Of a DNA stretch of 64,000 bases, positions 1 to 64,000 are shown piece after piece. Under the pieces are notes generated by a model. The model did no database searches. It was not told the origin of the DNA and saw only the letters and a list, made by a program, of their open reading frames with translations. Source of the stretch: Williamsia serinedens (GTDB taxonomy: Bacteria; Actinomycetota; Actinomycetes; Mycobacteriales; Mycobacteriaceae); NCBI RefSeq assembly GCF_024171725.1, contig NZ_JAMTCG010000003.1, positions 682,001 through 746,000 on the forward strand. Direction: 5' to 3'. Position numbers and translations under genes: made by a program. Positions within the stretch are counted from its first letter, which is position 1. Each line of letters starts with the position of its first letter.

Positions 1-791
1 AGCGGCTTGGTCAGCACCGGCTCGCCGCGCAGGCCACCGAGGTTCTTCGGTCCGTAGAACGCACCCGACGCGGCGTCGGGCGACGTCGCGGCGTACAGCT
101 CCGGCAGCGCGCCGTTCGCGGCGGACTGACCGACGAGGAGGTTGGTCACCGACATCAGCCGGTCGTAGAGCGACTCGGTGTGCGACTGCAGGTTGGTGCT
201 CGCGTACCCGGGATGCGCGGCCATCGACCCGAGGGTGGACCCCGACCGGCCGAGGCGACGGGCGAGCTCGAACGCGAAGTGCAGGTTCGCCAGCTTCGAC
301 TGCCCGTAGGCCGTCCACCGCTCGTAGCGACGACGGTCATAGTTGAGATCGTCGAGCGCGATCTTGCCCGCCGCATGCGCGAACGACGACACGGTCACGA
401 CGCGGTCGGTGATCTTCGGCAGCAACAGACCGGTCAGGGCGAAGTGGCCGAGGTGGTTGGTACCGAACTGCATCTCGAACCCGTCGGCGGTGCGGCCCTT
501 GGGCACAGCCATCACCCCGGCGTTGTTGATCAGCACGTCGACCTTCTCGACGGAGGCGGCGAACTCCCGCACCGACGACAGGTCGGCGAGATCGAGGCGG
601 GACACGGTCGCGTTCGCGCCGATCTCCCTCGCCACGGGCTCGGCCTTCTCGGTGGAACGGCAGGCGAGGACCACCGAGCCGCCCGCGGCACCGATCGCCT
701 TCGCGGCCTCGGCCCCGAGCCCACTGTTGGCACCGGTGATCACGAACGTCCGGCCGGTCTGATCGGGTATGTCGCGCGTAGTCCAGCTCAC
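1..791 (-). CDS. Short-chain dehydrogenase/reductase (3' end beyond window)
   Basis: Classical SDR oxidoreductase, probably NADP(H)-dependent; substrate not predictable. The visible N-terminal ~263 residues contain the Rossmann motif TGANSGLG (about residues 19-26), the NNAG motif, the catalytic serine in TVSS and the YGQSK active-site Tyr-Lys pair, so the enzyme looks intact. It resembles the retinol-dehydrogenase/protochlorophyllide-reductase-like SDRs common in actinobacteria. I chose the GTG start (VSWTTRDIPD) because it lies a normal distance before the cofactor motif. The stop codon lies left of the window. It is divergent from the PLP lyase gene at 877 with an 85-bp gap. Confidence 0.88.
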   Translation of the reverse strand, partial: MSWTTRDIPDQTGRTFVITGANSGLGAEAAKAIGAAGGSVVLACRSTEKAEPVAREIGANATVSRLDLADLSSVREFAASVEKVDVLINNAGVMAVPKGRTADGFEMQFGTNHLGHFALTGLLLPKITDRVVTVSSFAHAAGKIALDDLNYDRRRYERWTAYGQSKLANLHFAFELARRLGRSGSTLGSMAAHPGYASTNLQSHTESLYDRLMSVTNLLVGQSAANGALPELYAATSPDAASGAFYGPKNLGGLRGEPVLTKP

Positions 792-864
792 CGTCGCGAT
801 CCTACGTGCGCCCACAGCCGTGGTCGTGGACTCGTGCAGCGGTCACAGCGCGTCGTGCGACTCC

Positions 865-870
865 TATGCT
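865..870 (+). promoter_or_regulatory. -10 element of a leaderless transcript
   Basis: TATGCT fits the actinobacterial TANNNT -10 pattern and ends 6 nt before the ATG at 877. Transcription would therefore begin at or next to the start codon. No Shine-Dalgarno sequence is present. Confidence 0.5.
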
Positions 871-876
871 GCGGGC

Positions 877-1830
877 ATGACCGCGCCGACCTACGACTCC
901 GTCGCAGCGGCGGCTGCGACCCTCGCCGGCATCGCCCACCGCACACCCGTGGTGACGTCGCGACTGCTCGACGAGATCGTCGGCGCGCGACTGTTCTTCA
1001 AGTGCGAGAACCTGCAGCGCGCCGGGGCGTTCAAGTTCCGCGGCGCCTACACCGCCGTCTCCCGGCTGCCCGCCGACCGTCGTCGCGCCGGCGTGCTCGC
1101 CTACTCGTCCGGCAACCACGCGCAGGGCCTGAGCCTCGCCGCGTGTCTGCACGACGTCCCGGCGACGATCGTCATGCCGTACGACGCACCCGCCCCGAAG
1201 GTCGCGGCGACGCAGGCGTACGGTGCGACCATCGTCCGCTACGACCGCTACTCGCAGGATCGGGTCGCCGTCGCGGGCGAGATCGCCGATCGCACCGGGG
1301 CATCGATCATCCCGCCGTTCGACCACCCCGACGTCATCTCCGGGCAGGGCACCGCCGTCGCCGAACTGCTCACCGACGTCGCCGACCTCGACGTCCTGCT
1401 GGTCCCGCTGGGCGGCGGCGGACTGCTCAGCGGGTCGCTGCTGTCGGCGGCGGCGCTGTCCCCCACCACCGAGGTGTTCGGGGTCGAGCCCGCCGCGGGG
1501 GACGACGTGCTGCAGTCGTTGCGGGCCGGGTACATCGTCGAGATCCCCACGCCACGGACCATCGCCGACGGTGCGCAGACGACCCGCGTCGGCGATCGCA
1601 CGTTCCCGATCATCCGTGACCTCGTCACCGACGTCCTCACCGCCGACGACGACGCGCTCCGGCACGCGATGGGGCTGCTCGCGACGCGCGCGAAGCTCGT
1701 CGTCGAGCCGACGGGCGCCCTCGGTCTCGCCGCCGCGATCGGTCACCGCGAGCGGTTCGCCGGTGCCCGTGTGGGCATCGTCCTCTCCGGTGGGAACGTC
1801 GACACCGCCGTCTTCGCGACGGCCCACTGA
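877..1830 (+). CDS. Threonine dehydratase / serine racemase-like PLP enzyme
   Basis: Fold-type II PLP enzyme of 317 aa. The PLP lysine is visible in AFKFRGAY (about K53), the substrate loop in SSGNHAQG and the glycine-rich phosphate loop in PLGGGGLLSG. The protein ends after the catalytic domain and has no C-terminal ACT domain. It therefore resembles catabolic threonine ammonia-lyase or serine racemase rather than feedback-regulated IlvA. It probably deaminates L-threonine or L-serine to a 2-oxoacid and ammonia, or racemises serine; sequence alone does not separate these. The start is the ATG preceding TAPTYDSV, with a -10 box 6 nt upstream suggesting a leaderless mRNA. Confidence 0.87.
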   Translation: MTAPTYDSVAAAAATLAGIAHRTPVVTSRLLDEIVGARLFFKCENLQRAGAFKFRGAYTAVSRLPADRRRAGVLAYSSGNHAQGLSLAACLHDVPATIVMPYDAPAPKVAATQAYGATIVRYDRYSQDRVAVAGEIADRTGASIIPPFDHPDVISGQGTAVAELLTDVADLDVLLVPLGGGGLLSGSLLSAAALSPTTEVFGVEPAAGDDVLQSLRAGYIVEIPTPRTIADGAQTTRVGDRTFPIIRDLVTDVLTADDDALRHAMGLLATRAKLVVEPTGALGLAAAIGHRERFAGARVGIVLSGGNVDTAVFATAH

Positions 1831-1850
1831 GCTGCGACTGGAACAAAAAC

Positions 1851-1862
1851 GGACCGCGGTCC
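1851..1862. promoter_or_regulatory. Palindromic operator GGACCGCGGTCC before the LLM gene
   Basis: Perfect 12-bp palindrome immediately followed by ATTATAGG and, 11 nt after its end, by the ATG of the LLM oxidoreductase. The same 12-mer followed by TATAGT precedes the YceI gene (6414-6425, opposite strand). Position and symmetry fit a TetR- or MarR-type operator overlapping the promoter core. The regulator is not identified. Confidence 0.6.
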
Positions 1863-1873
1863 ATTATAGGGAC

Positions 1874-2893
1874 ATGAAGAACATCGGTTTCCTGTCGTTC
1901 GGGCACTGGACGCCCTCTCCGCAGTCTCAGACGCGGTCCGCGGCCGATGTGCTCCTCCAGTCCATCGACCTGGCCGTCGCCGCCGAGGAGCTCGGCGCGG
2001 ACGGCGCCTACTTCCGCGTCCACCACTTCGCCCGCCAGCTGGCGTCGCCGTTCCCGCTGTTGTCCGCGGTCGGCGCGCGGACGTCGCGGATCGAGATCGG
2101 CACGGGTGTCATCGACATGCGGTACGAGAACCCGCTCTACATGGTCGAGGACGCGAGCGCCGCGGACCTCATCTCCGGAGGCAGACTGCAGCTCGGCATC
2201 AGCCGGGGATCCCCGCAGCAGGTGATCGAGGGCTACAAGTACTTCGGGTACGCGCCCGCCGAGGGTGAGACCGACGCCGACATGGCGCGTCGCCACACCG
2301 CGGTGTTCCTGCAGGGCCTCGAGGGCCAGGGGTTCGCACGTCCGAACCCGCGGCCGATGTTCCCCAACCCGCCGGGACTGCTCCGCCTCGAGCCACACTC
2401 CGAGGGTCTGCGCGAGCGGATCTGGTGGGGCGCCGGCACGCGCGCGACCGCGGAGTGGGCTGCGCAGCAGGGCATGAACCTGATGAGCTCGACCCTGCTC
2501 ACCGAGGACACGGGTGTGCCGTTCCACGAGCTGCAGGCCGAGCAGATCCGCGTGTTCCGCAAGGAGTGGCAGAACGCGGGTCACTCCTTCACACCACGGG
2601 TGTCGGTGAGCCGCAGCATCTTCGCGATCACCGACGACCGGGACCGCGCCTACTTCGGTCACGGTGGACAGGAGTCGGACCAGGTCGGGCACATCGACGG
2701 CGGCATCGCCCGGTTCGGGCGGTCCTACGCCGACGAGCCGGACAGGCTCGTCGAGCAGCTGGCCGAGGACTCGGCGATCGCCGAGGCCGACACCCTGCTG
2801 CTGACGGTCCCCAACCAGCTGGGCGTCGAGTACAACGCCCACGTCATCGAGTCGATCCTGACCCACGTCGCGCCGGAGCTCGGCTGGCGCTGA
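1874..2893 (+). CDS. LLM-class flavin-dependent oxidoreductase
   Basis: Luciferase-like monooxygenase superfamily protein (TIM barrel, FMN or F420 dependent), 339 aa. The N-terminus KNIGFLSFGHW, a conserved HH near YFRVHHFA, and the SGGRLQLGISRG segment are typical of the alkanal/alkanesulfonate monooxygenase branch. Substrate unknown. The ATG lies only 11 nt after a 12-bp operator palindrome and inside or next to the likely -10 region, so little or no 5' leader is possible. The operator is shared with the YceI gene, suggesting both answer to the same, probably redox or xenobiotic, signal; this is inference. It converges on the cyclase gene across a repeat island. Confidence 0.87.
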   Translation: MKNIGFLSFGHWTPSPQSQTRSAADVLLQSIDLAVAAEELGADGAYFRVHHFARQLASPFPLLSAVGARTSRIEIGTGVIDMRYENPLYMVEDASAADLISGGRLQLGISRGSPQQVIEGYKYFGYAPAEGETDADMARRHTAVFLQGLEGQGFARPNPRPMFPNPPGLLRLEPHSEGLRERIWWGAGTRATAEWAAQQGMNLMSSTLLTEDTGVPFHELQAEQIRVFRKEWQNAGHSFTPRVSVSRSIFAITDDRDRAYFGHGGQESDQVGHIDGGIARFGRSYADEPDRLVEQLAEDSAIAEADTLLLTVPNQLGVEYNAHVIESILTHVAPELGWR

Positions 2894-2953
2894 ACGACTC
2901 TCGTCTGCGACCCCCGTCTGCCTGGCAGGCGGGGGTCGCGTCGTCCCCACCAC

Positions 2954-3145
2954 TCGACGGGCACCGGGAACCGATCGTCGGGCACCCGGAACCGATGGTT
3001 GGGCACCAGGAGCCGTTGGTTGGGCAGTCGGGACCGTTCGTTGGGCACCCGGAGCGGCCCGGCGGCACGACCACTGCTCCAACCGCCCACCAGACGGTTC
3101 CTGCTGCCCAACGAACGGCTCCGACTGCCCAGCGAACGGCGGTCA
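2954..3145. repeat. 21-bp repeat island, direct block then inverted block
   Basis: Four consecutive units of about 21 bp start near 2968, sharing a core close to CCGTTGGTTGGGCA. After a spacer the same core recurs in reverse complement three times. The arms CCGTTCGTTGGGCA (3034-3047) and TGCCCAACGAACGG (3105-3118) are exact complements, and a third copy at 3125-3139 has one change. The island fills the 288-bp gap between the convergent LLM and cyclase genes. It could act as a bidirectional terminator or be an undescribed repeat element. Confidence 0.8.
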
Positions 3146-3181
3146 GCGGTCTGAGCGGGCAGGGCGCGCAACCCGGGCGGG

Positions 3182-4816
3182 TCAGGCTCGCTTGCCGCGC
3201 AGGATCGACAGCGGACGACGGATGAGCCCGTCGACGAGGTCGGTGAACCTCAGGTCCGAGTCGGCGACGAGATCGACCGGCGCGTGGACGTCCGTCGGCG
3301 TCGCGCGACCGCGCAGTGTCACCTGACCGATGGCGGTCCACTCGTAGTACTCGTCGTGCTCGGCGGTCAGCATGCACTCGCCGTCGTCGTCGACGCCGGC
3401 GGACACCAGGCTGTCGACCGCGGCGCCACTGGCCAGCACGTTGGACCGGCTCTGCTTGGCGACGTCGGCGAGACGCGCGCACTCGTTCACCGGGTCGCCG
3501 ATGACGGTGTACTCGTACCGGGTCTCGGCGCCGATGTTGCCCGCGAACACGCGTCCGCTGGAGACACCGATCCCCACTCGGAGCGGATGGATCTCCTCCA
3601 GCTCGGCGCCGAGCTCGCGTGCTGCGGCGAGAGCGGCCGCAGCGGGGTCGGCGACGGCGTTGGGCGCACCGAACACCGCGAGCGCGGCGTCGCCCTCGAA
3701 CTTGTTGATGAAGCCGTGGTGCCGGGCGACGACCTCGGCGACGATCGTGAAGAAGCGGTTGAGGCTCGCCGCGACGGTCTCGGGATCGGTCGACTCGGCG
3801 AACCGCGTCGACCCCTCGATGTCGACGAACAACACGCCGACCTCGGCCTGAGACCCGTGCATGCCGATGTCGGTGCGCAGCGCGCGGGCCGCGACCTCCG
3901 TACCGACGTGGCGCGCGAAGAGATCGCGTAGTCGGTCCCGCTCGGCGAGACCGTCGACCATCGTGTTGAAGCCGTCCTGCAGCACGCCGATCTCCGACGA
4001 GTCGTAGACGTCGACGCGGGTGTCGTAGTCGCCGTCGGCGACGCGCTCGACCGCACCGCGGATGTCGCGCAACGGGTCGGTGATGGACCGGGTCACCAGG
4101 GCGATCGCCCGCACGCCGCTCGCGAGACAGATGATGGCGAGGACGACCGTGGGGATGTCGAGGACCGTGTCACTCGGGGGCACCCAGCCGATGGCGCGCC
4201 CGACGTTGACCAGGACGATCCCGCCCAGCGGCACACCGCTGACGGCGAGCCACAGCACGATCATCCGTTCGCGGACGCCGAGGATCGGCTCCGGCGGCGG
4301 GGAGTCCTGCATGGCCGCGGCGACGAGCGGACGGCCGACGCGCTCCAGGATCATGTAGATCGCCGCGGCGCACGACGCACCGCCGAACGCGAAGGCTGTC
4401 GCGATGATGAGCAGGTCGATGGCCCCAAGGTCCCGGCCCGCGACGGACGCGTAGGCGACGACGCCGCCGACCCACCCGATCCCCGTCGCCGCCACACCGG
4501 TCATCGGCATGCGCTGCAGCGCGAGGCGCCGTCGTTTGTCGGCCGGGACTCCGGAGAGATACCAGCGGATGTGGGGTCGGAGCACGGCGATCGCGGCGAC
4601 GAAGTCGATGGTCGCGCCGACGAGCAATCCCCAGAAGACACCGGAAACGCTCTGCCCGCCCGAACCGAGGGTCAGGTGACCGCCCGAGGTGGTGAGAGCG
4701 ACCAGCAGCGCGGTCTCGAGACCGACCGCGACGGTGGCGACGATGATGCCGACCGTCGCCAAGCCCATCAAGCGGGACGCGACGGTGCGCCTGTCCTGCT
4801 GGTGGTGTTCGGTCAT
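3182..4816 (-). CDS. Membrane-bound class III adenylate cyclase (6TM-HAMP-cyclase)
   Basis: Predicted to make cAMP from ATP; 544 aa. Six hydrophobic segments lie within residues 16-243, a HAMP linker at about 244-297 and a class III catalytic domain at about 322-490. Metal-binding Asp332 (FVDIEGST) and Asp376 (NKFEGD), the substrate-specifying Lys372 and Asp441 (VIGDPVN), Asn444 and Arg448 are all present, so the domain should be active. The architecture matches the Rv1318c/Rv1319c/Rv1320c/Rv3645 group of M. tuberculosis. It is divergent from a TetR gene, and two CGCAA-N6-TTGCG sites lie in the shared 103-bp region, one overlapping its predicted start of transcription. Confidence 0.92.
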   Translation of the reverse strand: MTEHHQQDRRTVASRLMGLATVGIIVATVAVGLETALLVALTTSGGHLTLGSGGQSVSGVFWGLLVGATIDFVAAIAVLRPHIRWYLSGVPADKRRRLALQRMPMTGVAATGIGWVGGVVAYASVAGRDLGAIDLLIIATAFAFGGASCAAAIYMILERVGRPLVAAAMQDSPPPEPILGVRERMIVLWLAVSGVPLGGIVLVNVGRAIGWVPPSDTVLDIPTVVLAIICLASGVRAIALVTRSITDPLRDIRGAVERVADGDYDTRVDVYDSSEIGVLQDGFNTMVDGLAERDRLRDLFARHVGTEVAARALRTDIGMHGSQAEVGVLFVDIEGSTRFAESTDPETVAASLNRFFTIVAEVVARHHGFINKFEGDAALAVFGAPNAVADPAAAALAAARELGAELEEIHPLRVGIGVSSGRVFAGNIGAETRYEYTVIGDPVNECARLADVAKQSRSNVLASGAAVDSLVSAGVDDDGECMLTAEHDEYYEWTAIGQVTLRGRATPTDVHAPVDLVADSDLRFTDLVDGLIRRPLSILRGKRA

Positions 4817-4860
4817 GGGTCGGCTCGTTTCCGTGTCGGCTGTCGTCGTCCGGCGGCCAT

Positions 4861-4906
4861 CGCAAGTCGAGTTGCGTAAAGCCTACAGAGCGCAACCCCA
4901 CTTGCG
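4861..4906. promoter_or_regulatory. Twin operators CGCAA-N6-TTGCG with divergent promoters
   Basis: Two 16-bp sites with identical arms CGCAA/TTGCG and 6-bp spacers lie at 4861-4876 and 4891-4906, 30 bp apart start to start. Between them, on the minus strand, is TAGGCT (4885-4880), a likely -10 for the cyclase; TAGGGT (4908-4913) is the likely -10 for tetR. The sites therefore bracket both promoters, as expected for a TetR repressor controlling itself and the divergent gene. Confidence 0.72.
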
Positions 4907-4919
4907 TTAGGGTCATTCC

Positions 4920-5501
4920 GTGTCGTCGACCACAGGGGGTCACCGTCGGGGCAAGGCGGTCCGCGACAACGTGCTCACCGCAGCCCTGAACGAGCTGCTC
5001 AACGTGGGTGTCGACGGTGTCACCGTGGCGTCCGTGGCCGAGGCGGCCGGCGTGCATGTGACATCCATCTACCGGCGCTGGCGGACGCGCGAGCAGCTGA
5101 TCACCGACGCGGTGCTCAGCCATCTCGACCCGTTGTCGATCGACGTCCCCGACACCGGGTCGGTCCGTGACGACCTGATCGCCCTCCTCGCGAGCCTCGA
5201 CGAGTCGATGTCGAGTCCGCAGAACTGGGCGCTGCTGCGCCTCGCGACGATGCCGATCGAGATCGACCGCCTGGAGGAGGCGCGCCGCCGGATCACCGAC
5301 GAGCGCATGACCGAGGTCGCCACGATCCTCGAACGTGGGGTGGCGCGGGGGGAGATCTCCCCGCACGTGGATCATCGCCTCGCCCTCGAGGCGATGTACG
5401 GGCCCGTCTACGCCCGGCGACTGCTGACACACGAAGAGGTCGACGAGGCCTATCTCGCCGGCCTCGTCGACCTGTTCCTCGACGGCATCCGCGCCCGCTG
5501 A
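4920..5501 (+). CDS. TetR/AcrR family transcriptional regulator
   Basis: 193-aa one-component repressor. The N-terminal helix-turn-helix is seen in VASVAEAAGVHVTSIYRRW (about residues 40-60), followed by a helical ligand-binding domain of ordinary length. It uses a GTG start 6 nt after the TAGGGT -10 box, hence a probably leaderless mRNA. Twin palindromes in the intergenic region suggest it represses itself and the divergent adenylate cyclase gene. That would place cAMP production under an unknown small-molecule ligand; this regulatory link is inference from position. Confidence 0.9.
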   Translation: MSSTTGGHRRGKAVRDNVLTAALNELLNVGVDGVTVASVAEAAGVHVTSIYRRWRTREQLITDAVLSHLDPLSIDVPDTGSVRDDLIALLASLDESMSSPQNWALLRLATMPIEIDRLEEARRRITDERMTEVATILERGVARGEISPHVDHRLALEAMYGPVYARRLLTHEEVDEAYLAGLVDLFLDGIRAR

Positions 5502-5502
5502 C

Positions 5503-5721
5503 CTACCGGCGGACGCCGAGGTACAGCAGGGCGAGTTCCGCTCGCGCGGATCGTCGTTCCTGTTCGATGTGTTCCCGACGCCGACGGTGGTGCCGCTCGC
5601 GGTCGTCGCGGCTCATCGCGACGGAGCGCCGCGTGAGATGCGAGAACGGTTGCGCGAGAACGGTTGTCGGTGACGTGCGGCCGGAGACGGCCGGCGCCGG
5701 GACACGGGTCGTGATGACCAT
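5503..5721 (-). CDS. Small basic hypothetical protein
   Basis: 72-aa protein, rich in arginine in its second half (RERHHRRRREHIEQERR), with a C-terminal helix ending LALLYLGVRR. I do not recognise a family. It is supported by a strong Shine-Dalgarno sequence, GAGGAGG, 5 nt before the ATG. No overlapping gene competes for the space. The lack of hydrophobic segments suggests a soluble protein, perhaps nucleic-acid binding; that is only a charge-based guess. It converges on the TetR gene with a 1-bp gap. Confidence 0.5.
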   Translation of the reverse strand: MVITTRVPAPAVSGRTSPTTVLAQPFSHLTRRSVAMSRDDRERHHRRRREHIEQERRSARAELALLYLGVRR

Positions 5722-5807
5722 GGCTGCCTCCTCGGAGTCGGTGTGGGAAGTGACACCGAGGACGGTAGAGCGCGCCCGATCAGCCTGTCATCCGAATTTC
5801 CGCGCGC

Positions 5808-6356
5808 TCAGGCGGCTTTGGTGGCCTCGATCTCGAGGGTGATGGTCACCTTGTCACCCACGACGGTCCCGCCGGTCTCGAGCGGCATGTCGATGGAGAT
5901 ACCGAAGTCCTTGCGGTTCAGCTCGATCGACGCCTCGAAGCCCGCGACCTCGCCGTGGCCCATGCCCGGGTTCACGCCGTTGAACTCCAGCGGCATCGAC
6001 ACGGACTTGGTCACGCCCCGCAGGGTGAAGGCACCGGTCAGCACGTAGTCGCCGTTCTCGCCGGTGACCGAGGTCGAGACGAACGTGGCGGTGGGGTGGT
6101 TGTCGGCGTCGAAGAAGTCGGCCGAGCGGATGTGACCGTCGCGCTGCTCGTTCTTGGTGTTGATCGAGCGGACGTCGATCTCTGCGCGCACCGATGGGGT
6201 GCCGTCCTCGGCGATGGCGATCTCGCCGCTGAACGTGTCGAACGTGCCGCGGACCTTGCTCACCATCAGGTGACGGACCGAGAAGGCGATGGCGGAGTGG
6301 ACGGGGTCGATGGTCCAGGTGCCGGTGTTGAGGCCGGCAGCGGTTGCGGTGGTCAT
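5808..6356 (-). CDS. YceI-family lipid-binding protein
   Basis: 182-aa YceI-domain lipocalin-like protein that binds polyisoprenoid or similar amphipathic ligands. Typical YceI features include TWTIDPVHSAIAFSVRHLMVS near the N-terminus and the repeated ANHPTATF/LTLRGVTK strands. There is no signal peptide, so it is cytoplasmic, unlike E. coli YceI. A good Shine-Dalgarno sequence (GAGGGAG) precedes the ATG. The promoter carries TATAGT with the GGACCGCGGTCC palindrome directly upstream, the same arrangement as the LLM oxidoreductase gene at 1.9 kb, implying a common regulator. Confidence 0.9.
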   Translation of the reverse strand: MTTATAAGLNTGTWTIDPVHSAIAFSVRHLMVSKVRGTFDTFSGEIAIAEDGTPSVRAEIDVRSINTKNEQRDGHIRSADFFDADNHPTATFVSTSVTGENGDYVLTGAFTLRGVTKSVSMPLEFNGVNPGMGHGEVAGFEASIELNRKDFGISIDMPLETGGTVVGDKVTITLEIEATKAA

Positions 6357-6404
6357 GAGAACTCCCTCGGAGCACGGTGGGTCGGCCTGTCCGGCCCGTC
6401 GAGA

Positions 6405-6426
6405 ACTATAAGCGGACCGCGGTCCG
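6405..6426 (-). promoter_or_regulatory. YceI promoter with GGACCGCGGTCC operator
   Basis: On the minus strand the 14-bp palindrome CGGACCGCGGTCCG (6413-6426) is followed after two bases by TATAGT (6410-6405), a TANNNT -10 box. The operator thus sits between the -35 and -10 positions, the usual place for a TetR-type roadblock. Transcription would start about 40 nt before the YceI ATG. Confidence 0.62.
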
Positions 6427-6458
6427 ATTCATTCCGACAATCCCGGACGTGATCGACA

Positions 6459-7304
6459 TCACGCCATCAGCGCATCGCGGGCCGTGCGGGGCGTCCGGCC
6501 GATCAGCTCCGTCAGCAGCGGGTCGACGCCGGCGAAGAAGCCCTGGGCCGCCGCGTCGTACATGCCGAGGGTGAACCGCGCCTGCGGCTCCGGCGCGCCG
6601 GCGGCCACCTGCTCGTCGACCCACTGCTGCGCGTCGACGACTTCGAGACCGATCGTCTCGCCGACCAGCTCCGATGCCACCTGGGCCACCTCCGCGAACG
6701 TCGGCGCCTCGGGTGCGGTGATCGTCACCGGGCCGTCGTACGCATCGTCGGCGAGGAGGACCGCAGCGGCGGCCTCGGCGGCGTCCTCGCGCGCCGTCCA
6801 CGAGACGGGGCCGTCTCCCGGGACGCGGATGACACCCGTCGAGCGCCACGGCCCGGCCAACCAACCGAGACTGTGGGCGTAGAAGCCGTTACGCAGCGAC
6901 GTCCACGGCAGGCCGCTGCGCGCCAGCAACTCCTCGGTCGCGGCGTGGTCGCGCGCCGGGGCGAACGGGCTGTCATGGGCGGCGCCCTGGTGGCTGGTGT
7001 AGAGGATCCGACCCACCCCGACCTCGACCGCGGCGTCGACGGCGTTCCGGTGCAGCGTCACCGCGTCGGCGAACGGGTCGTTCGACGACACCAGGAGCAG
7101 CTGGTCGGCGCCGTCGAACGCGGCGGGCAGCGACGCCGGGTCGGCATAGTCGCCGCGTCGGACCTCGACACCGCGATCGGCGAGGTGGCCGGCCCGGTCG
7201 GGGTCGCGGGTCACGACGACGAGGTCGTCGGCCGGCAGCTGCGTGAGCAGGTGGTCGGTCGTCGCCCCGTTGAGGCCACCCGTGGCCCCGGTGATGATGA
7301 TCAT
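6459..7304 (-). CDS. NmrA/QorB-like NAD(P)-binding SDR protein
   Basis: 281-aa atypical SDR with an N-terminal Rossmann motif (IIITGATGGLNGAT) and an NmrA-type body. It resembles NAD(P)H:quinone reductase QorB and redox-sensing NmrA-like proteins. The TSHQG segment near residue 100 and LRNGFYAH near 140 are characteristic of this branch. It may reduce quinones or act as an NADP sensor. It is divergent from a TetR gene, and an 11-bp inverted repeat between them suggests TetR control. The upstream region TGATCAACGATAGGG also resembles a half-site of that repeat. Confidence 0.85.
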   Translation of the reverse strand: MIIITGATGGLNGATTDHLLTQLPADDLVVVTRDPDRAGHLADRGVEVRRGDYADPASLPAAFDGADQLLLVSSNDPFADAVTLHRNAVDAAVEVGVGRILYTSHQGAAHDSPFAPARDHAATEELLARSGLPWTSLRNGFYAHSLGWLAGPWRSTGVIRVPGDGPVSWTAREDAAEAAAAVLLADDAYDGPVTITAPEAPTFAEVAQVASELVGETIGLEVVDAQQWVDEQVAAGAPEPQARFTLGMYDAAAQGFFAGVDPLLTELIGRTPRTARDALMA

Positions 7305-7336
7305 GCTGGCCCTATCGTTGATCAGACTTTTATGTT

Positions 7337-7380
7337 TCCGACGATAAAATCGACGGTAACAGACGGTTGTTATCGTCGGA
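7337..7380. promoter_or_regulatory. Inverted repeat operator between SDR and tetR
   Basis: TCCGACGATAA (7337-7347) and TTATCGTCGGA (7370-7380) are exact 11-bp inverted repeats with a 22-bp spacer. TATCGT (7371-7376) inside the right arm also serves as a TANNNT -10 box 6 nt before the tetR GTG. Repressor binding would therefore block tetR transcription directly. Confidence 0.68.
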
Positions 7381-7382
7381 AC

Positions 7383-8102
7383 GTGACGACTTCACCGCCC
7401 GAGGAGGACCGCGACGACGTGCGTTCCCGCATCGTCGAGGCGGCGTCTCACCTCCTCACCGACCACGGCGCGTCGGCGGTCACCACCCGGGGCGTCGCCC
7501 AGGCGGCGGGCGTCCAGCCACCGACGATCTACCGGCTCTTCGGCGACAAGGACGGACTGCTCGACGCCGTGGCCGAACACGTCATGGCCGACTTCGTCGC
7601 CCGCAAGGCCGCCGAGGTCGCCGCCTCGTCCGATCGCGTCGACCCCGTCGAGGACCTCCGCGACGGGTGGTTCCGTCAGGTCGAGTTCGGGCTCACCCAC
7701 CCCGCGCTGTTCCACCTGTTCGGAGACCCCGACCGCGTCGTCGGGTCGGCGGCAGCGCAGGACGGCCGTCGGGTGCTCGCGGAGCGGGTGCGTCGCGTCG
7801 CCGCCACCGGTCGACTCCGCGTCGAGGAGTCCCGCGCTGCGGACATGCTGTCGGCCGCCGGCAACGGCGCTGTCCGCGTCCTCCTGTCGATGCCGGCCGA
7901 TGGCGTGCACTCTCCACTCGCCGACGACATGTGGCGCGCCGTCGCGACCGCGATCCTCACCGAGGCACCGGATGACCCGACGGACGCCGTGACCGCGACG
8001 GTGACCGCGTTCCGTGCCGTCGCTCCCCACGTCTCCGGGCTGAGCGGGTCGGAGCGTCAGCTGCTCCTGGACTGGCTGGACCGCATCCGCACGACCGGGT
8101 GA
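7383..8102 (+). CDS. TetR/AcrR family transcriptional regulator
   Basis: 239-aa regulator. The helix-turn-helix lies in TTRGVAQAAGVQPPTIYRLFGDK at about residues 35-57, and the C-terminal ligand-binding domain resembles TetR_C groups of actinobacteria. The GTG start sits 6 nt after a -10 box embedded in the right half of an 11-bp inverted repeat, so the mRNA is probably leaderless and autoregulated. Its likely target is the divergent NmrA-like SDR. It converges on the NUDIX gene with a 4-bp gap. Confidence 0.9.
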   Translation: MTTSPPEEDRDDVRSRIVEAASHLLTDHGASAVTTRGVAQAAGVQPPTIYRLFGDKDGLLDAVAEHVMADFVARKAAEVAASSDRVDPVEDLRDGWFRQVEFGLTHPALFHLFGDPDRVVGSAAAQDGRRVLAERVRRVAATGRLRVEESRAADMLSAAGNGAVRVLLSMPADGVHSPLADDMWRAVATAILTEAPDDPTDAVTATVTAFRAVAPHVSGLSGSERQLLLDWLDRIRTTG

Positions 8103-8106
8103 GGCG

Positions 8107-8697
8107 TCAGCGCCAGGCGAACACCGGCTGCTCGAGGTCGGCGACCCGGGTCGGGCGCCCCGCGATCACCTCGGCGAACTGATGGATGATCGCGGCTGTC
8201 GGCGCATGGATCAGCGCGCCCAGCATGGGCAGCTGGATCACCGGTCGCGGGGACTCCGGGATCGTGATGAACCGTGGCGCGACGGCGATCTCGTCGAGGG
8301 TGGCGAAGTACAGGTGCGCCACCTCGGCGGGGTTCGGCGCCACCTGCCGGTCGGGGCCGGCCCAGCACACGATTGGCGACATCACGAAACCCGATCGGGT
8401 GGCGTAGTCGTCGAGGCGGCCCAGCACGGCGTCCCGTCCGACGTGCACGCCGACCTCTTCCTCGAGTTCGCGCAGTGCCGCGTCGATCTCGTCCTCGCCG
8501 GGGTCGATGGACCCGCCCGGGAGCGCGTACTGCCCCGGGTGTGACCGCATGTCGTCGGGACGTTTGAGAACCCAGATCCCGCACCGCTCGTCGACACTGG
8601 TCACGGTGACCGCGACGGCCGCTCGGCGTGCACCGGGGAGGTCGATCCTGCGCACCTCGAACGCGTCGAGGCGCGCGGCGATCTCGTCGGGGGTCAC
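8107..8697 (-). CDS. NUDIX hydrolase
   Basis: 196-aa NUDIX protein similar to the CoA pyrophosphatase/NudL type. The complete NUDIX box GX5EX7REUXEEXGU is present as [23 protein letters not shown]. It should hydrolyse a nucleoside diphosphate linked to another moiety, perhaps CoA or a nucleotide sugar. I chose the GTG reading [10 protein letters not shown], which overlaps the end of the upstream ANTAR gene by a few bases only if a longer start is used. The two genes are probably co-transcribed. Confidence 0.85.
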
Positions 8698-8701
8698 CCG
8701 A

Positions 8702-9481
8702 TCACTGTGCACCCTCGTCGTCGGCGGCGGCCACGGCACCCGGCCGGGACACGGTCGGCGACACCGCGCCGACCAGCTTGCGCGAGACCTGCGCGACCGG
8801 GGTGTTGGTCTCCTGCGACAGCGTCGCGAGCATCGAGAACGCGCGGTCGGCGTCGACACCGAACCGCTCCATGATCATCCCCTTGGCCTGCCCGATCACG
8901 TCGCGCGAGGCCAGTGCCTGCACGAACTGCTCCTCGCGGCGCGCGGCGGAGGCGGCGATCGCCGCGTGGACGCCGAGCATCTGGGCGACCTCGATGCTGT
9001 CGGCGTCGAAGGCGTGGGGATGCTCGGAGTGCATCACGATGATGCCGATGTCGCGGTCGGCCGCCGTCATGGCGACGCACAGCGACGATCGGATCGGCGT
9101 GTCGCGCCGGACGACGTCCATCAGCTGCGGCCACCGGCGCTCGTCGTCGACGTCCTCGACGGTCACGACAGCCCCGGAGAGGATGGCCTCGATCCCCGGG
9201 CCGGCGCCGTCCTCCCACTGCGTGTTGGCGAACAGGCGGGACGGGCCACCGGTGGCCACCGTCTTCTCCCGCAGGACCCGTCCCGACCGGTGATGCCGGA
9301 CGAGGGAGATCGAGACGTGGTCGACCGGGGGCAGCAGACGACACGCGGTCGACGCGACCATCTCCAGGACGTCGTCGACAGGGACGGCCCGCCCGTTCAC
9401 ACCATGCGCGGAGAGGGACATGCGAGCGATCTCGTCGTGGACGTCGACGCCACCAGCAATCCTCTGTGCACTGACAGTCAT
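8702..9481 (-). CDS. GAF-ANTAR domain regulator
   Basis: 259-aa protein with an N-terminal GAF domain (about residues 30-165) and a C-terminal ANTAR RNA-binding domain (about 175-235; [20 protein letters not shown] is diagnostic). ANTAR proteins bind paired RNA hairpins and prevent transcription termination. The GAF domain would sense a ligand or redox cue. In mycobacteria ANTAR proteins act on lipid and redox genes. No dual-hairpin ANTAR target was evident next to it. It is followed directly by the NUDIX gene in the same direction. Confidence 0.9.
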
Positions 9482-9639
9482 CTCATCACCACCGCTGTCG
9501 GATCTGACCCATTGTCGCAGCTTCGGCGCGACGGGTCCATCGAATCAACGAACACGAAACACGCACGCATGAAACACATCTCCGACCAGCGGTCGCACAC
9601 CATAAGCCATCCCACGGCACGCGTGCGGAGCTGCAACCG

Positions 9640-10467
9640 TCAAGACACGACCGCGATGCGGCCGTCGTCGGAGCGACGCACAAGACCTTCCGACTCGAAC
9701 GCGGTCAGCCACCCCTCCATCGGCCACCGACCCCAACGTCTGTGGAACACCGCGGAATTGGACACTATGTCCCCCAGGTGTTCACGCGGCGGCCGCGACA
9801 CGGGGTGGTGCTGGTGGTAGGCGTCGGCCCCACCCACCCACGACATCCCCACGCCCAGTCTCGCAGCCGTGGCCGCGAAATCGGTGTCCTCACAGCCGTA
9901 TCCGGCGTACTCGGTGCAGAAGCCGCCCACACGGTCGAACACCGCGGGACGCACCGCGAAGGACAGGGACCAGAACAGATCGGGATCGTCGACGCTCCAC
10001 AGATGTCCCGCCGGCGGCGCCGGACGCGCGGGATGGGGCGCGGTGTGGACGGACCAGTCGTCGGGCCAGCCGTCCCCGGGGACACCCGGCGGCAGGTAGG
10101 TCACCGGCCCGCAGTGGATCTCGTCGGGACGCGCGACAGCCGCCGTCAGGTAACGGCGCAGGGTGTCCGGCGCGGGGATGCAGTCGACGTCGAGGAACAC
10201 CATCAGCTCCCCGCCCGCGGTGCGCGCCGCGTCGGCGCCGAGATTGCGTGCTCGCGCCAGGGGCAGGCGCCCGTCGGGGTCGCGCGGACAGTCCACGACG
10301 ACGGTGACGATGTCGGACCCGGCGACCACCTCCGCGATCGCGGGATCGTCCATCGCCACCACCACGTGGACGGGCTCGACGGTCGAGTCGGCGAGACCGC
10401 GTCGCTGCGCGCGCAGATGGTCGTGCCGCCCGGAGACCACCGTGATCACCGCGACGGTCGGTGTCAC
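9640..10467 (-). CDS. Family 2-like glycosyltransferase
   Basis: 275-aa GT-A fold glycosyltransferase. The N-terminal strand VTPTVAVITVVSGR, the DxD metal motif in MVFLDVDCIPAP and the GYGCEDTDFA motif (galactosyltransferase 7C-like C-terminal box) are visible. No membrane segment is present, so it acts at the cytoplasmic side on a nucleotide-sugar donor. It is the last gene of a four-gene leftward operon. Its GTG start overlaps the preceding stop by 4 bp (GTGA). It shares the ED-box architecture with the GT2 at 15675, suggesting paralogous roles in one glycan. Confidence 0.87.
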   Translation of the reverse strand: MTPTVAVITVVSGRHDHLRAQRRGLADSTVEPVHVVVAMDDPAIAEVVAGSDIVTVVVDCPRDPDGRLPLARARNLGADAARTAGGELMVFLDVDCIPAPDTLRRYLTAAVARPDEIHCGPVTYLPPGVPGDGWPDDWSVHTAPHPARPAPPAGHLWSVDDPDLFWSLSFAVRPAVFDRVGGFCTEYAGYGCEDTDFAATAARLGVGMSWVGGADAYHQHHPVSRPPREHLGDIVSNSAVFHRRWGRWPMEGWLTAFESEGLVRRSDDGRIAVVS

Positions 10468-11453
10468 GCGGCGACCCCGGCGATGACGTCCGCGGCGCGT
10501 CCCGCGGCGCCGGCGGTCCGCAGGTCGGCCCAGCGCGACGAACCGACCGCGAGCGCATCGTCGACGGCGTCGGCGATGGTCCCCGGTGCCGGCCACTCGT
10601 CACGGACGGCGGCCACACGGTGGCCGGACAGGGCCGCAGCCGTGCGTGACTGCTCGGCGAAGGGCCTGCTCTGCGGGACGATCACGGCGGGTCGCGCGGC
10701 CGCCGCGACGTCGGCGACGGCGTTCTGCCCGGCGTGGGTCACCACCACCGCCGACGAGGTGAGCACCGGCCACACGTCCGCGGTCCAGGGGCCGCCCACC
10801 GCGCCGACGGCGCGGTAGTCGAACCTCGGGTCGGCGTCCTGCCATCGGGCCACGTCGCCGACGGTCACCGCACCACCACCGGCGCCGCCCAGCACGGCCA
10901 CGGTCGGGCGGGCCCGTGGTCCCGGATCCGGCCGGACGCGGCCGTCGAACCGACTGATGCTGCCGACCCACGTGGTGGTCGCGGCCCGCGCGGACAGCCA
11001 CGACGGGTCGTACACCGTGCGCGACCACGGCGCGATGATCGCGTCGGCGGCGTCGTAGGCCAGCGTGTGCGGGCGATCGTCACGATCGCCGGGCATCGCC
11101 ATCACGACGACCGGCACGCCCATGAGCCGCACGAACAGGGCGACCTCCACGGACACGTCGACGACCATCACCGACGGGCGGGTCCGCGCCACCCAGTCCG
11201 CGATGGCCGCCATCCGCGCGGTGAGGCCGGGGGTGTCCCGGGGCGCCCAGTGCACGACGCCGCCCGCGCTGGGGTCGGCGGCGTCGGAGCCCGGGGCCAC
11301 GTCCATGGGCAGCCGGAACCACACCGCGGCCGCATGGCCGGCCGGTCGGGGCCGGGAGGAGAGGACGGTGACGGGTTCGTCGAGCGCCCGGGCGATCGAG
11401 TCGGCGCGGTGCGCGTGGCCCATCCCCTGGTGGTGGACGTACCAACCGATCAC
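10464..11453 (-). CDS. MurG/GT28-like glycosyltransferase
   Basis: 329-aa GT-B fold protein. It starts MIGWYVHHQGMGHAHRA, a glycine-rich N-terminal loop like that of MurG and UDP-glycosyltransferases. It ends with a nucleotide-binding half carrying VVVTHAGQNAVADVAAAARPAVIVPQ, which corresponds to the donor-binding segment of GT28. Acceptor unknown. Its GTG overlaps the upstream GT4 stop by 4 bp and its own stop overlaps the downstream GT2 start, showing tight translational coupling. Confidence 0.84.
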   Translation of the reverse strand: MIGWYVHHQGMGHAHRADSIARALDEPVTVLSSRPRPAGHAAAVWFRLPMDVAPGSDAADPSAGGVVHWAPRDTPGLTARMAAIADWVARTRPSVMVVDVSVEVALFVRLMGVPVVVMAMPGDRDDRPHTLAYDAADAIIAPWSRTVYDPSWLSARAATTTWVGSISRFDGRVRPDPGPRARPTVAVLGGAGGGAVTVGDVARWQDADPRFDYRAVGAVGGPWTADVWPVLTSSAVVVTHAGQNAVADVAAAARPAVIVPQSRPFAEQSRTAAALSGHRVAAVRDEWPAPGTIADAVDDALAVGSSRWADLRTAGAAGRAADVIAGVAA

Positions 11454-12559
11454 GCGATCGACCTCGCGTCCTCACCGATCCGTCCGCGGGCGACCACCTC
11501 GCGATAGAGCTCGACGTAGGCGTCGACCATCTGCTCCGACGAGCAGTGCCGCTCGGCGCGGCGCCGCGCCGCGGTCCGCGACAGTCGCGCCGCACGCGGG
11601 ATGGCGGCGGCGAGGCTGGCGACGTCGTCGGCCGGGGCGAGCACGCCGCAGTCCGCGTCGACGATCTCCGGCACCCCGCCCCGGCTGAACGCCGCCACCG
11701 GTGTGCCACACGCCAACGCCTCCGCGACGACGAGGCCGTAGGGCTCCGCCCACACCGGCGTCACCAGGGCCACCGACGACGACCCGACCAGCGCGGCGAG
11801 GTCGGCACGGCCGAGGTGCCCGACGTAGTCGACGCCGTCCCCGAGGCGGGGCGCCACCTCGTCGGCGAAGTACTGCGGGTCGTAGACGGGCCCGGCGACA
11901 CGCAGGTCCACCCCGGCCAGCCTGGCGGCGTCGATCGCGAGGTGGGTCCCCTTCTCGGGGGTGATCCGTCCCGACCACACCGCCGCCGGGCCTCCGGGAC
12001 CGACCGGCCAGTCCTCCAACGGGATCCCGTTGCGGATGACCGTGGCGTCGGGCACCACCGTCGCCCACTCGGCGGCGTTGAAGTGGCTGACCGCCGCATA
12101 GGTGTTCACGTCCCGCGGCGCCAGCGCCACAGCCGATTCCAGCCACGGCACCGGTGGCGTGTGCAGCGTGGTGATCATCGGCATCGGCAGCGTCGCCGAC
12201 ATCGCCGGGGGGAGATAGTGCAGTGAGTGGTTGTGGATCACGTCGAAGTCGTCCGCGAGATGACCGGCGAAGTCCAGCATCACGCCGAGATAGGCGTGAT
12301 GCTCCTTCACCGCGGTCGGCGTCATCACGGGATCCACGAGCGACGCGGGGCTGAGATCCAGTGTGTGCACCGGCAGTGTCGTGATGTCCTTGTCGAGCGA
12401 CGAGCCGGGCGCCGCGAACAGGCTCACCTGGTGACCGCGTTCCCGCAGGGCGCGCGACAGGTTGTAGACGTGCGCCTCGAGGCCACCCGCGAACGGTTGC
12501 TCGATCGGGAAGCTCGACGACGCGAGGACCGCCACCCGCAACGCATCGGGCCGGCTCAT
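11450..12559 (-). CDS. Family 4 glycosyltransferase
   Basis: 369-aa GT-B glycosyltransferase of the GT4 family. The N-terminal acceptor domain contains PFAGGLEAHVYNLSRAL, and the C-terminal donor domain contains WSGRITPEKGTHLAIDAARLAG and the EX7E motif (AEPYGLVVAEALACGTPV). It is cytoplasmic, with no signal or membrane helix. The ATG start overlaps the stop of the gene before it (ATGA). Probably a mannosyl- or glucosyltransferase of a cell-surface glycan, but the sugar is not predictable. Confidence 0.9.
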   Translation of the reverse strand: MSRPDALRVAVLASSSFPIEQPFAGGLEAHVYNLSRALRERGHQVSLFAAPGSSLDKDITTLPVHTLDLSPASLVDPVMTPTAVKEHHAYLGVMLDFAGHLADDFDVIHNHSLHYLPPAMSATLPMPMITTLHTPPVPWLESAVALAPRDVNTYAAVSHFNAAEWATVVPDATVIRNGIPLEDWPVGPGGPAAVWSGRITPEKGTHLAIDAARLAGVDLRVAGPVYDPQYFADEVAPRLGDGVDYVGHLGRADLAALVGSSSVALVTPVWAEPYGLVVAEALACGTPVAAFSRGGVPEIVDADCGVLAPADDVASLAAAIPRAARLSRTAARRRAERHCSSEQMVDAYVELYREVVARGRIGEDARSIA

Positions 12560-13626
12560 GCGCTCACCATCGCCCGGCGGTACACCTCGGCGTGTGCGGC
12601 CGCGACGGCCTCTCGCTCGCGTCGACGCTCGTCGGGGTCGGCCGCGCGTGCGGTCGCCGAGGCGGCGACGACCTCGTCGACCGCCGCGGCCAGCGACGCG
12701 ACGTCGACACCGGACTCGTCGAATGCGTACGTGGCACAGCCGTGTTGCTCGTCGAAGTAGCCGCATCGCGGGGCGATCACCGGCGTGCCGACGTCGTGAC
12801 AGGCCTCGAGCCAGCCGGAGTGGGTCCCGAACCGGTACGGGAGCACCGACGCGTCGATCTCCCGCAGGTACGCCCACAGTGCGTCGTCGTCGAACCGCGC
12901 ATGGATCCGCAGGTCGAGACGGGGATCCTGCGCGAGCGACCGGAGTTCGTCGACGACGTGCGGCGCGAACCAGGTGCTGTCGGGGTCGACGACGGCGTCG
13001 TCGAGGTCGACGCGGACGCGGACGTCGCCGCGGTCACGGGCGATGTCCAGCAGTGCCCGCGCGACGGGGACCGGGTCGCTGTTCGCACGCAGGTGTTTCG
13101 CGTGCAGACCCAGCACGGCGGGCAGGGATCGTGTGGCGCGCTCGGCGAAGTCGTCGAGCGGGACCACGTGGGGATGCGGGACGACGGTCGCGGTCACGCC
13201 CCACCGCTCGGCGACCTCGCGCGCGGCACCCGAGGTGAGGGTGATGACCTCTGCGGCGGCGGGGACGAGCACCGCCAGCCGGGCCAGGTGCGCGGTCGGG
13301 TCGGCCTCGTGGGGGTTGTGGAGATCGTGCACGGTGAGCACCAGCGGCACGCGATGCGTCGCGAGCGCCGCGACGGTCTCGGCCAGGTCCGCGGGAGTCG
13401 ACGACTCGAACCCGAAATGCACGTGCAGCACGTCGATCTCGATCGCGTGCTCGGCGATCCAGTCCGGCCGCAACATCACCGGCGGCCACCACTGCCCCGG
13501 CACGGTGACACCCGCGGGCGTCGGATCCGGCGGGCGGACGACACGGTCGTCGTCACCGACGGCGTCGACGGGTTGCAGGTGGTGCACGTAGACGTGCGCG
13601 GACGGGACTGATCCCACGGTGAGCAT
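12556..13626 (-). CDS. GT-B glycosyltransferase, first gene of leftward operon
   Basis: 356-aa GT4-like protein. Acceptor half: DVLHVHFGFESSTPADLAETV and LTVHDLHNPHE. Donor half: SVLPYRFGTHSGWLEACHDVGTPVI, with a conserved Glu. I chose the ATG of MLTVGSVPSA because GAGAGG lies 6 nt upstream and homologous folds begin at AHVYVHHL. A longer in-frame extension adds an unlikely basic leader. It heads a four-gene operon divergent from the WcbI-like gene, separated by 127 bp that hold an inverted repeat. Confidence 0.83.
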   Translation of the reverse strand: MLTVGSVPSAHVYVHHLQPVDAVGDDDRVVRPPDPTPAGVTVPGQWWPPVMLRPDWIAEHAIEIDVLHVHFGFESSTPADLAETVAALATHRVPLVLTVHDLHNPHEADPTAHLARLAVLVPAAAEVITLTSGAAREVAERWGVTATVVPHPHVVPLDDFAERATRSLPAVLGLHAKHLRANSDPVPVARALLDIARDRGDVRVRVDLDDAVVDPDSTWFAPHVVDELRSLAQDPRLDLRIHARFDDDALWAYLREIDASVLPYRFGTHSGWLEACHDVGTPVIAPRCGYFDEQHGCATYAFDESGVDVASLAAAVDEVVAASATARAADPDERRREREAVAAAHAEVYRRAMVSA

Positions 13627-13682
13627 ACGTCCTCTCGGCCACGACGAAGGGACGGGCCGCACTGCTGCACCCGATCGGGACA

Positions 13683-13745
13683 TGCTGTGCCACAACGGTT
13701 CACAGCAGGAAGTTTCGAAAAGCGGTGCGTGACGGGGTGTACCGT
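13683..13745. promoter_or_regulatory. Divergent promoter region of the glycosyltransferase locus
   Basis: TGCTGTG (13683-13689) and CACAGCA (13701-13707) form a 7-bp inverted repeat with an 11-bp spacer, a possible operator. TACCGT (13740-13745) ends 8 nt before the ATG at 13754 and fits a -10 box for a nearly leaderless rightward mRNA. The 11-bp spacer is not that of a CRP site. Confidence 0.42.
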
Positions 13746-13753
13746 GGGCACCG

Positions 13754-14701
13754 ATGGAGATCGACGGTCGGACACGCCACTACGGCGGCTTCTACGGCGT
13801 AGGCGGCGCTGCGGTGGCCGCTGGCTCGACCGATCACCCGGTGGTGCTCGTGTGGGGCAACTGCCAGGCAGAAGCACTCCGGGTCGTACTGAACACTGTG
13901 AACACTACCCCCTGGGGGACCCTGCGTGTACCTCCGGTGCACGAGCTCACCGAGGACGACCTCCCCCACCTCGACAGACTCCTCCGCCGCACGCGTGCGG
14001 TTCTCTCGCAACCCGTCCGCCGCGGATACCGCGGCCTGCCCATCGGCCTCGACGACCTGCGCGAGCGGCTCCCGGCCGACGTGCCCGTCCTCCGTTGGCC
14101 CGTGGTGCGCTGGTCCGCACTGCATCCGTTCCAGGCGATCGTGCGGCACCCCGACGACCCGTCGATGGACCCCGACGGCGTCCCGTACCACGACCTGCGC
14201 ACGGTGGCCGCCGCGCGTGACGGCCGGTCCGCCGACGACCCATGGGACGTCGACGTCCCCGACGAGGCGTTCCGCGAGGTGGCCCGCCGCAGCGGCGAGG
14301 AGCTCCGGCGACGGGAGGCCCGTGACACCGACATCGCGGTGTCCGACATCCTCGAGGCCGTCGGCGCCGAGGCGACCCACACCATCAACCACCCCCAGAA
14401 CGGGGTGCTGCTCCGCCTCGGTCAGCGCATCCTCGACGAACTGGGATGGGCCGGCACCGTGCAGGAGCCCGGCCGGACCCTGCTCGGCGGCATCCGGGCG
14501 CCCGTCGAGCAGCGTGTCCTCGACGCCCTCGGGCTCACGGGGACAGCGCGGTCCGCGTGGTCGGTCCACCTGCGCACGGTGTCACCCGACGAGATCCACC
14601 GCATCCAGATGGACTGTTACGCAAGGCATCCGGGCTTCGTCGATGCCGCGGTCGCCCGCCACGGCGAGGTCATGGACCTGCTCGGTCTCGGCCCCTCGTG
14701 A
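13754..14701 (+). CDS. WcbI-like polysaccharide biosynthesis protein
   Basis: 315-aa protein with the hallmark GNCQAE motif (Gly35-Cys37) of the WcbI family. This family was named for a capsule-locus enzyme proposed to acetylate heptose in Burkholderia. A second conserved stretch, THTINHPQNGVLLRLG, lies near residue 215, as in SGNH-like WcbI proteins. Likely modifies the glycan built by the flanking glycosyltransferases, for example by acyl transfer; the actual reaction is unproven. It opens a three-gene rightward operon, and its stop overlaps the next GTG by 4 bp. Confidence 0.8.
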   Translation: MEIDGRTRHYGGFYGVGGAAVAAGSTDHPVVLVWGNCQAEALRVVLNTVNTTPWGTLRVPPVHELTEDDLPHLDRLLRRTRAVLSQPVRRGYRGLPIGLDDLRERLPADVPVLRWPVVRWSALHPFQAIVRHPDDPSMDPDGVPYHDLRTVAAARDGRSADDPWDVDVPDEAFREVARRSGEELRRREARDTDIAVSDILEAVGAEATHTINHPQNGVLLRLGQRILDELGWAGTVQEPGRTLLGGIRAPVEQRVLDALGLTGTARSAWSVHLRTVSPDEIHRIQMDCYARHPGFVDAAVARHGEVMDLLGLGPS

Positions 14702-15678
14702 CCACCGTGACGCATCTCGTCGTCGGACCGGAGCGTCACGGTGTGGTCCGGTGGGCGTGCGACATCGCCGACGCACTCGGCGCGCCCGTCGTCCGGTCGG
14801 CCACACCCGACGAGGTCCCGACGTCCGTCGGCGACGGTCCGCTGCACATCCACGTCACCGACCGTCTGTTCGGGCCCGACGCGACCGCCGCCGCCGACCG
14901 CTTCGTCGACCTGGTCGAGACGCTCGGCGTGCCGGTGGGCGCGACACTGCACGACATCCCGCAGCCGTCGGACGGCGGCGCCTACGAACGCCGCGCCGCG
15001 GCGTACCGGCGGATCGGGGCGGTATGCCGCGGGGTCGTCGTCAGCAGTGACCACGAGCGGTCGCTGCTGCGCGAGTCCGGGTGGACCGCGCCGGAGCCCG
15101 AGGTCATCCCGCTCGCACTGACCGCACCGGAGCGTGGCCCGCGCCCGTCGTCCGCGACGACGCGAGACGTCGGCGTCTTCGGCTTCGTCTACCCCGGGAA
15201 GGGGCATGCCGAGGTGCTCGAGGCGGTGGCCCACCTCGACGACGGTGTCGGCGTGGTCGCGATCGGGTCCCCGTCGCCCGGACACGACGACCTCGTCGAC
15301 GACCTGCGTCGTCGCGCCGACGAGCTGGGCCGGCCGTTCCGCATCACTGGGTTCGTCGACGACGCCGACCTCGACGCGACACTGCACGCCGTCGCGGTTC
15401 CGGTCGCCCACCACCGTCACATCTCCGCCTCCGGGTCGATCCCGACGTGGATCGCGGCGGGACGCCGTCCACTCGCGCCGCGAGGTCGCTACATCGACGA
15501 GTTCGCCGAGCGCTCGCCCGGCGTGCTGACGACGTACGACGACGACCACCTCGTCGACGCGCTGCGGTCGGCGCTCGACGATCCCGGCCGGACATGGCTG
15601 GGTGACGTCGACGTCCGACCGTCCTGGCGAGACGTGATCGCGATGCATCACGCGGTGTTCGCCCGGTGGGCGGCATGA
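14698..15678 (+). CDS. GT-B glycosyltransferase
   Basis: 326-aa glycosyltransferase-like protein. The donor-domain signature is visible in GVFGFVYPGKGHAEVLEAVAHL, followed by GFVDDADLDATLHAVAVPVAHHRHISASGSIPTW. It is short for GT4 and its acceptor half is compressed (LVVGPERHGVVRWACDIADAL), but no break is seen. It starts with GTG overlapping the WcbI-like stop and ends in an ATGA overlap with the next GT2. Function inferred only from fold and context. Confidence 0.78.
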   Translation: MTTVTHLVVGPERHGVVRWACDIADALGAPVVRSATPDEVPTSVGDGPLHIHVTDRLFGPDATAAADRFVDLVETLGVPVGATLHDIPQPSDGGAYERRAAAYRRIGAVCRGVVVSSDHERSLLRESGWTAPEPEVIPLALTAPERGPRPSSATTRDVGVFGFVYPGKGHAEVLEAVAHLDDGVGVVAIGSPSPGHDDLVDDLRRRADELGRPFRITGFVDDADLDATLHAVAVPVAHHRHISASGSIPTWIAAGRRPLAPRGRYIDEFAERSPGVLTTYDDDHLVDALRSALDDPGRTWLGDVDVRPSWRDVIAMHHAVFARWAA

Positions 15679-17039
15679 CCGGACGGCTCCCCGACGGGCG
15701 ATGGCTGCTACCCGACGGCCGCTGCGTCCTGCCGGGCAACCGGTGGGATCTGGCCCCGCGTGACGTCGACCCCCCGACGGTGTCGGTTGTCGTCCCGTTC
15801 TACGAGCAGCAGCCTCAGCTCGAGCTCGTCCTCGCGGCGCTCTCGGTACAGACCCATCCGGCGACGCGGTTGCAGGTCGTCGTCGCCGACGACGGGTCGT
15901 CGGTGCCGCCCGATGTGGGTGCACTGGAGGGGACTGTCGTCGTCCGCCAGGAGGATCGCGGGTTCCGCGCGGCCGCCGCGCGCAACCTGGGTGCACGAGC
16001 AGCTGACGGGTCGGTGCTGTGTTTCCTCGACGCCGACACCGTGCCCGAGCCGACGTATGTCGACCGGGCCGTGCGCCTGTCGGCGGGTGCCGCCGATGTC
16101 GTCGCCGTTGGTCGACGACGGCACGCGGATCTGGCCGGTTGGTCACCGAGTCGGCTGCTGGAGTGGTTCGACGGCGGCGCCGCGCCGACGGAGCTGACCG
16201 AGCCGCGTTGGCTGCGTGACGCCTACCGCGAGTCCGACGACCTGCTTCACGCCGATCATCGGTCCTATCGCCACGTGATCAGCGCCGTCCTCACATGCGA
16301 GCGCGATTTCTTCTGGGCCGTCGGCGGTTTCGACGAGGGGTTCGTCGGCTACGGCGGCGAGGACTGGGAGTTCGCGGCGCGCGCGTGGGAGCGGGGCGGG
16401 GTGCTCGCGCACGTGGCCGAGGCCGTCGCGTGGCACGACGGGCCCGATTGGGCCGAGCGGTCGACGTCAGACCGCGTCGGCAAGAACGCGGAGGCGTTGG
16501 CCCTGGCGTCGCGGATCACCGATCCGGCCGCCCGGCGGCACGGCATCCGGTTCGCCCTCCCGGACGTCCGCGTCGTCGTCGACACCGACGGGCATTCAGC
16601 GGCAACTCTTCTCGTCACCGTCGGCGCAGTCCTGCGTGACCTGGACGCGACCATTCATCTCGTCGGTGAGAACGCGGGTGCCCTGCGCGCGAGCTGGGGC
16701 GATGCCGACCCGCGGATCGTTCTCGGCACCCCGGGAACAGGGGCGCGGTCACGCATCGTGGTGCACATCCGTCGACCGATCACCGCGGAGCCCGGCGCGC
16801 TCGGCGACCGCGTCGCCGAGCTCGACGACCACCGGGCCGGGCGCCTCGACGTCGTGGCCGGTGACGACGTGATCGTCGAGATCCGTTCCGTCCGTGCCGA
16901 TGCCCGCGCGCAGCGGCACGCTGCGGCACTCGCGTGTGACGCCGCGACGCTGGCCGAGGAATTGTTCCCCGTCCTGCGCCGCGACGTCGCGACGACGGCG
17001 CTCGAACTCCTCGACGAGGAGCCGCGCCTCGACTGGTGA
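15675..17039 (+). CDS. Family 2 glycosyltransferase with C-terminal extension
   Basis: 454-aa protein. Residues ~35-290 form a GT2 GT-A domain with VSVVVPFYEQQ, VVVADDGS, the DxD motif CFLDADTVPEP and the FVGYGGEDWEFAARAW acceptor box. About 160 C-terminal residues form an extra domain I do not recognise. The N-terminus has a short repeat-like stretch, LPDGRWLLPDGRCVLPGNRW. It is last in the rightward operon and converges on the alcohol dehydrogenase gene with a 3-bp gap. Confidence 0.86.
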   Translation: MTGRLPDGRWLLPDGRCVLPGNRWDLAPRDVDPPTVSVVVPFYEQQPQLELVLAALSVQTHPATRLQVVVADDGSSVPPDVGALEGTVVVRQEDRGFRAAAARNLGARAADGSVLCFLDADTVPEPTYVDRAVRLSAGAADVVAVGRRRHADLAGWSPSRLLEWFDGGAAPTELTEPRWLRDAYRESDDLLHADHRSYRHVISAVLTCERDFFWAVGGFDEGFVGYGGEDWEFAARAWERGGVLAHVAEAVAWHDGPDWAERSTSDRVGKNAEALALASRITDPAARRHGIRFALPDVRVVVDTDGHSAATLLVTVGAVLRDLDATIHLVGENAGALRASWGDADPRIVLGTPGTGARSRIVVHIRRPITAEPGALGDRVAELDDHRAGRLDVVAGDDVIVEIRSVRADARAQRHAAALACDAATLAEELFPVLRRDVATTALELLDEEPRLDW

Positions 17040-17042
17040 GCC

Positions 17043-18221
17043 CTAGGGCTTCAGGACGATCTTGACCGCGCCGTCCTGCTTCTTCTGGAAGATGTCGTAG
17101 GCGTGCGGCGCCTCGTCGAGAGGCAGTTCGTGCGTGGCGAAGTCGTCGACGCCGAGCGGGTCGTCGTCGGTGAGCAGCGGCATGATGTCGGGCACCCACT
17201 TCTTCACGTTGGCCTGCCCCATGCGCAGTTGGATCTGCTTGTCGAACAGCGTGAGCATCGGCAGCGGGTCGGCCATGCCGCCGTAGACACCGGTCAGCGA
17301 GATCGTGCCGCCGCGGCGGACGATGTCGATCGCGGAGTAGAGCGCCGCGAGGCGGTCGACGCCGGCGTGTTCCATCATCGGACCCGAGATGGCGTCGGGG
17401 AGCAACCCGGCCACCTGCTGGATGGCCTTGGTCGCCACCGACCCGTGCGCCTCCATCCCGACACAGTCGAGGACGGAGTCGGTGCCGCGACCGCCTGTGC
17501 GCGAACGGATCTCGTCGCCGAGATCATCGACCTCGTCCATGTTGACGACGTCGATGCCGCGCGCCTGCACCCGGGCGAGACGTTCGGGGACACGGTCGAC
17601 ACCGATGACGCGGTACCCCAGGTGGGTGGCGATGCGGGCGGCCATGTCACCGATCGGGCCCAGGCCCAGCACCGTCAGCGACCCGCCGTCGGGCACGCCG
17701 GCGTAGGCCACGCCCTGCCAGGCCGTCGGCAACACGTCCGAGAGGTAGACGAAGCGCGAGTCCGGCGGGCCGTCGGGGACGGTGATGTGGGTGAACTGTG
17801 CCTGCGGGACGCGCAGGTACTGCGCCTGGCCGCCTGGGACGGCGCCGTAGAGCGACGAGTATCCGAACAACGCCGCACCCATCCCCTGGTCGCGGACCTG
17901 GGTGGTCTCACACTGCGTGTAGAGGGTGTCCGAGCACATGTGGCACGACCCGCAGGAGATCTGGAACGGGATCACCACGCGGTCCCCGACCTTGAGGTCA
18001 CCGGTCTCCGACCCCACCTCCTCGACGACACCCATCGGCTCGTGACCGAGGATGTCGCCGGCGGTCATGAACGGACCGAGCACCTCGTACAGGTGCAGAT
18101 CGGACCCGCAGATGTTCGTCGACGTGACGCGGATGATCGCGTCACTCGGCTTCTCCAGCTTCGGGTCGGGTACCTCGTCGACGCTGACGTTCCGCTTTCC
18201 CTGCCATGTGACTGCACGCAT
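17043..18221 (-). CDS. Zinc-dependent alcohol dehydrogenase
   Basis: 392-aa MDR-superfamily dehydrogenase. The catalytic zinc site includes Cys in STNICGSDLH and the GHEPMG histidine-glutamate pair. The structural zinc cysteines are in SCGSCHMCSDTLYTQC. The NAD(P)-binding GLGPIGDM motif lies near residue 190. It resembles formaldehyde- or glutathione-independent dehydrogenases that carry a longer C-terminal half. Substrate unknown. The ATG of MRAVTWQGKRNVSV is the natural family start. It is divergent from the PAS-GGDEF gene. Confidence 0.9.
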   Translation of the reverse strand: MRAVTWQGKRNVSVDEVPDPKLEKPSDAIIRVTSTNICGSDLHLYEVLGPFMTAGDILGHEPMGVVEEVGSETGDLKVGDRVVIPFQISCGSCHMCSDTLYTQCETTQVRDQGMGAALFGYSSLYGAVPGGQAQYLRVPQAQFTHITVPDGPPDSRFVYLSDVLPTAWQGVAYAGVPDGGSLTVLGLGPIGDMAARIATHLGYRVIGVDRVPERLARVQARGIDVVNMDEVDDLGDEIRSRTGGRGTDSVLDCVGMEAHGSVATKAIQQVAGLLPDAISGPMMEHAGVDRLAALYSAIDIVRRGGTISLTGVYGGMADPLPMLTLFDKQIQLRMGQANVKKWVPDIMPLLTDDDPLGVDDFATHELPLDEAPHAYDIFQKKQDGAVKIVLKP

Positions 18222-18345
18222 GGGATGCGCATGCCCCAGGCTGCGCCATCTCAAACGCGCGTCGGGCTCCCGTCTCGGTAACATCCGACGCGCGGCGACC
18301 GACATGTCGCTGTCGGCCACGTGTCCAGCAGGGGGTGACGGCCCG

Positions 18346-19581
18346 ATGACTGGGCGGATCGACCCTTCCGCGGAGCAGGCGGATCGTGTGCTCGACGCCG
18401 TCCCCGCCGCTGTCGGCCTGTGGGACCGGCAGATGCGCAACGTCGTCGCCAACGCGGCGCTCCGCCACCTGCTGGGTGTCGACGACGCACACGGACGCAC
18501 GATCGCAGACCTCGTCGGGACCGACGTGTTCGACCGCGAGCGACCGCATCTCGAGGCCGCCCTGGCCGGTGAGCGGCAGGACTACACGCGGACCGTGGTC
18601 GACCCGGACGGTCGCACCAGACACGTCCACATCACGCTGACCCCCGACGTCGTCGACGGCGCGGTCACCGGCGTCGTCGGTCACGTGATCGACGTCCCGT
18701 CCGAGGCTGCCCTCGACTCGCAGCGCGACGAGGCACTGGGGCTGCTCGTCAAGACCCTCGAGTTCTCACCGGTCGCGACGGCCGTCATGACGACGACGGA
18801 CCGCTGGATCGACGTGAATCGCGCGATGTGCGCGCTGCTGGGCTACACCACGGCAGAGATGCTGGAGATGTCGTTCGCGTCCGTCGCCCACCCCGACGAC
18901 CTCGAGGTCTCGTTGGCCGAACGCGAGGCGCTCCTGAGCGGGACCACCTCGCACGTCGAGTCCGAGGCGCGGCTGATCCGACGCGACGGGTCGTCGGTGT
19001 GGGTGCACCGTCACGCGACGATCGTGCGGGCGGCCACCGCCGCGGGTGAGGACATCGTGATCGCGCAGGTGCACGACATCACCGAGCGCCGATCGCTCGA
19101 GAGAGCACTGACGCGTCAGGCCCTCACCGACCCACTCACCGGACTGGGCAACCGCCGTCGCTTCATGGGTCTGGTATCCGAACTCGCCGAGCAGGACGAG
19201 CGACAGGTGGGTCTGATCTACCTCGATCTCGACGACTTCAAGCGCGTCAACGACACCCACGGCCACTCCGTCGGCGACGAACTGCTCGTTGCCGTCGCCG
19301 ATCGCATCGGCTCCGTGATCGGTGTGCACGACACGGTGTGTCGCATCGGCGGCGACGAGTTCGTCGTGCTGGTGCGCTCGGCGCGCACCGCCGACGACCT
19401 CGACGGCCAACGCATCCGCCTGAAGACGGTGCTCAGCGAGCCGTACACGCTGACGTCCACCGCGACGCCGGTGCGGGTCTCGGTGTCGGCGGGGTCGAGC
19501 TGGTCCGGGGACGACCCCGCGGCGCTTCTCCGCGTCGCCGACGAGCAGATGTACCGCGACAAGTCCGCCCGCCCGCGCTGA
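18346..19581 (+). CDS. PAS-PAS-GGDEF diguanylate cyclase
   Basis: 411-aa signalling protein. Two PAS domains (about residues 12-120 and 130-255) precede a GGDEF domain (about 262-410). The active-site loop reads RIGGDEFVV and the substrate Asn/Asp region LDDFKRVNDTHGHSVGD is intact, so c-di-GMP synthesis is likely. No RxxD inhibitory site precedes GGDEF, so product inhibition may be absent. There is no transmembrane segment, so it senses a cytoplasmic cue. I prefer the ATG preceded by an AGGGGG stretch; an upstream ATG at 18304 is the alternative. Confidence 0.87.
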   Translation: MTGRIDPSAEQADRVLDAVPAAVGLWDRQMRNVVANAALRHLLGVDDAHGRTIADLVGTDVFDRERPHLEAALAGERQDYTRTVVDPDGRTRHVHITLTPDVVDGAVTGVVGHVIDVPSEAALDSQRDEALGLLVKTLEFSPVATAVMTTTDRWIDVNRAMCALLGYTTAEMLEMSFASVAHPDDLEVSLAEREALLSGTTSHVESEARLIRRDGSSVWVHRHATIVRAATAAGEDIVIAQVHDITERRSLERALTRQALTDPLTGLGNRRRFMGLVSELAEQDERQVGLIYLDLDDFKRVNDTHGHSVGDELLVAVADRIGSVIGVHDTVCRIGGDEFVVLVRSARTADDLDGQRIRLKTVLSEPYTLTSTATPVRVSVSAGSSWSGDDPAALLRVADEQMYRDKSARPR

Positions 19582-19611
19582 TTTGTCCGAGATCCGCGCC
19601 CACACGGGCTT

Positions 19612-19632
19612 CCGTGGTCATGGCGACCACGG
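19612..19632. terminator. Bidirectional hairpin terminator
   Basis: CCGTGGTC and GACCACGG form an 8-bp perfect stem with loop ATGGC between the convergent PAS-GGDEF and SPL-like genes. No T-tract follows, as is common in high-GC actinobacteria. Confidence 0.45.
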
Positions 19633-19658
19633 CGACACCTCACAGCGCGGAACTCGGT

Positions 19659-20750
19659 TCAGGTCCAGTAGAGGAACTGTGCGTCCGGCAGGACGCGGTC
19701 CAGTTCGTCGAGGAACCAGGACCTCATCTCGGCCATGGCCTCCTTCGGGTACACGTACTTCACGCCGCCGAACTTGGTCCGCTTCGCCGACCGCACAGAC
19801 TCGTCCATCTCGAGCTTGGTCGCCGGGTACCAGCTCAGCAGGATCTCCTTGCTGGACTCGGTGAACCGATGGGTGATGATCTCGACCGTCAGGTCGAGGT
19901 CGGGCACGTCGCGCAGAGCCTCGGCGACGTCGGCGAGGAGCCGACCGTACTGCTCGCGCCAGTCGGGGACGGGCATCACCGGGGCGATCGTGAGGCCGAC
20001 GCGATACCCCGCGAGTGCCAGCCGGCGAAGGGCGGTGATCCGCGCCGGCATCCGCGCCGTCCCGCCCTCGAAACGGTGCGCGACCTCGTCGGCGTTGACC
20101 GACATCCGCACTCGGGTGCGCCGCCCGTGGTCGATGGTGAGGAGCTCGTCGACGTCGTCGAACTTGGTGGTGAAGCGCAGGGACACCCCGTCCCCGTAGT
20201 CGCCCGCGCCGACGCGACGGACCGCCTCGGCCACCGAGCCGGTGACGTGTTCGATGCCCAACGGGTCGGTGTAGCAGGACAACTCGAAGGTGGTGCCCTC
20301 GTGTCCGCGCTCGAGCGTCCCCGACGTGACGGCACCGCGCCCCGCGTGGGTGGGGATGCCGTCGAGCACCTCGTCGAGATTGGCGTAGACGCGGGTCACG
20401 GGCGGTCCCGACAGCGATCCCGCGAGGTAGCAGTACTGGCAGTGCGCCGGACAGCCGCGGGCGAGGTCGATGCGCCAGTCCGCGCTGGGCGGGATGGGCT
20501 GCGGCTTCCGCGCGCTCGGCGGGGCGACCACGACAGCGAGGGTCTTCTTGGCCAAGGCGTACGTCTGGCGTTCGTTCTCGCCGCGCAGGCCGGTCAGACG
20601 GTCACCGGTGAGCATCTCGATGTCCTCGACGCCGGCGGCCTCGCACCGCCGCAGGATCTCCGCGCTGTGGGGGTGATCGGCGGCCGAGCGGGTGACCAGG
20701 ACACGCGACGGCGTCCAGATGCGGGTGGGGGTGCTGAGCGGATCGGTCAC
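19659..20750 (-). CDS. SPL-like radical SAM protein
   Basis: 363-aa radical SAM enzyme related to spore photoproduct lyase. The cluster motif is CPAHCQYCYL (CX3CX2C), and RIDLARGCPAHCQYCYLAG matches the family. It could repair a DNA photoproduct or act on another substrate. The organism is not expected to sporulate, so the true role is open. The GTG start (VTDPLSTPTRIW) gives the usual length. It is divergent from a transporter gene by 64 bp. Confidence 0.83.
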   Translation of the reverse strand: MTDPLSTPTRIWTPSRVLVTRSAADHPHSAEILRRCEAAGVEDIEMLTGDRLTGLRGENERQTYALAKKTLAVVVAPPSARKPQPIPPSADWRIDLARGCPAHCQYCYLAGSLSGPPVTRVYANLDEVLDGIPTHAGRGAVTSGTLERGHEGTTFELSCYTDPLGIEHVTGSVAEAVRRVGAGDYGDGVSLRFTTKFDDVDELLTIDHGRRTRVRMSVNADEVAHRFEGGTARMPARITALRRLALAGYRVGLTIAPVMPVPDWREQYGRLLADVAEALRDVPDLDLTVEIITHRFTESSKEILLSWYPATKLEMDESVRSAKRTKFGGVKYVYPKEAMAEMRSWFLDELDRVLPDAQFLYWT

Positions 20751-20814
20751 CTCTGATGAACGCTCACGACAAAGACGACCATCCCGGCATCCGTGCCCTA
20801 GGCTCCATCCGGTG

Positions 20815-22248
20815 ATGACAACGGTCACGTCGACAGACCGGACCCGTCCTGACAGGACCACCCCGCGTCGGCCACGGGTCGTCGACGTCCTCGGTCTCGT
20901 GAGCCTCGTCGTGTCGCTGGTGGTGGGGGTGACGGTCGACCCGTCGACGCTGTGGGGATTCCTCCCCATCGCTCTGTACGGGGTGCTCGCCGCGATGGGC
21001 ATGCCGATCGTGCGGGCGACGATGATCGCTGTGCTCTCCGGGCTGCTCATCCTGCTGCCGGGACCGGCCATGGCGCTCGACATGGCATACGACGCGATCA
21101 CCGACCAGGTCACCGTCATCGGTGTCGCGATCCTGTTCGGCGGTGCGCTGGCCGAGGTGCTGCGCGTGACCGGCGCCGCGACCACGATCGTCACGACGAC
21201 GCTCCGCGGTGCCGGGACCACCAGCACCACCGCCGTCGCGGCCGGGATCATGACGACCTGCTGCGTCCTCGTCACCGCACTGGGGACGCTGGCCGGCGCA
21301 CTCGCGGTCGCCGTGCCCGTGCTCCTGCCCGTCGCGGCCCGTGCGGGACTGACCCGGTCGGCGACGGCATCGGCCGTCTTCATCGGCGGCTGTGCGGGTT
21401 TCGGCATCGCGCCGTTCGCCGGCGGCACCATCGCGGTCATGCAGGCCGCCGACGTCGGTTACGTCGAATACCTCTGGCGCGGTGGCATCTGGCTGCCGGT
21501 GCTGTCCTTCGCGATCGGCATGCTGGTCGTCCCCTGGATCCAGCGCCGGACGGTGGACAACGACGACCACTACCCCGCCGAGCAGCTCGGCGCGGTGCCG
21601 CATGCGGTCGACGACGACACCCGACGACGAGCATCGCGCGCGGCGATCGCCTTCACCGTCACCCTGATCGTCGTGCTCAGCGTGGCGACCGTCCTCACCA
21701 TCGGCGTGGTGCTGCCGCTGGTGGCGCTCCCCCTTCTCGCCGTGGTCACGGCGGTCGCGGGCGGCATGCGGCCGGCGGCGTTCCTCGGTGCCGTACGACG
21801 CGGCGCGTCGTCGTTGGCGTGGCTGTTCGCCCTATTTCTGTTGCTGGCCGTGCTGTTCACCGCGATCGCCCGCATCGATCCGTTCTCGGTTGTGCTCGGG
21901 TCCTTCGGCGACGACATCGGACACATGACGCCGTTCCTGTTAGCGATGACGATCGCGGTGATCGGCTGGATCGGCATCCCGGGAGCCACCGGAGCCCAGG
22001 TGGTGTTGGTGGACAAGGTCTTCGGTCCGCTCGCCGACGTCGCGGGTATCGGCGCGGCGGTGTGGGTGGTGGTCCTGCTGTTCTCGTCGAAGGCCGACAC
22101 CTATGGGCCTCTACCGAATCCGACGATGGTCGGGGTGATGGGCCTGTGCCGCTCGACGAACCTGCGGGCGATCTTCCTCACCGCGTGGACCGTCCTCGTC
22201 CCGATCGTCGCGGTCTACACGCTGCTGATCCTCATCGGGACACGGTGA
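20815..22248 (+). CDS. IT-superfamily (NhaC/CitM-like) membrane transporter
   Basis: 477-aa integral membrane protein with about 11 hydrophobic segments in two halves, separated by a hydrophilic loop near residues 245-270. It resembles ion-transporter superfamily members such as NhaC antiporters and citrate/gluconate permeases. The repeated helix-break motifs GGCAGFGIAPFAGGT and IGIPGATGAQ fit the two re-entrant hairpins. Substrate unknown. A TAGGCT -10 box (20799-20804) ends 7 nt before a GTG that directly precedes the ATG, so the mRNA is probably leaderless. Its stop overlaps the next gene start by 4 bp. Confidence 0.75.
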   Translation: MTTVTSTDRTRPDRTTPRRPRVVDVLGLVSLVVSLVVGVTVDPSTLWGFLPIALYGVLAAMGMPIVRATMIAVLSGLLILLPGPAMALDMAYDAITDQVTVIGVAILFGGALAEVLRVTGAATTIVTTTLRGAGTTSTTAVAAGIMTTCCVLVTALGTLAGALAVAVPVLLPVAARAGLTRSATASAVFIGGCAGFGIAPFAGGTIAVMQAADVGYVEYLWRGGIWLPVLSFAIGMLVVPWIQRRTVDNDDHYPAEQLGAVPHAVDDDTRRRASRAAIAFTVTLIVVLSVATVLTIGVVLPLVALPLLAVVTAVAGGMRPAAFLGAVRRGASSLAWLFALFLLLAVLFTAIARIDPFSVVLGSFGDDIGHMTPFLLAMTIAVIGWIGIPGATGAQVVLVDKVFGPLADVAGIGAAVWVVVLLFSSKADTYGPLPNPTMVGVMGLCRSTNLRAIFLTAWTVLVPIVAVYTLLILIGTR

Positions 22249-22646
22249 GCGGGAGGGTGTTCCGAGCCCCGATGATCGGTGGCGTGCAGCGAGCCCTCGA
22301 CCTCGGGATCTGCGGGATGGCCGCCGACGACGAACGCGCGATCAGACGTGTCGAGCGCTTCGCCGAGGTCCCCGACGGCGCGTTCGTCTGGACCCGCGAC
22401 GCCGACGGCGAGTACTTCCTGGGCCGGCTCACGGGGCCGCTGCGGCACGATGAGAGGGACGAGGCAAAGGCCGCAGGACTGACCGAGATCCGTTCCTGCA
22501 CCTGGACCGAGCAGCCCGTCCCGGAACACGAGGTGCCCGCAGCCACCCTCGCGACCTTCGCCCGCGGCGGCCGCAACTTCCAACAGACCCATCACCCCGA
22601 CGTGTGGGAGCAGTCGCTGGACGTGTGGCGGCGCCGCGGGCGGTGA
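22245..22646 (+). CDS. Conserved hypothetical protein coupled to transporter
   Basis: 133-aa soluble protein that I cannot assign to a named family. It has mixed charged and aromatic segments (GAFVWTRDADGEYFLGRL, SCTWTEQPVPEHEVP) that suggest a small alpha/beta fold. Its GTG start overlaps the transporter stop (GTGA), so it is translationally coupled and may assist or regulate that transporter. It converges on a monooxygenase-like gene with a 1-bp gap. Confidence 0.7.
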   Translation: MSGRVFRAPMIGGVQRALDLGICGMAADDERAIRRVERFAEVPDGAFVWTRDADGEYFLGRLTGPLRHDERDEAKAAGLTEIRSCTWTEQPVPEHEVPAATLATFARGGRNFQQTHHPDVWEQSLDVWRRRGR

Positions 22647-22647
22647 C

Positions 22648-22950
22648 TCAGTCCCGCAAGGGGAGCGTCGACGACCAGACGGTCTTGACCGGCGGGGCCG
22701 CGACGATCTCGCGCAGTCGGCTGGCGCCCTCCGGTGTGGTGCGCCACTGCGCGTAGGCCGCGTGGTCCTCGGTGCGGGCCCACTGCTCGACGATCATCAC
22801 GTGGTTCGGGTCGTCGTCGTCGACGCGCACCTCGATGCCCTCGTTGCCCGGCCAGTTCCGGGTCGCGACCAAGGTCTCGTCGATGATGCTCGGCGCGGTG
22901 TCGCGCTGCGCGGGGTCGATCTGCAGTTCCAGGAGCACGAGGCATGTCAT
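22648..22950 (-). CDS. Antibiotic biosynthesis monooxygenase (ABM) domain protein
   Basis: 100-aa single-domain ABM protein (dimeric ferredoxin-like fold). Typical elements are LVLLELQIDP at the N-terminus and PNHVMIVEQWARTEDHAAY in the middle, matching YgiN/LsrG-like quinol or aldehyde-processing proteins. The start is the ATG before TCLVLLEL. It is divergent from the alarmone synthetase gene by 70 bp. Substrate unknown. Confidence 0.82.
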   Translation of the reverse strand: MTCLVLLELQIDPAQRDTAPSIIDETLVATRNWPGNEGIEVRVDDDDPNHVMIVEQWARTEDHAAYAQWRTTPEGASRLREIVAAPPVKTVWSSTLPLRD

Positions 22951-23020
22951 GCACCCATCGTGCCAAGTGGTCCCTACAGTGGACGCAGTGCGCCGACCGA
23001 CCCCCGTGGAGAGGGAGACG

Positions 23021-23974
23021 ATGACCTCGCACATCGATCGCTACCTGCGCGAGTTCGGCCGGTTCCAGGACGTCACCGAACGGATGGAGCGGGCGGTGTC
23101 GGCCCGCCTGACCGAGAGCTACATCGCCGTCCACGCGGTGCAGTCCCGCACCAAGGAACCCGACTCGGCCGCAGGCAAGTTCGCGCGGCTCGACGACGAC
23201 GGGGAGCCGGTCTTCACCGATCCGCTCCGCGAGGTGACCGACCTCGTCGGCGTTCGCGTGATCACCTACCTCACGTCGGACATCGAGCGCGTCGAGCAGG
23301 CGCTGACGTCGGCGTTCGAGGTCCGCCACCGCGTCGACAGGACCTCCGTCACCCAGAGCGCCGGCACCTTCGGCTACGCGGGCACGCACCTGATCCTGCG
23401 CGCCGACGACGAACTGCACTTCGAGGTGCAGATCCGCACTGTGCTGCAACACGCGTGGGCCGAGATCGAGCACGGCATCCGATACAAGGGATCCCGGACG
23501 ACGCCGTCGGCGCCGATCGACCGCGCCTTCACGCTCGCCGCAGGCCTCATCGAGCTTGCCGACGCCCAGTTCGCCGAGGTCGACACCCTCCACAAGAAAG
23601 AGGTGGAGGAGGCGCGTGCCACCGAGGAGATCGAGATCGGGACGCTGCAGGAGGTGCTGACCAAGGCTCTTCCCGACATCAAGCCGGCCCGCGCCGACGC
23701 CTACGAGTGGCTGGTCACCCTGCTGGACGCGAACGGGATCGAGGTGCGCGAAGATCTCGACGACTTCCTCGCCGAGGCCGACGTCGACGCGGTCGTGGCG
23801 GCCATGGACTACCGGTTCGAACCCACGCACGTCCGGCTCGTCGACGACCTGCTGCTCGCCCGGTTCGGCGAGGACCACATCGCCCGCACCGCCGACGTGA
23901 CGTCGGACAGGGACCGGGAACCGAAGCTGCGGTACCGCCTGGGGAGGCTGAGCGGGAGAGACGAGACCGACTGA
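23021..23974 (+). CDS. Small alarmone synthetase (RelA/SpoT domain)
   Basis: 317-aa protein with a single RelA/SpoT-like (p)ppGpp synthetase domain at about residues 40-180. Conserved elements are DLVGVRVITYL and FEVQIRTVLQHAWAEIEHGIRYK. It lacks the HD hydrolase, TGS and ACT domains of long RSH enzymes, so it is a one-way synthetase. A C-terminal helical extension of about 130 residues is of unknown use. The ATG has GAGAGGGAG just upstream. A GTG at 22988 in the same frame lies 7 nt after TACAGT and more likely marks the start of transcription. Confidence 0.85.
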   Translation: MTSHIDRYLREFGRFQDVTERMERAVSARLTESYIAVHAVQSRTKEPDSAAGKFARLDDDGEPVFTDPLREVTDLVGVRVITYLTSDIERVEQALTSAFEVRHRVDRTSVTQSAGTFGYAGTHLILRADDELHFEVQIRTVLQHAWAEIEHGIRYKGSRTTPSAPIDRAFTLAAGLIELADAQFAEVDTLHKKEVEEARATEEIEIGTLQEVLTKALPDIKPARADAYEWLVTLLDANGIEVREDLDDFLAEADVDAVVAAMDYRFEPTHVRLVDDLLLARFGEDHIARTADVTSDRDREPKLRYRLGRLSGRDETD

Positions 23975-23998
23975 GACGTCGGCCCGGAGCAGGAGGAG

Positions 23999-24072
23999 TG
24001 GCCAGAGTCGGGATCGAACCGACGACCTTCCGCTTTTCAGGCGGACGCTCGTACCAACTGAGCTACCTGGCC
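23999..24072 (-). tRNA. tRNA-Phe (anticodon GAA)
   Basis: 74-nt cloverleaf on the minus strand. Acceptor stem GGCCAGG/TCTGGCC, D-arm AGCTCAGTTGGT, anticodon loop CTGAAAA with anticodon GAA, and T-arm GTCGGTTCGATCCCGAC. The discriminator base is A. CCA is not encoded. Confidence 0.95.
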
Positions 24073-24120
24073 GGATGGTGCCGGTGGCACCGATCTCCGG
24101 TGTCCACCGGACATCATGAG

Positions 24121-24194
24121 CGACCCTGACGGGACTCGAACCCGCGACCTCCGCCGTGACAGGGCGGCGCGCTAACCAACTGCGCCACAGGGCC
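24121..24194 (-). tRNA. tRNA-Asp (anticodon GTC)
   Basis: 74-nt minus-strand tRNA. Acceptor GGCCCTG/CAGGGTC, anticodon loop CTGTCAC and T-arm GCGGGTTCGAGTCCCGT. Discriminator G, as expected for tRNA-Asp. CCA is not encoded. It forms a leftward cluster with tRNA-Glu upstream and tRNA-Phe downstream, an order usual in actinobacteria. Confidence 0.95.
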
Positions 24195-24258
24195 TTGCTG
24201 TACTGCTGTGTTCTTCTCCCGCACCCTTCGGCTCGTGGCCTCGGACGCGGGGTCAGAG

Positions 24259-24331
24259 TACCCCCTACGGGATTCGAACCCGCGCTACCGCCTTGAAAGG
24301 GCGGCGTCCTAGGCCGCTAAACGAAGGGGGC
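24259..24331 (-). tRNA. tRNA-Glu (anticodon TTC)
   Basis: 73-nt minus-strand tRNA. Acceptor GCCCCCT/AGGGGGT, anticodon loop CTTTCAA (anticodon TTC) and T-arm CGGGTTCGAATCCCG. First gene of the Glu-Asp-Phe cluster. Confidence 0.95.
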
Positions 24332-24412
24332 CGGTTCTCCGTTGGGAGCCAGGAAAGCTTATGACACGCGCTCGACGATCCCCAAATCACCTGATCGTGG
24401 CGATCCCGGCAC

Positions 24413-24453
24413 GACACCGCCCCCGCGACCGGACGGGTCGCGGGGGCGGTGTC
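24413..24453 (-). terminator. Strong hairpin terminator after the DHA2 exporter
   Basis: An 18-bp perfect GC-rich stem (arms 24413-24430 and 24436-24453, loop GGACG) lies 9 bp beyond the exporter stop. No U-tract follows. It would also insulate the exporter from the tRNA cluster. Confidence 0.75.
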
Positions 24454-24461
24454 AGCCCAGG

Positions 24462-25976
24462 TCAGGCGTGGACGGCGACCGCACCCTCCGGTGTGGCCGG
24501 CAGCTTCCCGGGCCGCACCACGACGGCCGCCAGCACGCCGCCGATCGCGAAGATGATCGCGGCCCACGCGAAGGACGTCGTGTAGCTGTGCACCGCCGCC
24601 GTCTGGGCGAGCTGCATCGCCGCGGTCTGGCTCGTCGCCGGGTGATCGGCGAGGTAGCCGGTCAACGCGCTCGACGCGATGGTGCTCAGCAGCGCGGTAC
24701 CGACCGAGCCGCCCACCTGCTGCATGGTGTTGACCGTCGCCGACGCGACGCCCGCGTCGTCGGCGGAGACACCGGAGATCGCTCCCTGCATGGCCGGCGC
24801 CATCGCCGCACCGATGCCGAGCCCGGTGACGATCAGCCCGGGGAGGATGTTCGCCACGTAGGTGCTGTCGGTCGACAGCTGCGTCAGCAGGGTGATGCCG
24901 GCCGCGGCGGTCAGCATGCCGCCTGCCATCAGCCATCGCGGCCCGAACCGCGGCAGGATCACCGACGTCGACGTGGTCGCGGTCAGCACCAGGGCACCGA
25001 TCATCGGCAGGAACGCCAGACCCGTCTTGATCGGCGTGAAGCCCAGGTTCTGCTGCAGGTAGTAGGTGAGGAACAGGAAGATCCCGAACATCCCGATGCC
25101 TGCGATGAACACGATGAGGTACGACCCACCGCGGGTGCGGTCGAGCACGATCCGCAACGGGAGCAGGGCGTGCTCGGTACGCGACTGCAGGCGGACGAAC
25201 ACGCCCAGGAGCACCGCGCCGGCGACCAACCAGGTGATGGTGGCCCAGTCGGCCCAGCCGTTGGTCTCGGCGTTGGAGAAGCCGTACACGATCGAGAACA
25301 GCGCGGCCGACACGGTGACGACACCAGGCAGGTCCAGCCGCGGACGGTGCTCGCTGCGCTGCCGACCGATGAAGGCCAGGGCGCCGGCGAGAGCGATCGC
25401 GGCGATCACCAGGTTGACGTACAGGCACCAGCGCCAGTCGACCCACTCGGTGAGCACGCCGCCCAGCAGCAGACCCAGCGCACCGCCGCCGCCGGCGATC
25501 GCACCGAAGATTCCGAACGCGCGACCCCGCTCCTCCGGGTCGGTGAACGTGGTGGTCAACAACGACAGCGCGGCCGGCGCGAGCAGCGCGCCGAAGACGC
25601 CCTGACCGGCGCGGGCCATGACCAGCATCTCGAAGTTGACCGCGGCGCCGCCGATCGCCGACATCACGGCGAAGCCGACGAGCCCGATGGTGAACGTCGT
25701 ACGACGTCCCCACAGGTCCGAGAGCCGCCCGCCGAGCAGCAGAAGGCTGCCGAAGGCCAGCGCATAGGCCGTCACGACCCACTGTCGGTCGGCGTCGTCG
25801 AAACCGAGCGACTGCTGCGCGTGCGGCAGGGCGATGTTCACGATGGTCGCGTCGAGCACGACCATCAGCTGCGCGAGGGCCAGCACGCCGAGCACCAGCC
25901 ACCGCAGTCGGTGATGCCGCTCCTGTCCGGTCTCCGGCGCACCCGATGGCGCCTGGGCCACAGAACTCGTTGTCAT
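24462..25976 (-). CDS. DHA2-family (EmrB/QacA-like) MFS drug exporter
   Basis: 504-aa, 14-helix proton-driven multidrug exporter. Visible signatures are motif D1 LDATIVNIALPHAQ, motif A LGGRLSDLWGRR and motif C near GGGGALGLLLGG. It begins ~30 residues before helix 1 and ends with a short basic tail. It probably exports hydrophobic or cationic drugs or envelope lipids. It is divergent from a TetR gene, with two inverted repeats between them, and is therefore probably induced by the drug that binds the TetR protein. Confidence 0.92.
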   Translation of the reverse strand: MTTSSVAQAPSGAPETGQERHHRLRWLVLGVLALAQLMVVLDATIVNIALPHAQQSLGFDDADRQWVVTAYALAFGSLLLLGGRLSDLWGRRTTFTIGLVGFAVMSAIGGAAVNFEMLVMARAGQGVFGALLAPAALSLLTTTFTDPEERGRAFGIFGAIAGGGGALGLLLGGVLTEWVDWRWCLYVNLVIAAIALAGALAFIGRQRSEHRPRLDLPGVVTVSAALFSIVYGFSNAETNGWADWATITWLVAGAVLLGVFVRLQSRTEHALLPLRIVLDRTRGGSYLIVFIAGIGMFGIFLFLTYYLQQNLGFTPIKTGLAFLPMIGALVLTATTSTSVILPRFGPRWLMAGGMLTAAAGITLLTQLSTDSTYVANILPGLIVTGLGIGAAMAPAMQGAISGVSADDAGVASATVNTMQQVGGSVGTALLSTIASSALTGYLADHPATSQTAAMQLAQTAAVHSYTTSFAWAAIIFAIGGVLAAVVVRPGKLPATPEGAVAVHA

Positions 25977-26006
25977 GTCGTTCCTACGATTCTCTGGAAG
26001 TCCTAT

Positions 26007-26076
26007 GCGGAGACGTTTCCTCCGCTTGGTGAGAACGGTAACACCAACCGGAGATCTTGTCTCCACTTGTTAGACT
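26007..26076. promoter_or_regulatory. Operators and promoter between exporter and tetR
   Basis: GCGGAG-N7-CTCCGC (26007-26025) and GGAGA-N5-TCTCC (26050-26064) are two related inverted repeats built on GGAGA-type half-sites. TAGACT (26071-26076) is a -10 box 6 nt before the tetR ATG. The second site abuts it. Likely sites of autorepression and exporter control. Confidence 0.55.
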
Positions 26077-26082
26077 GTGAGC

Positions 26083-26781
26083 ATGACCACGGTGGACGCA
26101 GGCACGGCGACGACGCCGTCCGCAGACCCCTCCCCCAGGCCGCTGCGCGCCGATGCCGAGCGCAACCGGCTGCGCATCCTCGACTCGGCCCGAGAGCTGT
26201 TCGCGCAGAGGGGACCTGACGTCACGCTCGACGACATCGCGGCGCACGCCGGCGTGGGCGTCGGGACGGTCTACCGGCGGTTCGCGAACCGCGACGAGCT
26301 GCTCGAGGCAATCGTCACCGAGCACTTCGGACTCGTGCAGGAGCGCGTCCAACAGGCGCTCGAGGCGGACGACGCCTGGCAGGGCATCGTCGATCTGGTC
26401 ACGTTCGTGAGCGAGTCGATGGCCACCGATCGCGGCCTCGCCGCAGTGCTGATGCGCGTCGACCCGTGCGCGGCGTCCGTCGAGCGGGCCAAGGAATCGC
26501 TGACGTCGTCGGTCGACGCCGTCTTCGAGCGCGGGCGGCGGACCGGGGTGCTCCGCGAAGACATCGCGGAGAGCGACTTCTTCGCGTTCTTCTGCATGGT
26601 GCGCTCCATCGCCGACCTCACCGAGTCGTCGGCCCCGGGCACCTGGCGGCGCTACCTGTCGCTGCTGTTGGACGCGATCCGCGCCGACGGCACACGGACA
26701 CCGCTGACGATCCCCGCGCTCACCAAGGAGCAGATCCAGGCGGCGAAACACGGCAACCGCGGGGACTGTTCGGGCCGCTGA
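26083..26781 (+). CDS. TetR/AcrR family regulator of the exporter
   Basis: 232-aa regulator with N-terminal helix-turn-helix DIAAHAGVGVGTVYRRFANRDELL at about residues 52-75 and a helical ligand-binding domain. The ATG follows TAGACT by 6 nt, so a leaderless mRNA is likely. A GTG two codons upstream is less likely, as it would lie within the untranscribed region. By position it represses the divergent DHA2 exporter and itself. Confidence 0.92.
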   Translation: MTTVDAGTATTPSADPSPRPLRADAERNRLRILDSARELFAQRGPDVTLDDIAAHAGVGVGTVYRRFANRDELLEAIVTEHFGLVQERVQQALEADDAWQGIVDLVTFVSESMATDRGLAAVLMRVDPCAASVERAKESLTSSVDAVFERGRRTGVLREDIAESDFFAFFCMVRSIADLTESSAPGTWRRYLSLLLDAIRADGTRTPLTIPALTKEQIQAAKHGNRGDCSGR

Positions 26782-26787
26782 GGTCTG

Positions 26788-26793
26788 TAGACT
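26788..26793 (+). promoter_or_regulatory. -10 box of the tRNA-Lys gene
   Basis: TAGACT, identical to the -10 boxes at 26071, 52246 and 63111, lies 30 nt before the mature tRNA-Lys 5' end. This leaves a short processed leader. Confidence 0.45.
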
Positions 26794-26823
26794 CCTGCGA
26801 CCAGTGGGTCTTTCGGGACTCCT

Positions 26824-26896
26824 GCCCCTATAGCTCAGTTGGTAGAGCTACGGACTTTTAATCCGCAGGTCGTAGGTTCGAGCCCTACTGGGGGCA
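26824..26896 (+). tRNA. tRNA-Lys (anticodon TTT)
   Basis: 73-nt tRNA. Acceptor GCCCCTA/TGGGGGC with one G-U pair, D-arm AGCTCAGTTGGTAGAGCT, anticodon loop CTTTTAA and T-arm GTAGGTTCGAGCCCTAC. Discriminator A. CCA is not encoded. Confidence 0.95.
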
Positions 26897-26923
26897 CTGC
26901 ATCGCTCCGCGATGGGGCACGGT

Positions 26924-27346
26924 TCAGCCGCGATCGTGGTCGACCCGCGCAGCGAAGACGTCGTCCATGTTGTCCTGCGCCCACGTCTTCACCGCGCTGA
27001 TCACGTCGTTCAACGACAGTCCGAGCGGCGTCAGTTCGTAGGAGACCGTGACGGGCACCGTCGGGACGACGGTCCGCGACACCAGCCCGTCCCGCTCCAG
27101 GGCGCGCAACGTCTGCGTCAGCATCTTGGGGCTGATCCCCGCCAACAGCCGCGACAGCTCCGAGTAGCGCATCGCCGTCGGGCCGTCACCGCCGCAGGGG
27201 CCGGTCCCCGCGAGACCGGCGATGATGAGCGCAACCCACTTGTTCGAGATCCGTTCCAGCAGATCACGACTCGGGCATCCGGCGAGGAATGCGTCGTACT
27301 CGGCCTTCGCCGCGGACCGCTTCTGCGCGGCCGTCGTCGTCGCCAT
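26924..27346 (-). CDS. HxlR-family transcriptional regulator
   Basis: 140-aa winged-helix regulator. The N-terminal CPSRDLLERISNKWVALI motif with its single cysteine, and SPKMLTQTLRALERDGLVSR in the recognition helix, are diagnostic of HxlR proteins. These often sense electrophiles or redox through the conserved Cys. A Shine-Dalgarno GGGAGGAG precedes the ATG. It is divergent from an aldo-keto reductase, and an imperfect palindrome in the 118-bp gap suggests it controls that gene. Confidence 0.92.
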   Translation of the reverse strand: MATTTAAQKRSAAKAEYDAFLAGCPSRDLLERISNKWVALIIAGLAGTGPCGGDGPTAMRYSELSRLLAGISPKMLTQTLRALERDGLVSRTVVPTVPVTVSYELTPLGLSLNDVISAVKTWAQDNMDDVFAARVDHDRG

Positions 27347-27374
27347 GACCGTCTCCTCCCGAGAGCCGTCGGTG

Positions 27375-27399
27375 AGTAACGCACCTTCAGGTACCTACT
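27375..27399. promoter_or_regulatory. Probable HxlR operator
   Basis: Imperfect dyad AGTA-N4-ACCT-TC-AGGT-N3-TACT between hxlR and the aldo-keto reductase gene. Length and symmetry fit HxlR sites, but the half-spacers differ by one base. Confidence 0.4.
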
Positions 27400-27464
27400 T
27401 CCCACCGGGATGTTACCCGCCGAGGATCGAGACGACGCGAGTCAGAACGTACGAGAGGAGAGCC

Positions 27465-28355
27465 GTGACCACCCGACAGACATCACTGCCCGGCGACACC
27501 TGGCAGCTGGGAGACCTGACGATCACCCGATTCGGGTACGGAGCCATGCAGCTGACGGGACCGGGCGTCGTCGGCCCGCCCGCCGACCACGACGCAGCGC
27601 TCGCGGTGCTGCGAGCAGCGGTCGACGCCGGCATCACCCACATCGACACGGCCGACGTCTACGGCCCGAGAGTCGTGAACGACCTCATCCGCGAGGCCCT
27701 GCACCCCTACCCGGATTGGGTGCACATCGCCACCAAGGTCGGTGCGACGCGGGACGCCGACGGCAACTGGCCGACGGCTCGCGAACCCGACGACATCCGC
27801 CGCGCCGTGCACGACAACCTCGACGCACTCGGGGTGGATGCACTCGACGTCGTGAACCTGCGGATGGGCGACGCGACCGGCCCGCAGGACGAATCGTTGG
27901 CCCGGCCGTTCGAGACCCTGCTCGGCCTGCAGCAGGAGGGCCTGATCCGGCACCTCGGCGTCAGCAACGTGACGGTCGGGCAGGTCGCGGAGGCGCGGCG
28001 TCTGGGTCCGATCGTGTGCGTGCAGAACATGTACAACCTGGCGTCCCGGCACGATGACGACCTGATCGACGAACTGGCCGACGCGGGGATCGCGTACGTG
28101 CCGTTCTTCCCGCTCGGTGGTTTCACCCCGGTTCAGGCCGAGGAACTCTCCGCCGTCGCCTCCGCACGCGGCACCACCCCCGTCGCGGTCTCGCTCGCCT
28201 GGCTCCTGCAGCGGTCGCCGAACATCTTGGTGATCCCGGGAACGTCGTCGGTCGACCACCTCCGCGAGAACATCGACGGTGCCGGCCTCGTCCTCGACGA
28301 CGCCGATCTCGCCGCGCTCGACCGGATCGGCCGGATCGGCCGACCGGGCCGCTGA
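27465..28355 (+). CDS. Aldo/keto reductase
   Basis: 296-aa NADPH-dependent TIM-barrel oxidoreductase. The N-terminal RFGYGAMQLTG, catalytic Asp and Tyr in HIDTADVYG, Lys in HIATKVG and the C-terminal NADPH-binding NILVIPGTSSVDHLREN are present. It resembles YdbC/AKR13-like enzymes that reduce carbonyls. The GTG start has GAGGAGA five bases upstream. The divergent HxlR regulator suggests induction by an aldehyde or quinone. Confidence 0.92.
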   Translation: MTTRQTSLPGDTWQLGDLTITRFGYGAMQLTGPGVVGPPADHDAALAVLRAAVDAGITHIDTADVYGPRVVNDLIREALHPYPDWVHIATKVGATRDADGNWPTAREPDDIRRAVHDNLDALGVDALDVVNLRMGDATGPQDESLARPFETLLGLQQEGLIRHLGVSNVTVGQVAEARRLGPIVCVQNMYNLASRHDDDLIDELADAGIAYVPFFPLGGFTPVQAEELSAVASARGTTPVAVSLAWLLQRSPNILVIPGTSSVDHLRENIDGAGLVLDDADLAALDRIGRIGRPGR

Positions 28356-28367
28356 CATGCGGTACGG

Positions 28368-28478
28368 CGCTCGCGCGACCGTTCCTGCTTCCGGCGACCG
28401 TCGCACCGGTCGCGGGAGGTGGGAACGGTCGCGCTGAGGACGGGAACGGTCGCGGCGGGCGGAGTCGGTCGCGGGAAC
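28368..28478. repeat. About 20-bp repeat island, direct then inverted
   Basis: Two copies built on GCGACCGT are followed by four copies in the opposite orientation sharing GGGAACGGTCGCG or GGTCGCGG, spaced about 19-21 bp. The island lies between the convergent aldo-keto reductase and repeat-protein genes, directly before a strong hairpin. It has the same architecture as the islands near 3.0 and 43.0 kb but a different unit. Confidence 0.68.
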
Positions 28479-28483
28479 GCGAG

Positions 28484-28520
28484 ACCGCCCGGCGTCGCGT
28501 GGGGTGCGACACCGGGCGGT
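28484..28520. terminator. Hairpin terminator between convergent genes
   Basis: Arms 28484-28498 and 28506-28520 pair over 15 positions with one C-A mismatch around a 7-nt loop. It serves the leftward repeat-protein gene (17 bp downstream of its stop) and possibly the rightward reductase. Confidence 0.68.
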
Positions 28521-28536
28521 GGGTAGACGGGTGTGG

Positions 28537-28968
28537 TCAGCGGCCGCCGAGGAACGACCCGAGCTGGGTCAGGGCGTTCGTTCCCGCGGTGCCGAGCTGG
28601 GTCTGACCGTTCGTGCCGGCCGTGCCGAGCTGCGTCTGACCGTTCGTGCCGGCCGTGCCGAGCTGCGTCTGACCGTTCGTGCCGGCCGTGCCGAGCTGCG
28701 TCTGGGCGTTCGTGCCCGCGGTGCCCAGCTGGGTCTGACCGTTCGTACCGGCCGTACCGAGCTGCGTCTGAGCGTTGGTGCCCGCGGTGCCCAGCTGCTG
28801 CGAGCCGTTGGTGAGGGCGGTACCGAGCTGCTGCGAGCCGTTCGTCAGCACGGTGCCGAGCGAGTCGGCCGACGCCGGGGAAGCGACCAGGACGGCAGCG
28901 AAAGCGCCTGCGGCAAGCGCAGATCCGGTGAGAGCGGTGATGCGTGCGACGCGTGTGGTGGAGGTCAT
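28537..28968 (-). CDS. Secreted protein of 11-residue LGTAGTNxQTQ repeats
   Basis: 143-aa exported protein. It has a signal peptide (TSTTRVARITALTGSALAAG onward, cleavage after ASADS-like region ~39). The rest is nine tandem hendecads of the form LGTAGTNGQTQ, the first two diverging as LGTxLTNGSQQ, with a short tail LGSFLGGR. A 33-bp DNA repeat underlies this. The periodic Leu and Gln/Asn suggest an amphipathic helix or a beta-solenoid. I do not recognise a family and there are no cysteines. The ATG of MTSTTRV is preferred over a TTG four codons upstream. Confidence 0.85.
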   Translation of the reverse strand: MTSTTRVARITALTGSALAAGAFAAVLVASPASADSLGTVLTNGSQQLGTALTNGSQQLGTAGTNAQTQLGTAGTNGQTQLGTAGTNAQTQLGTAGTNGQTQLGTAGTNGQTQLGTAGTNGQTQLGTAGTNALTQLGSFLGGR

Positions 28969-29085
28969 GATCGAAAGCAAACACCGCCCCGTGAGCGCCC
29001 ACCAGACATTCAGGCCCCCTACGCAACAGGTGTAGGGAAGTGCCCCGACTCCCCTAACGGCCCCCGATCCCCATCCCCCTGACCC

Positions 29086-29760
29086 CTACGCGGGGTTCAC
29101 GATCTTGTATTCCTGCTTGGGGCGTCCGGTGGTCCCGTAGCGCAGGGCCATCTCCAACCGACCGTCGGCGACGAGACCGGCGAGGTGGCGACGCGCCGTC
29201 GGGGCGGAGATGCCGACGGCCTCGGCGATCTGGTCGGCCACCATCGGTCCGTCGTGCCCGGCGACCGCCGCCAGGATCGCCTTCTCCGTCTGCGACACCT
29301 CCGGTGCCCGGGACGCCTGCGGGCGCTCCCCGCGCACGGCACCCATGGCCGAGTCCACCTGCGACTGCGTCACCGTCGGCACCTCGACGATCCGTCGGTA
29401 CTGCGCGTACCCGGCCAGCCGGCGCGCGAGGTCGGTGTTCTCGAACGGCTTGATGAGGTACGCCATCGCGCCCGCGGTGACGGCGTGTCGCAGGGCGGTC
29501 GCGCTGTCCTCGGCGGTGACGACGAACGCGTCGCAGCGCAGTTCGCGGATGAGTTCGACGCCGGACCCGTCGGGCAGGTGGACGTCGACGAGGGCGAGGT
29601 CTACCTCGCCGACCGTCGCGACGGCCTCGCGGGCCTGCGCGATCGTCCCGGTGCGGGCGACCGTCTCGAAGCCGATCACCGCATCGACGATCGAGGCGTG
29701 CAGGGCGGCGACACGGAAGTCGTCGTCGACGACGAGGACCCGGATCGGCGCACGCGCCAT
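29086..29760 (-). CDS. CitB/DctR-type response regulator
   Basis: 224-aa response regulator of the citrate/C4-dicarboxylate family. The receiver domain (residues ~6-125) has the acidic VVDDD pocket, phospho-Asp in LALVDVHLPDGSG and Lys in YLIKPFEN. The C-terminal helix-turn-helix QIAEAVGISAPTARRHLAGLV lies at about 178-198. Its ATG overlaps the kinase stop by one base, so the pair is translationally coupled. It probably activates the adjacent CitMHS transporter in response to external citrate or a related acid. Confidence 0.92.
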   Translation of the reverse strand: MARAPIRVLVVDDDFRVAALHASIVDAVIGFETVARTGTIAQAREAVATVGEVDLALVDVHLPDGSGVELIRELRCDAFVVTAEDSATALRHAVTAGAMAYLIKPFENTDLARRLAGYAQYRRIVEVPTVTQSQVDSAMGAVRGERPQASRAPEVSQTEKAILAAVAGHDGPMVADQIAEAVGISAPTARRHLAGLVADGRLEMALRYGTTGRPKQEYKIVNPA

Positions 29761-31439
29761 CAGCCACCACCTCGCAACACCCCGGGGATCCGCGCGACCA
29801 TGATCGCACCGCCCAGCGGGTTCTCCGGACCGACGACGCCCCCCGGGTCACCGATGACGACGTCGCCGCCGTGCCCGCGGGCCGACTGCCGCGAGAGCGC
29901 GAGGCCCATCCCCCGCCCACCCGGCACGGTGGGGTCCGTGTGCGAGGTGACGCCCTCGGTGAACACCGACTGCGGGTCGTCGGCCATCGCGGCGTCGGTG
30001 CCGAGTCGGAGGCCACCGATGCCGTCGCCGCTGTCGGCGACGGTGATCAGCACGGTGTCACCCTCGGCGACGATCTCGACCTCCACCACCCGCGGGTCCC
30101 GCGACCCCTCCCGTGCGGCGTCGATCGCGTTGTCGACGAGGTTGCCGAGGATGGTGACGACGTCGACCGGGCTGACGAGCTCGCCGTCGACCCACGTCTG
30201 CGGGCCCAGCGTGAGCGTCACCCCGTGCTCGCGGGCTGCCGCCGCTTTCGCGTCGAGGAAGGCGTGCAGATGGGGTTCGGCGACGTTGTCGAGCCCGGGG
30301 ACGTCGATCGCGAAACGCCCTGTGCCCGCGACCTCGTCGAGGTACTCCAGCGCCGCGTCGGCCCGCCCCTGCCGGATCAGCCCGGACACGACGTGGATCC
30401 GGTTGGCCGACTCGTGCCGCTGCGCGCGCAGGGCGTCGGTCATCGCCTTGATCGACGCGACCTCGCGGGTGAGGCCCTCGACGTCGGTGCGGTCGACGAC
30501 GGACACCACCAGGCCGAGATCCCTGCCGTCCCTGCGGACCCGGCGCGACGACACCAGGACGATGCGATCGCCGACGGCGGCGGCGCGCGCCGTCTCGACC
30601 GGTTCGCGAGCGACCTCCAGCACCCGCGGCGTCAGCCCGATGTCCTCGACGCGGTCACCCACGGAGCCGGTGATCGCGAGCAGATCCCGGGCGCGGTCGT
30701 TGGCGACACGGACCACGCCGTTCGCGTCGACGGCCAGCACCCCGTCGCCCACCGAGTGCAGGACGGCCTCCTGCTCGCGGACGAGTTCGGAGAGCTGGTC
30801 GGGTTCGAGGCCCAACGTGAGGCGTCGCCACCGCCGCGACAGGGCGACCGAGCCGACGACGCCCACGAGCAATGCGCCCCCGGCGATGCCGGCGGTGGTG
30901 AGGAGGTCGTCGCGGAGGTCGCGGCCGAGCCGCCGCGTGGAGATGCCGACGCTGACCAACCCGACCACGCGTCCGTCGTCCGCGTAGATCGGGGTCTTCG
31001 CCCGGACCGACTCCCCCAGCGTCCCCCGGTCGGTGGAGAGGTCTTCCTGGCCGGACAACGCCCGTCGGGGATCCGTCGACAGCGGCGCCCCGATCTGGTC
31101 GGGTTCGGGATGCGCCAGTCGGATCCCGCGGTCGTTGGCGACGACGACGAACAACGCGCCGGTCCGTGCCGCGATCGCCTGCGACTGCCGTTGCAGCGCC
31201 GAGGCTTCCAGCGCCGCGCGCGTCGGCGTCAGCGGGGACGAGGCGTCGGCGGAGTACCGCGTCGTCTCCTCGCGGACCTGCGGGTCCACGGCCACCGACC
31301 GCGCGATGGCGAGCGCTCGCTGCGCGTACTCGTCACGCAGCCGCTCCCCCGATCCGGCGATGAGCACACCGAAACCGACACCGAGACTGAGGAGGATCAC
31401 CACGATCTGCAGGACCAGGACCTGGGTGCGCAGCCTCAT
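29760..31439 (-). CDS. CitA/DcuS-type sensor histidine kinase
   Basis: 559-aa membrane kinase. TM1 lies at about residues 7-30, followed by an extracellular sCache/PAS sensor to ~175 and TM2 ~182-202. A cytoplasmic PAS domain (~225-320) is followed by the dimerisation/phosphoacceptor region RHESANRIHVVSGL and an HATPase domain with LGNLVDNAIDAA (N-box) and GRGMGLAL (G-box). Such kinases sense citrate, malate or fumarate outside the cell. It is transcribed with its response regulator and lies downstream of the CitMHS transporter across a terminator. Confidence 0.93.
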   Translation of the reverse strand: MRLRTQVLVLQIVVILLSLGVGFGVLIAGSGERLRDEYAQRALAIARSVAVDPQVREETTRYSADASSPLTPTRAALEASALQRQSQAIAARTGALFVVVANDRGIRLAHPEPDQIGAPLSTDPRRALSGQEDLSTDRGTLGESVRAKTPIYADDGRVVGLVSVGISTRRLGRDLRDDLLTTAGIAGGALLVGVVGSVALSRRWRRLTLGLEPDQLSELVREQEAVLHSVGDGVLAVDANGVVRVANDRARDLLAITGSVGDRVEDIGLTPRVLEVAREPVETARAAAVGDRIVLVSSRRVRRDGRDLGLVVSVVDRTDVEGLTREVASIKAMTDALRAQRHESANRIHVVSGLIRQGRADAALEYLDEVAGTGRFAIDVPGLDNVAEPHLHAFLDAKAAAAREHGVTLTLGPQTWVDGELVSPVDVVTILGNLVDNAIDAAREGSRDPRVVEVEIVAEGDTVLITVADSGDGIGGLRLGTDAAMADDPQSVFTEGVTSHTDPTVPGGRGMGLALSRQSARGHGGDVVIGDPGGVVGPENPLGGAIMVARIPGVLRGGG

Positions 31440-31483
31440 GCGCGACGACGCCCGACGCGAGATCCCTGCACGCGACAACAGTA

Positions 31484-31523
31484 GGCATCCGCCGGATCGC
31501 GATGGCGCGATCCGGCGGATGCC
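31484..31523 (-). terminator. 18-bp perfect hairpin terminator of the CitMHS gene
   Basis: Arms 31484-31501 and 31506-31523 are perfectly complementary with the 4-nt loop ATGG. It lies 25 bp beyond the transporter stop and 45 bp before the kinase start, separating the two transcription units or attenuating read-through. Confidence 0.8.
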
Positions 31524-31548
31524 GTGGGGTGGAGCAGGGGTCACGCGG

Positions 31549-32997
31549 TCAGAACGGGATCGACCCGACCAGCACGCCGACTCCGAGCATGGCCACGGAG
31601 ACCAGGCACGCCCGCCACAGCACCTTCTTGTGGTGATCGGCGAGGGAGACGCCGGCCAGCGCGACCAGCAGCAGGATGGCCGGCACCAGCGGGCTCTGCA
31701 TGTGGACCGGCTGCCCGGTGATGGAGGCGCGGGCCACCTCGGCCGGGTCGATTCCATACTTCTGGGCGGTCTCCGACAGGACGGGGAGCATGCCGAAGTA
31801 GAAGGCGTCGTTGGTCATGAAGAACGTGAACGGGATGGAGAGCAGGCCGATCACGATCGCGAGGTGCGGGCCCAGGAACGTCGGCAGGATGCCGGTCAGC
31901 CAGTCGGCGATGGCCTCGACCATGCCGGTGCCGGAGAACACGCCGGTGAGCACGGCGGCGGCCAGGACCATCGACACGACGGCCACGATCGACGATGAGT
32001 GCCGCGTGATGGCGGCCGACTGGTCCTTCACCTTCGGGAAGTTCACGACCAGCGCGATACCGGCGGCGATCATGAACAGGACCGGGATGGAGATGACATC
32101 CATGCCGAGGACGGCGAGCAGTCCGATGGTCAGTGCGGCGTTGAACCACAACAGCTTCGGGCGCAGGGTCTCGCGGGTCGGGTCGAGCGCGCCGTCGGTG
32201 AAGGTGGGACGCGGCTTGTCGTCGGACGACGGCTCGTCGGCGTCGGGGCCGTCGAGGGCGATGTCGGCCGAGCCCGAAGGACGCTGCGGGGGGACTGTTC
32301 CCGTACCCAGGCCGTCGAGGACGGCGACACCCGAACCGGTTCCGCCACCCGAGCGGGCCAGCACCGACTCGCGGATCTCGATCTTGCCGATGCGACGACG
32401 CTCCAGAACCCCGAGGTGGTAGGCGAACAGCAGCACGATGACGAGGCCGACGACGAGCGACGGGATCATCGGGACGAACACCTCGGACGGCGAGATCTTC
32501 AGCGCGGACGCTGCACGGGCCGTCGGCCCACCCCACGGCAGGATGTTCATCGTCGCGTTCGACAGGCCGGCGACGACGGTCAGGACCACCGGGCTCACAC
32601 CGAGTTTCAGGTAGAGCGGCAGCAGCGCCGACGTCGTGATGATGAACGTGGTCGAGCCGTCACCGTCGAGCGAGACGATCATCGCCAGCACCGCGGTGCC
32701 GACGACGAGCTTCGCCGGGTCGTCGCGGACCAGCTTGACGACGCCGCGGACCACCGGGTCGAACAGGCCGACGTCGATCATGATCCCGAAGAAGACGATG
32801 GCGAAGAAGAGCATCGCCGCCGTCGGGGCCAGGTCCTTGATCCCGTCGGTGATCATGTCGCTGATCCCCAGGCCCGCGCCGGCGAAGAGGCCGAACGCCA
32901 CCGGGACCAGCATGAGCGCGACCACGGGGGTCGCTCGCTTGGTGATGATGAGGAACATGAACGTGACCACCATCAGGAGGCCGAGTGCCACAAGCAT
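31549..32997 (-). CDS. CitMHS-family citrate/metal transporter
   Basis: 482-aa membrane protein of the CitM/CitH type that takes up metal-citrate complexes. Two six-helix halves are separated by a ~90-residue hydrophilic loop (residues ~235-300) rich in Pro, Ser and Asp. Conserved CitMHS elements are SLDGDGSTTFIITTSALLPLY, NILPWGGPTARAASAL and MTNDAFYFGMLPVL. The ATG of MLVALGLL starts helix 1. It is probably controlled by the CitAB-like system immediately downstream. Confidence 0.92.
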   Translation of the reverse strand: MLVALGLLMVVTFMFLIITKRATPVVALMLVPVAFGLFAGAGLGISDMITDGIKDLAPTAAMLFFAIVFFGIMIDVGLFDPVVRGVVKLVRDDPAKLVVGTAVLAMIVSLDGDGSTTFIITTSALLPLYLKLGVSPVVLTVVAGLSNATMNILPWGGPTARAASALKISPSEVFVPMIPSLVVGLVIVLLFAYHLGVLERRRIGKIEIRESVLARSGGGTGSGVAVLDGLGTGTVPPQRPSGSADIALDGPDADEPSSDDKPRPTFTDGALDPTRETLRPKLLWFNAALTIGLLAVLGMDVISIPVLFMIAAGIALVVNFPKVKDQSAAITRHSSSIVAVVSMVLAAAVLTGVFSGTGMVEAIADWLTGILPTFLGPHLAIVIGLLSIPFTFFMTNDAFYFGMLPVLSETAQKYGIDPAEVARASITGQPVHMQSPLVPAILLLVALAGVSLADHHKKVLWRACLVSVAMLGVGVLVGSIPF

Positions 32998-33145
32998 GTC
33001 GATACCGTCGCTTCCGTGAACTGCCGGAGTGATCTCCGCTACTGGTGAAGCGTCGAGGTGTCGACGATCACAGTCACGCTTGAGCGCGTAACCGCGACTT
33101 CTGCGCGTTTCGCGCGTCGCGCGGGGGTTCTGCGCGCGGGTGCGC

Positions 33146-33544
33146 TCAGCGGGCCTGCCGCGCGATCGCGTCGGCACCGACCGGCGTGAACAGGTTGACG
33201 AGGTTCCCGTCGGGATCGCGCATCAGCAGAGACCGGTTGCCCCATGGCATCGTCGTCGGGGTCTGGACCACGTCGTCGACGGCGGCCGACAACCGCTCCC
33301 ACTCCGCGTCGACGTCGTCGACGCGGAACTCGACGATCGCGCTGTGGTTCTCGGCCGGTCGCGCCGAGTCGGCACCGAACAGCGCGACCGTGGCGACGTC
33401 ACCGATCGCGAGCGTGCCGCCGGGCGTGACGATCTCGGCGAACACCGGCGCCGGCCGGTCCGCGGTGGTCCGGGTGACGGTCTCGTAGAACGCGACGAGA
33501 CGGTCGACGTCGGCGGTGATCAGGCGGACGGAGACGAGCTGCAT
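33146..33544 (-). CDS. VOC-family (glyoxalase-like) protein
   Basis: 132-aa single-unit vicinal-oxygen-chelate protein. The two beta-alpha-beta-beta-beta modules are seen in VSVRLITADVDRLVAFYE and HSAIVEFRVDDVDAEWERL, ending in GNRSLLMRDPDGNLVNLF with the typical metal-ligand Glu/His replaced by mostly polar residues. Function unknown; possibly glyoxalase, dioxygenase or drug-binding. The ATG is preceded by AGGAG. Confidence 0.85.
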   Translation of the reverse strand: MQLVSVRLITADVDRLVAFYETVTRTTADRPAPVFAEIVTPGGTLAIGDVATVALFGADSARPAENHSAIVEFRVDDVDAEWERLSAAVDDVVQTPTTMPWGNRSLLMRDPDGNLVNLFTPVGADAIARQAR

Positions 33545-33694
33545 GAGGAGACTCCTGGGTGCGGGGCGGGACGTCGTCGACGCTAGGAGCGATTGCGGAC
33601 GCCGACGGTCCGGTATCGCGCGGCGCCCGCCCGCGCCCGACCGTCTGGGCGTTTCCCGATCGATCGCTCGGTAGCACCTGGGATAGTGGAGGCC

Positions 33695-34600
33695 GTGATC
33701 GACATCGACCGTCCACAGATCGAGGGATCCGTCGCCGTCGGCGACGGCCGGCGGATCGGGTTCGCGGAGTTCGGTGACCCCCAGGGCCGGGCGGTGTTCT
33801 GGCTGCACGGGACACCCGGCGCGCGACGGCAGATCCCGCTGGAGGCCCGGCGGTGGGCCGGCGAGAACGGCGTCCGACTGCTCGGCCTCGACCGTCCCGG
33901 CGTCGGGTCGTCGACGCCGTACCGCTACTCGAACGTCCTCGGCTTCGCATCCGACCTGCGCGTCGTCGCCGACAACCTCGGGATCGACCGCTTCGCGGTC
34001 ATCGGGCTGTCGGGCGGCGGGCCGTACACGTTGGGCGTCGCGAAAGCGATGCCGGAGCGGGTCGTCGTCGCGGGGGTGCTCGGCGGTGTCGCGCCGACCG
34101 TCGGTCCGGACGCCATCGAGGGCGGCGCGATGGAACTGGGGAAGCTGCTCGCGGGCACGCTCGAGATCGCCGGCGCACCGATCGGACGCGTGGTCAGTTC
34201 GTTCGTGCGGGTCGCACGTCCGATCGCCGATCCCGCGATCGCCGCGTTCGGGTTGATCTCGCCCCGTGCCGATCGACAGTTGCTCGCGCGGCCCGAGTTC
34301 AAGGCGATGTTCCTCGACGATCTGCTCAACGGCGGCAGGCACCGCATGGAGGCGCCGTTCGCCGACGTCGTCGTGTTCGCCCGCGACTGGGGGTTCCGTC
34401 TCGCGGATGTGACCGTGCCCGTACGGGTCTGGCATGGCGACGCCGACTGGATCATCCCGCACGAGCACGGCGAACACGTCGCGAGCAGACTGCCCGACGC
34501 GACGTTCCACACCCTGCCCGGCGACAGTCACCTGTCCGGTCTGCAGATGGCCACCGACATCATCGCGGAACTGCTGTCGGTGTGGGACAGCCGGGTGTGA
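33695..34600 (+). CDS. Alpha/beta hydrolase
   Basis: 301-aa alpha/beta-fold hydrolase. The oxyanion-hole region WLHGTPGARRQ, the nucleophile elbow GLSGGG (Ser about residue 109) and catalytic His in LPGDSHL with Asp in WHGDADWIIP form a complete triad. Substrate unknown. The GTG has GGAGG three bases upstream. Its stop overlaps the GTG of the lipoprotein gene by 4 bp, so both are translated together. Confidence 0.9.
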   Translation: MIDIDRPQIEGSVAVGDGRRIGFAEFGDPQGRAVFWLHGTPGARRQIPLEARRWAGENGVRLLGLDRPGVGSSTPYRYSNVLGFASDLRVVADNLGIDRFAVIGLSGGGPYTLGVAKAMPERVVVAGVLGGVAPTVGPDAIEGGAMELGKLLAGTLEIAGAPIGRVVSSFVRVARPIADPAIAAFGLISPRADRQLLARPEFKAMFLDDLLNGGRHRMEAPFADVVVFARDWGFRLADVTVPVRVWHGDADWIIPHEHGEHVASRLPDATFHTLPGDSHLSGLQMATDIIAELLSVWDSRV

Positions 34601-35421
34601 CCGCCCAGCGGCTCCTGTGCGCCTTGGCCATGACGGCGGTGACGATCACGGCCGCGTGCTCGACCGGCACGTCTGCACCCGACCCGTCGTCGTCGGCTGC
34701 CGCGCCCTCCTCCGGGGCCATCCCTGGCGTGGGCACCTTCGACTACCAGCTCGGTGGCGCCTCGGCCATCCCCGACGGCGCGCGCATCGTCGTCCGCGAC
34801 GCGTCGGCGTGGCCCGCGCCCGGCGTGTTCTCCGTCTGTTACCTCAACGCTTTCCAGACCCAACCCGGCGATCGGTGGCCGACCGACCTGCTCGTCCGCG
34901 ACGACGACGGGCGCCCGATCGTCGACCCCGACTGGCCCGACGAGAACATCCTCGACATCGCGAAACCGCAGCGCCGTACACAGGCGGCCGCACGGGTCTT
35001 CGCGACGCTCGACCGATGTGCACGAGCAGGTTTCGCCGGCGTCGAGCTGGACAACCTGGACTCCTACACGCGCTCGGACGGGGCCTTCGACGCCGACGCC
35101 GCCCTCGCGTTCGGGCGGGTGCTCGTCGAGCACGCGCACCGGGCGGGCCTAGTCGTCGCCCAGAAGAACGCCGTCGACCTCGCCCGGCGAGGCCGGGACG
35201 ACGCAGGGTTCGACTTCGCGATCACCGAGGAGTGCGACCGCTACGGCGAGTGCTCCGAGGCGTCGGACGTCTACGGCCCGTCCGTCCTGGACGTCGAGTA
35301 CACCGACAACCTTCGGGGCTCGTTCGACGAGGTCTGCGCGCGGACGCCGGTGCGCACGATCCTGCGCGACCGCGCATTGGTCCCGGCGGGTACGCGCGGG
35401 CACGTCTACGCCCACTGCTGA
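34597..35421 (+). CDS. GH114-like lipoprotein (endo-alpha-1,4-polygalactosaminidase family)
   Basis: 274-aa lipoprotein. The signal ends in a lipobox TITAAC with Cys21 lipidated. The mature part is a Glyco_hydro_114/TM1410-type barrel with DYQLGGA, VCYLNAFQT and GFAGVELDNLDSY, the last holding the conserved acidic residues. Family members cleave alpha-1,4-galactosaminan in biofilm or wall polysaccharides. This suggests glycan turnover at the cell surface; the substrate here is inferred from the family only. Coupled to the hydrolase gene by a 4-bp overlap. Confidence 0.85.
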   Translation: MTAQRLLCALAMTAVTITAACSTGTSAPDPSSSAAAPSSGAIPGVGTFDYQLGGASAIPDGARIVVRDASAWPAPGVFSVCYLNAFQTQPGDRWPTDLLVRDDDGRPIVDPDWPDENILDIAKPQRRTQAAARVFATLDRCARAGFAGVELDNLDSYTRSDGAFDADAALAFGRVLVEHAHRAGLVVAQKNAVDLARRGRDDAGFDFAITEECDRYGECSEASDVYGPSVLDVEYTDNLRGSFDEVCARTPVRTILRDRALVPAGTRGHVYAHC

Positions 35422-35444
35422 CGCGGTCGGTGATTGGATCGGTC

Positions 35445-36908
35445 ATGGCCTCTGTCCGGCGCGCGAGCGTCCGCATCTGCCTCGCCGTCCTCGCGGTCCT
35501 TCTCGCGACGGTCGCGCTCCCGATCGGACGCCCCGCCGCCCACGCGGCACCGTCGCTGCCGACGGTGGAACCCGGTGTCCTGACGGTCGGGACGGAAGGC
35601 ACCTACTCGCCGTTCACCTACCACGTGAACGGCACCGGACCGCTCACCGGCTTCGACGTCGACGTCATCACCGACGTCGCCGAGAAGCTGGGCCTGCGAG
35701 TGAAGTTCGTCGAGTCGAACTTCGACAGCCTGTTCCCCGCGCTGGAGGCCGGTCGCTTCGACGTCATCGCCAACCAGATCTCCTATTCGGCCGATCGCGC
35801 TGCGAAGTACGACCTGTCCGAGCCGTACGTGCAGACCGCGAGCGTCGTCGTCGCACGGTCGGACGACGACTCCATCAAGTCCGTCGGTGATCTCCGCGGC
35901 AAGACAGCAGCGCAGTCCCTGACCAGCAACTACGCGCAGATCGCCCAGTCCGCGGGCGCGGTGGTGGAGCCGGTCAGCGGGTTCGACACCGCCATCCAGT
36001 TGCTGAAGGCCGGCCGGGTGCAGGCCACGGTCAACGACGAACTCACCGTCAAGGACTTCCTGACCAGGACCGACGACAAGTCCGTGAAGATCGCCGCCAC
36101 CACACCCGACGTGAGCAGGCAGGTGTTCGCGGCCCGCAAGAACTCCGGACTCATCCCCGCCATCAACACCGAGATCACCGCACTGCGGGACGACGGCACC
36201 CTCGACAAGACCTACGCGAAGTACTTCGACGCGACGGACCGGGCTCCGAGCACGTGGTCGGTGGTGCGCAGCAACCTGGTGCCGCTGCTGAAGGCGACGG
36301 TCACGGGCACCATCCCGCTGACCGCGATCAGTTTCGTCATCGGCCTCGCGATCGCGTTGGGCGTGGCGCTGGCGCGGATGTCGTCACGGCGGATCGTCTC
36401 CTCGATCGCGCGGCTCTACATCTCGATCATCCGCGGCACGCCTCTGCTCGTGCAGCTGTTCATCATCTTCTTCGCGCTGCCCGAGCTCGGGATCGTCGTG
36501 AGCCCGTTCCCTGCGGCGATCGTGGCGTTCAGTCTCAACGTGGGCGGCTATGCCGCGGAGATCATCCGCGCCGCCATCTTGTCCATCGATCGCGGGCAGT
36601 GGGAAGCATCGGAATCCCTCGGTCTGTCCCGCTGGGAGACCCTGCGGTCGGTGATCCTCCCGCAGGCCGCGCGGACCGCTGTGCCGCCGCTGTCGAACAC
36701 GCTGATCTCGCTGGTGAAGGACACGTCACTCGCCTCGACGATCCTCGTGACCGAGCTGTTCCGCCAAGCACAGATCGCCGCGGCGAGCACGTTCGAATAC
36801 CTCGCGCTCTACAGCACGGCCGCGCTGTACTACTGGGTGATCTGCCTGGCGCTCTCGTTCGCCCAGATCCGCCTGGAGGTCCGCCTGAGCCGCTTCGTCG
36901 CCCGCTGA
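35445..36908 (+). CDS. Amino-acid ABC transporter, fused binding protein and permease
   Basis: 487-aa fusion. Residues 1-35 are a signal peptide (AVLLATVALPIGRPAAHA). Residues ~42-265 form a periplasmic-type solute-binding domain of the glutamine/arginine family (GTEGTYSPFTYHVNG, GFDVDVITDVAEKLGL). Residues ~275-487 are a His/Glu/Gln/Arg permease with the EAA motif near EASESLGLSRWETLRSVILPQA. No ATPase gene is adjacent, so it must borrow one encoded elsewhere. Follows the GH114 gene by 23 bp and may share its transcript. Confidence 0.9.
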   Translation: MASVRRASVRICLAVLAVLLATVALPIGRPAAHAAPSLPTVEPGVLTVGTEGTYSPFTYHVNGTGPLTGFDVDVITDVAEKLGLRVKFVESNFDSLFPALEAGRFDVIANQISYSADRAAKYDLSEPYVQTASVVVARSDDDSIKSVGDLRGKTAAQSLTSNYAQIAQSAGAVVEPVSGFDTAIQLLKAGRVQATVNDELTVKDFLTRTDDKSVKIAATTPDVSRQVFAARKNSGLIPAINTEITALRDDGTLDKTYAKYFDATDRAPSTWSVVRSNLVPLLKATVTGTIPLTAISFVIGLAIALGVALARMSSRRIVSSIARLYISIIRGTPLLVQLFIIFFALPELGIVVSPFPAAIVAFSLNVGGYAAEIIRAAILSIDRGQWEASESLGLSRWETLRSVILPQAARTAVPPLSNTLISLVKDTSLASTILVTELFRQAQIAAASTFEYLALYSTAALYYWVICLALSFAQIRLEVRLSRFVAR

Positions 36909-36924
36909 CCCCGCCCCGAGCGTG

Positions 36925-37136
36925 CACCAGATCTCGTCGACCGTGCATCAGATCGCGCCGAGTGGTTCACGAGTGCACGGGCGCGGGGATCTAGTGCACG
37001 TTCGCGGGGATCTGCCGCACGATCGGCGAGCGGTTTCGGCACGGTCGGGGAGTCGTTTCGGCGCGGTCGGCGACTGGTTTCGGCACGGTCGGCGAGTCGT
37101 TTCGGCACGGTCGGGCAGTCGTTTCGGCACGGTCGT
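36925..37136. repeat. Repeat island: inverted pair plus five 22-bp direct repeats
   Basis: Five consecutive 22-bp units (37027-37136) share TTTCGGCACGGTCGG with one to three changes each. Before them, copies of GTGCACCAGATC recur in inverse form as GATCTAGTGCAC (around 36922 and 36989). The 262-bp gap lies between co-directional genes, and the last unit ends just before the SnoaL promoter. Unknown function; same ~21-bp period as the other islands. Confidence 0.85.
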
Positions 37137-37147
37137 CGAGTTTGACC

Positions 37148-37164
37148 AAGCGTTTGCTTAGTAT
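37148..37164 (+). promoter_or_regulatory. Operator and -10 of the SnoaL-like gene
   Basis: AAGCGTTTGCTT (37148-37159) is a dyad with arms AAGC/GCTT, like TetR sites in mycobacterial lipid genes. TAGTAT (37159-37164) overlaps its end by one base and lies 6 nt before the ATG, indicating a leaderless, operator-controlled promoter. Confidence 0.55.
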
Positions 37165-37170
37165 CGATCC

Positions 37171-37674
37171 ATGTCCGGTTTCACGGCCGACGAGTTGTCG
37201 GCGGCGTTCGCGCGGTTCGAGGCGACGACGGAGGCATGCGCGGCGACCGGCGACTGGAACGCGTGGGCCGAGCAGTTCACCGTCGACGCCGACTACATCG
37301 AGCACGCGATGGGGACGATGAAGGGCCGCGAGGAGATCCGCCCGTGGATCGCGAAGACCATGGGCTCGTTCCCCGGCAACCACATGGTCGCGTTCCCCTC
37401 GCTGTGGCACGTCTGCGACCCGTCGACGGCCCGGGTGATCTGTGAGATCGACAACCCCATGCGCGACCCGGGCGACGGGTCGCGTGTCTCGGCCACCAAC
37501 ATCACGATCCTCACCTACGCCGGCGACGGGCAGTGGTCGTGCGAGGAGGACGTCTACAACCCTCTCGAGTTCGGCAAGGCTGCCCTGACCTGGTGCGTAC
37601 GCGCCGAGGCCACGGGGCAGATCACCCCCGAGGCGCGGCGCTGGATGGAGACGACGGGGGCCTTCTTCCGCTGA
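37171..37674 (+). CDS. SnoaL/NTF2-like protein
   Basis: 167-aa cone-shaped alpha+beta barrel protein of the NTF2-like superfamily. The N-terminal helix FARFEATTEACAATGDWNAWAEQF, then DADYIEHAMGTMKGREEI, are typical. Members bind or isomerise hydrophobic ligands such as steroids or polyketides. The AAGC-GTTT-GCTT operator in its promoter resembles those of mycobacterial TetR regulators of lipid degradation, which hints at a role in steroid or fatty-acid use; this is inference. mRNA likely leaderless. Confidence 0.85.
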   Translation: MSGFTADELSAAFARFEATTEACAATGDWNAWAEQFTVDADYIEHAMGTMKGREEIRPWIAKTMGSFPGNHMVAFPSLWHVCDPSTARVICEIDNPMRDPGDGSRVSATNITILTYAGDGQWSCEEDVYNPLEFGKAALTWCVRAEATGQITPEARRWMETTGAFFR

Positions 37675-37808
37675 GCCCGCACCCCGTCGACGGCGAGGTC
37701 GCGCGGGGTTTGGGAACAGTCACGACCACGCCTCGTGAACTTGGGCCGCACCGACCGCTCCCGTAGGCTGGACCACTGTTCGCGCACGTCGTCGAGGAGG
37801 GTGGACCC

Positions 37809-38801
37809 ATGGCACGCGAGATGACGCAACTCGAGCTCCTCAAGGAGTTGTCGCCTGCTGCCGAGGAGAACGTCAATCGTCACCTGTCGGTGGCGAAGGA
37901 CTGGAACCCGCACGACTACATCCCGTGGGACGAGGGACAGAACTTCGCCGCGCTCGGCGGCCAGGACTGGAGCGAGGACCAGTCGGAGCTCGGTGACGTC
38001 GCCAAGGCCGCGATGATCACGAACCTGCTCACCGAGGACAACCTCCCCTCCTACCACCGCGAGATCGCCAACAACTTCTCCACCGACGACGCGTGGGGCC
38101 ACTGGGTCGGCCGCTGGACCGCCGAGGAGAACCGCCACGGTCTCGCCATGCGCGACTACCTCGTCGTGACCCGCGGCGTCGACCCCGTCGCCCTCGAAGA
38201 GGCGCGGATGATCCACATGACCAACGGCTTCACGTCGGTGGGCGTCGGCGGCGACCGCGCGGACGAGGTCGAGGCCCACGGCGGCGAGCTCGGTCTGCTG
38301 TACACGGTCGCGTACGTGACCTTCCAGGAGCTCGCGACCCGCGTCTCGCACCGCAACACCGGCCGGGCCTGCAACGACCCGATCGCCGACAAGCTGCTGC
38401 AGCGCATCGCGGCCGACGAGAACCTGCACATGATCTTCTACCGCAACATCGTGGGTGCGGCGATGGACCTGACGCCGGACCAGACGCTGCGCGCGATCAC
38501 CGACGTCATCTGCAACTTCCAGATGCCCGGTGCCGGTATGCCGAACTTCCGTCGGCACGGCGTGCTGATGGCCAAGCACGGCATCTACGACCTGCGCCAG
38601 CACCACGAGGAGGTCGTCATGCCGATCCTCCGCAAGCTCAACGTCTTCGACCGAGACGACTTCGGCCCCGAGGGCGAGAAGGACCGCGAGCGCCTGCACG
38701 CGTTCACCGAGAAGCTCGCTGAGGACACTCTGAAGTTCGAGGAGATGCGTGACCGCGCCCTGGCCCGCGAGGCGGCCAAGCGCGAGGCCCGCGCGTCCTG
38801 A
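37809..38801 (+). CDS. desA1: Acyl-ACP desaturase (DesA1-like)
   Basis: 330-aa ferritin-like di-iron stearoyl-ACP desaturase family protein. Iron ligands are visible in LTEDNLPSYHREI, the EENRHG motif, and ADENLHMIFYRN (ExxH). In mycobacteria DesA1 introduces the double bond in meromycolic acid synthesis. Position next to dus, LCP and phoU matches Rv0824c, so this is the likely orthologue. A TAGGCT -10 box lies ~43 nt upstream and the ATG has GAGGAGG in the leader. It is followed after 8 bp by the dus gene. Confidence 0.9.
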   Translation: MAREMTQLELLKELSPAAEENVNRHLSVAKDWNPHDYIPWDEGQNFAALGGQDWSEDQSELGDVAKAAMITNLLTEDNLPSYHREIANNFSTDDAWGHWVGRWTAEENRHGLAMRDYLVVTRGVDPVALEEARMIHMTNGFTSVGVGGDRADEVEAHGGELGLLYTVAYVTFQELATRVSHRNTGRACNDPIADKLLQRIAADENLHMIFYRNIVGAAMDLTPDQTLRAITDVICNFQMPGAGMPNFRRHGVLMAKHGIYDLRQHHEEVVMPILRKLNVFDRDDFGPEGEKDRERLHAFTEKLAEDTLKFEEMRDRALAREAAKREARAS

Positions 38802-38809
38802 GGACCTGT

Positions 38810-40021
38810 GTGACAACACTTCTCGACCCCGCGACCGCCGCACCCGATCCCTCGGGCGCGGCGGTTTCGGCATCCGCTCGTGCCGCGCTGCGCATCGGTC
38901 CGTTCGACCTCGCCAGCCCCGTCGTGCTGGCGCCGATGGCCGGCGTCACCAACGTCGCGTTCCGCACGCTGTGTCGTGAACTCGAGATGGAACGCACCGG
39001 CACGGTGTCGGGCCTGTACGTGTGCGAGATGGTCACCGCACGCGCTCTCGTCGAACGGCATCCCACGACGATGCACATGACGACGTTCGGCCCCACGGAG
39101 ACGCCGCGGTCGATGCAGCTGTACACCGTCGACCCCGAGTACACCTATGCCGCGGCGAAGATGATCGTCGACGAGGACCTCGCCGACCACATCGACATGA
39201 ACTTCGGCTGCCCGGTCCCCAAGGTGACCCGCAAGGGCGGCGGCTCGGCGATCCCGTACAAGCGGCGTCTGTTCCAGAACATCGTCGCCGCCGCCGTCCG
39301 CGCTGTCGAGGGCACCGACATCCCCGTGACGGTGAAGTTCCGCATCGGGATCGACGACGACCACCACACCCACCTCGACGCCGGGCGGATCGCGGCCGCC
39401 GAGGGCGCGAAAGCCGTTGCGCTGCACGCTCGGACGGCATCGCAGCGGTATTCCGGCGAGGCCGACTGGTCTCAGATCGCCGCTCTCAAGGAGCACGTCA
39501 CCGAGGTGCCCGTGCTCGGCAACGGTGACATCTTCGAGCCGACGGACGCGGTCGCGATGATGGAGCAGACCGGCTGCGACGGCGTCGTCATCGGACGTGG
39601 GTGCCTGGGTCGGCCCTGGCTCTTCGCCGAACTCAGCGCCCACCTCAACGGCCTGCCCGCACCGACACCGCCGACCCTGGGCGAGGTCGCGGACATCATC
39701 GTGCGCCACGGTCGCCTTCTCGCCGACCACCACGGCGAGGACAAGGGCATGCGGGAGATCCGCAAGCACGTCGCCTGGTACCTGCGTGGCTTCCCCGTGG
39801 GCTCGGATCTGCGGCGTGACCTCGCGCTGGTCACCACCGTCGAGCAACTGCGTGATCTCGTCGGTCGCCTCGACGCCGACGTGCCGTTCCCGCGGGACGG
39901 ACACGGCCCGCGCGGACGGCAGGGGTCACCCGCCGCGGTGGCGCTCCCCGACGGCTGGCTCGACGACCCCGACGACGACTGCGTCCCCGACGGCGCGGAG
40001 GTCATGCACTCGGGCGGATGA
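38810..40021 (+). CDS. dusB: tRNA-dihydrouridine synthase
   Basis: 403-aa FMN-dependent enzyme that reduces uridines in tRNA D-loops. The N-terminal TIM barrel has VVLAPMAGVTNVAFR and the catalytic cysteine in NFGCPVPKVTRKGGGSA. The C-terminal helical tRNA-binding domain spans residues ~270-350. The N-terminus is extended by ~30 residues (LLDPATAAPDPSG). It corresponds in position to Rv0823c and is probably co-transcribed with the desaturase gene (8-bp gap). Confidence 0.93.
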   Translation: MTTLLDPATAAPDPSGAAVSASARAALRIGPFDLASPVVLAPMAGVTNVAFRTLCRELEMERTGTVSGLYVCEMVTARALVERHPTTMHMTTFGPTETPRSMQLYTVDPEYTYAAAKMIVDEDLADHIDMNFGCPVPKVTRKGGGSAIPYKRRLFQNIVAAAVRAVEGTDIPVTVKFRIGIDDDHHTHLDAGRIAAAEGAKAVALHARTASQRYSGEADWSQIAALKEHVTEVPVLGNGDIFEPTDAVAMMEQTGCDGVVIGRGCLGRPWLFAELSAHLNGLPAPTPPTLGEVADIIVRHGRLLADHHGEDKGMREIRKHVAWYLRGFPVGSDLRRDLALVTTVEQLRDLVGRLDADVPFPRDGHGPRGRQGSPAAVALPDGWLDDPDDDCVPDGAEVMHSGG

Positions 40022-40085
40022 CCGGCCGGAATTGCCAGCTTGCGGCCGTACCATGGCCTGACCCCCGCACCTTCAGAGGAGTTCA

Positions 40086-42203
40086 GTGAGCGACGAGCAA
40101 CCACCCGGATCCCCGGGTCCGGGCGATGCCTCGCGCCGCGACGACCCCTCCGACGGATCCGGACGTCTCAGCCGCGACGAGATCCTGCGTCGCCTCGAGC
40201 AACCCTCCGACGAGGTGCTCCGCGAACCCACCGACCGGGGGCGCATCCCGTCCGACGGCCGCCGCCGCACCGTCGCCGACCTCCTACGGGAGATCGAGCA
40301 GCGCGACGGTACGACGACGCCGCCGGCCGCGCCGCAACAACCCCGGCGCCCGAACCCCAGGTCTCGACCCGCGCCGCCCGCGCCCGGTCCGACTGCCCCG
40401 AGCGCGGACAGTCCGGCCCCGCCGCGCCCTCCGGAGGACGCCGACCGGACGGAGACCATCCCGCCCGTCGCCGACCCGCGGCCGGCGGCCCCGTCCGGCA
40501 CCGACCGTTCGTCGACACCGGACCATGCCGAAACGACGACGATCCCGCCGGTCGTCGACGCACCGACAGCGGACTCGCCGGCCCCGGCACCGGGCGGTCG
40601 TCGTCGCCGTGCCGCCGGGCCGGCGGTGCTGCCGGCCAGCGGGACCCGCCTCGCCGCGGCGGACCGTCGGGCCCGTCGCCGTCGTACCGCGACGACGGGC
40701 GGGCGCGTCGTCGTCGCACTCGCCTGCGTGCTGTCGCTGGTCGGCACCGGGTTCGTGTGGGGGTATCTGCGCACCACGAACGGTGGTTTCCGCACCATCT
40801 CGGCGGTGAACGCCGACGACAAGAACATCCGCAACAAGGGCGCGCAGACCGGTGACCAGACCTATCTGATCGTCGGCACCGACACCCGCGCCGGCCAGAA
40901 CGGCCGCGTCGGCGCCGGCACCACCGCCGAGGCCGACGGCGCCCGGTCGGACACGGTCATCCTCGTCAACGTCCCGGCCAACCGCAGTCGCGTCGTCGCG
41001 GTGTCGTTCCCCCGCGACCTCGCCGTCGACCGCCCCGAGTGCCGGAGCTGGGACAACAACACCGGCACCTACGGGACCGACATGGTGCCCGCCGAGACCG
41101 GCGCGAAGCTCAACACCGCCTACGGCGACGGCGGCCCCGAGTGCGCGGTCAAGGTGATCCAGCAGCTGTCGGGTCTCAACATCAACCACTTCATCGCCAT
41201 GGACTTCTTCGGGTTCGAGCAGGTGGTCAACAAGCTCGGCGGGGTGCAGGTCTGTTCCCCGACGCCCCTCTACGACTACGAACTCGGCCAGATCCTGTCG
41301 CGCCCCGGCAAGCAGATCGTGCGGGGGTCCCGCGCGCTGAACTACGTCCGCGCCCGCACCGTCGAGAGCGAGGGCAACGGCGACTACGGCCGCATCAAGC
41401 GACAGCAACTCTTCATGTCCTCGCTGCTGCGGAGCATGCTCTCGGGTCAGGTGCTCTCGAACCCGGCGAAGCTGAACGGGATCATCAACACCTTCATCAA
41501 GTACAGCCTCGTCGACGGCATCGACACCGACAGCCTGTTGAACCTGGCCCAGTCTCTCGACGGCCTGCAGGCGGGTCGGGTCACGTTCCTCACCGTCCCG
41601 ACCGCCGGAACCACCACCGACGGGTCGAACAACGAGATCCCGCGCACCGACGACATCAACGCCATCTTCGACGCGATCATCAACGACGATCCCCTGCCCG
41701 GTGAGCAGCGGGCCGCGACCCCGCCGTCGTCGTCGCGGTCCGAGTCGTCGACCCCGTCGCCGACCACCAGCGAGGCGCCCACGGAGGTCACCGTGAACGC
41801 GCAGTCACCCGAGAGCGTCGGCGTGCGTGTCCTCAACGCCACCGGCACCACGGGTCTCGCCACACGGGTGTCCGACGAGATGTCCACCAAGGGGTTCGAC
41901 GTCCGCGGTGTCGCCGACGCGTCGCAGAACCAGGATCAGACCGTCGTCCGCTACGGCCCCGGCGCGCAGGCGGCCGCGGCGACGGTCGCGGCGATGATCC
42001 CGGGCGCGGTGATCCAGCCGGACCGGACCGTGAAGTCCGGCGTGGAGGTCCTGCTGGGCAGCCAGTTCTCCGGTTCCCTCGGCGAGGTGCCGACGCAGGG
42101 CTCGGCCGTGCGCGTCATGCAGAACCCGCAGTCGAACGAGACCGTCGAACTGCCCAACGACCTGAGCGTCACCAACGGGGCGGACACCAGCTGCAACACG
42201 TGA
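40086..42203 (+). CDS. LytR-CpsA-Psr (LCP) ligase with LytR_C domain
   Basis: 705-aa cell-wall ligase. A long Pro/Arg-rich cytoplasmic N-terminus (residues 1-205) precedes one TM helix (~206-228). The LCP domain (~258-430) carries GTDTRAG, the RSDTVILVNV and SFPRDLAV motifs, and Arg residues for polyprenyl phosphate. A LytR_C domain lies at ~575-665. LCP enzymes transfer arabinogalactan to peptidoglycan in mycobacteria. GTG start with AGAGGAG upstream. Positional counterpart of Rv0822c. Confidence 0.93.
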   Translation: MSDEQPPGSPGPGDASRRDDPSDGSGRLSRDEILRRLEQPSDEVLREPTDRGRIPSDGRRRTVADLLREIEQRDGTTTPPAAPQQPRRPNPRSRPAPPAPGPTAPSADSPAPPRPPEDADRTETIPPVADPRPAAPSGTDRSSTPDHAETTTIPPVVDAPTADSPAPAPGGRRRRAAGPAVLPASGTRLAAADRRARRRRTATTGGRVVVALACVLSLVGTGFVWGYLRTTNGGFRTISAVNADDKNIRNKGAQTGDQTYLIVGTDTRAGQNGRVGAGTTAEADGARSDTVILVNVPANRSRVVAVSFPRDLAVDRPECRSWDNNTGTYGTDMVPAETGAKLNTAYGDGGPECAVKVIQQLSGLNINHFIAMDFFGFEQVVNKLGGVQVCSPTPLYDYELGQILSRPGKQIVRGSRALNYVRARTVESEGNGDYGRIKRQQLFMSSLLRSMLSGQVLSNPAKLNGIINTFIKYSLVDGIDTDSLLNLAQSLDGLQAGRVTFLTVPTAGTTTDGSNNEIPRTDDINAIFDAIINDDPLPGEQRAATPPSSSRSESSTPSPTTSEAPTEVTVNAQSPESVGVRVLNATGTTGLATRVSDEMSTKGFDVRGVADASQNQDQTVVRYGPGAQAAAATVAAMIPGAVIQPDRTVKSGVEVLLGSQFSGSLGEVPTQGSAVRVMQNPQSNETVELPNDLSVTNGADTSCNT

Positions 42204-42207
42204 CCCG

Positions 42208-42225
42208 GTTCACGTCCCGTTCACC
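42208..42225 (+). promoter_or_regulatory. PHO box upstream of phoU
   Basis: GTTCACG (42208-42214) and GTTCACC (42219-42225) are direct repeats with 11-bp periodicity, the form bound by PhoP/SenX3-RegX3-type regulators in actinobacteria. The site lies ~45-60 bp before the phoU transcription start. Confidence 0.65.
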
Positions 42226-42256
42226 GCTGCACAACCGTCTGATCGCCGGGTGTGAG

Positions 42257-42262
42257 TAGTCT
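42257..42262 (+). promoter_or_regulatory. -10 box of leaderless phoU
   Basis: TAGTCT ends 6 nt before the phoU ATG. No Shine-Dalgarno sequence lies between. Confidence 0.55.
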
Positions 42263-42268
42263 CGGCGT

Positions 42269-42934
42269 ATGCGTACTGCGTATCACGAGCAGATGGCGGA
42301 GTTGAACGCCGTTCTCGGCCAGATGTCCGAGCTCGCGGGCAAGGCCATGGAGCGGTCGACCCGGGCGCTGCTCCAGGCTGATCTCGCCGTCGCCGAGTCC
42401 GTCATCACCGACCACGAGGAGATCGTCCGACTCTCGGCGGCCGCGGAGGAACGGGCCTTCGCCCTCCTCGCCCTGCAGGCCCCCGTCGCGGGTGATCTTC
42501 GCGCCATCGTCAGCGGTTTCCAGATCGTCGCAGACGTCGACCGGATGGGCGCGCTGGCGCTGCACGTCGCGAAGGTCGCACGCCGCCGCCACCCGAACAA
42601 GGCGCTGCCCGAGGAGGTCAACGGCTACTTCGCGGAGATGGGCCGGCTCGCCGTGCAGATGGCGCTCAACGCCCGCGAGGTACTGAACAACCAGGACCCG
42701 ACCGCCGCGCTGCGCCTCCAGAGCGACGACGACGCCATGGACGACCTGCACCGGCACCTCTTCACGGTCCTCATGGACCGCGAGTGGAAGCACGGTGTGG
42801 CCGCCGCCGTCGACGTGACGCTCCTCGGCCGCTACTACGAGCGCTTCTCCGATCACGCCGTCCTCATCGGACGTCGGGTGGTGTTCCAGGCGACCGGCAA
42901 GACCCCCGAGCAGTTCGCCGAGATCGACGCCTGA
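42269..42934 (+). CDS. phoU: PhoU phosphate-signalling regulator
   Basis: 221-aa all-helical PhoU protein made of two three-helix bundles, each with the metal-binding E/DxxxD-type signature ([28 protein letters not shown] region). PhoU links the PstSCAB transporter to the PhoR/SenX3 kinase and turns off the phosphate regulon when phosphate is plentiful. Orthologue of mycobacterial phoY2 by position. It is preceded by a PHO box and -10 TAGTCT 6 nt upstream, so it is probably induced in phosphate starvation. It converges on pstB. Confidence 0.94.
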
Positions 42935-42957
42935 CACCCCACTCGCCGCGCGCGAGT

Positions 42958-43102
42958 CCTCCCGGCGTCGAGTGGGCGTTTCCGGACGTCGAGTGGGCGG
43001 TTCCCGACGTCGAGTGGGCGGCCCAGCACACTTGATCGGTCCAACCGCCCAGTGAACGTCCACAGCCGCCCAGTCGACGTCGGTGACCGCCCAGTCGACG
43101 AC
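42958..43102. repeat. 21-bp repeat island, direct then inverted
   Basis: Three units built on CGTCGAGTGGGCGG (starts ~42965, 42986, 43007) are followed after ~25 bp by three inverted copies containing ACCGCCCAGT. Spacing is 21-22 bp. It occupies the gap between the convergent phoU and pstB genes, followed by a separate terminator hairpin. Its core resembles the unit of the 3.0-kb island (TTGGGCA versus GTGGGCG). Confidence 0.82.
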
Positions 43103-43115
43103 GTTCAACCGACAG

Positions 43116-43152
43116 ACGAAGGCCCCCACCGGATCCCGGTGAGGGCCTTCGT
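43116..43152. terminator. Bidirectional terminator between phoU and pstB
   Basis: ACGAAGGCCC (43116-43125) pairs with GGGCCTTCGT (43143-43152), continued by CCACCGG/CCGGTGA inside. It lies 15 bp downstream of the pstB stop and also faces phoU. Confidence 0.78.
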
Positions 43153-43166
43153 CGTGGCGCGGTCGA

Positions 43167-43943
43167 TCAGCCGAAGCGGCCGGAGATGTAGTCTTCCGTG
43201 GCCTTCTGCTCCGGGTTGGAGAACATGGTCTCGGTGTCGTTGATCTCGATCAGCTGACCGGGCTGGCCGACGCCGGCGAGGTTGAAGAACGCCGTCTTGT
43301 CACTGACACGCGCGGCCTGCTGCATGTTGTGGGTGACGATGACGATCGTGTAGTCCTTCTTGAGCTCGGTGATCAGGTCCTCGATGGCGAGGGTCGAGAT
43401 CGGGTCGAGCGCGGAGCAGGGCTCGTCCATGAGGAGCACCTCGGGCGAGACGGCGATCGCACGCGCGATGCACAGACGCTGCTGCTGACCACCGGACAGA
43501 CCGCCGCCGGGCTTGCCGAGCCGGTCTTTCACCTCTTCCCAGAGGTTCGCGCCCCGCAGGCTGCGCTCGGCGACCTCGTCGAGCTCCTTCTTGTTGCGGA
43601 CGCCCTGCAGCTTGAGTCCGGCCACCACGTTGTCGCGGATCGACATGGTGGGGAACGGGTTCGGGCGCTGGAACACCATGCCGATGGTGGAGCGGACGCT
43701 CACGGGGTCGATCCCGCGGCCGTAGATGTCCTCGCCGTCGAGGAGCACCTTGCCCTCGACGCGTGCGCCCGGGGTGACCTCGTGCATGCGGTTCAGGGTC
43801 CGCAGGACGGTGGACTTGCCGCAGCCCGACGGGCCGATGAAGGCGGTGATGCTGCGCGGCGCCACCTCGAGCGAGACGTCCTTCACCGCGTGGAAGGCGC
43901 TGTAGTAGATGTTCAGGTCTTTGACGTCGAGACGCTTGGCCAT
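43167..43943 (-). CDS. pstB: Phosphate ABC transporter ATPase PstB
   Basis: 258-aa ABC ATPase. Walker [10 protein letters not shown] (residues 37-45), signature LSGGQQQR (~149), Walker B VLLMDEP and the Pst-specific insert between them identify PstB. It powers phosphate import by PstA/PstC. Last gene of pstSCAB on the minus strand, 51 bp downstream of pstA. It corresponds to phoT (Rv0820), which in M. tuberculosis stands alone at this locus. Confidence 0.96.
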
Positions 43944-43994
43944 GATGTCGGTCCGTTTCGATCGTGGGTGGTCGGGGGCGGGAGCCGGAGCCCG

Positions 43995-44900
43995 CTAGGC
44001 CTTCTTGGGCGCGAACAGCTTGGAGACCAGCTTCGCGCCGAAGTAGACGACGGCGACGAGGATGACGAGGGTCAGGGCGGCGCCCCACACCTGGTCGAAG
44101 GCGTCGGAGCCGTTGTTGTACTGCTGCACCATCATCAGCGGCAGCGACTGCTGGTTGCCCTCGAACGGGTTGTTGTTGATCGCCCGCGTCGACCCGACGA
44201 GGATCAGGACCGGTGCGGATTCACCCATGACGCGGGCGACGGCGAGCATGACGCCGGTGACGATGCCCGACAGTGCGGTGGGCAGCACGATCGACGCGAT
44301 GGTGCGCCACTTCGGGACGCCGAGCGCGTACGACGCCTCCCGCAGGTCCTGCGGGACGATCTTCAGCATCTCCTCGGTGGAGCGCACGACGATCGGCACC
44401 ATCAGCAGCACCAGCGCGAGAGCGACGACGAAGCCCGACCGCGGGAGGCCCAGCGTCGTGCGCCACACGGCGTAGATGAACAGGGCGGCGACGATCGACG
44501 GGACGCCCGAGAGGATGTCGACCATGAAGGTGGTCACCCGCGCGAGCACCGACTTGCCGGTGGCGTATTCGACGAGGTAGATCGCGACGAAGATGCCGAT
44601 CGGGATCGAGATGACCGCGGCGAGCAGCGTCTGCTGCAGGGTGCCGATGATCGCGTTGAACGCGCCGCCGTGCAGCTCGTCGAACTGCCACCACTCGACC
44701 GACAGGATGGGGCTGATCCCGCGGGCGACGAGGGTGACGATCAGCCACACCAGGGGCGCGAGGGCGATCAGGAGCGCCAGGCTCACGAGGATCAGCGCGA
44801 TGTTGTCGGTGATCTTGCGCCGCAGGGTGACCGGGGTGAAGCCGGCCGGCGTGCGCTTGACGGGGCCGAGCTCCGGGCGCTCGGTGGTGGTCGCGGTCAT
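43995..44900 (-). CDS. pstA: Phosphate ABC transporter permease PstA
   Basis: 301-aa permease with six TM segments and the EAA motif near LREASYALGVPKWRTIASIVLPTALSGIVTG. It forms the phosphate channel with PstC. Its ATG overlaps the pstC stop by one base (TGATG), so the two are translationally coupled. Confidence 0.95.
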   Translation of the reverse strand: MTATTTERPELGPVKRTPAGFTPVTLRRKITDNIALILVSLALLIALAPLVWLIVTLVARGISPILSVEWWQFDELHGGAFNAIIGTLQQTLLAAVISIPIGIFVAIYLVEYATGKSVLARVTTFMVDILSGVPSIVAALFIYAVWRTTLGLPRSGFVVALALVLLMVPIVVRSTEEMLKIVPQDLREASYALGVPKWRTIASIVLPTALSGIVTGVMLAVARVMGESAPVLILVGSTRAINNNPFEGNQQSLPLMMVQQYNNGSDAFDQVWGAALTLVILVAVVYFGAKLVSKLFAPKKA

Positions 44901-45991
44901 CACTTGGCCTTCCGGGTCACGACCGAGCGGGCAGCCGCGTTGACGACGAACGTCAGCACGAACAGCGCGAGGCCGGCGGAGATGTACGCGCCGGTCTTGA
45001 GCGGCGAGTCGAACTCGGCGGCGTTGTTCGCGATCTTCGTCGCGAAGGTCTCACCGCTCTCCATCAGGTTGAAGTCGAGCGGGCCGGCCGTCGAGATGAT
45101 GAGCAGCAGGGCCATCGTCTCGCCGAGAGCGCGGCCGAGGCCGAGCATCGATCCGCTGATGTACCCGGAGAAGCCGAAGGGCAGGATCGCGACCCGCACG
45201 ACCTCCCACTTCGTCGCGCCGAGCGCGAGGGCGGCCTCACGGTGGCCGACCGGGGTCTGCACGAACACCTCACGGGTGACCGCGGTGATGATCGGCAGGA
45301 TCATGACGGCCAGCACGATGCCACCGGTGAGCATCGTGCCGCCGGTCGACATGTTCGCGACCTGCGTCGGCTCGTTGAAGAACGGCAGGAACGACAGGTT
45401 CCCGACGAGCCAGGTGTTCACCGGGACCAGCGCGGGACCGAGGACGAGGATGCCCCACAGGCCGTAGACGATCGACGGCACGGCGGCCAGCAGGTCGACG
45501 AGGTAGGTGATCGGTCCGACGAGGCGCTTCGGCGCGTACTGCGTCAGGAAGATGGCGATGCCGAGCGACACGGGCATCGCAAGGATGAGCGCGATGACCG
45601 ACACCACGACCGTGGCGTACAGCAGGTTGAGGATGCCGAACTGCAGGGTGTCACCGTCGGTGACCCAGGTGCCGGTGTAGGTGAAGAAGTTCTCGGAGTT
45701 CTTCGCCAACGCGGGGACGGCCTGGATGATCAGGAACAGCGCGATCAGGCCGATGATCAGGGAGACGAGGAGACCGGAGCCGACCGACAGCGTCCGGAAG
45801 ATCCGGTCGCCGAGGCGGGTGACGGTGCCGGAGCCGTTCTCGGGACGGTCGGCGTTGTCGCCGGTGGGGATCGGACCGGGGATCACCCCGTCCATCGGGT
45901 CGGGTCCGCTGAGCGAGGATGTCGTCATGGATCCTTCGGGGTCGGCCGTTGCTCGACCGGCGCGCAGTTGGTCGCCGTGCACTTCGGTCAT
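44900..45991 (-). CDS. pstC: Phosphate ABC transporter permease PstC
   Basis: 363-aa permease. A ~70-residue hydrophilic N-terminus precedes six TM helices, with the EAA loop at HREAALALGATKWEVVRVAILPFGFSGYISG. Two starts are plausible: the ATG used here (GGGAGA 8 nt upstream) and the ATG of MTTSSLSGP at 45928 (GAAGGA close upstream). It follows pstS by 90 bp. Confidence 0.94.
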   Translation of the reverse strand: MTEVHGDQLRAGRATADPEGSMTTSSLSGPDPMDGVIPGPIPTGDNADRPENGSGTVTRLGDRIFRTLSVGSGLLVSLIIGLIALFLIIQAVPALAKNSENFFTYTGTWVTDGDTLQFGILNLLYATVVVSVIALILAMPVSLGIAIFLTQYAPKRLVGPITYLVDLLAAVPSIVYGLWGILVLGPALVPVNTWLVGNLSFLPFFNEPTQVANMSTGGTMLTGGIVLAVMILPIITAVTREVFVQTPVGHREAALALGATKWEVVRVAILPFGFSGYISGSMLGLGRALGETMALLLIISTAGPLDFNLMESGETFATKIANNAAEFDSPLKTGAYISAGLALFVLTFVVNAAARSVVTRKAK

Positions 45992-46081
45992 GTCAGGGGT
46001 CTCCCAAGTGTCTCAACCGGTGCCGCGGGGTTGCAATCTCACGCGTGAGATCGCGAACCCCGCGGCCGGGTCAGCCGACGA

Positions 46082-47197
46082 TCAGCTGAGGGCGTTGATG
46101 GTGCCCATCAGGGTCTGCTTGTAGGAATCGGGCAGTGCGACGTACCCGATCTCGGACAGACCGCTCTGTCCCTGGTTCAGGATCGTGGTGAAGGCCGACT
46201 TCAGCACCGCACCCTTGTTCCCGGTGTAGCCCTTCGAGCACACGACCTCGTAGGTGGTGAGCATCAGCGGCCACGAACCCTGCGTCTTCGTCGCGAACAG
46301 CTTGTCGGTGTCGACCTGCAGGTCCTTGCTGCCCGGGGTCTTGAACTGCACCTCGGACAGGGCCTTCGCGGCGGTGTCGCCGGTCAGCTGGGTCGCACCC
46401 GAGCCGAAGTCCATCTGGGCCAGACCCAGGTTGTTCTGCTCGGCGAAGCCCCACTCGACGTAGGTGATCGCGCCGGCGGTCTTCTTGACGGTGTCGCCCA
46501 CGCCGGTCGACTTGGCCGCTGCCGAGCCGCCCTGACCCTTGAAGGTCTTGTCGTGCTCGTAGGGCCAGTCGCTCTTCGCCGTGTCCGACAGGAACCGCTG
46601 GAAGTTGTCGGTGGTGCCCGAGCTGTCGCTGCGGTGAACCGGGACGATCTTCGTCGACGGCAGGTTCTTGCCCGGGTTCAGCGCGGCGATGGCCGGGTCG
46701 TTCCACGTGGTGATCTTCGAGTCGAAGATCTTCGCCAGCACGCTCGGGTTGAGGGTCAGGCCCTCGACGCCGCTCAGGTTGTAGGCGATGGCGACCGGGC
46801 CCGCGACCAGCGGGATGTGCCATGCGTCGTTGCCGGCGCAGCGGGTCTTGGCCTGCGCGGCCTCGCTCTCCTTCAGAGCCGAGTCCGACCCGGCGAAGTC
46901 GACGTCGCCGGCGAGGAACTTCTTGACGCCGTCCCCCGAGCCGCTGCCGGTGTAGTTGAGGACGATGCCGCCGTTGCTGGAGAGCACGTCCTGGAACTTC
47001 TGGACGGCCTTCTGCTGCGCGGTCGAACCCTCGCCGCTGACCGACTGCCCGCTGAAGCTGTTGTCGGCGCTCGAACCGCCCGACGAGCTGCTGGAATCCG
47101 CCCCGCCACTGCAGGCCGAGAGGGTGAGAGTGGCAGCGGCGACGATGCCTACGGCGATCGCGCCGGTCCGTGTCGCCGAGCCCCTGTTGAGATTCAC
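46082..47197 (-). CDS. pstS: Phosphate-binding lipoprotein PstS
   Basis: 371-aa lipoprotein with lipobox LSAC (Cys29), then a Ser/Gly-rich linker and the PBP-like phosphate-binding domain. Phosphate-contacting motifs are GEGSTAQQKAVQKF, FAGSDSALKES and VHRSDSSGTTDNFQRFL. I chose the GTG (VNLNRGSATR) with GGAGG 8 nt upstream; the longer frame adds a non-signal stretch. First gene of the pst operon, downstream of a PHO box on the same strand. Confidence 0.94.
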   Translation of the reverse strand: MNLNRGSATRTGAIAVGIVAAATLTLSACSGGADSSSSSGGSSADNSFSGQSVSGEGSTAQQKAVQKFQDVLSSNGGIVLNYTGSGSGDGVKKFLAGDVDFAGSDSALKESEAAQAKTRCAGNDAWHIPLVAGPVAIAYNLSGVEGLTLNPSVLAKIFDSKITTWNDPAIAALNPGKNLPSTKIVPVHRSDSSGTTDNFQRFLSDTAKSDWPYEHDKTFKGQGGSAAAKSTGVGDTVKKTAGAITYVEWGFAEQNNLGLAQMDFGSGATQLTGDTAAKALSEVQFKTPGSKDLQVDTDKLFATKTQGSWPLMLTTYEVVCSKGYTGNKGAVLKSAFTTILNQGQSGLSEIGYVALPDSYKQTLMGTINALS

Positions 47198-47348
47198 GCC
47201 AGAGTCCTCCGATGGATGTGTGCCGGGGAGCAGTCGAGCACCTGCCCCGCGTCTCCTCACGAGGTGACGCGCGCAGGGGACCACCGCCCCGGTGCCGTGT
47301 GGTCGGGTTGAAAGCTATGGGCCGGTGGTGGACGGTCGACCGACGTCC

Positions 47349-47366
47349 GGTGAACGGAGGGTGAAT
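47349..47366 (-). promoter_or_regulatory. PHO box upstream of pstS
   Basis: On the minus strand ATTCACC (47366-47360) and GTTCACC (47355-47349) repeat with 11-bp spacing, as at phoU. It lies ~150 bp before the pstS start. Confidence 0.65.
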
Positions 47367-47447
47367 TGATCCCACCTGCACGCGGCTCTCCGGCGAACAC
47401 GTGACTCAGGTCGTTACCCGAGGTGACGAGGTGTTTCGTGCAACGAT

Positions 47448-47463
47448 TCGGACCGCGGTCCGA
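47448..47463. promoter_or_regulatory. 16-bp palindrome containing GGACCGCGGTCC
   Basis: TCGGACCGCGGTCCGA contains the same 12-mer as the LLM and YceI operators. It lies between mshD and pstS, far from a start codon and without the adjacent TATAG element, so it may be a chance or secondary site, or part of a terminator-like dyad. Confidence 0.35.
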
Positions 47464-47494
47464 CGCCGAGTGATCCGGACCACCCGGCCACCGT

Positions 47495-48406
47495 TCAGCC
47501 GTAGGCGACGTCGACCGTGTGGCGGGTGAAACCGAGCCGGTCGTAGGTGTGCAGCGCGGCGGCGTTGTCGCCCTCGACGTACAGCTCGACGACGGTCAGT
47601 CCCTCGCGCTCGAGGTGCGCGATCCCCGCCAGCGTCAGCAGCCGGCCGAGGCCCCTCCCCTGCGTGCCGGTGTCGACTCCGACGATGTAGACCTCGCCGA
47701 TCTCCGGTTCCTCGTCGGTCGCGGGATGCACCTTGGTCCAGTGGAACCCGAGGAGGGTGTCGGGGTCGGAACGGTCGAACACGAGGAACAGACCCTCGGG
47801 ATCGAACCAGTCCGACGACGTCCGCGCGTCGATCTCGTCCTGCGACCACCCACCCTGTTCGGGGTGCCAGTCGAAGGCCGCGTTGTTGACGCGCAGGATC
47901 TCCGCGTCGTCCTCGGGTCCGGCGTAGGTGCGCAGCAGCAGGTCGTCGGGCACCTCGAGGTCGGGCAACGGGAGATCGGGGTCGTTCAGGGAACGTCGCA
48001 TCGACAGCAGTTCACGCAGCGGCTTCAAACCGAGCGACGCCGCGAGTGCTTGCGCCGCAGGGAGATCCCCGTGGGCCCAGACACGCGCCGAGCCGGCGGA
48101 CGCCTCGAATGCGGCCTGGATCAACGACTTCCCGTGACCGACGCCGCGGCGCTCGGGGTCGATCGCCGCCTCGATCATCGCGGGCTCGTCATCGCGGCCC
48201 GGGGTGATGTTGGCGTAGCCGACCACCCGCCCGCTGTCGTCACGCGCGGTCAGGTGTGTCACCCGGTCACCGTCGATGGCCGCGACCGCCTGCTCCGAGA
48301 GCCCGGCGACGCCGTCGGCGCGTTCGACCCGGTCGACGAGTTCGTGTGCGGCGCGGGCGGTCTCGGCGTCCAACGACTGCGACTCCGCGACGGTCAGGTC
48401 AGCCAC
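47495..48406 (-). CDS. mshD: Mycothiol synthase MshD
   Basis: 303-aa enzyme with two tandem GNAT domains (residues ~1-145 and ~155-303). It acetylates the cysteinyl amine of Cys-GlcN-Ins in the last step of mycothiol formation. Acetyl-CoA loops are [10 protein letters not shown] (first domain) and [11 protein letters not shown] (second). The GTG start overlaps the glnR stop by 8 bp, so synthesis is coupled to that regulator. Orthologue of Rv0819. Confidence 0.94.
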
Positions 48407-49172
48407 CGTTGCTCATCGACCGCAGTTCGTCGTCCAGTTCCTCGGCGCCGTCGGCGAAGTCGTCGTCGAAGTCCTCGGCGGGGCCGTCGGAGTCGTCGCG
48501 GCCACGCGCGGGGCGGACCGCCTTGTAGCCGACGTTGCGCACGGTGCCGATCAACGACTCGTGTTCGGCGCCCAGCTTCGCGCGCAGACGCCGCACGTGG
48601 ACGTCCACGGTACGAGTGCCGCCGAAGAAGTCGTATCCCCAGACCTCCTGCAGGAGTTGCGCTCTGGTGAAGACGCGGCCTGCGTTCTGCGCCAGGTACT
48701 TCAGGAGCTCGAACTCCTTGTAGGTCAGGTCGAGCGGGCGGCCGCGCAGCCGCGCGGTGTAGGTGCCCTCGTCGATGACCAGTTCCCCCAGCGACACCTT
48801 GCCCGCGGCCTCCTCGCTCTCCCCGCCGCGGGTGCGGACGACGAGCAGTCGCAGGCGGGCGTCCAGCTCGGCCGGTCCGATCGTCGGGAGCAGGAAGTCG
48901 TCGAGGCCCCACTCGGCGTTGACCGCCACGAGTCCACCCTCGGTCAGCACGGCGACGACCGGGACCGAGGCCCCGGTGCTGCCGAGCAGACGGCACAGTC
49001 CGCGGGCCGCGGCGAGGTCGGTGCGGGCGTCGACGATGGCGACGTCGGCGTTGCCGGCCTCCATCAACGACGACACCTCGGTCGGCGCGACGCGGACCGT
49101 GTGGGCGAGAAGCGCGAGTGACGGGACCACCGATTCCGGCGCGGGGTCGGCCGTCAGCAACAAGAGATCCAT
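48399..49172 (-). CDS. glnR: GlnR-type nitrogen response regulator
   Basis: 257-aa OmpR/PhoB-family regulator. The atypical receiver (residues ~1-115) keeps Asp48 in VAIVDART but lacks the usual acidic pair at the N-terminus, as in GlnR. The winged-helix DNA-binding domain is at ~130-228 ([39 protein letters not shown]). The tail is acidic. Position matches Rv0818, the mycobacterial GlnR that activates nitrogen assimilation genes. No partner kinase is present, as is normal for this orphan. mshD overlaps its end. Confidence 0.9.
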
Positions 49173-49298
49173 GGGAACTCCGATCTCCGACGGTGGTCTC
49201 TCACGTGTGTACGCTGCAGCGACGACGGTGCAGGGTAGGGAAAGAATAACGCCTGTCCCTGTACGAGCCCGTATCGGCGGCGCGGTGAGGAGCCTGGA

Positions 49299-50285
49299 GT
49301 GGTCGGCAGCCCCCGACTCCGTCGCCCCCTCCGCCGCATCCTGTGGACACTTCTCGTCGTCATCGTCGTGGCCGTCGTCGGGGCCCTCGGCGTCGACACC
49401 GCCATCGCGATCAACGCCGAACGCAGCTTCGCGAAGGCGCTGATGTCGTCTCGCTCGGACGACGGAGAATCCCCCGCGCTCCGCTTCGAGCCCGAAGTCA
49501 CCATCTCCGGATTTCCTGCGTACAGGGCTGTCGAGGCGGGGCGGTATTCGCAGATCGGGATCACGGCCCGCGCGGTGGACGTGACCGGCCCCGCCACCTT
49601 CCGCTACAACCAGCAGCCCCGGATGCCGCATGGGTGCACGGGCGACGACCCGTGTCGAGCGGACGTGCGGACCCGGCTGACCGATGTCCGCGTCGGCGGC
49701 AAACATTCGATGACGAGACCCTTCAGCCCATGGGTGGGATTGAAGGTCGGTTCGGCGACCACCTCGACGACCATCGACTCGGTGGCGGTCGGCCGGATGC
49801 TCGGCATCGACGACCTGACAGTGAACACGCCCGCACCGGAAGGCGAGGCCGGCAGCGGCGGACCCCAGGACGGCCTGCTGTCGCGGACGAAGGGCGTCCT
49901 GCTGACCGGCACGGTGCGCACTCCGGCACCCGACAACCGTGACGTGAAAGTCAGCGTGACGGTCGACCTGTCCATCAGGGGCGGGGCGCTCCACCTGCAG
50001 GCGACCGGTTTCTACACCGGCCCCGAGGAACACTCCGACACAGTCGTGCCGAAGGCATATGCGGCGCAGGTCCTCGAGCGTTTCACCGCGACCCTGCCGA
50101 CTCTCCCGACGTCGTGGGGCGCGATCCCGACATCAGCGCGCAGCAGCGGTAGCGACCTCATGGTCGAGGGCACGCCGAACCTCGAGTACGCGCAGTCGCC
50201 CGAACTGTTCCTCAATCCCGCCGGGAGCGCGTTCTTCATGTACACCTGCCGGTCAGGTGGTCAGTTCCACCGACCGCCCTGCTGA
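49299..50285 (+). CDS. DUF2993 (LmeA-like) exported protein
   Basis: 328-aa membrane-anchored protein with one N-terminal TM helix (~13-35, [19 protein letters not shown]) and a DUF2993 domain with a conserved internal [20 protein letters not shown]. LmeA of mycobacteria binds phosphoinositides and aids mannan elongation, but this is the Rv0817c-type member, whose role is not established. GTG start with GAGGAG upstream. Divergent from glnR. Confidence 0.86.
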
Positions 50286-50316
50286 GCCGCCCGGCAGCTC
50301 AGGAGGTGACCTTTGT

Positions 50317-50322
50317 TACTGT
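50317..50322 (+). promoter_or_regulatory. -10 box of the cysteine leader transcript
   Basis: TACTGT ends 7 nt before the ATG of the leader peptide, matching a leaderless start of transcription at the leader codon. Confidence 0.58.
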
Positions 50323-50329
50323 CGGCCCC

Positions 50330-50410
50330 ATGCAGTCGCGTCGTGAGTACCTGCTCACCCGCCGCCGGGCGATCGATTTCTGTCGACTCGCCACCTGCTG
50401 CTGTCGCTGA
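50330..50410 (+). CDS. Cysteine-rich leader peptide (putative cysteine attenuator)
   Basis: 26-codon reading frame starting MQSRREYLLTRRRA and ending FCRLATCCCR, with four cysteines, three of them consecutive near the end. Polycysteine leaderless short reading frames upstream of cysA2 are known in mycobacteria as cysteine-sensing attenuators: ribosome stalling at the Cys codons alters expression of the downstream genes. The same layout is seen here: leaderless start, Cys run, then 166 bp to cysA. The exact structure that is switched is not resolved by eye. Confidence 0.8.
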   Translation: MQSRREYLLTRRRAIDFCRLATCCCR

Positions 50411-50576
50411 CACAGGTCCGCGACGCGCAGTCGTCTCGTGGCCGTCCGTGCCGACGGTCTGAACCCCTCACCGTCCGCCGTGTCGGCTCACGCCCGTTCT
50501 CCTGCCGCTCGTCGCGGTCCCCGTGTCGGCTCGCTCGACATCCCGATCACCCACCGTCCCACCCGAAAGGACCACC

Positions 50577-51416
50577 ATGGCTCGCTCCGATGTCCTGGTC
50601 AGCGCAGACTGGGCTGAGCAGAACCTGAACACCGACTCCGTCGTCTTCGTCGAGGTCGACGAGGACACCAGCGCCTACGACGGCGGCCACATCCAGGGCG
50701 CCGTCAAGCTCGACTGGAAGACCGACCTGCAGGACCAGGTCCGTCGCGACTTCGTCAACGCCGAGCAGTTCGGCGACCTGCTGTCCTCGCGCGGCATCTC
50801 CAACGACGACACCGTCGTGCTGTACGGCGGCAACAACAACTGGTTCGCCGCCTACGCCTACTGGTACTTCAAGCTGTACGGCCACCAGGACGTGAAGCTG
50901 CTCGACGGCGGCCGCAAGAAGTGGGAGCTCGACGGCCGTCCGCTGTCGACCGACACCGTCTCGCGCCCCGCCACCAGCTACAAGGCCTCCGACCCCGACC
51001 TGTCGATCCGCGCGTTCCGCGACGAGGTCGTCGACGCGATCGGCAGCAAGAACCTCGTCGACGTGCGCAGCCCGGACGAGTTCTCCGGCAAGATCCTCGC
51101 GCCGGCCCACCTCCCGCAGGAGCAGAGCCAGCGTCCCGGCCACATCCCCGGCGCGATCAACGTGCCGTGGAGCAAGGCCGCCAACGAGGACGGCACGTTC
51201 AAGTCCGACGAGGAGCTGGCCGAGCTGTACAAGGAGGCCGGCCTGGACGGCGAGAAGGACACCATCGCCTACTGCCGCATCGGCGAGCGGTCGAGCCACA
51301 CCTGGTTCGTGCTGAAGGAGATCCTCGGCCACCAGAACGTCAAGAACTACGACGGCAGCTGGACCGAGTACGGCTCGCTGATCGGCGTGCCGATCGAGCT
51401 GGGAGAGGGCAAGTGA
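50577..51416 (+). CDS. cysA: Thiosulfate sulfurtransferase (CysA2/SseA-like)
   Basis: 279-aa two-domain rhodanese. The C-terminal catalytic loop is CRIGERSS with Cys233, and the N-terminal domain is inactive (no Cys at the equivalent place). It transfers sulfur from thiosulfate to acceptors such as cyanide or thiols. ATG preceded by AAAGGA. Orthologue of Rv0815c. It is followed by sseC with one shared base (TGATG), and lies behind the cysteine-rich leader peptide. Confidence 0.94.
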   Translation: MARSDVLVSADWAEQNLNTDSVVFVEVDEDTSAYDGGHIQGAVKLDWKTDLQDQVRRDFVNAEQFGDLLSSRGISNDDTVVLYGGNNNWFAAYAYWYFKLYGHQDVKLLDGGRKKWELDGRPLSTDTVSRPATSYKASDPDLSIRAFRDEVVDAIGSKNLVDVRSPDEFSGKILAPAHLPQEQSQRPGHIPGAINVPWSKAANEDGTFKSDEELAELYKEAGLDGEKDTIAYCRIGERSSHTWFVLKEILGHQNVKNYDGSWTEYGSLIGVPIELGEGK

Positions 51417-51727
51417 TGTGCGCAGCACCCAAGCAGGGGCAGAAGTTACCCGCCGGCGTCGACGTCGAGAAGGAGACGGTCCTCACCGGGCAGGTCCTCG
51501 ACGGTGACGGCCAGCCCGTCGGCGGCGCCTTCGTGCGTCTGCTGGACGGCACCGGCGAGTTCACCGCCGAGGTCGTGGCGAGCGGGACCGGCGACTTCCG
51601 GTTCTTCGCCGCACCGGGCATGTGGACGCTGCGGGCGCTCTCGCCCCGCGGCAACGGCGACGTGACCGTCCACCCGGACGGCACCGGCGTCTACGACCAG
51701 GACGTCACGGTCGCGAAGGCGAGCTGA
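51416..51727 (+). CDS. sseC: SseC/DUF1416 sulfur-metabolism protein
   Basis: 103-aa protein of the DUF1416 family with a carboxypeptidase-regulatory-like beta-sandwich (TGQVLDGDGQPVGGAFVRLLDG). In mycobacteria sseC lies with cysA (Rv0814c) and is thought to function in thiosulfate handling, though its activity is not defined. The start overlaps the cysA stop by one base. Confidence 0.9.
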   Translation: MCAAPKQGQKLPAGVDVEKETVLTGQVLDGDGQPVGGAFVRLLDGTGEFTAEVVASGTGDFRFFAAPGMWTLRALSPRGNGDVTVHPDGTGVYDQDVTVAKAS

Positions 51728-51743
51728 CACCGTTCTGTCCGAT

Positions 51744-51774
51744 CGCCCCCGCTCGCGCCCTGCGAGCGGGGGCG
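51744..51774 (+). terminator. Hairpin terminator after sseC
   Basis: CGCCCCCGCTCGC (51744-51756) pairs perfectly with GCGAGCGGGGGCG (51762-51774), loop GCCCT, 17 bp after sseC. Confidence 0.8.
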
Positions 51775-51790
51775 TCGTCGTCTCCGGGCC

Positions 51791-52168
51791 CTACCGCGGG
51801 TCGAGGAAGGTGTAGAGCTCCGCGATCCGACCGTCCCGCACGTGACCGATGTCCATGCCGGACACGACCGTCGGCCCGTCGGCGGGACCCAGCGCCCAGG
51901 AGATGCGGCCGAGATCACGCACCGAACTCGGCGGGACCGTCACCGTGAAGACCAGCCCGGGCGTGTCCTGCTGCAGCGATCGGATCTTCGCGTCGATCGC
52001 ATCGTGGCCGGTGACCGTCCCGTCCTCGTCGTGGAATGCCGCGTCGGGGTGGTAGAGCTCCTCGACCAGTCCGCGGCGCACCGCATCGTCGGTGGTGGTG
52101 AACACCTCGACGACGTTGCGCTGCATCACGTCCGCGATCATCGCGGCCGGGGTTGCGTCGTCGGACAT
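51791..52168 (-). CDS. SnoaL-like NTF2-fold protein
   Basis: 125-aa NTF2-like protein. ELYHPDAAFHDEDGTVTGHDAI and the GHVRDGRIAELYTF ending are typical of the SnoaL-like ketosteroid-isomerase group. No conserved catalytic set allows a reaction to be named. It has a poly-Arg-free start MSDDATPAAM. It is divergent from a leaderless small membrane protein. Confidence 0.84.
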   Translation of the reverse strand: MSDDATPAAMIADVMQRNVVEVFTTTDDAVRRGLVEELYHPDAAFHDEDGTVTGHDAIDAKIRSLQQDTPGLVFTVTVPPSSVRDLGRISWALGPADGPTVVSGMDIGHVRDGRIAELYTFLDPR

Positions 52169-52245
52169 GAGACCTCCCGGTGTGTCGACGGGCTACGCGA
52201 CCGCGGCCGCCCGGTGCCGACCCCATCCGCGCCGGGGGCTCGTCG

Positions 52246-52251
52246 TAGACT
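52246..52251 (+). promoter_or_regulatory. -10 box of leaderless small-protein gene
   Basis: TAGACT, identical to the -10 of the tetR at 26071, ends 6 nt before the GTG at 52258. Confidence 0.6.
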
Positions 52252-52257
52252 GGTCGC

Positions 52258-52356
52258 GTGGTCATCTTCTTCGAGGTCCTGCTGGTGATTGCGACGGTCG
52301 CGATCGTGTGGTTCGGGCTGTACACGCTGTACCGCCTCATCACCGACGAGTCCTGA
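52258..52356 (+). CDS. 32-residue single-pass membrane protein
   Basis: Very short GTG-initiated frame encoding [18 protein letters not shown] and then [14 protein letters not shown]: one TM helix with a charged cytoplasmic tail. Support comes from the TAGACT -10 box 6 nt upstream, the regular codon pattern and its fixed position 10 bp before the nitrobindin gene. I do not know a family. It may be a membrane tether for the following protein or a regulatory peptide, both inferences. Confidence 0.68.
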
Positions 52357-52366
52357 CACCGCCCGC

Positions 52367-53029
52367 GTGAGCGACCCCTCCCCCGACGGCCCCGTCCCGG
52401 GCAGCGCCGACGAGGCGATCGCGGATGCCGCGCGCCGCGCGGAGACCACGGCGATCCGCAACATCCCCGTCCTCGCGGGTCTCGACGTCCCCGACGACAC
52501 TGCCAACCTGCGCCAGGGCCCCGATCTGAACCCGGCACTGCTGGGTCTGCTGCCGCTCGTCGGCGTGTGGCGCGGCCTGGGCGAGGGGAACGACCCGGAG
52601 ACCGGTGACTACCCCTTCGGTCAGCAGATCGTCGTCAGCCACGACGGCGGCCCCTATCTGATGTGGGAGTCGCGCACCTGGCGCATCGACGACGACGCCC
52701 ACCACATCGGACCCGACCTCCGTGAGACGGGGTATTGGCGGATCTCGGGTCCCGATTCCGACGAGACGATCGAGTTCCTCGCCACGCACGCGGAGGGCTG
52801 GATCGAGCTGTTCTACGGCAAGCCGCTCACCCAGACGTCGTGGGAACTCGTCACCGACGTGGTCATCACCTCGGCGTCGGGATCCGCCGGCGGCCGGAAG
52901 GTCGGTGGCGCCAAGCGGCTCTACGGTCTCGTCGACGACGGCGACCTCGCCTACGTCGAGGAACGCGTCGACGCCGACGGCGATCTGGTGCCCCGGTTGT
53001 CGGCGAAACTGTCGCGACACGTCGGCTGA
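52367..53029 (+). CDS. Nitrobindin-like heme-binding protein (THAP4/FABP-like)
   Basis: 220-aa beta-barrel protein. The nitrobindin signature GVWRGLGEG is at about residues 66-74 and the heme-coordinating region lies near the C-terminus ([19 protein letters not shown]). Mycobacterial counterpart is Rv0813c, which binds heme and handles peroxynitrite or nitric oxide. An N-terminal ~50-residue helical extension precedes the barrel. Probably translated from the same mRNA as the 32-residue peptide. Confidence 0.88.
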
Positions 53030-53088
53030 CCCGCCACATCCGCCGGAGGACTGATGCACCGCCGCATGCGTGGTGGGAAGCTTGTCCC

Positions 53089-53634
53089 ATGATGATCGCG
53101 ACCGCCAGCATCCCCGGTGAACGGGAGACCCTGATCGAGATCTGGGGCGACCAGCGCAAGAGCCTGTTGGTGACCGTGGACGGCATCTCCGAGGAGCAGG
53201 CCCGCACGCCGGGACCGGTCGGGACACTCACGCTCGGCGGCCTGATCAAGCACCTCGCGCTGTTCGAGGAGTACTGGATCGCCACGATCCTGGCGGCCGA
53301 TCCGAACGCCGAGTTCGACGTCGATCTCGAGGAGCGGTACCGCATGGCGCCGGACGAGACGTTCGCGGACTGGCTGGACCGGTATCGCCGTCAGGCCCAG
53401 CTGACCGAGGAGTTCGTCGCGACCGTCCCCGATCTCGACGCTCTCATCCCCATCCCGACCGCGCCGTGGGCGCCCGAGCGCCAGCACCACACCGTCCGCC
53501 GCATCCTGCTGCACATGTTCCGGGAGAACGCGCACCACTCCGGGCACGCGGACCTCATCCGCGAGTCGATCGACGGGCAGAGCACGACGAAGACGCTGGC
53601 CGCGGACGCCATCCGCAGCTTCGAGCGCGGCTGA
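53089..53634 (+). CDS. DinB/DUF664 family protein
   Basis: 181-aa four-helix-bundle protein of the DinB/DUF664 superfamily. TLGGLIKHLALFEEYWIATIL and ILLHMFRENAHHSGHADLIRE hold the three histidines of a possible metal site (KH, HM..H, HHSGH). Related enzymes include mycothiol- and bacillithiol-dependent transferases and maleylpyruvate isomerase, so thiol-dependent detoxification is a reasonable but unproven role in this mycothiol producer. Confidence 0.85.
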   Translation: MMIATASIPGERETLIEIWGDQRKSLLVTVDGISEEQARTPGPVGTLTLGGLIKHLALFEEYWIATILAADPNAEFDVDLEERYRMAPDETFADWLDRYRRQAQLTEEFVATVPDLDALIPIPTAPWAPERQHHTVRRILLHMFRENAHHSGHADLIRESIDGQSTTKTLAADAIRSFERG

Positions 53635-53647
53635 CACCGACCGACAC

Positions 53648-53687
53648 GAACGAAACCCCCGCGTCGGGTGTCGACGCGGGGGTTCGT
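53648..53687 (+). terminator. Terminator after the DinB-like gene
   Basis: ACGAAACCCCCGCGTCG pairs with CGACGCGGGGGTTCGT with one bulged A and a short loop GGTGT, 13 bp after the stop. Confidence 0.8.
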
Positions 53688-53705
53688 TCCCCAGACATGG
53701 GACGA

Positions 53706-53761
53706 CCCCCGCACCGCCACTTGCGTGGCCGAACCCACCTGGACGGGTGGGGGTGCGGGGG
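53706..53761. terminator. Second GC-rich hairpin downstream
   Basis: CCCCCGCACCGCCA pairs approximately with TGGGGGTGCGGGGG across a branched loop. It may back up the preceding terminator. Confidence 0.5.
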
Positions 53762-54030
53762 CCGGGTGACCACCGTGGATTCGCTCGGGTGACGGCGCCG
53801 CTGCCATGGAGGCGGGCGACCCGCACCGGGTGAACCCCGGGCGTTGGCGCCACCTAGCTGATGGTCACCTCACGTGTCCATAAGTCATGCAACTTCAGAC
53901 CACCTCCTTCCTCGTGTACGACCGAAGTTACGCGCGGATCCCGGACTCGGCAACGGCTTTTCGCCGGAGGCGAACGACGGGTCGAGCGCCGGAGGCGAAA
54001 CTCGTTCGTTCCGGTGTCGGTGGGTGTCGC

Positions 54031-55713
54031 TCAGCGACACGTGGATGCACCGGAACCGACGGGCGTCGTGGCGGTGAGGTCGACGACACGGTCGGCGGTG
54101 CAGCGTCGCGGCAGCCGATGGGTGACCACCACGACCGCCCGGTCCGGCTCGACCAGTCCCGAGTTGCGGTCGAGGAGTGCGGCGGTGAGGACGTCGGCCT
54201 CGTCGGGGTCGACGTTCTCGCACGGTTCGTCGAGCAGCAGCACGGGCACCGGGCAGATGAGGGCACGGGCGAGGAGCAGTCGGCGCGCTTGTCCGGTGCT
54301 CATCGAGTCCGGACCGGAGGCGAGCAGGTGGTCGAGACCGCCGTCGAGCCCGCGCACCCAGTCGGCGAGGCCGACGCGGCGCAAGACGTCCCACAGCCGT
54401 ACCTCGTCGGCGTCCCCGAGCGCGACGAGCAGGTTCTCGCGGACAGTGGTCGCGAAGACGTGCGCGTCGGATGCGAACCACCGGATCGTCTCCCCGGGGT
54501 CGACCGGGCCGTCGTCGTCGTGGACGGTCATGTCGCCCTCGACGGGTGGCACCAACCCCGCGATGGTCGCGAGCAGGGTCGTCTTCCCGGACCCGGACGG
54601 ACCCACGACGGCGACACGGGATCCTGGGACCAGAGTGAGTCCACCGGCGATCGGCCCGCTCGGCAGACGTCCCGGGTGTCCCCAGCGCAGGTCCTCGGCG
54701 ACGAGGACGGTGGGCGTCGCCCGCTCGACGGGGCGGACGTCGGCGACGACGGTCGGCTCACCCGCGGCGTCCACCACGGCGAGCACCCGCGATGCGGCGT
54801 CGCGGCTGCGGTGCAGTTGCCGGGCGGCGTCGACGAGCGGTGCGGCGGTCTCGAAGGCGCTGAGCGGCAGCAGGATCAGCACGCCGAGGGTGGTCGCGTC
54901 GACCGATCCAGCGACCGCCACGCCGACGAGGCACGCGACGAGTACGCACGCACCCGAGACCGCGGGCAGCACGCCGGCCGCCCAGGACCGCACCCGGGTG
55001 CCGGTGTCGGCGGCACGGCGAGCGCGTTCCTCGGCCGCAGCGGCGAGAGCCGCGACCTCCTCCCGCCGGCCGGCGATCTCGAGTTCGGCAGCGTGCCAGA
55101 GCAGGGTCATCGTCAGCGCCGTCGCCTCGTCCCGGGCGTCGGCGGCAGCCCGCTCGGCGAGCGCGGCACCCCGCACGGCGCACCAGGGTGCGACGACGGC
55201 CGCCGCAACCCATGCACCCGCGACCGCGAGACCGGTCCACGGCGAGATGACAGCGAACACCACGACCGTTGCGCACGCGCTCACCGCGGCGGCACCGATG
55301 GGGACGACAGCCCGCACGAGGGATTCACCCATGTCGTCGACGTCCCGCCCGGTGCGGGCGACGACGTCGGCCGGGCGGATCCGCGCTGCGAGGGAGCCGG
55401 TCCCACCGGCGATGGCGGCGTAGATCCGCGAGCGGGCAGTCGCCATCACCCGCAGCGCGAGGTCATGCGTCGCCAGGCGCTCGAGGTACCGGAACAGCGC
55501 CCGTGAGATGCCCAGCGCGCGAACGCTCGTCACCGCGATCGCCACCGACAGCACGGGTGGCATCTGCCACGCCCGGGTGATCAGCCAGGCCGAGAACCCC
55601 GCCAACGCGAGAGCGCTGAGCGCCGCGAGAGCGCCGAGCGCGAGCGACCGGACGAGCGGTCGGGTCGGGAGCCCGACGAGCCGCGCGGAACGGAGGAGCG
55701 GGTCGTCACGCAT
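54031..55713 (-). CDS. cydC: Heterodimeric ABC exporter CydC
   Basis: 560-aa half-transporter: six TM helices (residues ~15-290) and an ATPase domain. Walker A GPSGSGKTT, a degenerate signature STGQARRLL in place of LSGGQ, and Walker B VLLLDEPCENVD. CydDC exports thiols (cysteine, glutathione, presumably mycothiol precursors) or heme-linked reductant and is needed for cytochrome bd assembly. The start overlaps the end of cydD by 8 bp. Assignment of CydC versus CydD rests on order and signature decay. Confidence 0.88.
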   Translation of the reverse strand: MRDDPLLRSARLVGLPTRPLVRSLALGALAALSALALAGFSAWLITRAWQMPPVLSVAIAVTSVRALGISRALFRYLERLATHDLALRVMATARSRIYAAIAGGTGSLAARIRPADVVARTGRDVDDMGESLVRAVVPIGAAAVSACATVVVFAVISPWTGLAVAGAWVAAAVVAPWCAVRGAALAERAAADARDEATALTMTLLWHAAELEIAGRREEVAALAAAAEERARRAADTGTRVRSWAAGVLPAVSGACVLVACLVGVAVAGSVDATTLGVLILLPLSAFETAAPLVDAARQLHRSRDAASRVLAVVDAAGEPTVVADVRPVERATPTVLVAEDLRWGHPGRLPSGPIAGGLTLVPGSRVAVVGPSGSGKTTLLATIAGLVPPVEGDMTVHDDDGPVDPGETIRWFASDAHVFATTVRENLLVALGDADEVRLWDVLRRVGLADWVRGLDGGLDHLLASGPDSMSTGQARRLLLARALICPVPVLLLDEPCENVDPDEADVLTAALLDRNSGLVEPDRAVVVVTHRLPRRCTADRVVDLTATTPVGSGASTCR

Positions 55714-57397
55714 CGACCGTCACCGCCTCGTCCGCGCGACGCGACGCGGCGACGTCCAGGACGTGGTCGGCCGCGGCGACCACCGCAGGCCGGTGGCTCA
55801 CGGCGACCACGGTGGCCCCGGTGGACGCCCGTGCCCGCAGCGCGGCGATGACGTCGGCCTCGGCGTCGCCGTCGAGGTGGGCGGTCGGTTCGTCGAGCAG
55901 CAGGAGGTCCACGTCCCCGGCGAGCGCCCGGGTGAGGGCGAGTCGCTGACGCTGTCCGCTGGACAGGCCGACCCCGCCCGCCCCGATCCACGTCGCCGGC
56001 CCGTCGGGAAGCTCGGCGAGGACGGCGTCGAACCCCACCGCCGCGGCCGCACGGTCGAGGGCCGCGGCCTCCAGCGGGCCCGCCGCTGCGAGGTTCGCGG
56101 CCACGGTGCCCGGGACGATCAGCGGCGGCTGAGCGGTCATCGCGATCCGGCCGACGAGAGCCGCCCGCGGGATGGCCGTGACGTCGACACCGGCGACGGT
56201 GACCCGACCCGCGTCCGGGCGGATCAGTCCTGCGACGGCGTGCAGCAGCGTGGTCTTGCCGACGCCGTTGACACCGGTCACGACGGTCAGCGACCCGGGA
56301 CGCAGGAGACCGGTCACGCCGCGGGGCGCCCACCCGTCCCGGTCGCGGACACCGACGTCGTCGAGGACGACCCTCATCTCCCCCACCGCCGGCACGCCGT
56401 CGGTGGGGTGCGGCGTCGAACCCGAGTCGTCGATCAGGTCGAGGACGTCGGCCGCCGCCGTCCTCCCGGCGTCGGACTCGTGGAACCGCGCGCCGACGGC
56501 ACGCAGCGGGAGGTAGACCTCGGGCGCGAGGATCAGGGCGAGAACACCGTCGTACAGCGACATCTCGCCGTAGAGCAATCGCAGGCCGATCCCGACGGCG
56601 ACCAGTGCGACGCACAGTGTGGCGAGCAGTTCGAGCACCGCCCCCGACAGGAAGGCCAGGCGCAGCGCGCTCATGGTCGTTCGCCGCGACCGCTCCCCGA
56701 GGTCGGCGACGCGCTGCGCCGGTGCCTGCGCACGACGGAGCGCCCGCAGGGTCGGCGCGCCCGCCATCAGGTCCAGAGTCGCTGCGCCCTGGCGGTTCAT
56801 GGCGTCGAGTCGCGCGCGGGTGCGGTCGCGGGTGAGCTTCCCGATGAGCACCATGAACAGCGGGATCAGCGGCAGCGTCACCACGATGATCAGCGCCGAG
56901 AGTGGATCCGCCAGCGCGACCACCACCAGGACGGCCGGGGTCACTGTCATGGTGAGGGCCAGGGTCGGGACGAACGACGTCAGGTAGGGCTCGAGCGCGT
57001 CGAGGCCCCGCGTGAGGGTGGTGAGCGCTTCGGCTCGTCGATGCTGCAGGTCCCGGGGCGACGTCCGAGCGGGGTCGGTCAGTGACGCGAGCGCCCGCCG
57101 TCGCAGGTCGGCGATCACACGGCCGGCAGCACGAGTGGCGAGGCGGTCGTGGACGACGGCGGTCGCCGCCCGGACGACGACCGCGGCGACGAGCACGATC
57201 AGGTGGGTACGGTGCGCCGCGAGCGACCGGGTGGCCGGGTCGCCGACGAGTTCGGACAGGATCGAGGCGACCATCACCGCGGTCACGACGACCGTTGCGG
57301 CGGAGACGATCCCGCAGACAGCGGTGATCAGCATCGTCCGTGCCGCCGCGGGCGACACCCGCAGCAACCGCGGGTCGACAGGCGCGCGGGACGTCAT
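55706..57397 (-). CDS. cydD: Heterodimeric ABC exporter CydD
   Basis: 563-aa half-transporter: TM region ~15-290, then ATPase with Walker A GVNGVGKTTLL, signature LSSGQRQRLAL and Walker B LLLLDEPTAHLD, all canonical. Partner of the downstream CydC. ATG overlaps the cydB stop (ATGA), showing coupling across the whole cydABDC operon. Confidence 0.9.
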   Translation of the reverse strand: MTSRAPVDPRLLRVSPAAARTMLITAVCGIVSAATVVVTAVMVASILSELVGDPATRSLAAHRTHLIVLVAAVVVRAATAVVHDRLATRAAGRVIADLRRRALASLTDPARTSPRDLQHRRAEALTTLTRGLDALEPYLTSFVPTLALTMTVTPAVLVVVALADPLSALIIVVTLPLIPLFMVLIGKLTRDRTRARLDAMNRQGAATLDLMAGAPTLRALRRAQAPAQRVADLGERSRRTTMSALRLAFLSGAVLELLATLCVALVAVGIGLRLLYGEMSLYDGVLALILAPEVYLPLRAVGARFHESDAGRTAAADVLDLIDDSGSTPHPTDGVPAVGEMRVVLDDVGVRDRDGWAPRGVTGLLRPGSLTVVTGVNGVGKTTLLHAVAGLIRPDAGRVTVAGVDVTAIPRAALVGRIAMTAQPPLIVPGTVAANLAAAGPLEAAALDRAAAAVGFDAVLAELPDGPATWIGAGGVGLSSGQRQRLALTRALAGDVDLLLLDEPTAHLDGDAEADVIAALRARASTGATVVAVSHRPAVVAAADHVLDVAASRRADEAVTVDA

Positions 57398-58473
57398 CGC
57401 GCACCCGCGTCGCGACGGAGTGGGACCCCGATCGACGCCGGGATCTGCTGCAGCGAGATGCGCTGTCGGAACACCCAGTACGTCCACGCCTGGTAGCCGA
57501 TCACCACCGGCAGCACGACCAGGGACGCCCACGAGATGATCCGCAACGTGTACGCGCTGGACGCGGCGTCGGCGATGGTGACCGAGAACGCCGGGTCGAG
57601 CGTCGACGGGATGACAGCAGGCCACAGGGAGCCGAACAGCAGCACCGTGAGAGCGACGATCGCGACGGCGGTGGTCGCGAAGGCCACCGCCTCCCGACGC
57701 GCGCTGGGGGTGCCGTGACCCGAGGTGACGACGACCGACGTGGCGATCAGTGCCCCGACGCACGCGACCGCCGCGACAACGGTCAGCGCATGTCCGTGCT
57801 CGAGCTGGGTCCACCCGGCGAACGCCGCGACGACGACCGCGGCCGGTGGTGCGAGACGGCGGGCGGCACGCGTCGCCGCGATGCGCATGACGCCGTCGGT
57901 CTTGAGCCCGAGGAACACCGCCCCGTGCACCGCGAACAGCGCCACGGTCGTGAGCCCACCGAGCAGTGCGTACGGGCTGAGCAGGTCACCCAACCCGCCG
58001 ACGAAGCGCCCGTCTCCGTCGATCGGCAGCCCGCGCACCAGGTTCGCGAACGTCAGACCCCAGATGAAGGCCGGGACCCATGAGCCGGCGCCGATGCCGA
58101 TGTCGCACCAGCGCCGCCACCGGGGGTCGTCGATCTTGCCGCGCCACTCGATGGCGACGACACGCAGGATGAGACCGACGAGCACCAGCAGCATCGGCAG
58201 GTACAGCGCGCTGAGCATCCCGGCGTACCAGGCGGGGAACGCGGCGAACATCGCGCCGACGGCGGTGATCACCCACACCTCGTTGCCGTCCCAGACGGGG
58301 CCGATGGTGTTGAGGACGACCCGACGCCGCGTGTCGCCCTCGGCGACGGTCTCGCCGCGTCGTCGACCGAGCACGGGCATCAGCATCCCGACACCGAAGT
58401 CGAATCCCTCGAGCAGGAAGTAGCCGCCGAAGAGGACCGCGATGGCGAGGAACCAGATCTCGGGCAGGGACAT
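57394..58473 (-). CDS. cydB: Cytochrome bd oxidase subunit II
   Basis: 359-aa, eight-helix membrane subunit. The N-terminus SLPEIWFLAIAVLFGGYFLLEGFDFGVG and GPVWDGNEVWVITA are hallmarks of CydB. Works with CydA to reduce oxygen to water with quinol, an oxidase used at low oxygen or under respiratory stress. Coupled to cydA (9 bp gap) and cydD. Confidence 0.95.
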   Translation of the reverse strand: MSLPEIWFLAIAVLFGGYFLLEGFDFGVGMLMPVLGRRRGETVAEGDTRRRVVLNTIGPVWDGNEVWVITAVGAMFAAFPAWYAGMLSALYLPMLLVLVGLILRVVAIEWRGKIDDPRWRRWCDIGIGAGSWVPAFIWGLTFANLVRGLPIDGDGRFVGGLGDLLSPYALLGGLTTVALFAVHGAVFLGLKTDGVMRIAATRAARRLAPPAAVVVAAFAGWTQLEHGHALTVVAAVACVGALIATSVVVTSGHGTPSARREAVAFATTAVAIVALTVLLFGSLWPAVIPSTLDPAFSVTIADAASSAYTLRIISWASLVVLPVVIGYQAWTYWVFRQRISLQQIPASIGVPLRRDAGAR

Positions 58474-58482
58474 GGCGTGCTC

Positions 58483-59988
58483 CTAGTAGGCGAACGAGAG
58501 GTGTTCGGCGGGTTCGTCGTCCGCGGCGTCGTCGTGCATACCCGGCTCGTCGGAGCTGGTGGGCGACGTCGTGGCGGACGGTCCGGTCTCCGCGTGGCGC
58601 TTGATGAGCACGAACCACGCGACGGCCAGCACGCCGTAGATCAGGGTGAACACGGTCAGCGACGTGGCGACCGTCGCGACGGATGTGGCGGACACGCCCT
58701 GCTGCACGGTCAGGTGGATGTTCGGGTCACCGTTCGGGTTCGGCACCACCATCCACGGCTGACGGCCCATCTCGGTGAACACCCAGCCAGAACTGTTGGC
58801 CAGGAACGGCGTCGGGATCGCGAGCAGTGCCAGTCGGCCCAACCACCGCGCCTGCGGTACGCGACCGCCGCGTGTGAACCACAGTCCGGCCAGCGCCAGC
58901 AGCGCCGACCCGGCGGCCCAGCCGATCATCGCCCGGAACGCCCAGTAGGTGACGAACAGGTTGGGGCGGTAGTCGCCCGGGCCGATCGTCTGCTGGTAGT
59001 GCTGCTGCATCTCGGCGACACCGGGCAGCGTCGCGTCGAAGGTGTTGGTGGCGAGGAACGATGTGAGATACGGGATCTGGATGAGGTGGGTGACCGAATC
59101 GCAGTTGTTGTGCGTCCCGATGGTCAGGACCGAGAACGACGCCGCGGTCTCGGTGTGGCACAGCGACTCCGCGGACGCCATCTTCATGGGCTGCTGCTCG
59201 AACATGAGCTTGCCCTGCACGTCGCCGGTGATCCCGAGCGCGATCCCCGAGGCGACTATCACCCACAGCGCCATCCGGGTGATCGGGCGGTGCAGGGTGC
59301 GCGCGTCGAGGCGCAGCACGGCGGCCTCGGCCGGCGTCGCGGCCACGTCGGCCCGACGGCGAGCACGGATCATCCACCACAGGCCGATGCCGGCGACGAA
59401 TGTCCCTGCGGTGAGGAAGGATCCGGCCACGGCGTGCGGGAACGCCGCGAGGGTCGTGCTGTTGGTCATGACGGCCCAGAAGTCGGTCAGCTCGGGCCGA
59501 CCGGTCTCCGGGTTGAACTGCGCACCCACCGGGTGCTGCATCCACGAGTTCGCCGCGATGATGAAGTACGCCGACGCGTTCACCGCGATCGCGACGAGCC
59601 AGATGCACGCGAGGTGGACCTTCTTCGGCAGGCGGCCCCACCCGAAGATCCACAGCCCGAGGAACGTCGACTCCAGGAAGAACGCGACGAGACCCTCGAG
59701 CGCCAGCGGCGCCCCGAAGACGTCGCCGACGAACCGGCTGTAGGCGCTCCAGTTCATCCCGAACTGGAACTCCTGCACGATGCCGGTGGCGACGCCGAGC
59801 GCGAAGTTGACCAGGAAGAGCTTCCCGAAGAACTTGGTGGCGCGGTACCACTGCTCGTTGCCGGTGACCGTCCACACGGTCTGCATCACCGCGATCATCG
59901 GTGCGAGACCGATCGTCAGCGGGACCAGGATGAAGTGGTAGACGGTGGTGATCCCGAACTGCCACCGGGAGATGTCGAGTGCGTTCAT
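58483..59988 (-). CDS. cydA: Cytochrome bd oxidase subunit I
   Basis: 501-aa, nine-helix heme-binding subunit. The heme ligand His18 (TTVYHFILVPL), GFGTA-type region GMNWSAYSRFVGDVFGAPLALEG, and GWVFTEMGRQPW (quinol/heme region) are conserved. The quinol-binding Q-loop is of the short type. I chose the ATG of MNALDISRW, preceded by GAGG; seven extra residues are possible upstream. First gene of cydABDC, with a long palindrome 54 bp upstream. Confidence 0.95.
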   Translation of the reverse strand: MNALDISRWQFGITTVYHFILVPLTIGLAPMIAVMQTVWTVTGNEQWYRATKFFGKLFLVNFALGVATGIVQEFQFGMNWSAYSRFVGDVFGAPLALEGLVAFFLESTFLGLWIFGWGRLPKKVHLACIWLVAIAVNASAYFIIAANSWMQHPVGAQFNPETGRPELTDFWAVMTNSTTLAAFPHAVAGSFLTAGTFVAGIGLWWMIRARRRADVAATPAEAAVLRLDARTLHRPITRMALWVIVASGIALGITGDVQGKLMFEQQPMKMASAESLCHTETAASFSVLTIGTHNNCDSVTHLIQIPYLTSFLATNTFDATLPGVAEMQQHYQQTIGPGDYRPNLFVTYWAFRAMIGWAAGSALLALAGLWFTRGGRVPQARWLGRLALLAIPTPFLANSSGWVFTEMGRQPWMVVPNPNGDPNIHLTVQQGVSATSVATVATSLTVFTLIYGVLAVAWFVLIKRHAETGPSATTSPTSSDEPGMHDDAADDEPAEHLSFAY

Positions 59989-60034
59989 CGCCGACCTCGT
60001 CGTCGACACGGCCCGCGGGCGGGCCCGTGGGAGC

Positions 60035-60059
60035 TACTACTAGTCGTAGTACTACGACT
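60035..60059. promoter_or_regulatory. Palindromic operator upstream of cydA
   Basis: AGTCGTAGTACTACGACT (60042-60059) is a perfect 18-bp palindrome. It overlaps a second dyad TACTAC-TAGTC-GTAGTA (60035-60051). TACTAC/GTAGTA half-sites resemble BlaI/CopY-type operators. Located ~50 bp before cydA, it is a strong candidate for repressor or activator control. Confidence 0.65.
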
Positions 60060-60181
60060 GACCGTAGACCGCCATCCATGCCGTGACCAGGGATTCAGGG
60101 TGTTCGCTGGGACACAGAGACCCCGGTCACGCTCCCGCGCGGGCCTCGGCGGCCGCAGGGGATGCAGCGCGACGGACGACT

Positions 60182-60232
60182 GCACCCACAGACCCGGCGT
60201 GGATCAGGCGTCCACGCCACGTCTGTGGGTGC
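60182..60232 (-). terminator. Terminator after pabC
   Basis: GCACCCACAGAC (60182-60193) pairs perfectly with GTCTGTGGGTGC (60221-60232), continued by GGCGTGGA/TCCACGCC inside. It lies 34 bp downstream of pabC. Confidence 0.78.
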
Positions 60233-60265
60233 GGTGTTCGGTCGGCCCGGACGGGGCCGGCCGGG

Positions 60266-61183
60266 TCAGTCCTCGATCGCCTTCTCGACGAGGGCCGCGA
60301 AGTCCTTCGCCCGGGCGGGTTCCGGCATCTCGTAGCCGTTCAGTTCCCGGACGCGCGTCGCCAGGGTGACGCTCGACAGCAGCCACACCCCGTCGGCGAC
60401 GATCAGGTCGGCCACACGCAGCGAGCGGTACTCGGTGCGCAGACCCTCCTTCTCCGCGGTCTCGAACAACGCCTGCTGAGTCGTCCCGGGCAGCACCCCG
60501 TCCTCGACGGGCGGGGTAATCAGGGTGTCGCCGTTGAGCACGATGACCGTCGACCGTGGGCTCTCGAGCACCTGACCCTCGCTCGAGGTGTAGATGACGT
60601 CGTCGACGCCCTGCGCGGTGGCGTGGCGCTGGGCGGCCATGTTGGTCGCGTAGCTCAGGGTCTTCGCGCCGAGCAGCTGCCACGGGGCGAGCGCGGCCAG
60701 GTCCACCGAGTAACCGCGCGTCAGCGTGATCACCGACGTCCCGTCCGTCCGCACGCTCGCGACGCGCGCGGGCACCGGACCGACGGTGAGGTAGGCGGTC
60801 GCCTCGTTCGACTCCCGGGTGATACCGGTCTCGGCGCGCTCGCGCGGCGCGGCCTGACCGACCGGTGCGCTCTCCCGGCCGCGCGAATAGACGATGCGCA
60901 GCAGACCCTCGGTCGCGCGACCGTTCTTCTCGGCCCATGTCCGTTGGCCTGTCGTGATCGCGGTGCGCCAGCGGTCGAGGTCCGGCGCGGGGAGATCCAG
61001 GGCTCGCGCGCTGTTCTGCAGCCGGTCGAGATGCCGGGACACGTTGCGCGCGCGGCCGTCTCGCACCAGCAGGGTCTCGAACACGCCGTCACCGCGGACC
61101 GCGGCCAGGTCGTCGGCGTGGAGGAAGGGGACGTCGGGGTCGAGGACTGCACCGTCGTGGGTCACCAGGATCGACTGCGGCAT
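60266..61183 (-). CDS. pabC: Aminodeoxychorismate lyase / class IV aminotransferase (PabC)
   Basis: 305-aa fold-type IV PLP enzyme that releases pyruvate from aminodeoxychorismate to give p-aminobenzoate for folate. PLP lysine is in LGAKTLSYATN; the N-terminal ADDLAAVRGDGVFETLL and C-terminal LLSSVTLATRVREL are typical. Branched-chain or D-amino acid transaminase activity cannot be excluded, but position matches Rv0812, annotated pabC. TAGGGT 7 nt upstream of the ATG suggests a leaderless mRNA from a promoter shared back to back with ygfZ. Confidence 0.88.
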   Translation of the reverse strand: MPQSILVTHDGAVLDPDVPFLHADDLAAVRGDGVFETLLVRDGRARNVSRHLDRLQNSARALDLPAPDLDRWRTAITTGQRTWAEKNGRATEGLLRIVYSRGRESAPVGQAAPRERAETGITRESNEATAYLTVGPVPARVASVRTDGTSVITLTRGYSVDLAALAPWQLLGAKTLSYATNMAAQRHATAQGVDDVIYTSSEGQVLESPRSTVIVLNGDTLITPPVEDGVLPGTTQQALFETAEKEGLRTEYRSLRVADLIVADGVWLLSSVTLATRVRELNGYEMPEPARAKDFAALVEKAIED

Positions 61184-61190
61184 GGCGATC

Positions 61191-61214
61191 ACCCTAGCCG
61201 GGGGCTCGTACGAT
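61191..61214. promoter_or_regulatory. Compact divergent promoter of pabC and ygfZ
   Basis: TAGGGT on the minus strand (61196-61191) ends 7 nt before the pabC ATG. TACGAT on the plus strand (61209-61214) ends 6 nt before the ygfZ GTG. Both transcripts appear leaderless and the start codons are only 37 bp apart. Confidence 0.62.
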
Positions 61215-61220
61215 GAGGAC

Positions 61221-62414
61221 GTGACCGACTCGATCGGACAGCCCGAGCCCGACCAGCCCCCACTGCGGCGCCATCAGCAGGAATCCGGGGCCGTACCGCC
61301 CCCTGAGGACTCCGTCGACCAGGGTGTCGCATGGCACCACGGCGACCCCTTCGCCGAGCAGCGCGCCGCCGCGACGTCCGTCGCCGTCGTCGACCGCTCG
61401 CACCGTGGCGTGTTCGAGATCAGCGGCGACGAGCGACTCAGCTGGCTGCACACGATCTCCAGCCAGTTCGTAACCAACCTGGCCGACCGCTCGTCGGCGG
61501 AGAACCTCAGCCTCGACGCCAACGGCCGCGTTGAGGACCACTTCGTCCTCACCGACATCGACGGTCTGACCATCGCCGACACCGAGCCCCACCGGGCGCA
61601 GCCCCTGCTCACGTTCCTGCAGCGGATGGTGTTCTGGGCCAAGGCCGAGCCCGTCGACCGACCCGATCTGCGCGTCCTGACGCTGCTCGGGCCGCACGCG
61701 GTCACCGGACCCGTCGCCGAACTGCTCGAGATCACCCCCGACGCACCCGTCTACGCCGCCGGTCGCATCCCCGAGCTCCACCACGACGACGAGCCGTCGG
61801 GGTTCTGGCGGATCATGCCGCCGGTCGGCGAGCGGGGTGCCGACGGGCACCCGACGGTCCCTCGGGTCGACGTCCTGGTCCCCGAGGCGCAGTTCGACCG
61901 GTGGTGGGACGCCATCGTCGAGGCCGGCGCCCGGCCCGCCGGCACCTGGGCGTTCGAGGCGCTGCGCGTGGCGGCACTGTCGCCGCGGCTCGGCCTGGAC
62001 ACCGACGAGCGCACCATCCCGCACGAGGTCGACTGGATCGGCGGTCCGGACACGTTTGGTGCCGTGCACCTGGAGAAGGGTTGCTACCGCGGCCAGGAGA
62101 CGGTCGCGCGCGTGCACAATCTCGGGAGCCCGCCCCGGCGGCTCGTCCTGCTGCAGATCGACGGCAGCGCCGACGGTCGGCCGGCGACCGGCGATCCCGT
62201 GACCGCCGACGGTCGCACGGTCGGCCGCATCGGGACCGTCGTCGAACACTTCGAGTTCGGTCCGATCGCGTTGGCGCTGGTCAAGCGGTCGGTCGAGCCC
62301 GGCACCGCCCTGGAGGCGGGCGGAGCGGCCGTGGCTATCGACCCCGCGTCGGTGCGCGTCGACGACCGGGTCCGCGCCGGTCGCGCCGCCGTCGAGGGAC
62401 TCCGGTCGCGGTGA
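61221..62414 (+). CDS. ygfZ: YgfZ/GcvT-family folate-binding protein
   Basis: 397-aa GcvT-like protein. The diagnostic KGCYRGQE motif (LEKGCYRGQETVARVHN) holds the conserved cysteine. YgfZ proteins support maintenance of certain Fe-S enzymes such as radical-SAM tRNA modifiers, using folate. GTG start 6 nt after a TACGAT -10 box. Counterpart of Rv0811c, divergent from pabC, which supplies a folate precursor. The stop overlaps the MOSC gene by 4 bp. Confidence 0.9.
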   Translation: MTDSIGQPEPDQPPLRRHQQESGAVPPPEDSVDQGVAWHHGDPFAEQRAAATSVAVVDRSHRGVFEISGDERLSWLHTISSQFVTNLADRSSAENLSLDANGRVEDHFVLTDIDGLTIADTEPHRAQPLLTFLQRMVFWAKAEPVDRPDLRVLTLLGPHAVTGPVAELLEITPDAPVYAAGRIPELHHDDEPSGFWRIMPPVGERGADGHPTVPRVDVLVPEAQFDRWWDAIVEAGARPAGTWAFEALRVAALSPRLGLDTDERTIPHEVDWIGGPDTFGAVHLEKGCYRGQETVARVHNLGSPPRRLVLLQIDGSADGRPATGDPVTADGRTVGRIGTVVEHFEFGPIALALVKRSVEPGTALEAGGAAVAIDPASVRVDDRVRAGRAAVEGLRSR

Positions 62415-63049
62415 CCGGTCGCGTGCTGGCGGTGTGTGCCGCCGACCGTCCCGTCCACCTCGACCGCATCGGCGACAGCGGTATCGGCAAGACGGAGATC
62501 CCCGGATCGGTGCGGGTCACCGCGGAGGGGATCGACGGCGACACCATCGTCGACACCAAGCACCACGGCGGTCGCGACCAGGCGGTGTACGCCTACAGCG
62601 ACGCCGAGGCGCGCCGGTGGGCCGACGAACTGGGGCGGTCGCTCCCGTACGGCTGGTTCGGCGAGAACCTCAGGGTCGACGGGATCGACGTCACCGACGC
62701 CGTCATCGGTGAGCACTGGCACATCGGCGACGAGGTCCACCTCGAGGTGACCTACTTCCGCACACCGTGCAAGACCTTCTCGGTCTGGGCGGAGGAGCCG
62801 CGATGGATCCCGCGCTTCTTCGACCGTGCCGACGTGGGCGCCTACCTGCGCGTTCACCGCGAGGGCACGATCACCGCGGGCGACCCCATCACCGTCTCCG
62901 ACCGCCCCGACCACGGCATCACCGTCCGCGCGTTGCTCACCGGCGACGTCGACGACGACGGCCTGGAACTGCTCGTCACCGATCCGCGGTACGACGGCAA
63001 GGTCGCCCGCGAGGCCCGCAAGATCGCGAATCGCCGCGCACGCACCTGA
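62411..63049 (+). CDS. MOSC-domain (YiiM-like) protein
   Basis: 212-aa MOSC protein of the YiiM type. The conserved cysteine lies in FRTPCKTFSVW and the fold in VDTKHHGGRDQAVYAYSDAEARRWADEL and YGWFGENLRVDGID. YiiM detoxifies hydroxylated purines such as 6-N-hydroxylaminopurine using molybdenum cofactor. GTG overlaps the ygfZ stop (GTGA). Confidence 0.88.
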   Translation: MTGRVLAVCAADRPVHLDRIGDSGIGKTEIPGSVRVTAEGIDGDTIVDTKHHGGRDQAVYAYSDAEARRWADELGRSLPYGWFGENLRVDGIDVTDAVIGEHWHIGDEVHLEVTYFRTPCKTFSVWAEEPRWIPRFFDRADVGAYLRVHREGTITAGDPITVSDRPDHGITVRALLTGDVDDDGLELLVTDPRYDGKVAREARKIANRRART

Positions 63050-63110
63050 GATCACCGTCTCCCCCGGCGGGTCTTGTCCGGCCTGGTCCGCACTACGCCC
63101 CAGGCCGCGC

Positions 63111-63116
63111 TAGACT
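63111..63116 (+). promoter_or_regulatory. -10 box of the DUF3073 gene
   Basis: TAGACT predicts a transcript start near 63123, giving a ~77-nt leader that contains a 14-bp hairpin. Confidence 0.45.
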
Positions 63117-63147
63117 GTTGCACACGACAAGATTTGTTAACTCAGAG

Positions 63148-63177
63148 CGGGGCCGCCAATCTTGATTGGCCGCCCCG
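63148..63177 (+). other. Structured 5' leader hairpin of the DUF3073 gene
   Basis: CGGGGCCGCCAATC pairs with GATTGGCCGCCCCG, one mismatch, loop TT, 22 bp before the ATG. It looks like a terminator or an RNA regulatory element rather than an operator, since it lies downstream of the predicted promoter. Confidence 0.5.
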
Positions 63178-63199
63178 TCATCGTGCGAGGGGGTCCCCT

Positions 63200-63379
63200 A
63201 TGGGCCGCGGCAGAGCAAAAGCGAAGCAGACGAAAGTCGCTCGGGAGTTGAAGTACAGCTCACCGAACATGGACCTCACCAGCCTCCAACGAGAGCTGGC
63301 CGGCGAACCGGAACGCCCCTCCGACCGCCCGGACCCCGCGGATGCGTGGGCCGACGAGGACGAGTGGCGCCGCGCCTGA
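63200..63379 (+). CDS. DUF3073 small protein
   Basis: 59-aa basic-then-acidic protein starting MGRGRAKAKQTKVARELKY. This N-terminus is diagnostic of DUF3073, conserved in actinobacteria (Rv0810c in M. tuberculosis). Function unknown. A GAGGGG stretch precedes the ATG. The leader carries a hairpin. Confidence 0.9.
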   Translation: MGRGRAKAKQTKVARELKYSSPNMDLTSLQRELAGEPERPSDRPDPADAWADEDEWRRA

Positions 63380-63394
63380 GCGCTCATCGGAGAA

Positions 63395-63460
63395 GTTCCC
63401 GGCCGGAGATCGCCGTTCACCTCGGGTGACGTCGGACTCCCGGTCGGGAACATCTGTTTT
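63395..63460 (+). terminator. Terminator after the DUF3073 gene
   Basis: GTTCCCGGCCGGAG pairs with CTCCCGGTCGGGAAC with one bulge across a large loop, followed by ATCTGTTTT, a rare T-run in this genome. It faces the convergent purM. Confidence 0.65.
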
Positions 63461-64000
63461 CTAGAACCGTGGGTGCTCGCCGTGCAGGTCGGCCTCGCCC
63501 GCGGAGTCGCGTCCCTCGTGCGACTTCTTCACGGTCCCCAGCACCCAGCTGTCAATGTGTCGTGCCGTCAGCACCGCCAACGCGCGGTCGGTGTCCTCGG
63601 GAGCGACGATGGCGACCATCCCGACGCCCATGTTGAAGGTGCGCTCCATCTCGAGGCGCTCGACGCGGCCCCGCTGGGCGATCATCTGGAAGACCGGAGC
63701 CGGCGTCCACGTACCGCGGTCGAGCTCTGCACGGAGACCCTCGGGGATGACGCGCGCCAGGTTCTCGGCCAGCCCACCCCCGGTGACGTGCGCGAACGTC
63801 CGCACGTCGGTCTCGGCGACCAGCGCGAGGCAGTCCTTGGCGTAGATGCGCGTCGGCTCCAGCAGCTCCTCGCCGAGCGTGCGACCGAACTCCTCGACGT
63901 GCCCACCGAGATCCATGTGGCCCCACTCGAGCAGCACCTTGCGGGCCAGCGAGTAGCCGTTCGAGTGCAGTCCCGACGAGCCCATCGCGATGACGACGTC
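63461..64000 (-). CDS. purM: Phosphoribosylformylglycinamidine cyclo-ligase PurM (5' part beyond window)
   Basis: C-terminal ~180 residues of AIR synthetase, which closes the imidazole ring of purines with ATP. The ATP-grasp-like core region MGSSGLHSNGYSLARKV, then HVTGGGLAENLARVIPEGL and FNMGVGMVAIV are characteristic. The gene enters from the right edge. Position matches Rv0809. The stop TAG lies directly after a T-run terminator of the facing gene. Confidence 0.93.
   Translation of the reverse strand, partial: DVVIAMGSSGLHSNGYSLARKVLLEWGHMDLGGHVEEFGRTLGEELLEPTRIYAKDCLALVAETDVRTFAHVTGGGLAENLARVIPEGLRAELDRGTWTPAPVFQMIAQRGRVERLEMERTFNMGVGMVAIVAPEDTDRALAVLTARHIDSWVLGTVKKSHEGRDSAGEADLHGEHPRF

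Follow-up and report, generated by a model that had tools for sequence, protein, structure and literature searches.

Tandem intergenic repeats are familiar from the mycobacteria, in which the orientation of MIRU is tied to the neighbouring genes. MIRU have longer units than the repeats described here and no inverted arms, and to our knowledge they bracket no nuclease gene. Inverted arrays of about 22-bp TnsB sites are found at both ends of Tn7, whose TnsA protein is a nuclease of the REase fold, as are the Vsr-like homing endonucleases. Repeats of the REP/RAYT type are dispersed and extragenic, lie near stop codons and between convergent ORFs and bracket the gene of an enzyme, and REP and BIME sequences form inverted pairs that are species-specific (PMC3733652; PMC2817692). 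The antitoxin AbiEi of the type IV toxin–antitoxin system AbiE binds inverted repeats in its own promoter (PMC7319586). The MTES_1575 domain is a Vsr-type REase domain known from giant proteins that also contain HEPN, helicase and wHTH domains, and the portion of the account that covers it gives no link to repeats (PMC3710099).

Here we describe an island of 21-nt units in Williamsia serinedens, located in a 64,000-nucleotide stretch of DNA (the window), and the class of arrays to which it belongs. As in REP/RAYT, the arrays lie mainly after ORFs and between convergent ORFs (in the host and in W. deligens, but not in G007), and they bracket an enzyme gene, albeit of another kind: inverted flanks occur at all 32 nuclease loci scored, and at 22 of these a periodic array is present on each side. 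The gene encodes an AbiEi-like/Vsr-like nuclease rather than a Y1 (HUH) tyrosine transposase, and the units are in-phase tandem repeats of 20–22 nt rather than the 20–40-bp palindromes of REP. Six typed consensus units have a weak fold or none, with 10–12 of their 21–22 positions at best matching their own reverse complement, and the Y1_Tnp profile (PF01797) gave no match in the host genome, with matches in five of 14 control genomes. Because the units are not palindromes and the host has no Y1 transposase match, the arrays are not members of REP/RAYT. Co-evolution of repeat and enzyme has been reported for RAYTs, whereas retention of array class is seen here only among orthologues. The proteins resemble AbiEi antitoxins in matching AbiEi profiles in their N-terminal region, but differ in their nuclease-like C-terminal region and in the presence of repeats on both sides of the gene and genome-wide. 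Unlike in Tn7, the length and number of the arrays vary and no defined element end was seen. Like MIRU, they are tandem intergenic repeats oriented relative to neighbouring genes.

The focal island and other islands in the window

The island lies between convergent genes at window positions 2971–3139 and consists of direct 21-nt units followed by inverted units (Table 1). The direct cores are spaced by exactly 21 nt and are preceded by a degenerate unit at 2950; the inverted core at 3084 is also degenerate. The sequence CCGTTCGTTGGGCA at 3034–3047 is exactly complementary over 14 bp to positions 3105–3118. TRF reports 4.5 copies in the left arm (2959–3053, score 113) and 3.1 copies in the right arm (3076–3140, score 60). 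The core positions and TRF confirm the initial annotation, which had described four direct units of about 21 bp, three reverse-complement copies and the 14-bp exact complementarity. The right neighbour looks like a class III nucleotide cyclase when judged by eye. A hairpin similar to the one past the stop codon of the left gene is present in the close relative G005. No terminator-like site was found in window 2800–3300, and the five Rfam matches at E ≤ 1 in window 2600–3500 are all under their gathering scores.

Table 1. Positions in the window of the focal island, its neighbours and the other islands of the same period.
Feature	Position	Strand	Basis
Left neighbour gene, LLM-class flavin-dependent monooxygenase-like	1874..2893	+	Gene prediction; NCBIfam similarity below cut-offs
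16-bp inverted repeat (hairpin) directly past the stop codon of the left gene	2907..2939	+	No T-run, not called a terminator
Focal left arm: four class A units (cores 2971, 2992, 3013, 3034) and a degenerate first unit	2950..3055	+	TRF, core search
Centre separating the focal arms	3056..3083	.	Sequence
Focal right arm: three class A-like units in inverted orientation (cores at 3084, 3106 and 3127), of which the one at 3084 scored as B	3084..3139	-	TRF, core search
Right neighbour gene, convergent	3182..4816	-	Gene prediction; no NCBIfam match
Class D island, between convergent genes	28403..28476	.	TRF, gene prediction
Class C island, two sense then six inverted units, co-directional neighbours	36912..37141	.	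TRF, gene prediction
Class B island, three units then three inverted, phoU–pstB gap	42962..43100	.	Core search, NCBIfam
Terminator-like hairpin adjoining the class B island	43115..43153	.	Same hairpin in W. deligens, which is without the island

Three further islands of this period had been noted near 28.4, 37.0 and 43.0 kb, and all were found. They had been placed mostly between convergent genes, which is correct for two of the three but not for the 37.0-kb island. The four islands had also been thought to differ in unit sequence. They are not wholly different: the A, C and B islands share a core in one orientation, and the 28.4-kb island (D) has a weaker likeness to it. A predicted gene adjoining the 28.4-kb island contains a 33-nt coding repeat of about eight copies (window 28559–28831).

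Abundance, unit structure and turnover of the arrays

Searching the host genome (4.64 Mb, 33 contigs) with the focal island gave more matches than chance would: 92 at E ≤ 10, of which 75 have E-values below 1e-5, counts that include the island itself and both-strand matches of single arrays. The suggestion of a genome-wide class of element is upheld by these matches. Two of the relatives used for comparison, uncultured Williamsia sp. 235-3Z (G005) and W. deligens DSM 44902 (G006), also have class A units. The location of 19–23-nt arrays was assessed with TRF in gaps of at least 40 bp, with genes called by a simple custom finder, so that the counts include some TRF-positive gaps that resemble missed coding DNA. 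In the host (three 400-kb stretches, 1.2 Mb), arrays were found in 22 of 69 convergent, 14 of 317 tandem and 2 of 155 divergent gaps; the corresponding values are 8/29, 5/102 and 0/57 in W. deligens and 0/23, 7/119 and 0/62 in G007. The anticipated enrichment between convergent genes is therefore present in the host and W. deligens but not in G007, where no convergent gap and seven tandem gaps carry arrays. The intergenic periods found by TRF peak at 21 nt in two host stretches (25 and 8 rows) but not in the third (4 rows). Arrays are few (3) in host stretch C1:1-400000, whereas the final 400 kb of C3 contains 21.

The arrays also have a polarity with respect to genes. In Williamsia, 39 of 45 arrays beside a single 3′ end begin with units in the sense orientation and two-arm arrays in convergent gaps point inward in 19 of 20, in counts for which orthologous arrays of several genomes were entered separately and the sense orientation of each class was set after the data had been seen. 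Polarity is weak in other genera (nine sense versus five antisense; three inward versus two outward). These counts leave aside convergent one-arm arrays (25 in Williamsia, seven elsewhere) and arrays with no 3′ end nearby (11 and seven, respectively); matches of the relaxed motif search inside predicted genes were excluded (62 places in the stretches, 6 in the Williamsia loci and 4 in those of other genera).

On the sense strand, the units of classes A (CCGTTCGTTGGGCA), B (CGTCGASTGGGCG) and C (CGCCGASCGTGC) align to one core of approximately CGYCGASYGKGC, from which A is the most divergent of the three; D fits with a deletion and E fits poorly. The shared core recurs at 21 or 22 nt in several unit classes, with differing spacers. 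Among intergenic period-21 TRF rows picked without the motif, 26 of 31 have a consensus within two mismatches of the A, B or C core, compared with 167 of 5000 random 21-mers. Where a near-exact core of the same class follows within 70 nt in the Williamsia stretches, it does so at 21 nt for 28 of 29 class A and 27 of 28 class B cores, and at 21, 22 or their sums for all 37 class C cores. With spacings of 16–28 permitted, 51 of 52 class B doublets in three genomes of another genus are at 21 nt, and their spacers are unlike those in Williamsia. This fixed spacing agrees with the earlier remark that the period equals two helical turns.

In 26 of 30 motif-independent TRF rows (a set that includes two overlapping rows from one array), units agree better in the core columns than in the spacer columns, a comparison that avoids the selection of units by core match which biases the core figures of the spacer-identity count. 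In the latter, spacer identity is 0.68 within an arm, 0.56 between orthologous arrays and 0.47 between loci. Genome-wide homogenization of spacers was considered and rejected, as identity is 0.465 within and 0.472 between genomes (three genomes). Rho sites were considered by inspection alone: read in the sense strand, the units of classes A and B are rich in G and those of C and E are rich in C.

The host genome contains 76 copies of the unified doublet, eight other genomes contain one or two, and the remaining 385 of the 394 genomes sampled from the class contain none; the reversed doublet, used as a control, matched in two genomes. Within a family sample of 301 genomes, and with the host included in both counts, class C doublets are found in 20 and class B doublets in 15; single class C matches may be due to chance. 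Class B or C is present in two further genera. The largest number of exact class C doublets among the 301 genomes by far, 198, is in G280, a member of another genus. A scan of IMG/VR viral contigs for class B doublets and class C triplets gave no exact match.

Arrays are gained and lost between species. Both the host and G005 carry the focal island, whereas the corresponding gap of W. deligens measures 18 bp. At phoU–pstB the host and G005 have class B and G003 has a C-like array; in G001, G002, G006 and G007 this gap is short, with a hairpin and no array. One other orthologous gap has B in three species and C in G007. Units thus differ between species at orthologous gaps, as had been expected. 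In gap 314700 a hairpin is kept in four species whatever the array. Orthologous gaps that lack arrays can be 7–18 bp long, and at least one array provides the stop codon of the upstream gene (135523).

These observations bear on function. The initial annotation had proposed termination or chromosome organization, and neither is borne out as the main function: the phoU–pstB array sits beside a hairpin and array-less relatives have a hairpin there too, the hairpin at 314700 is independent of the array, array-less gaps can be very small and one-arm arrays fold like shuffled sequences. For 38 one-arm arrays the mean folding z relative to shuffles is 0.1 in the sense and −0.2 in the antisense direction; the 36 two-arm arrays fold strongly (mean z of −6.5) because their arms are inverted. 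An RNA hairpin as the common function was rejected, since one-arm arrays fold no better than shuffles on average. A transcriptional role for the arrays is possible.

Nuclease genes between inverted arrays

Between two inverted class A arrays at G000:C7 lies a gene (381373-382287) for a nuclease-like protein of about 305 residues, and a gene between inverted B/C arrays in another genus (L259) encodes a relative of this protein. The host has seven homologues at E ≤ 0.001 and an eighth detected by profile. One is flanked by class A, one by class C, one (a broken gene) by class E and one by 19-nt units; a fifth has a 20-nt array on a single side, and the ends of the other three are palindromic or repeated in some other way. 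In each of three species, one AbiEi-like/Vsr-like gene is flanked by the focal class, A.

In 16 genomes 162 homologues were found (5–15 each), of which 32 were scored, mostly the top-scoring ones and not a random sample (seven from the host and 25 fetched); L259 was inspected in addition. When one flank was compared with the reverse complement of the other, 27 of 27 loci (seven from the host and 20 from 11 other genomes) exceeded the 99th percentile (18.2) of 510 background genes, the lowest scoring 25.4. Five extra loci, two of them from genomes without B and C doublets, score 32–65, giving 32 of 32 loci above this percentile, from three genera. Arrays of 19–22 nt were detected by TRF or motif on both sides at 22 of these loci, on one side at three (including the W. 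deligens class A locus, L312) and on neither side at seven. In a wider background of 980 genes, 16 score above 18.2, two score above 25 and six have 19–23-nt TRF arrays on both sides; of the two above 25, one is a member of the nuclease family, met blind, and the other is a methyltransferase gene. As a measure of background proximity, 59 of 996 host genes are within 300 bp of an array. At all 17 loci where core arrays were recognized on each side (16 of the scored loci and one other), the cores point inward, as they do in 19 of 20 two-arm arrays of convergent gaps in Williamsia. That a family of nuclease genes is bracketed by inverted arrays like the dispersed ones points to a repeat-plus-enzyme system.

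Some loci differ from this arrangement. At L304, L308, L319 and L330 the direct similarity of the flanks equals or exceeds the inverted similarity, as palindromic ends would give, and L307, L308, L319, L329, L330, L331 and L333 have repeated or palindromic ends and no periodic array. Loci with such ends are perhaps a second or older type of element. A homologous outer flank is common to L303, L310 and L311 (right; class C, three Williamsia) and L330 (left), the last being a nuclease gene with palindromic ends in another genus (G015). About 1.3 kb past the host C-type nuclease element there is a further class C array, the third at this locus (L303, 3796-3892). In W. deligens, a methyltransferase gene lies between two class C arrays in an element-like orientation (G006:C1:349121-349756). 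DUF222/HNH genes were considered as a partner of the arrays and dropped; only two of 18 PF02720 matches in the host (C2:125110 and C2:630760) are beside an array as judged by eye.

The N-terminal part of all six proteins scanned matches AbiEi profiles (PADLOC). The C-terminal part matches MTES_1575 (PF18741) or DUF559 in five of eight proteins, above the Pfam cut-off in three, and the other three gave no match to a nuclease profile; the A-type protein scores 26.4 against MTES_1575, below the cut-off of 38.2. A profile match links the C-terminal region to an endonuclease-like protein of known structure (PDB 3hrl; 4.9e-6). Residues Glu201, Asp234, Asp247, Gly248 and Arg277 are common to seven aligned members and, from the alignment, are the putative PD-(D/E)XK catalytic residues. 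NCBIfam gave no match for seven of eight proteins and weak matches below the cut-offs for L307, DUF559 and Vsr among them. Single-sequence fold prediction of the G005 A-type protein gave no usable model (mean pLDDT of 33.7).

Array classes were assigned before the protein tree was made, with class C split by spacing and genus. On a tree of 27 proteins, 11 changes account for the classes, where the minimum is 10 and shuffles average 20.2 (none of 200 was as low); with class C merged, nine changes suffice (minimum 7, shuffled 16.7, 0 of 1000 as low). This signal vanishes when one protein is kept per class and place (16 rows, with most classes as single rows; nine changes versus 9.4 for shuffles, 523 of 1000 as low), and only class retention at the level of orthologues is therefore established: orthologous genes keep their array class. 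Repeat–enzyme co-evolution beyond orthologues was sought and none was found on the 16 rows. The A proteins form a single clade (99/96) whose sister group is the B proteins of G005 and G006 (100/100), and C21 is sister to the C22 proteins of G001 and G007 (100/100). A B-flanked and a C22-flanked gene of G002 are also sisters, and class B needs four changes. The A-type gene looks stable, being at the same place in three species. Another chromosomal place is occupied by B-type elements in G005 and G006 and by G-type elements in G003, G004 and G007; one of its outer flanks recurs at a C22-type element in G002. Loci L313, L315, L317, L318 and L332, together with one flank of L325, represent one place with different array classes across Williamsia species.

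The correspondence between nuclease genes and dispersed doublets was compared in four genomes, which were partly sampled. Three of these have an A-type gene and carry 12–40 class A doublets per Mb, compared with one doublet in the G007 stretch. Classes G and K are present in the stretch from G007, a genome with G- and K-type genes, and absent from those of the host, G005 and G006. For classes H and J the host has genes, yet there are no doublets in any stretch sampled; not every such gene therefore goes with dispersed arrays. Exact class B doublets number 36 in the host, none of whose eight homologues is flanked by class B arrays.

Origin of the arrays and alternative explanations

Our preferred reading, to which we give a probability of a little under 0.6, is that the focal island is a non-autonomous class A copy of repeats that are kept and spread by cognate nucleases, in a manner resembling REP/RAYT. 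A complete element would comprise direct 20–22-nt units, a gene for a nuclease of the AbiEi-like and Vsr/MTES_1575/DUF559 type, and inverted units. We infer that the protein would bind the phased cores cooperatively through its AbiEi-like region on one face of the helix, a step made plausible by the binding of inverted repeats by AbiEi antitoxins, and that the nuclease would nick or cut the DNA at the bound array. Repair or transfer of the cut DNA would then duplicate units locally and seed copies elsewhere. Copies would persist in 3′ gaps, where they would be least harmful, possibly altering the transcription of neighbours as a side effect. The computed support for such an element comprises the conserved core, the fixed phase, the local likeness of units, the gain and loss of arrays, the retention of array class by orthologous genes and the inverted flanks, mostly arrays, of the nuclease genes. 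Copies of the nuclease-flanking arrays without a gene are scattered after stop codons and between convergent genes.

The arrays could instead be regulators at 3′ ends, phased protein or RNA sites that stop or tune transcription, which nuclease genes would carry like any other gene. The sense and inward orientations in Williamsia, the greater likeness of core than of spacer columns in motif-free TRF rows and the strong preference for convergent gaps in the host and W. deligens are all consistent with this explanation. We nevertheless consider it rather unlikely: the polarity is weak in other genera, inward arms are already a feature of the nuclease-bearing elements, orthologous gaps occur without arrays, arrays coexist with terminator-like hairpins, G007 has no convergent preference, and the inverted flanks at 32 of 32 nuclease loci would be left unexplained.

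An operator, by which the AbiEi-like region would repress its own gene through the upstream arm while dispersed arrays act as decoys or a regulon, appears improbable. AbiEi antitoxins do bind inverted repeats in their own promoter (PMC7319586), the N-terminal match to AbiEi profiles is in line with this, and an arm is found directly ahead of the gene start in several loci; however, the second, inverted arm sits after the gene, and dispersed copies follow stop codons and are seldom found in divergent (promoter) gaps (2 of 155). Least probable of all, in our view, are neutral minisatellites produced by slippage and ectopic recombination with no dedicated enzyme, for which 3′ gaps are merely tolerant. 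Such an origin would account for the variable unit number, the fall in spacer identity from arm to orthologous array to other loci, the location of the arrays and the failure of array class to track the nuclease phylogeny beyond orthologues, but not for 21/22-nt spacing that is fixed in several genomes despite unlike spacers (51 of 52 doublets at 21 nt), or for inverted arrays around nuclease genes that far exceed the background.

In the open-access literature, with subscription journals mostly outside the scope of the search, no account was found of these arrays or of their link to such nucleases. The broader proposal, of a new bacterial mobile repeat system in which AbiEi-like/Vsr-like nucleases recognize helically phased arrays of 21-nt units and relocate or duplicate them in 3′ gaps throughout the genome, with several parallel nuclease–array lineages per genome, is one that we hold tentatively, at slightly less than even odds. 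If true, the actinobacterial AbiEi/DUF559 family, which is large and mostly unexplained, would be at least partly a set of engines of extragenic repeats. A common gene family would thereby gain a role, and extragenic repeats outside REP/RAYT would gain an enzyme. Each genome would offer several natural pairs of nuclease and site in which DNA recognition could be compared with array sequence, and the question of why bacterial 3′ gaps fill with repeats would become testable. The same system would account for much of the puzzling intergenic DNA in Williamsia and its relatives.
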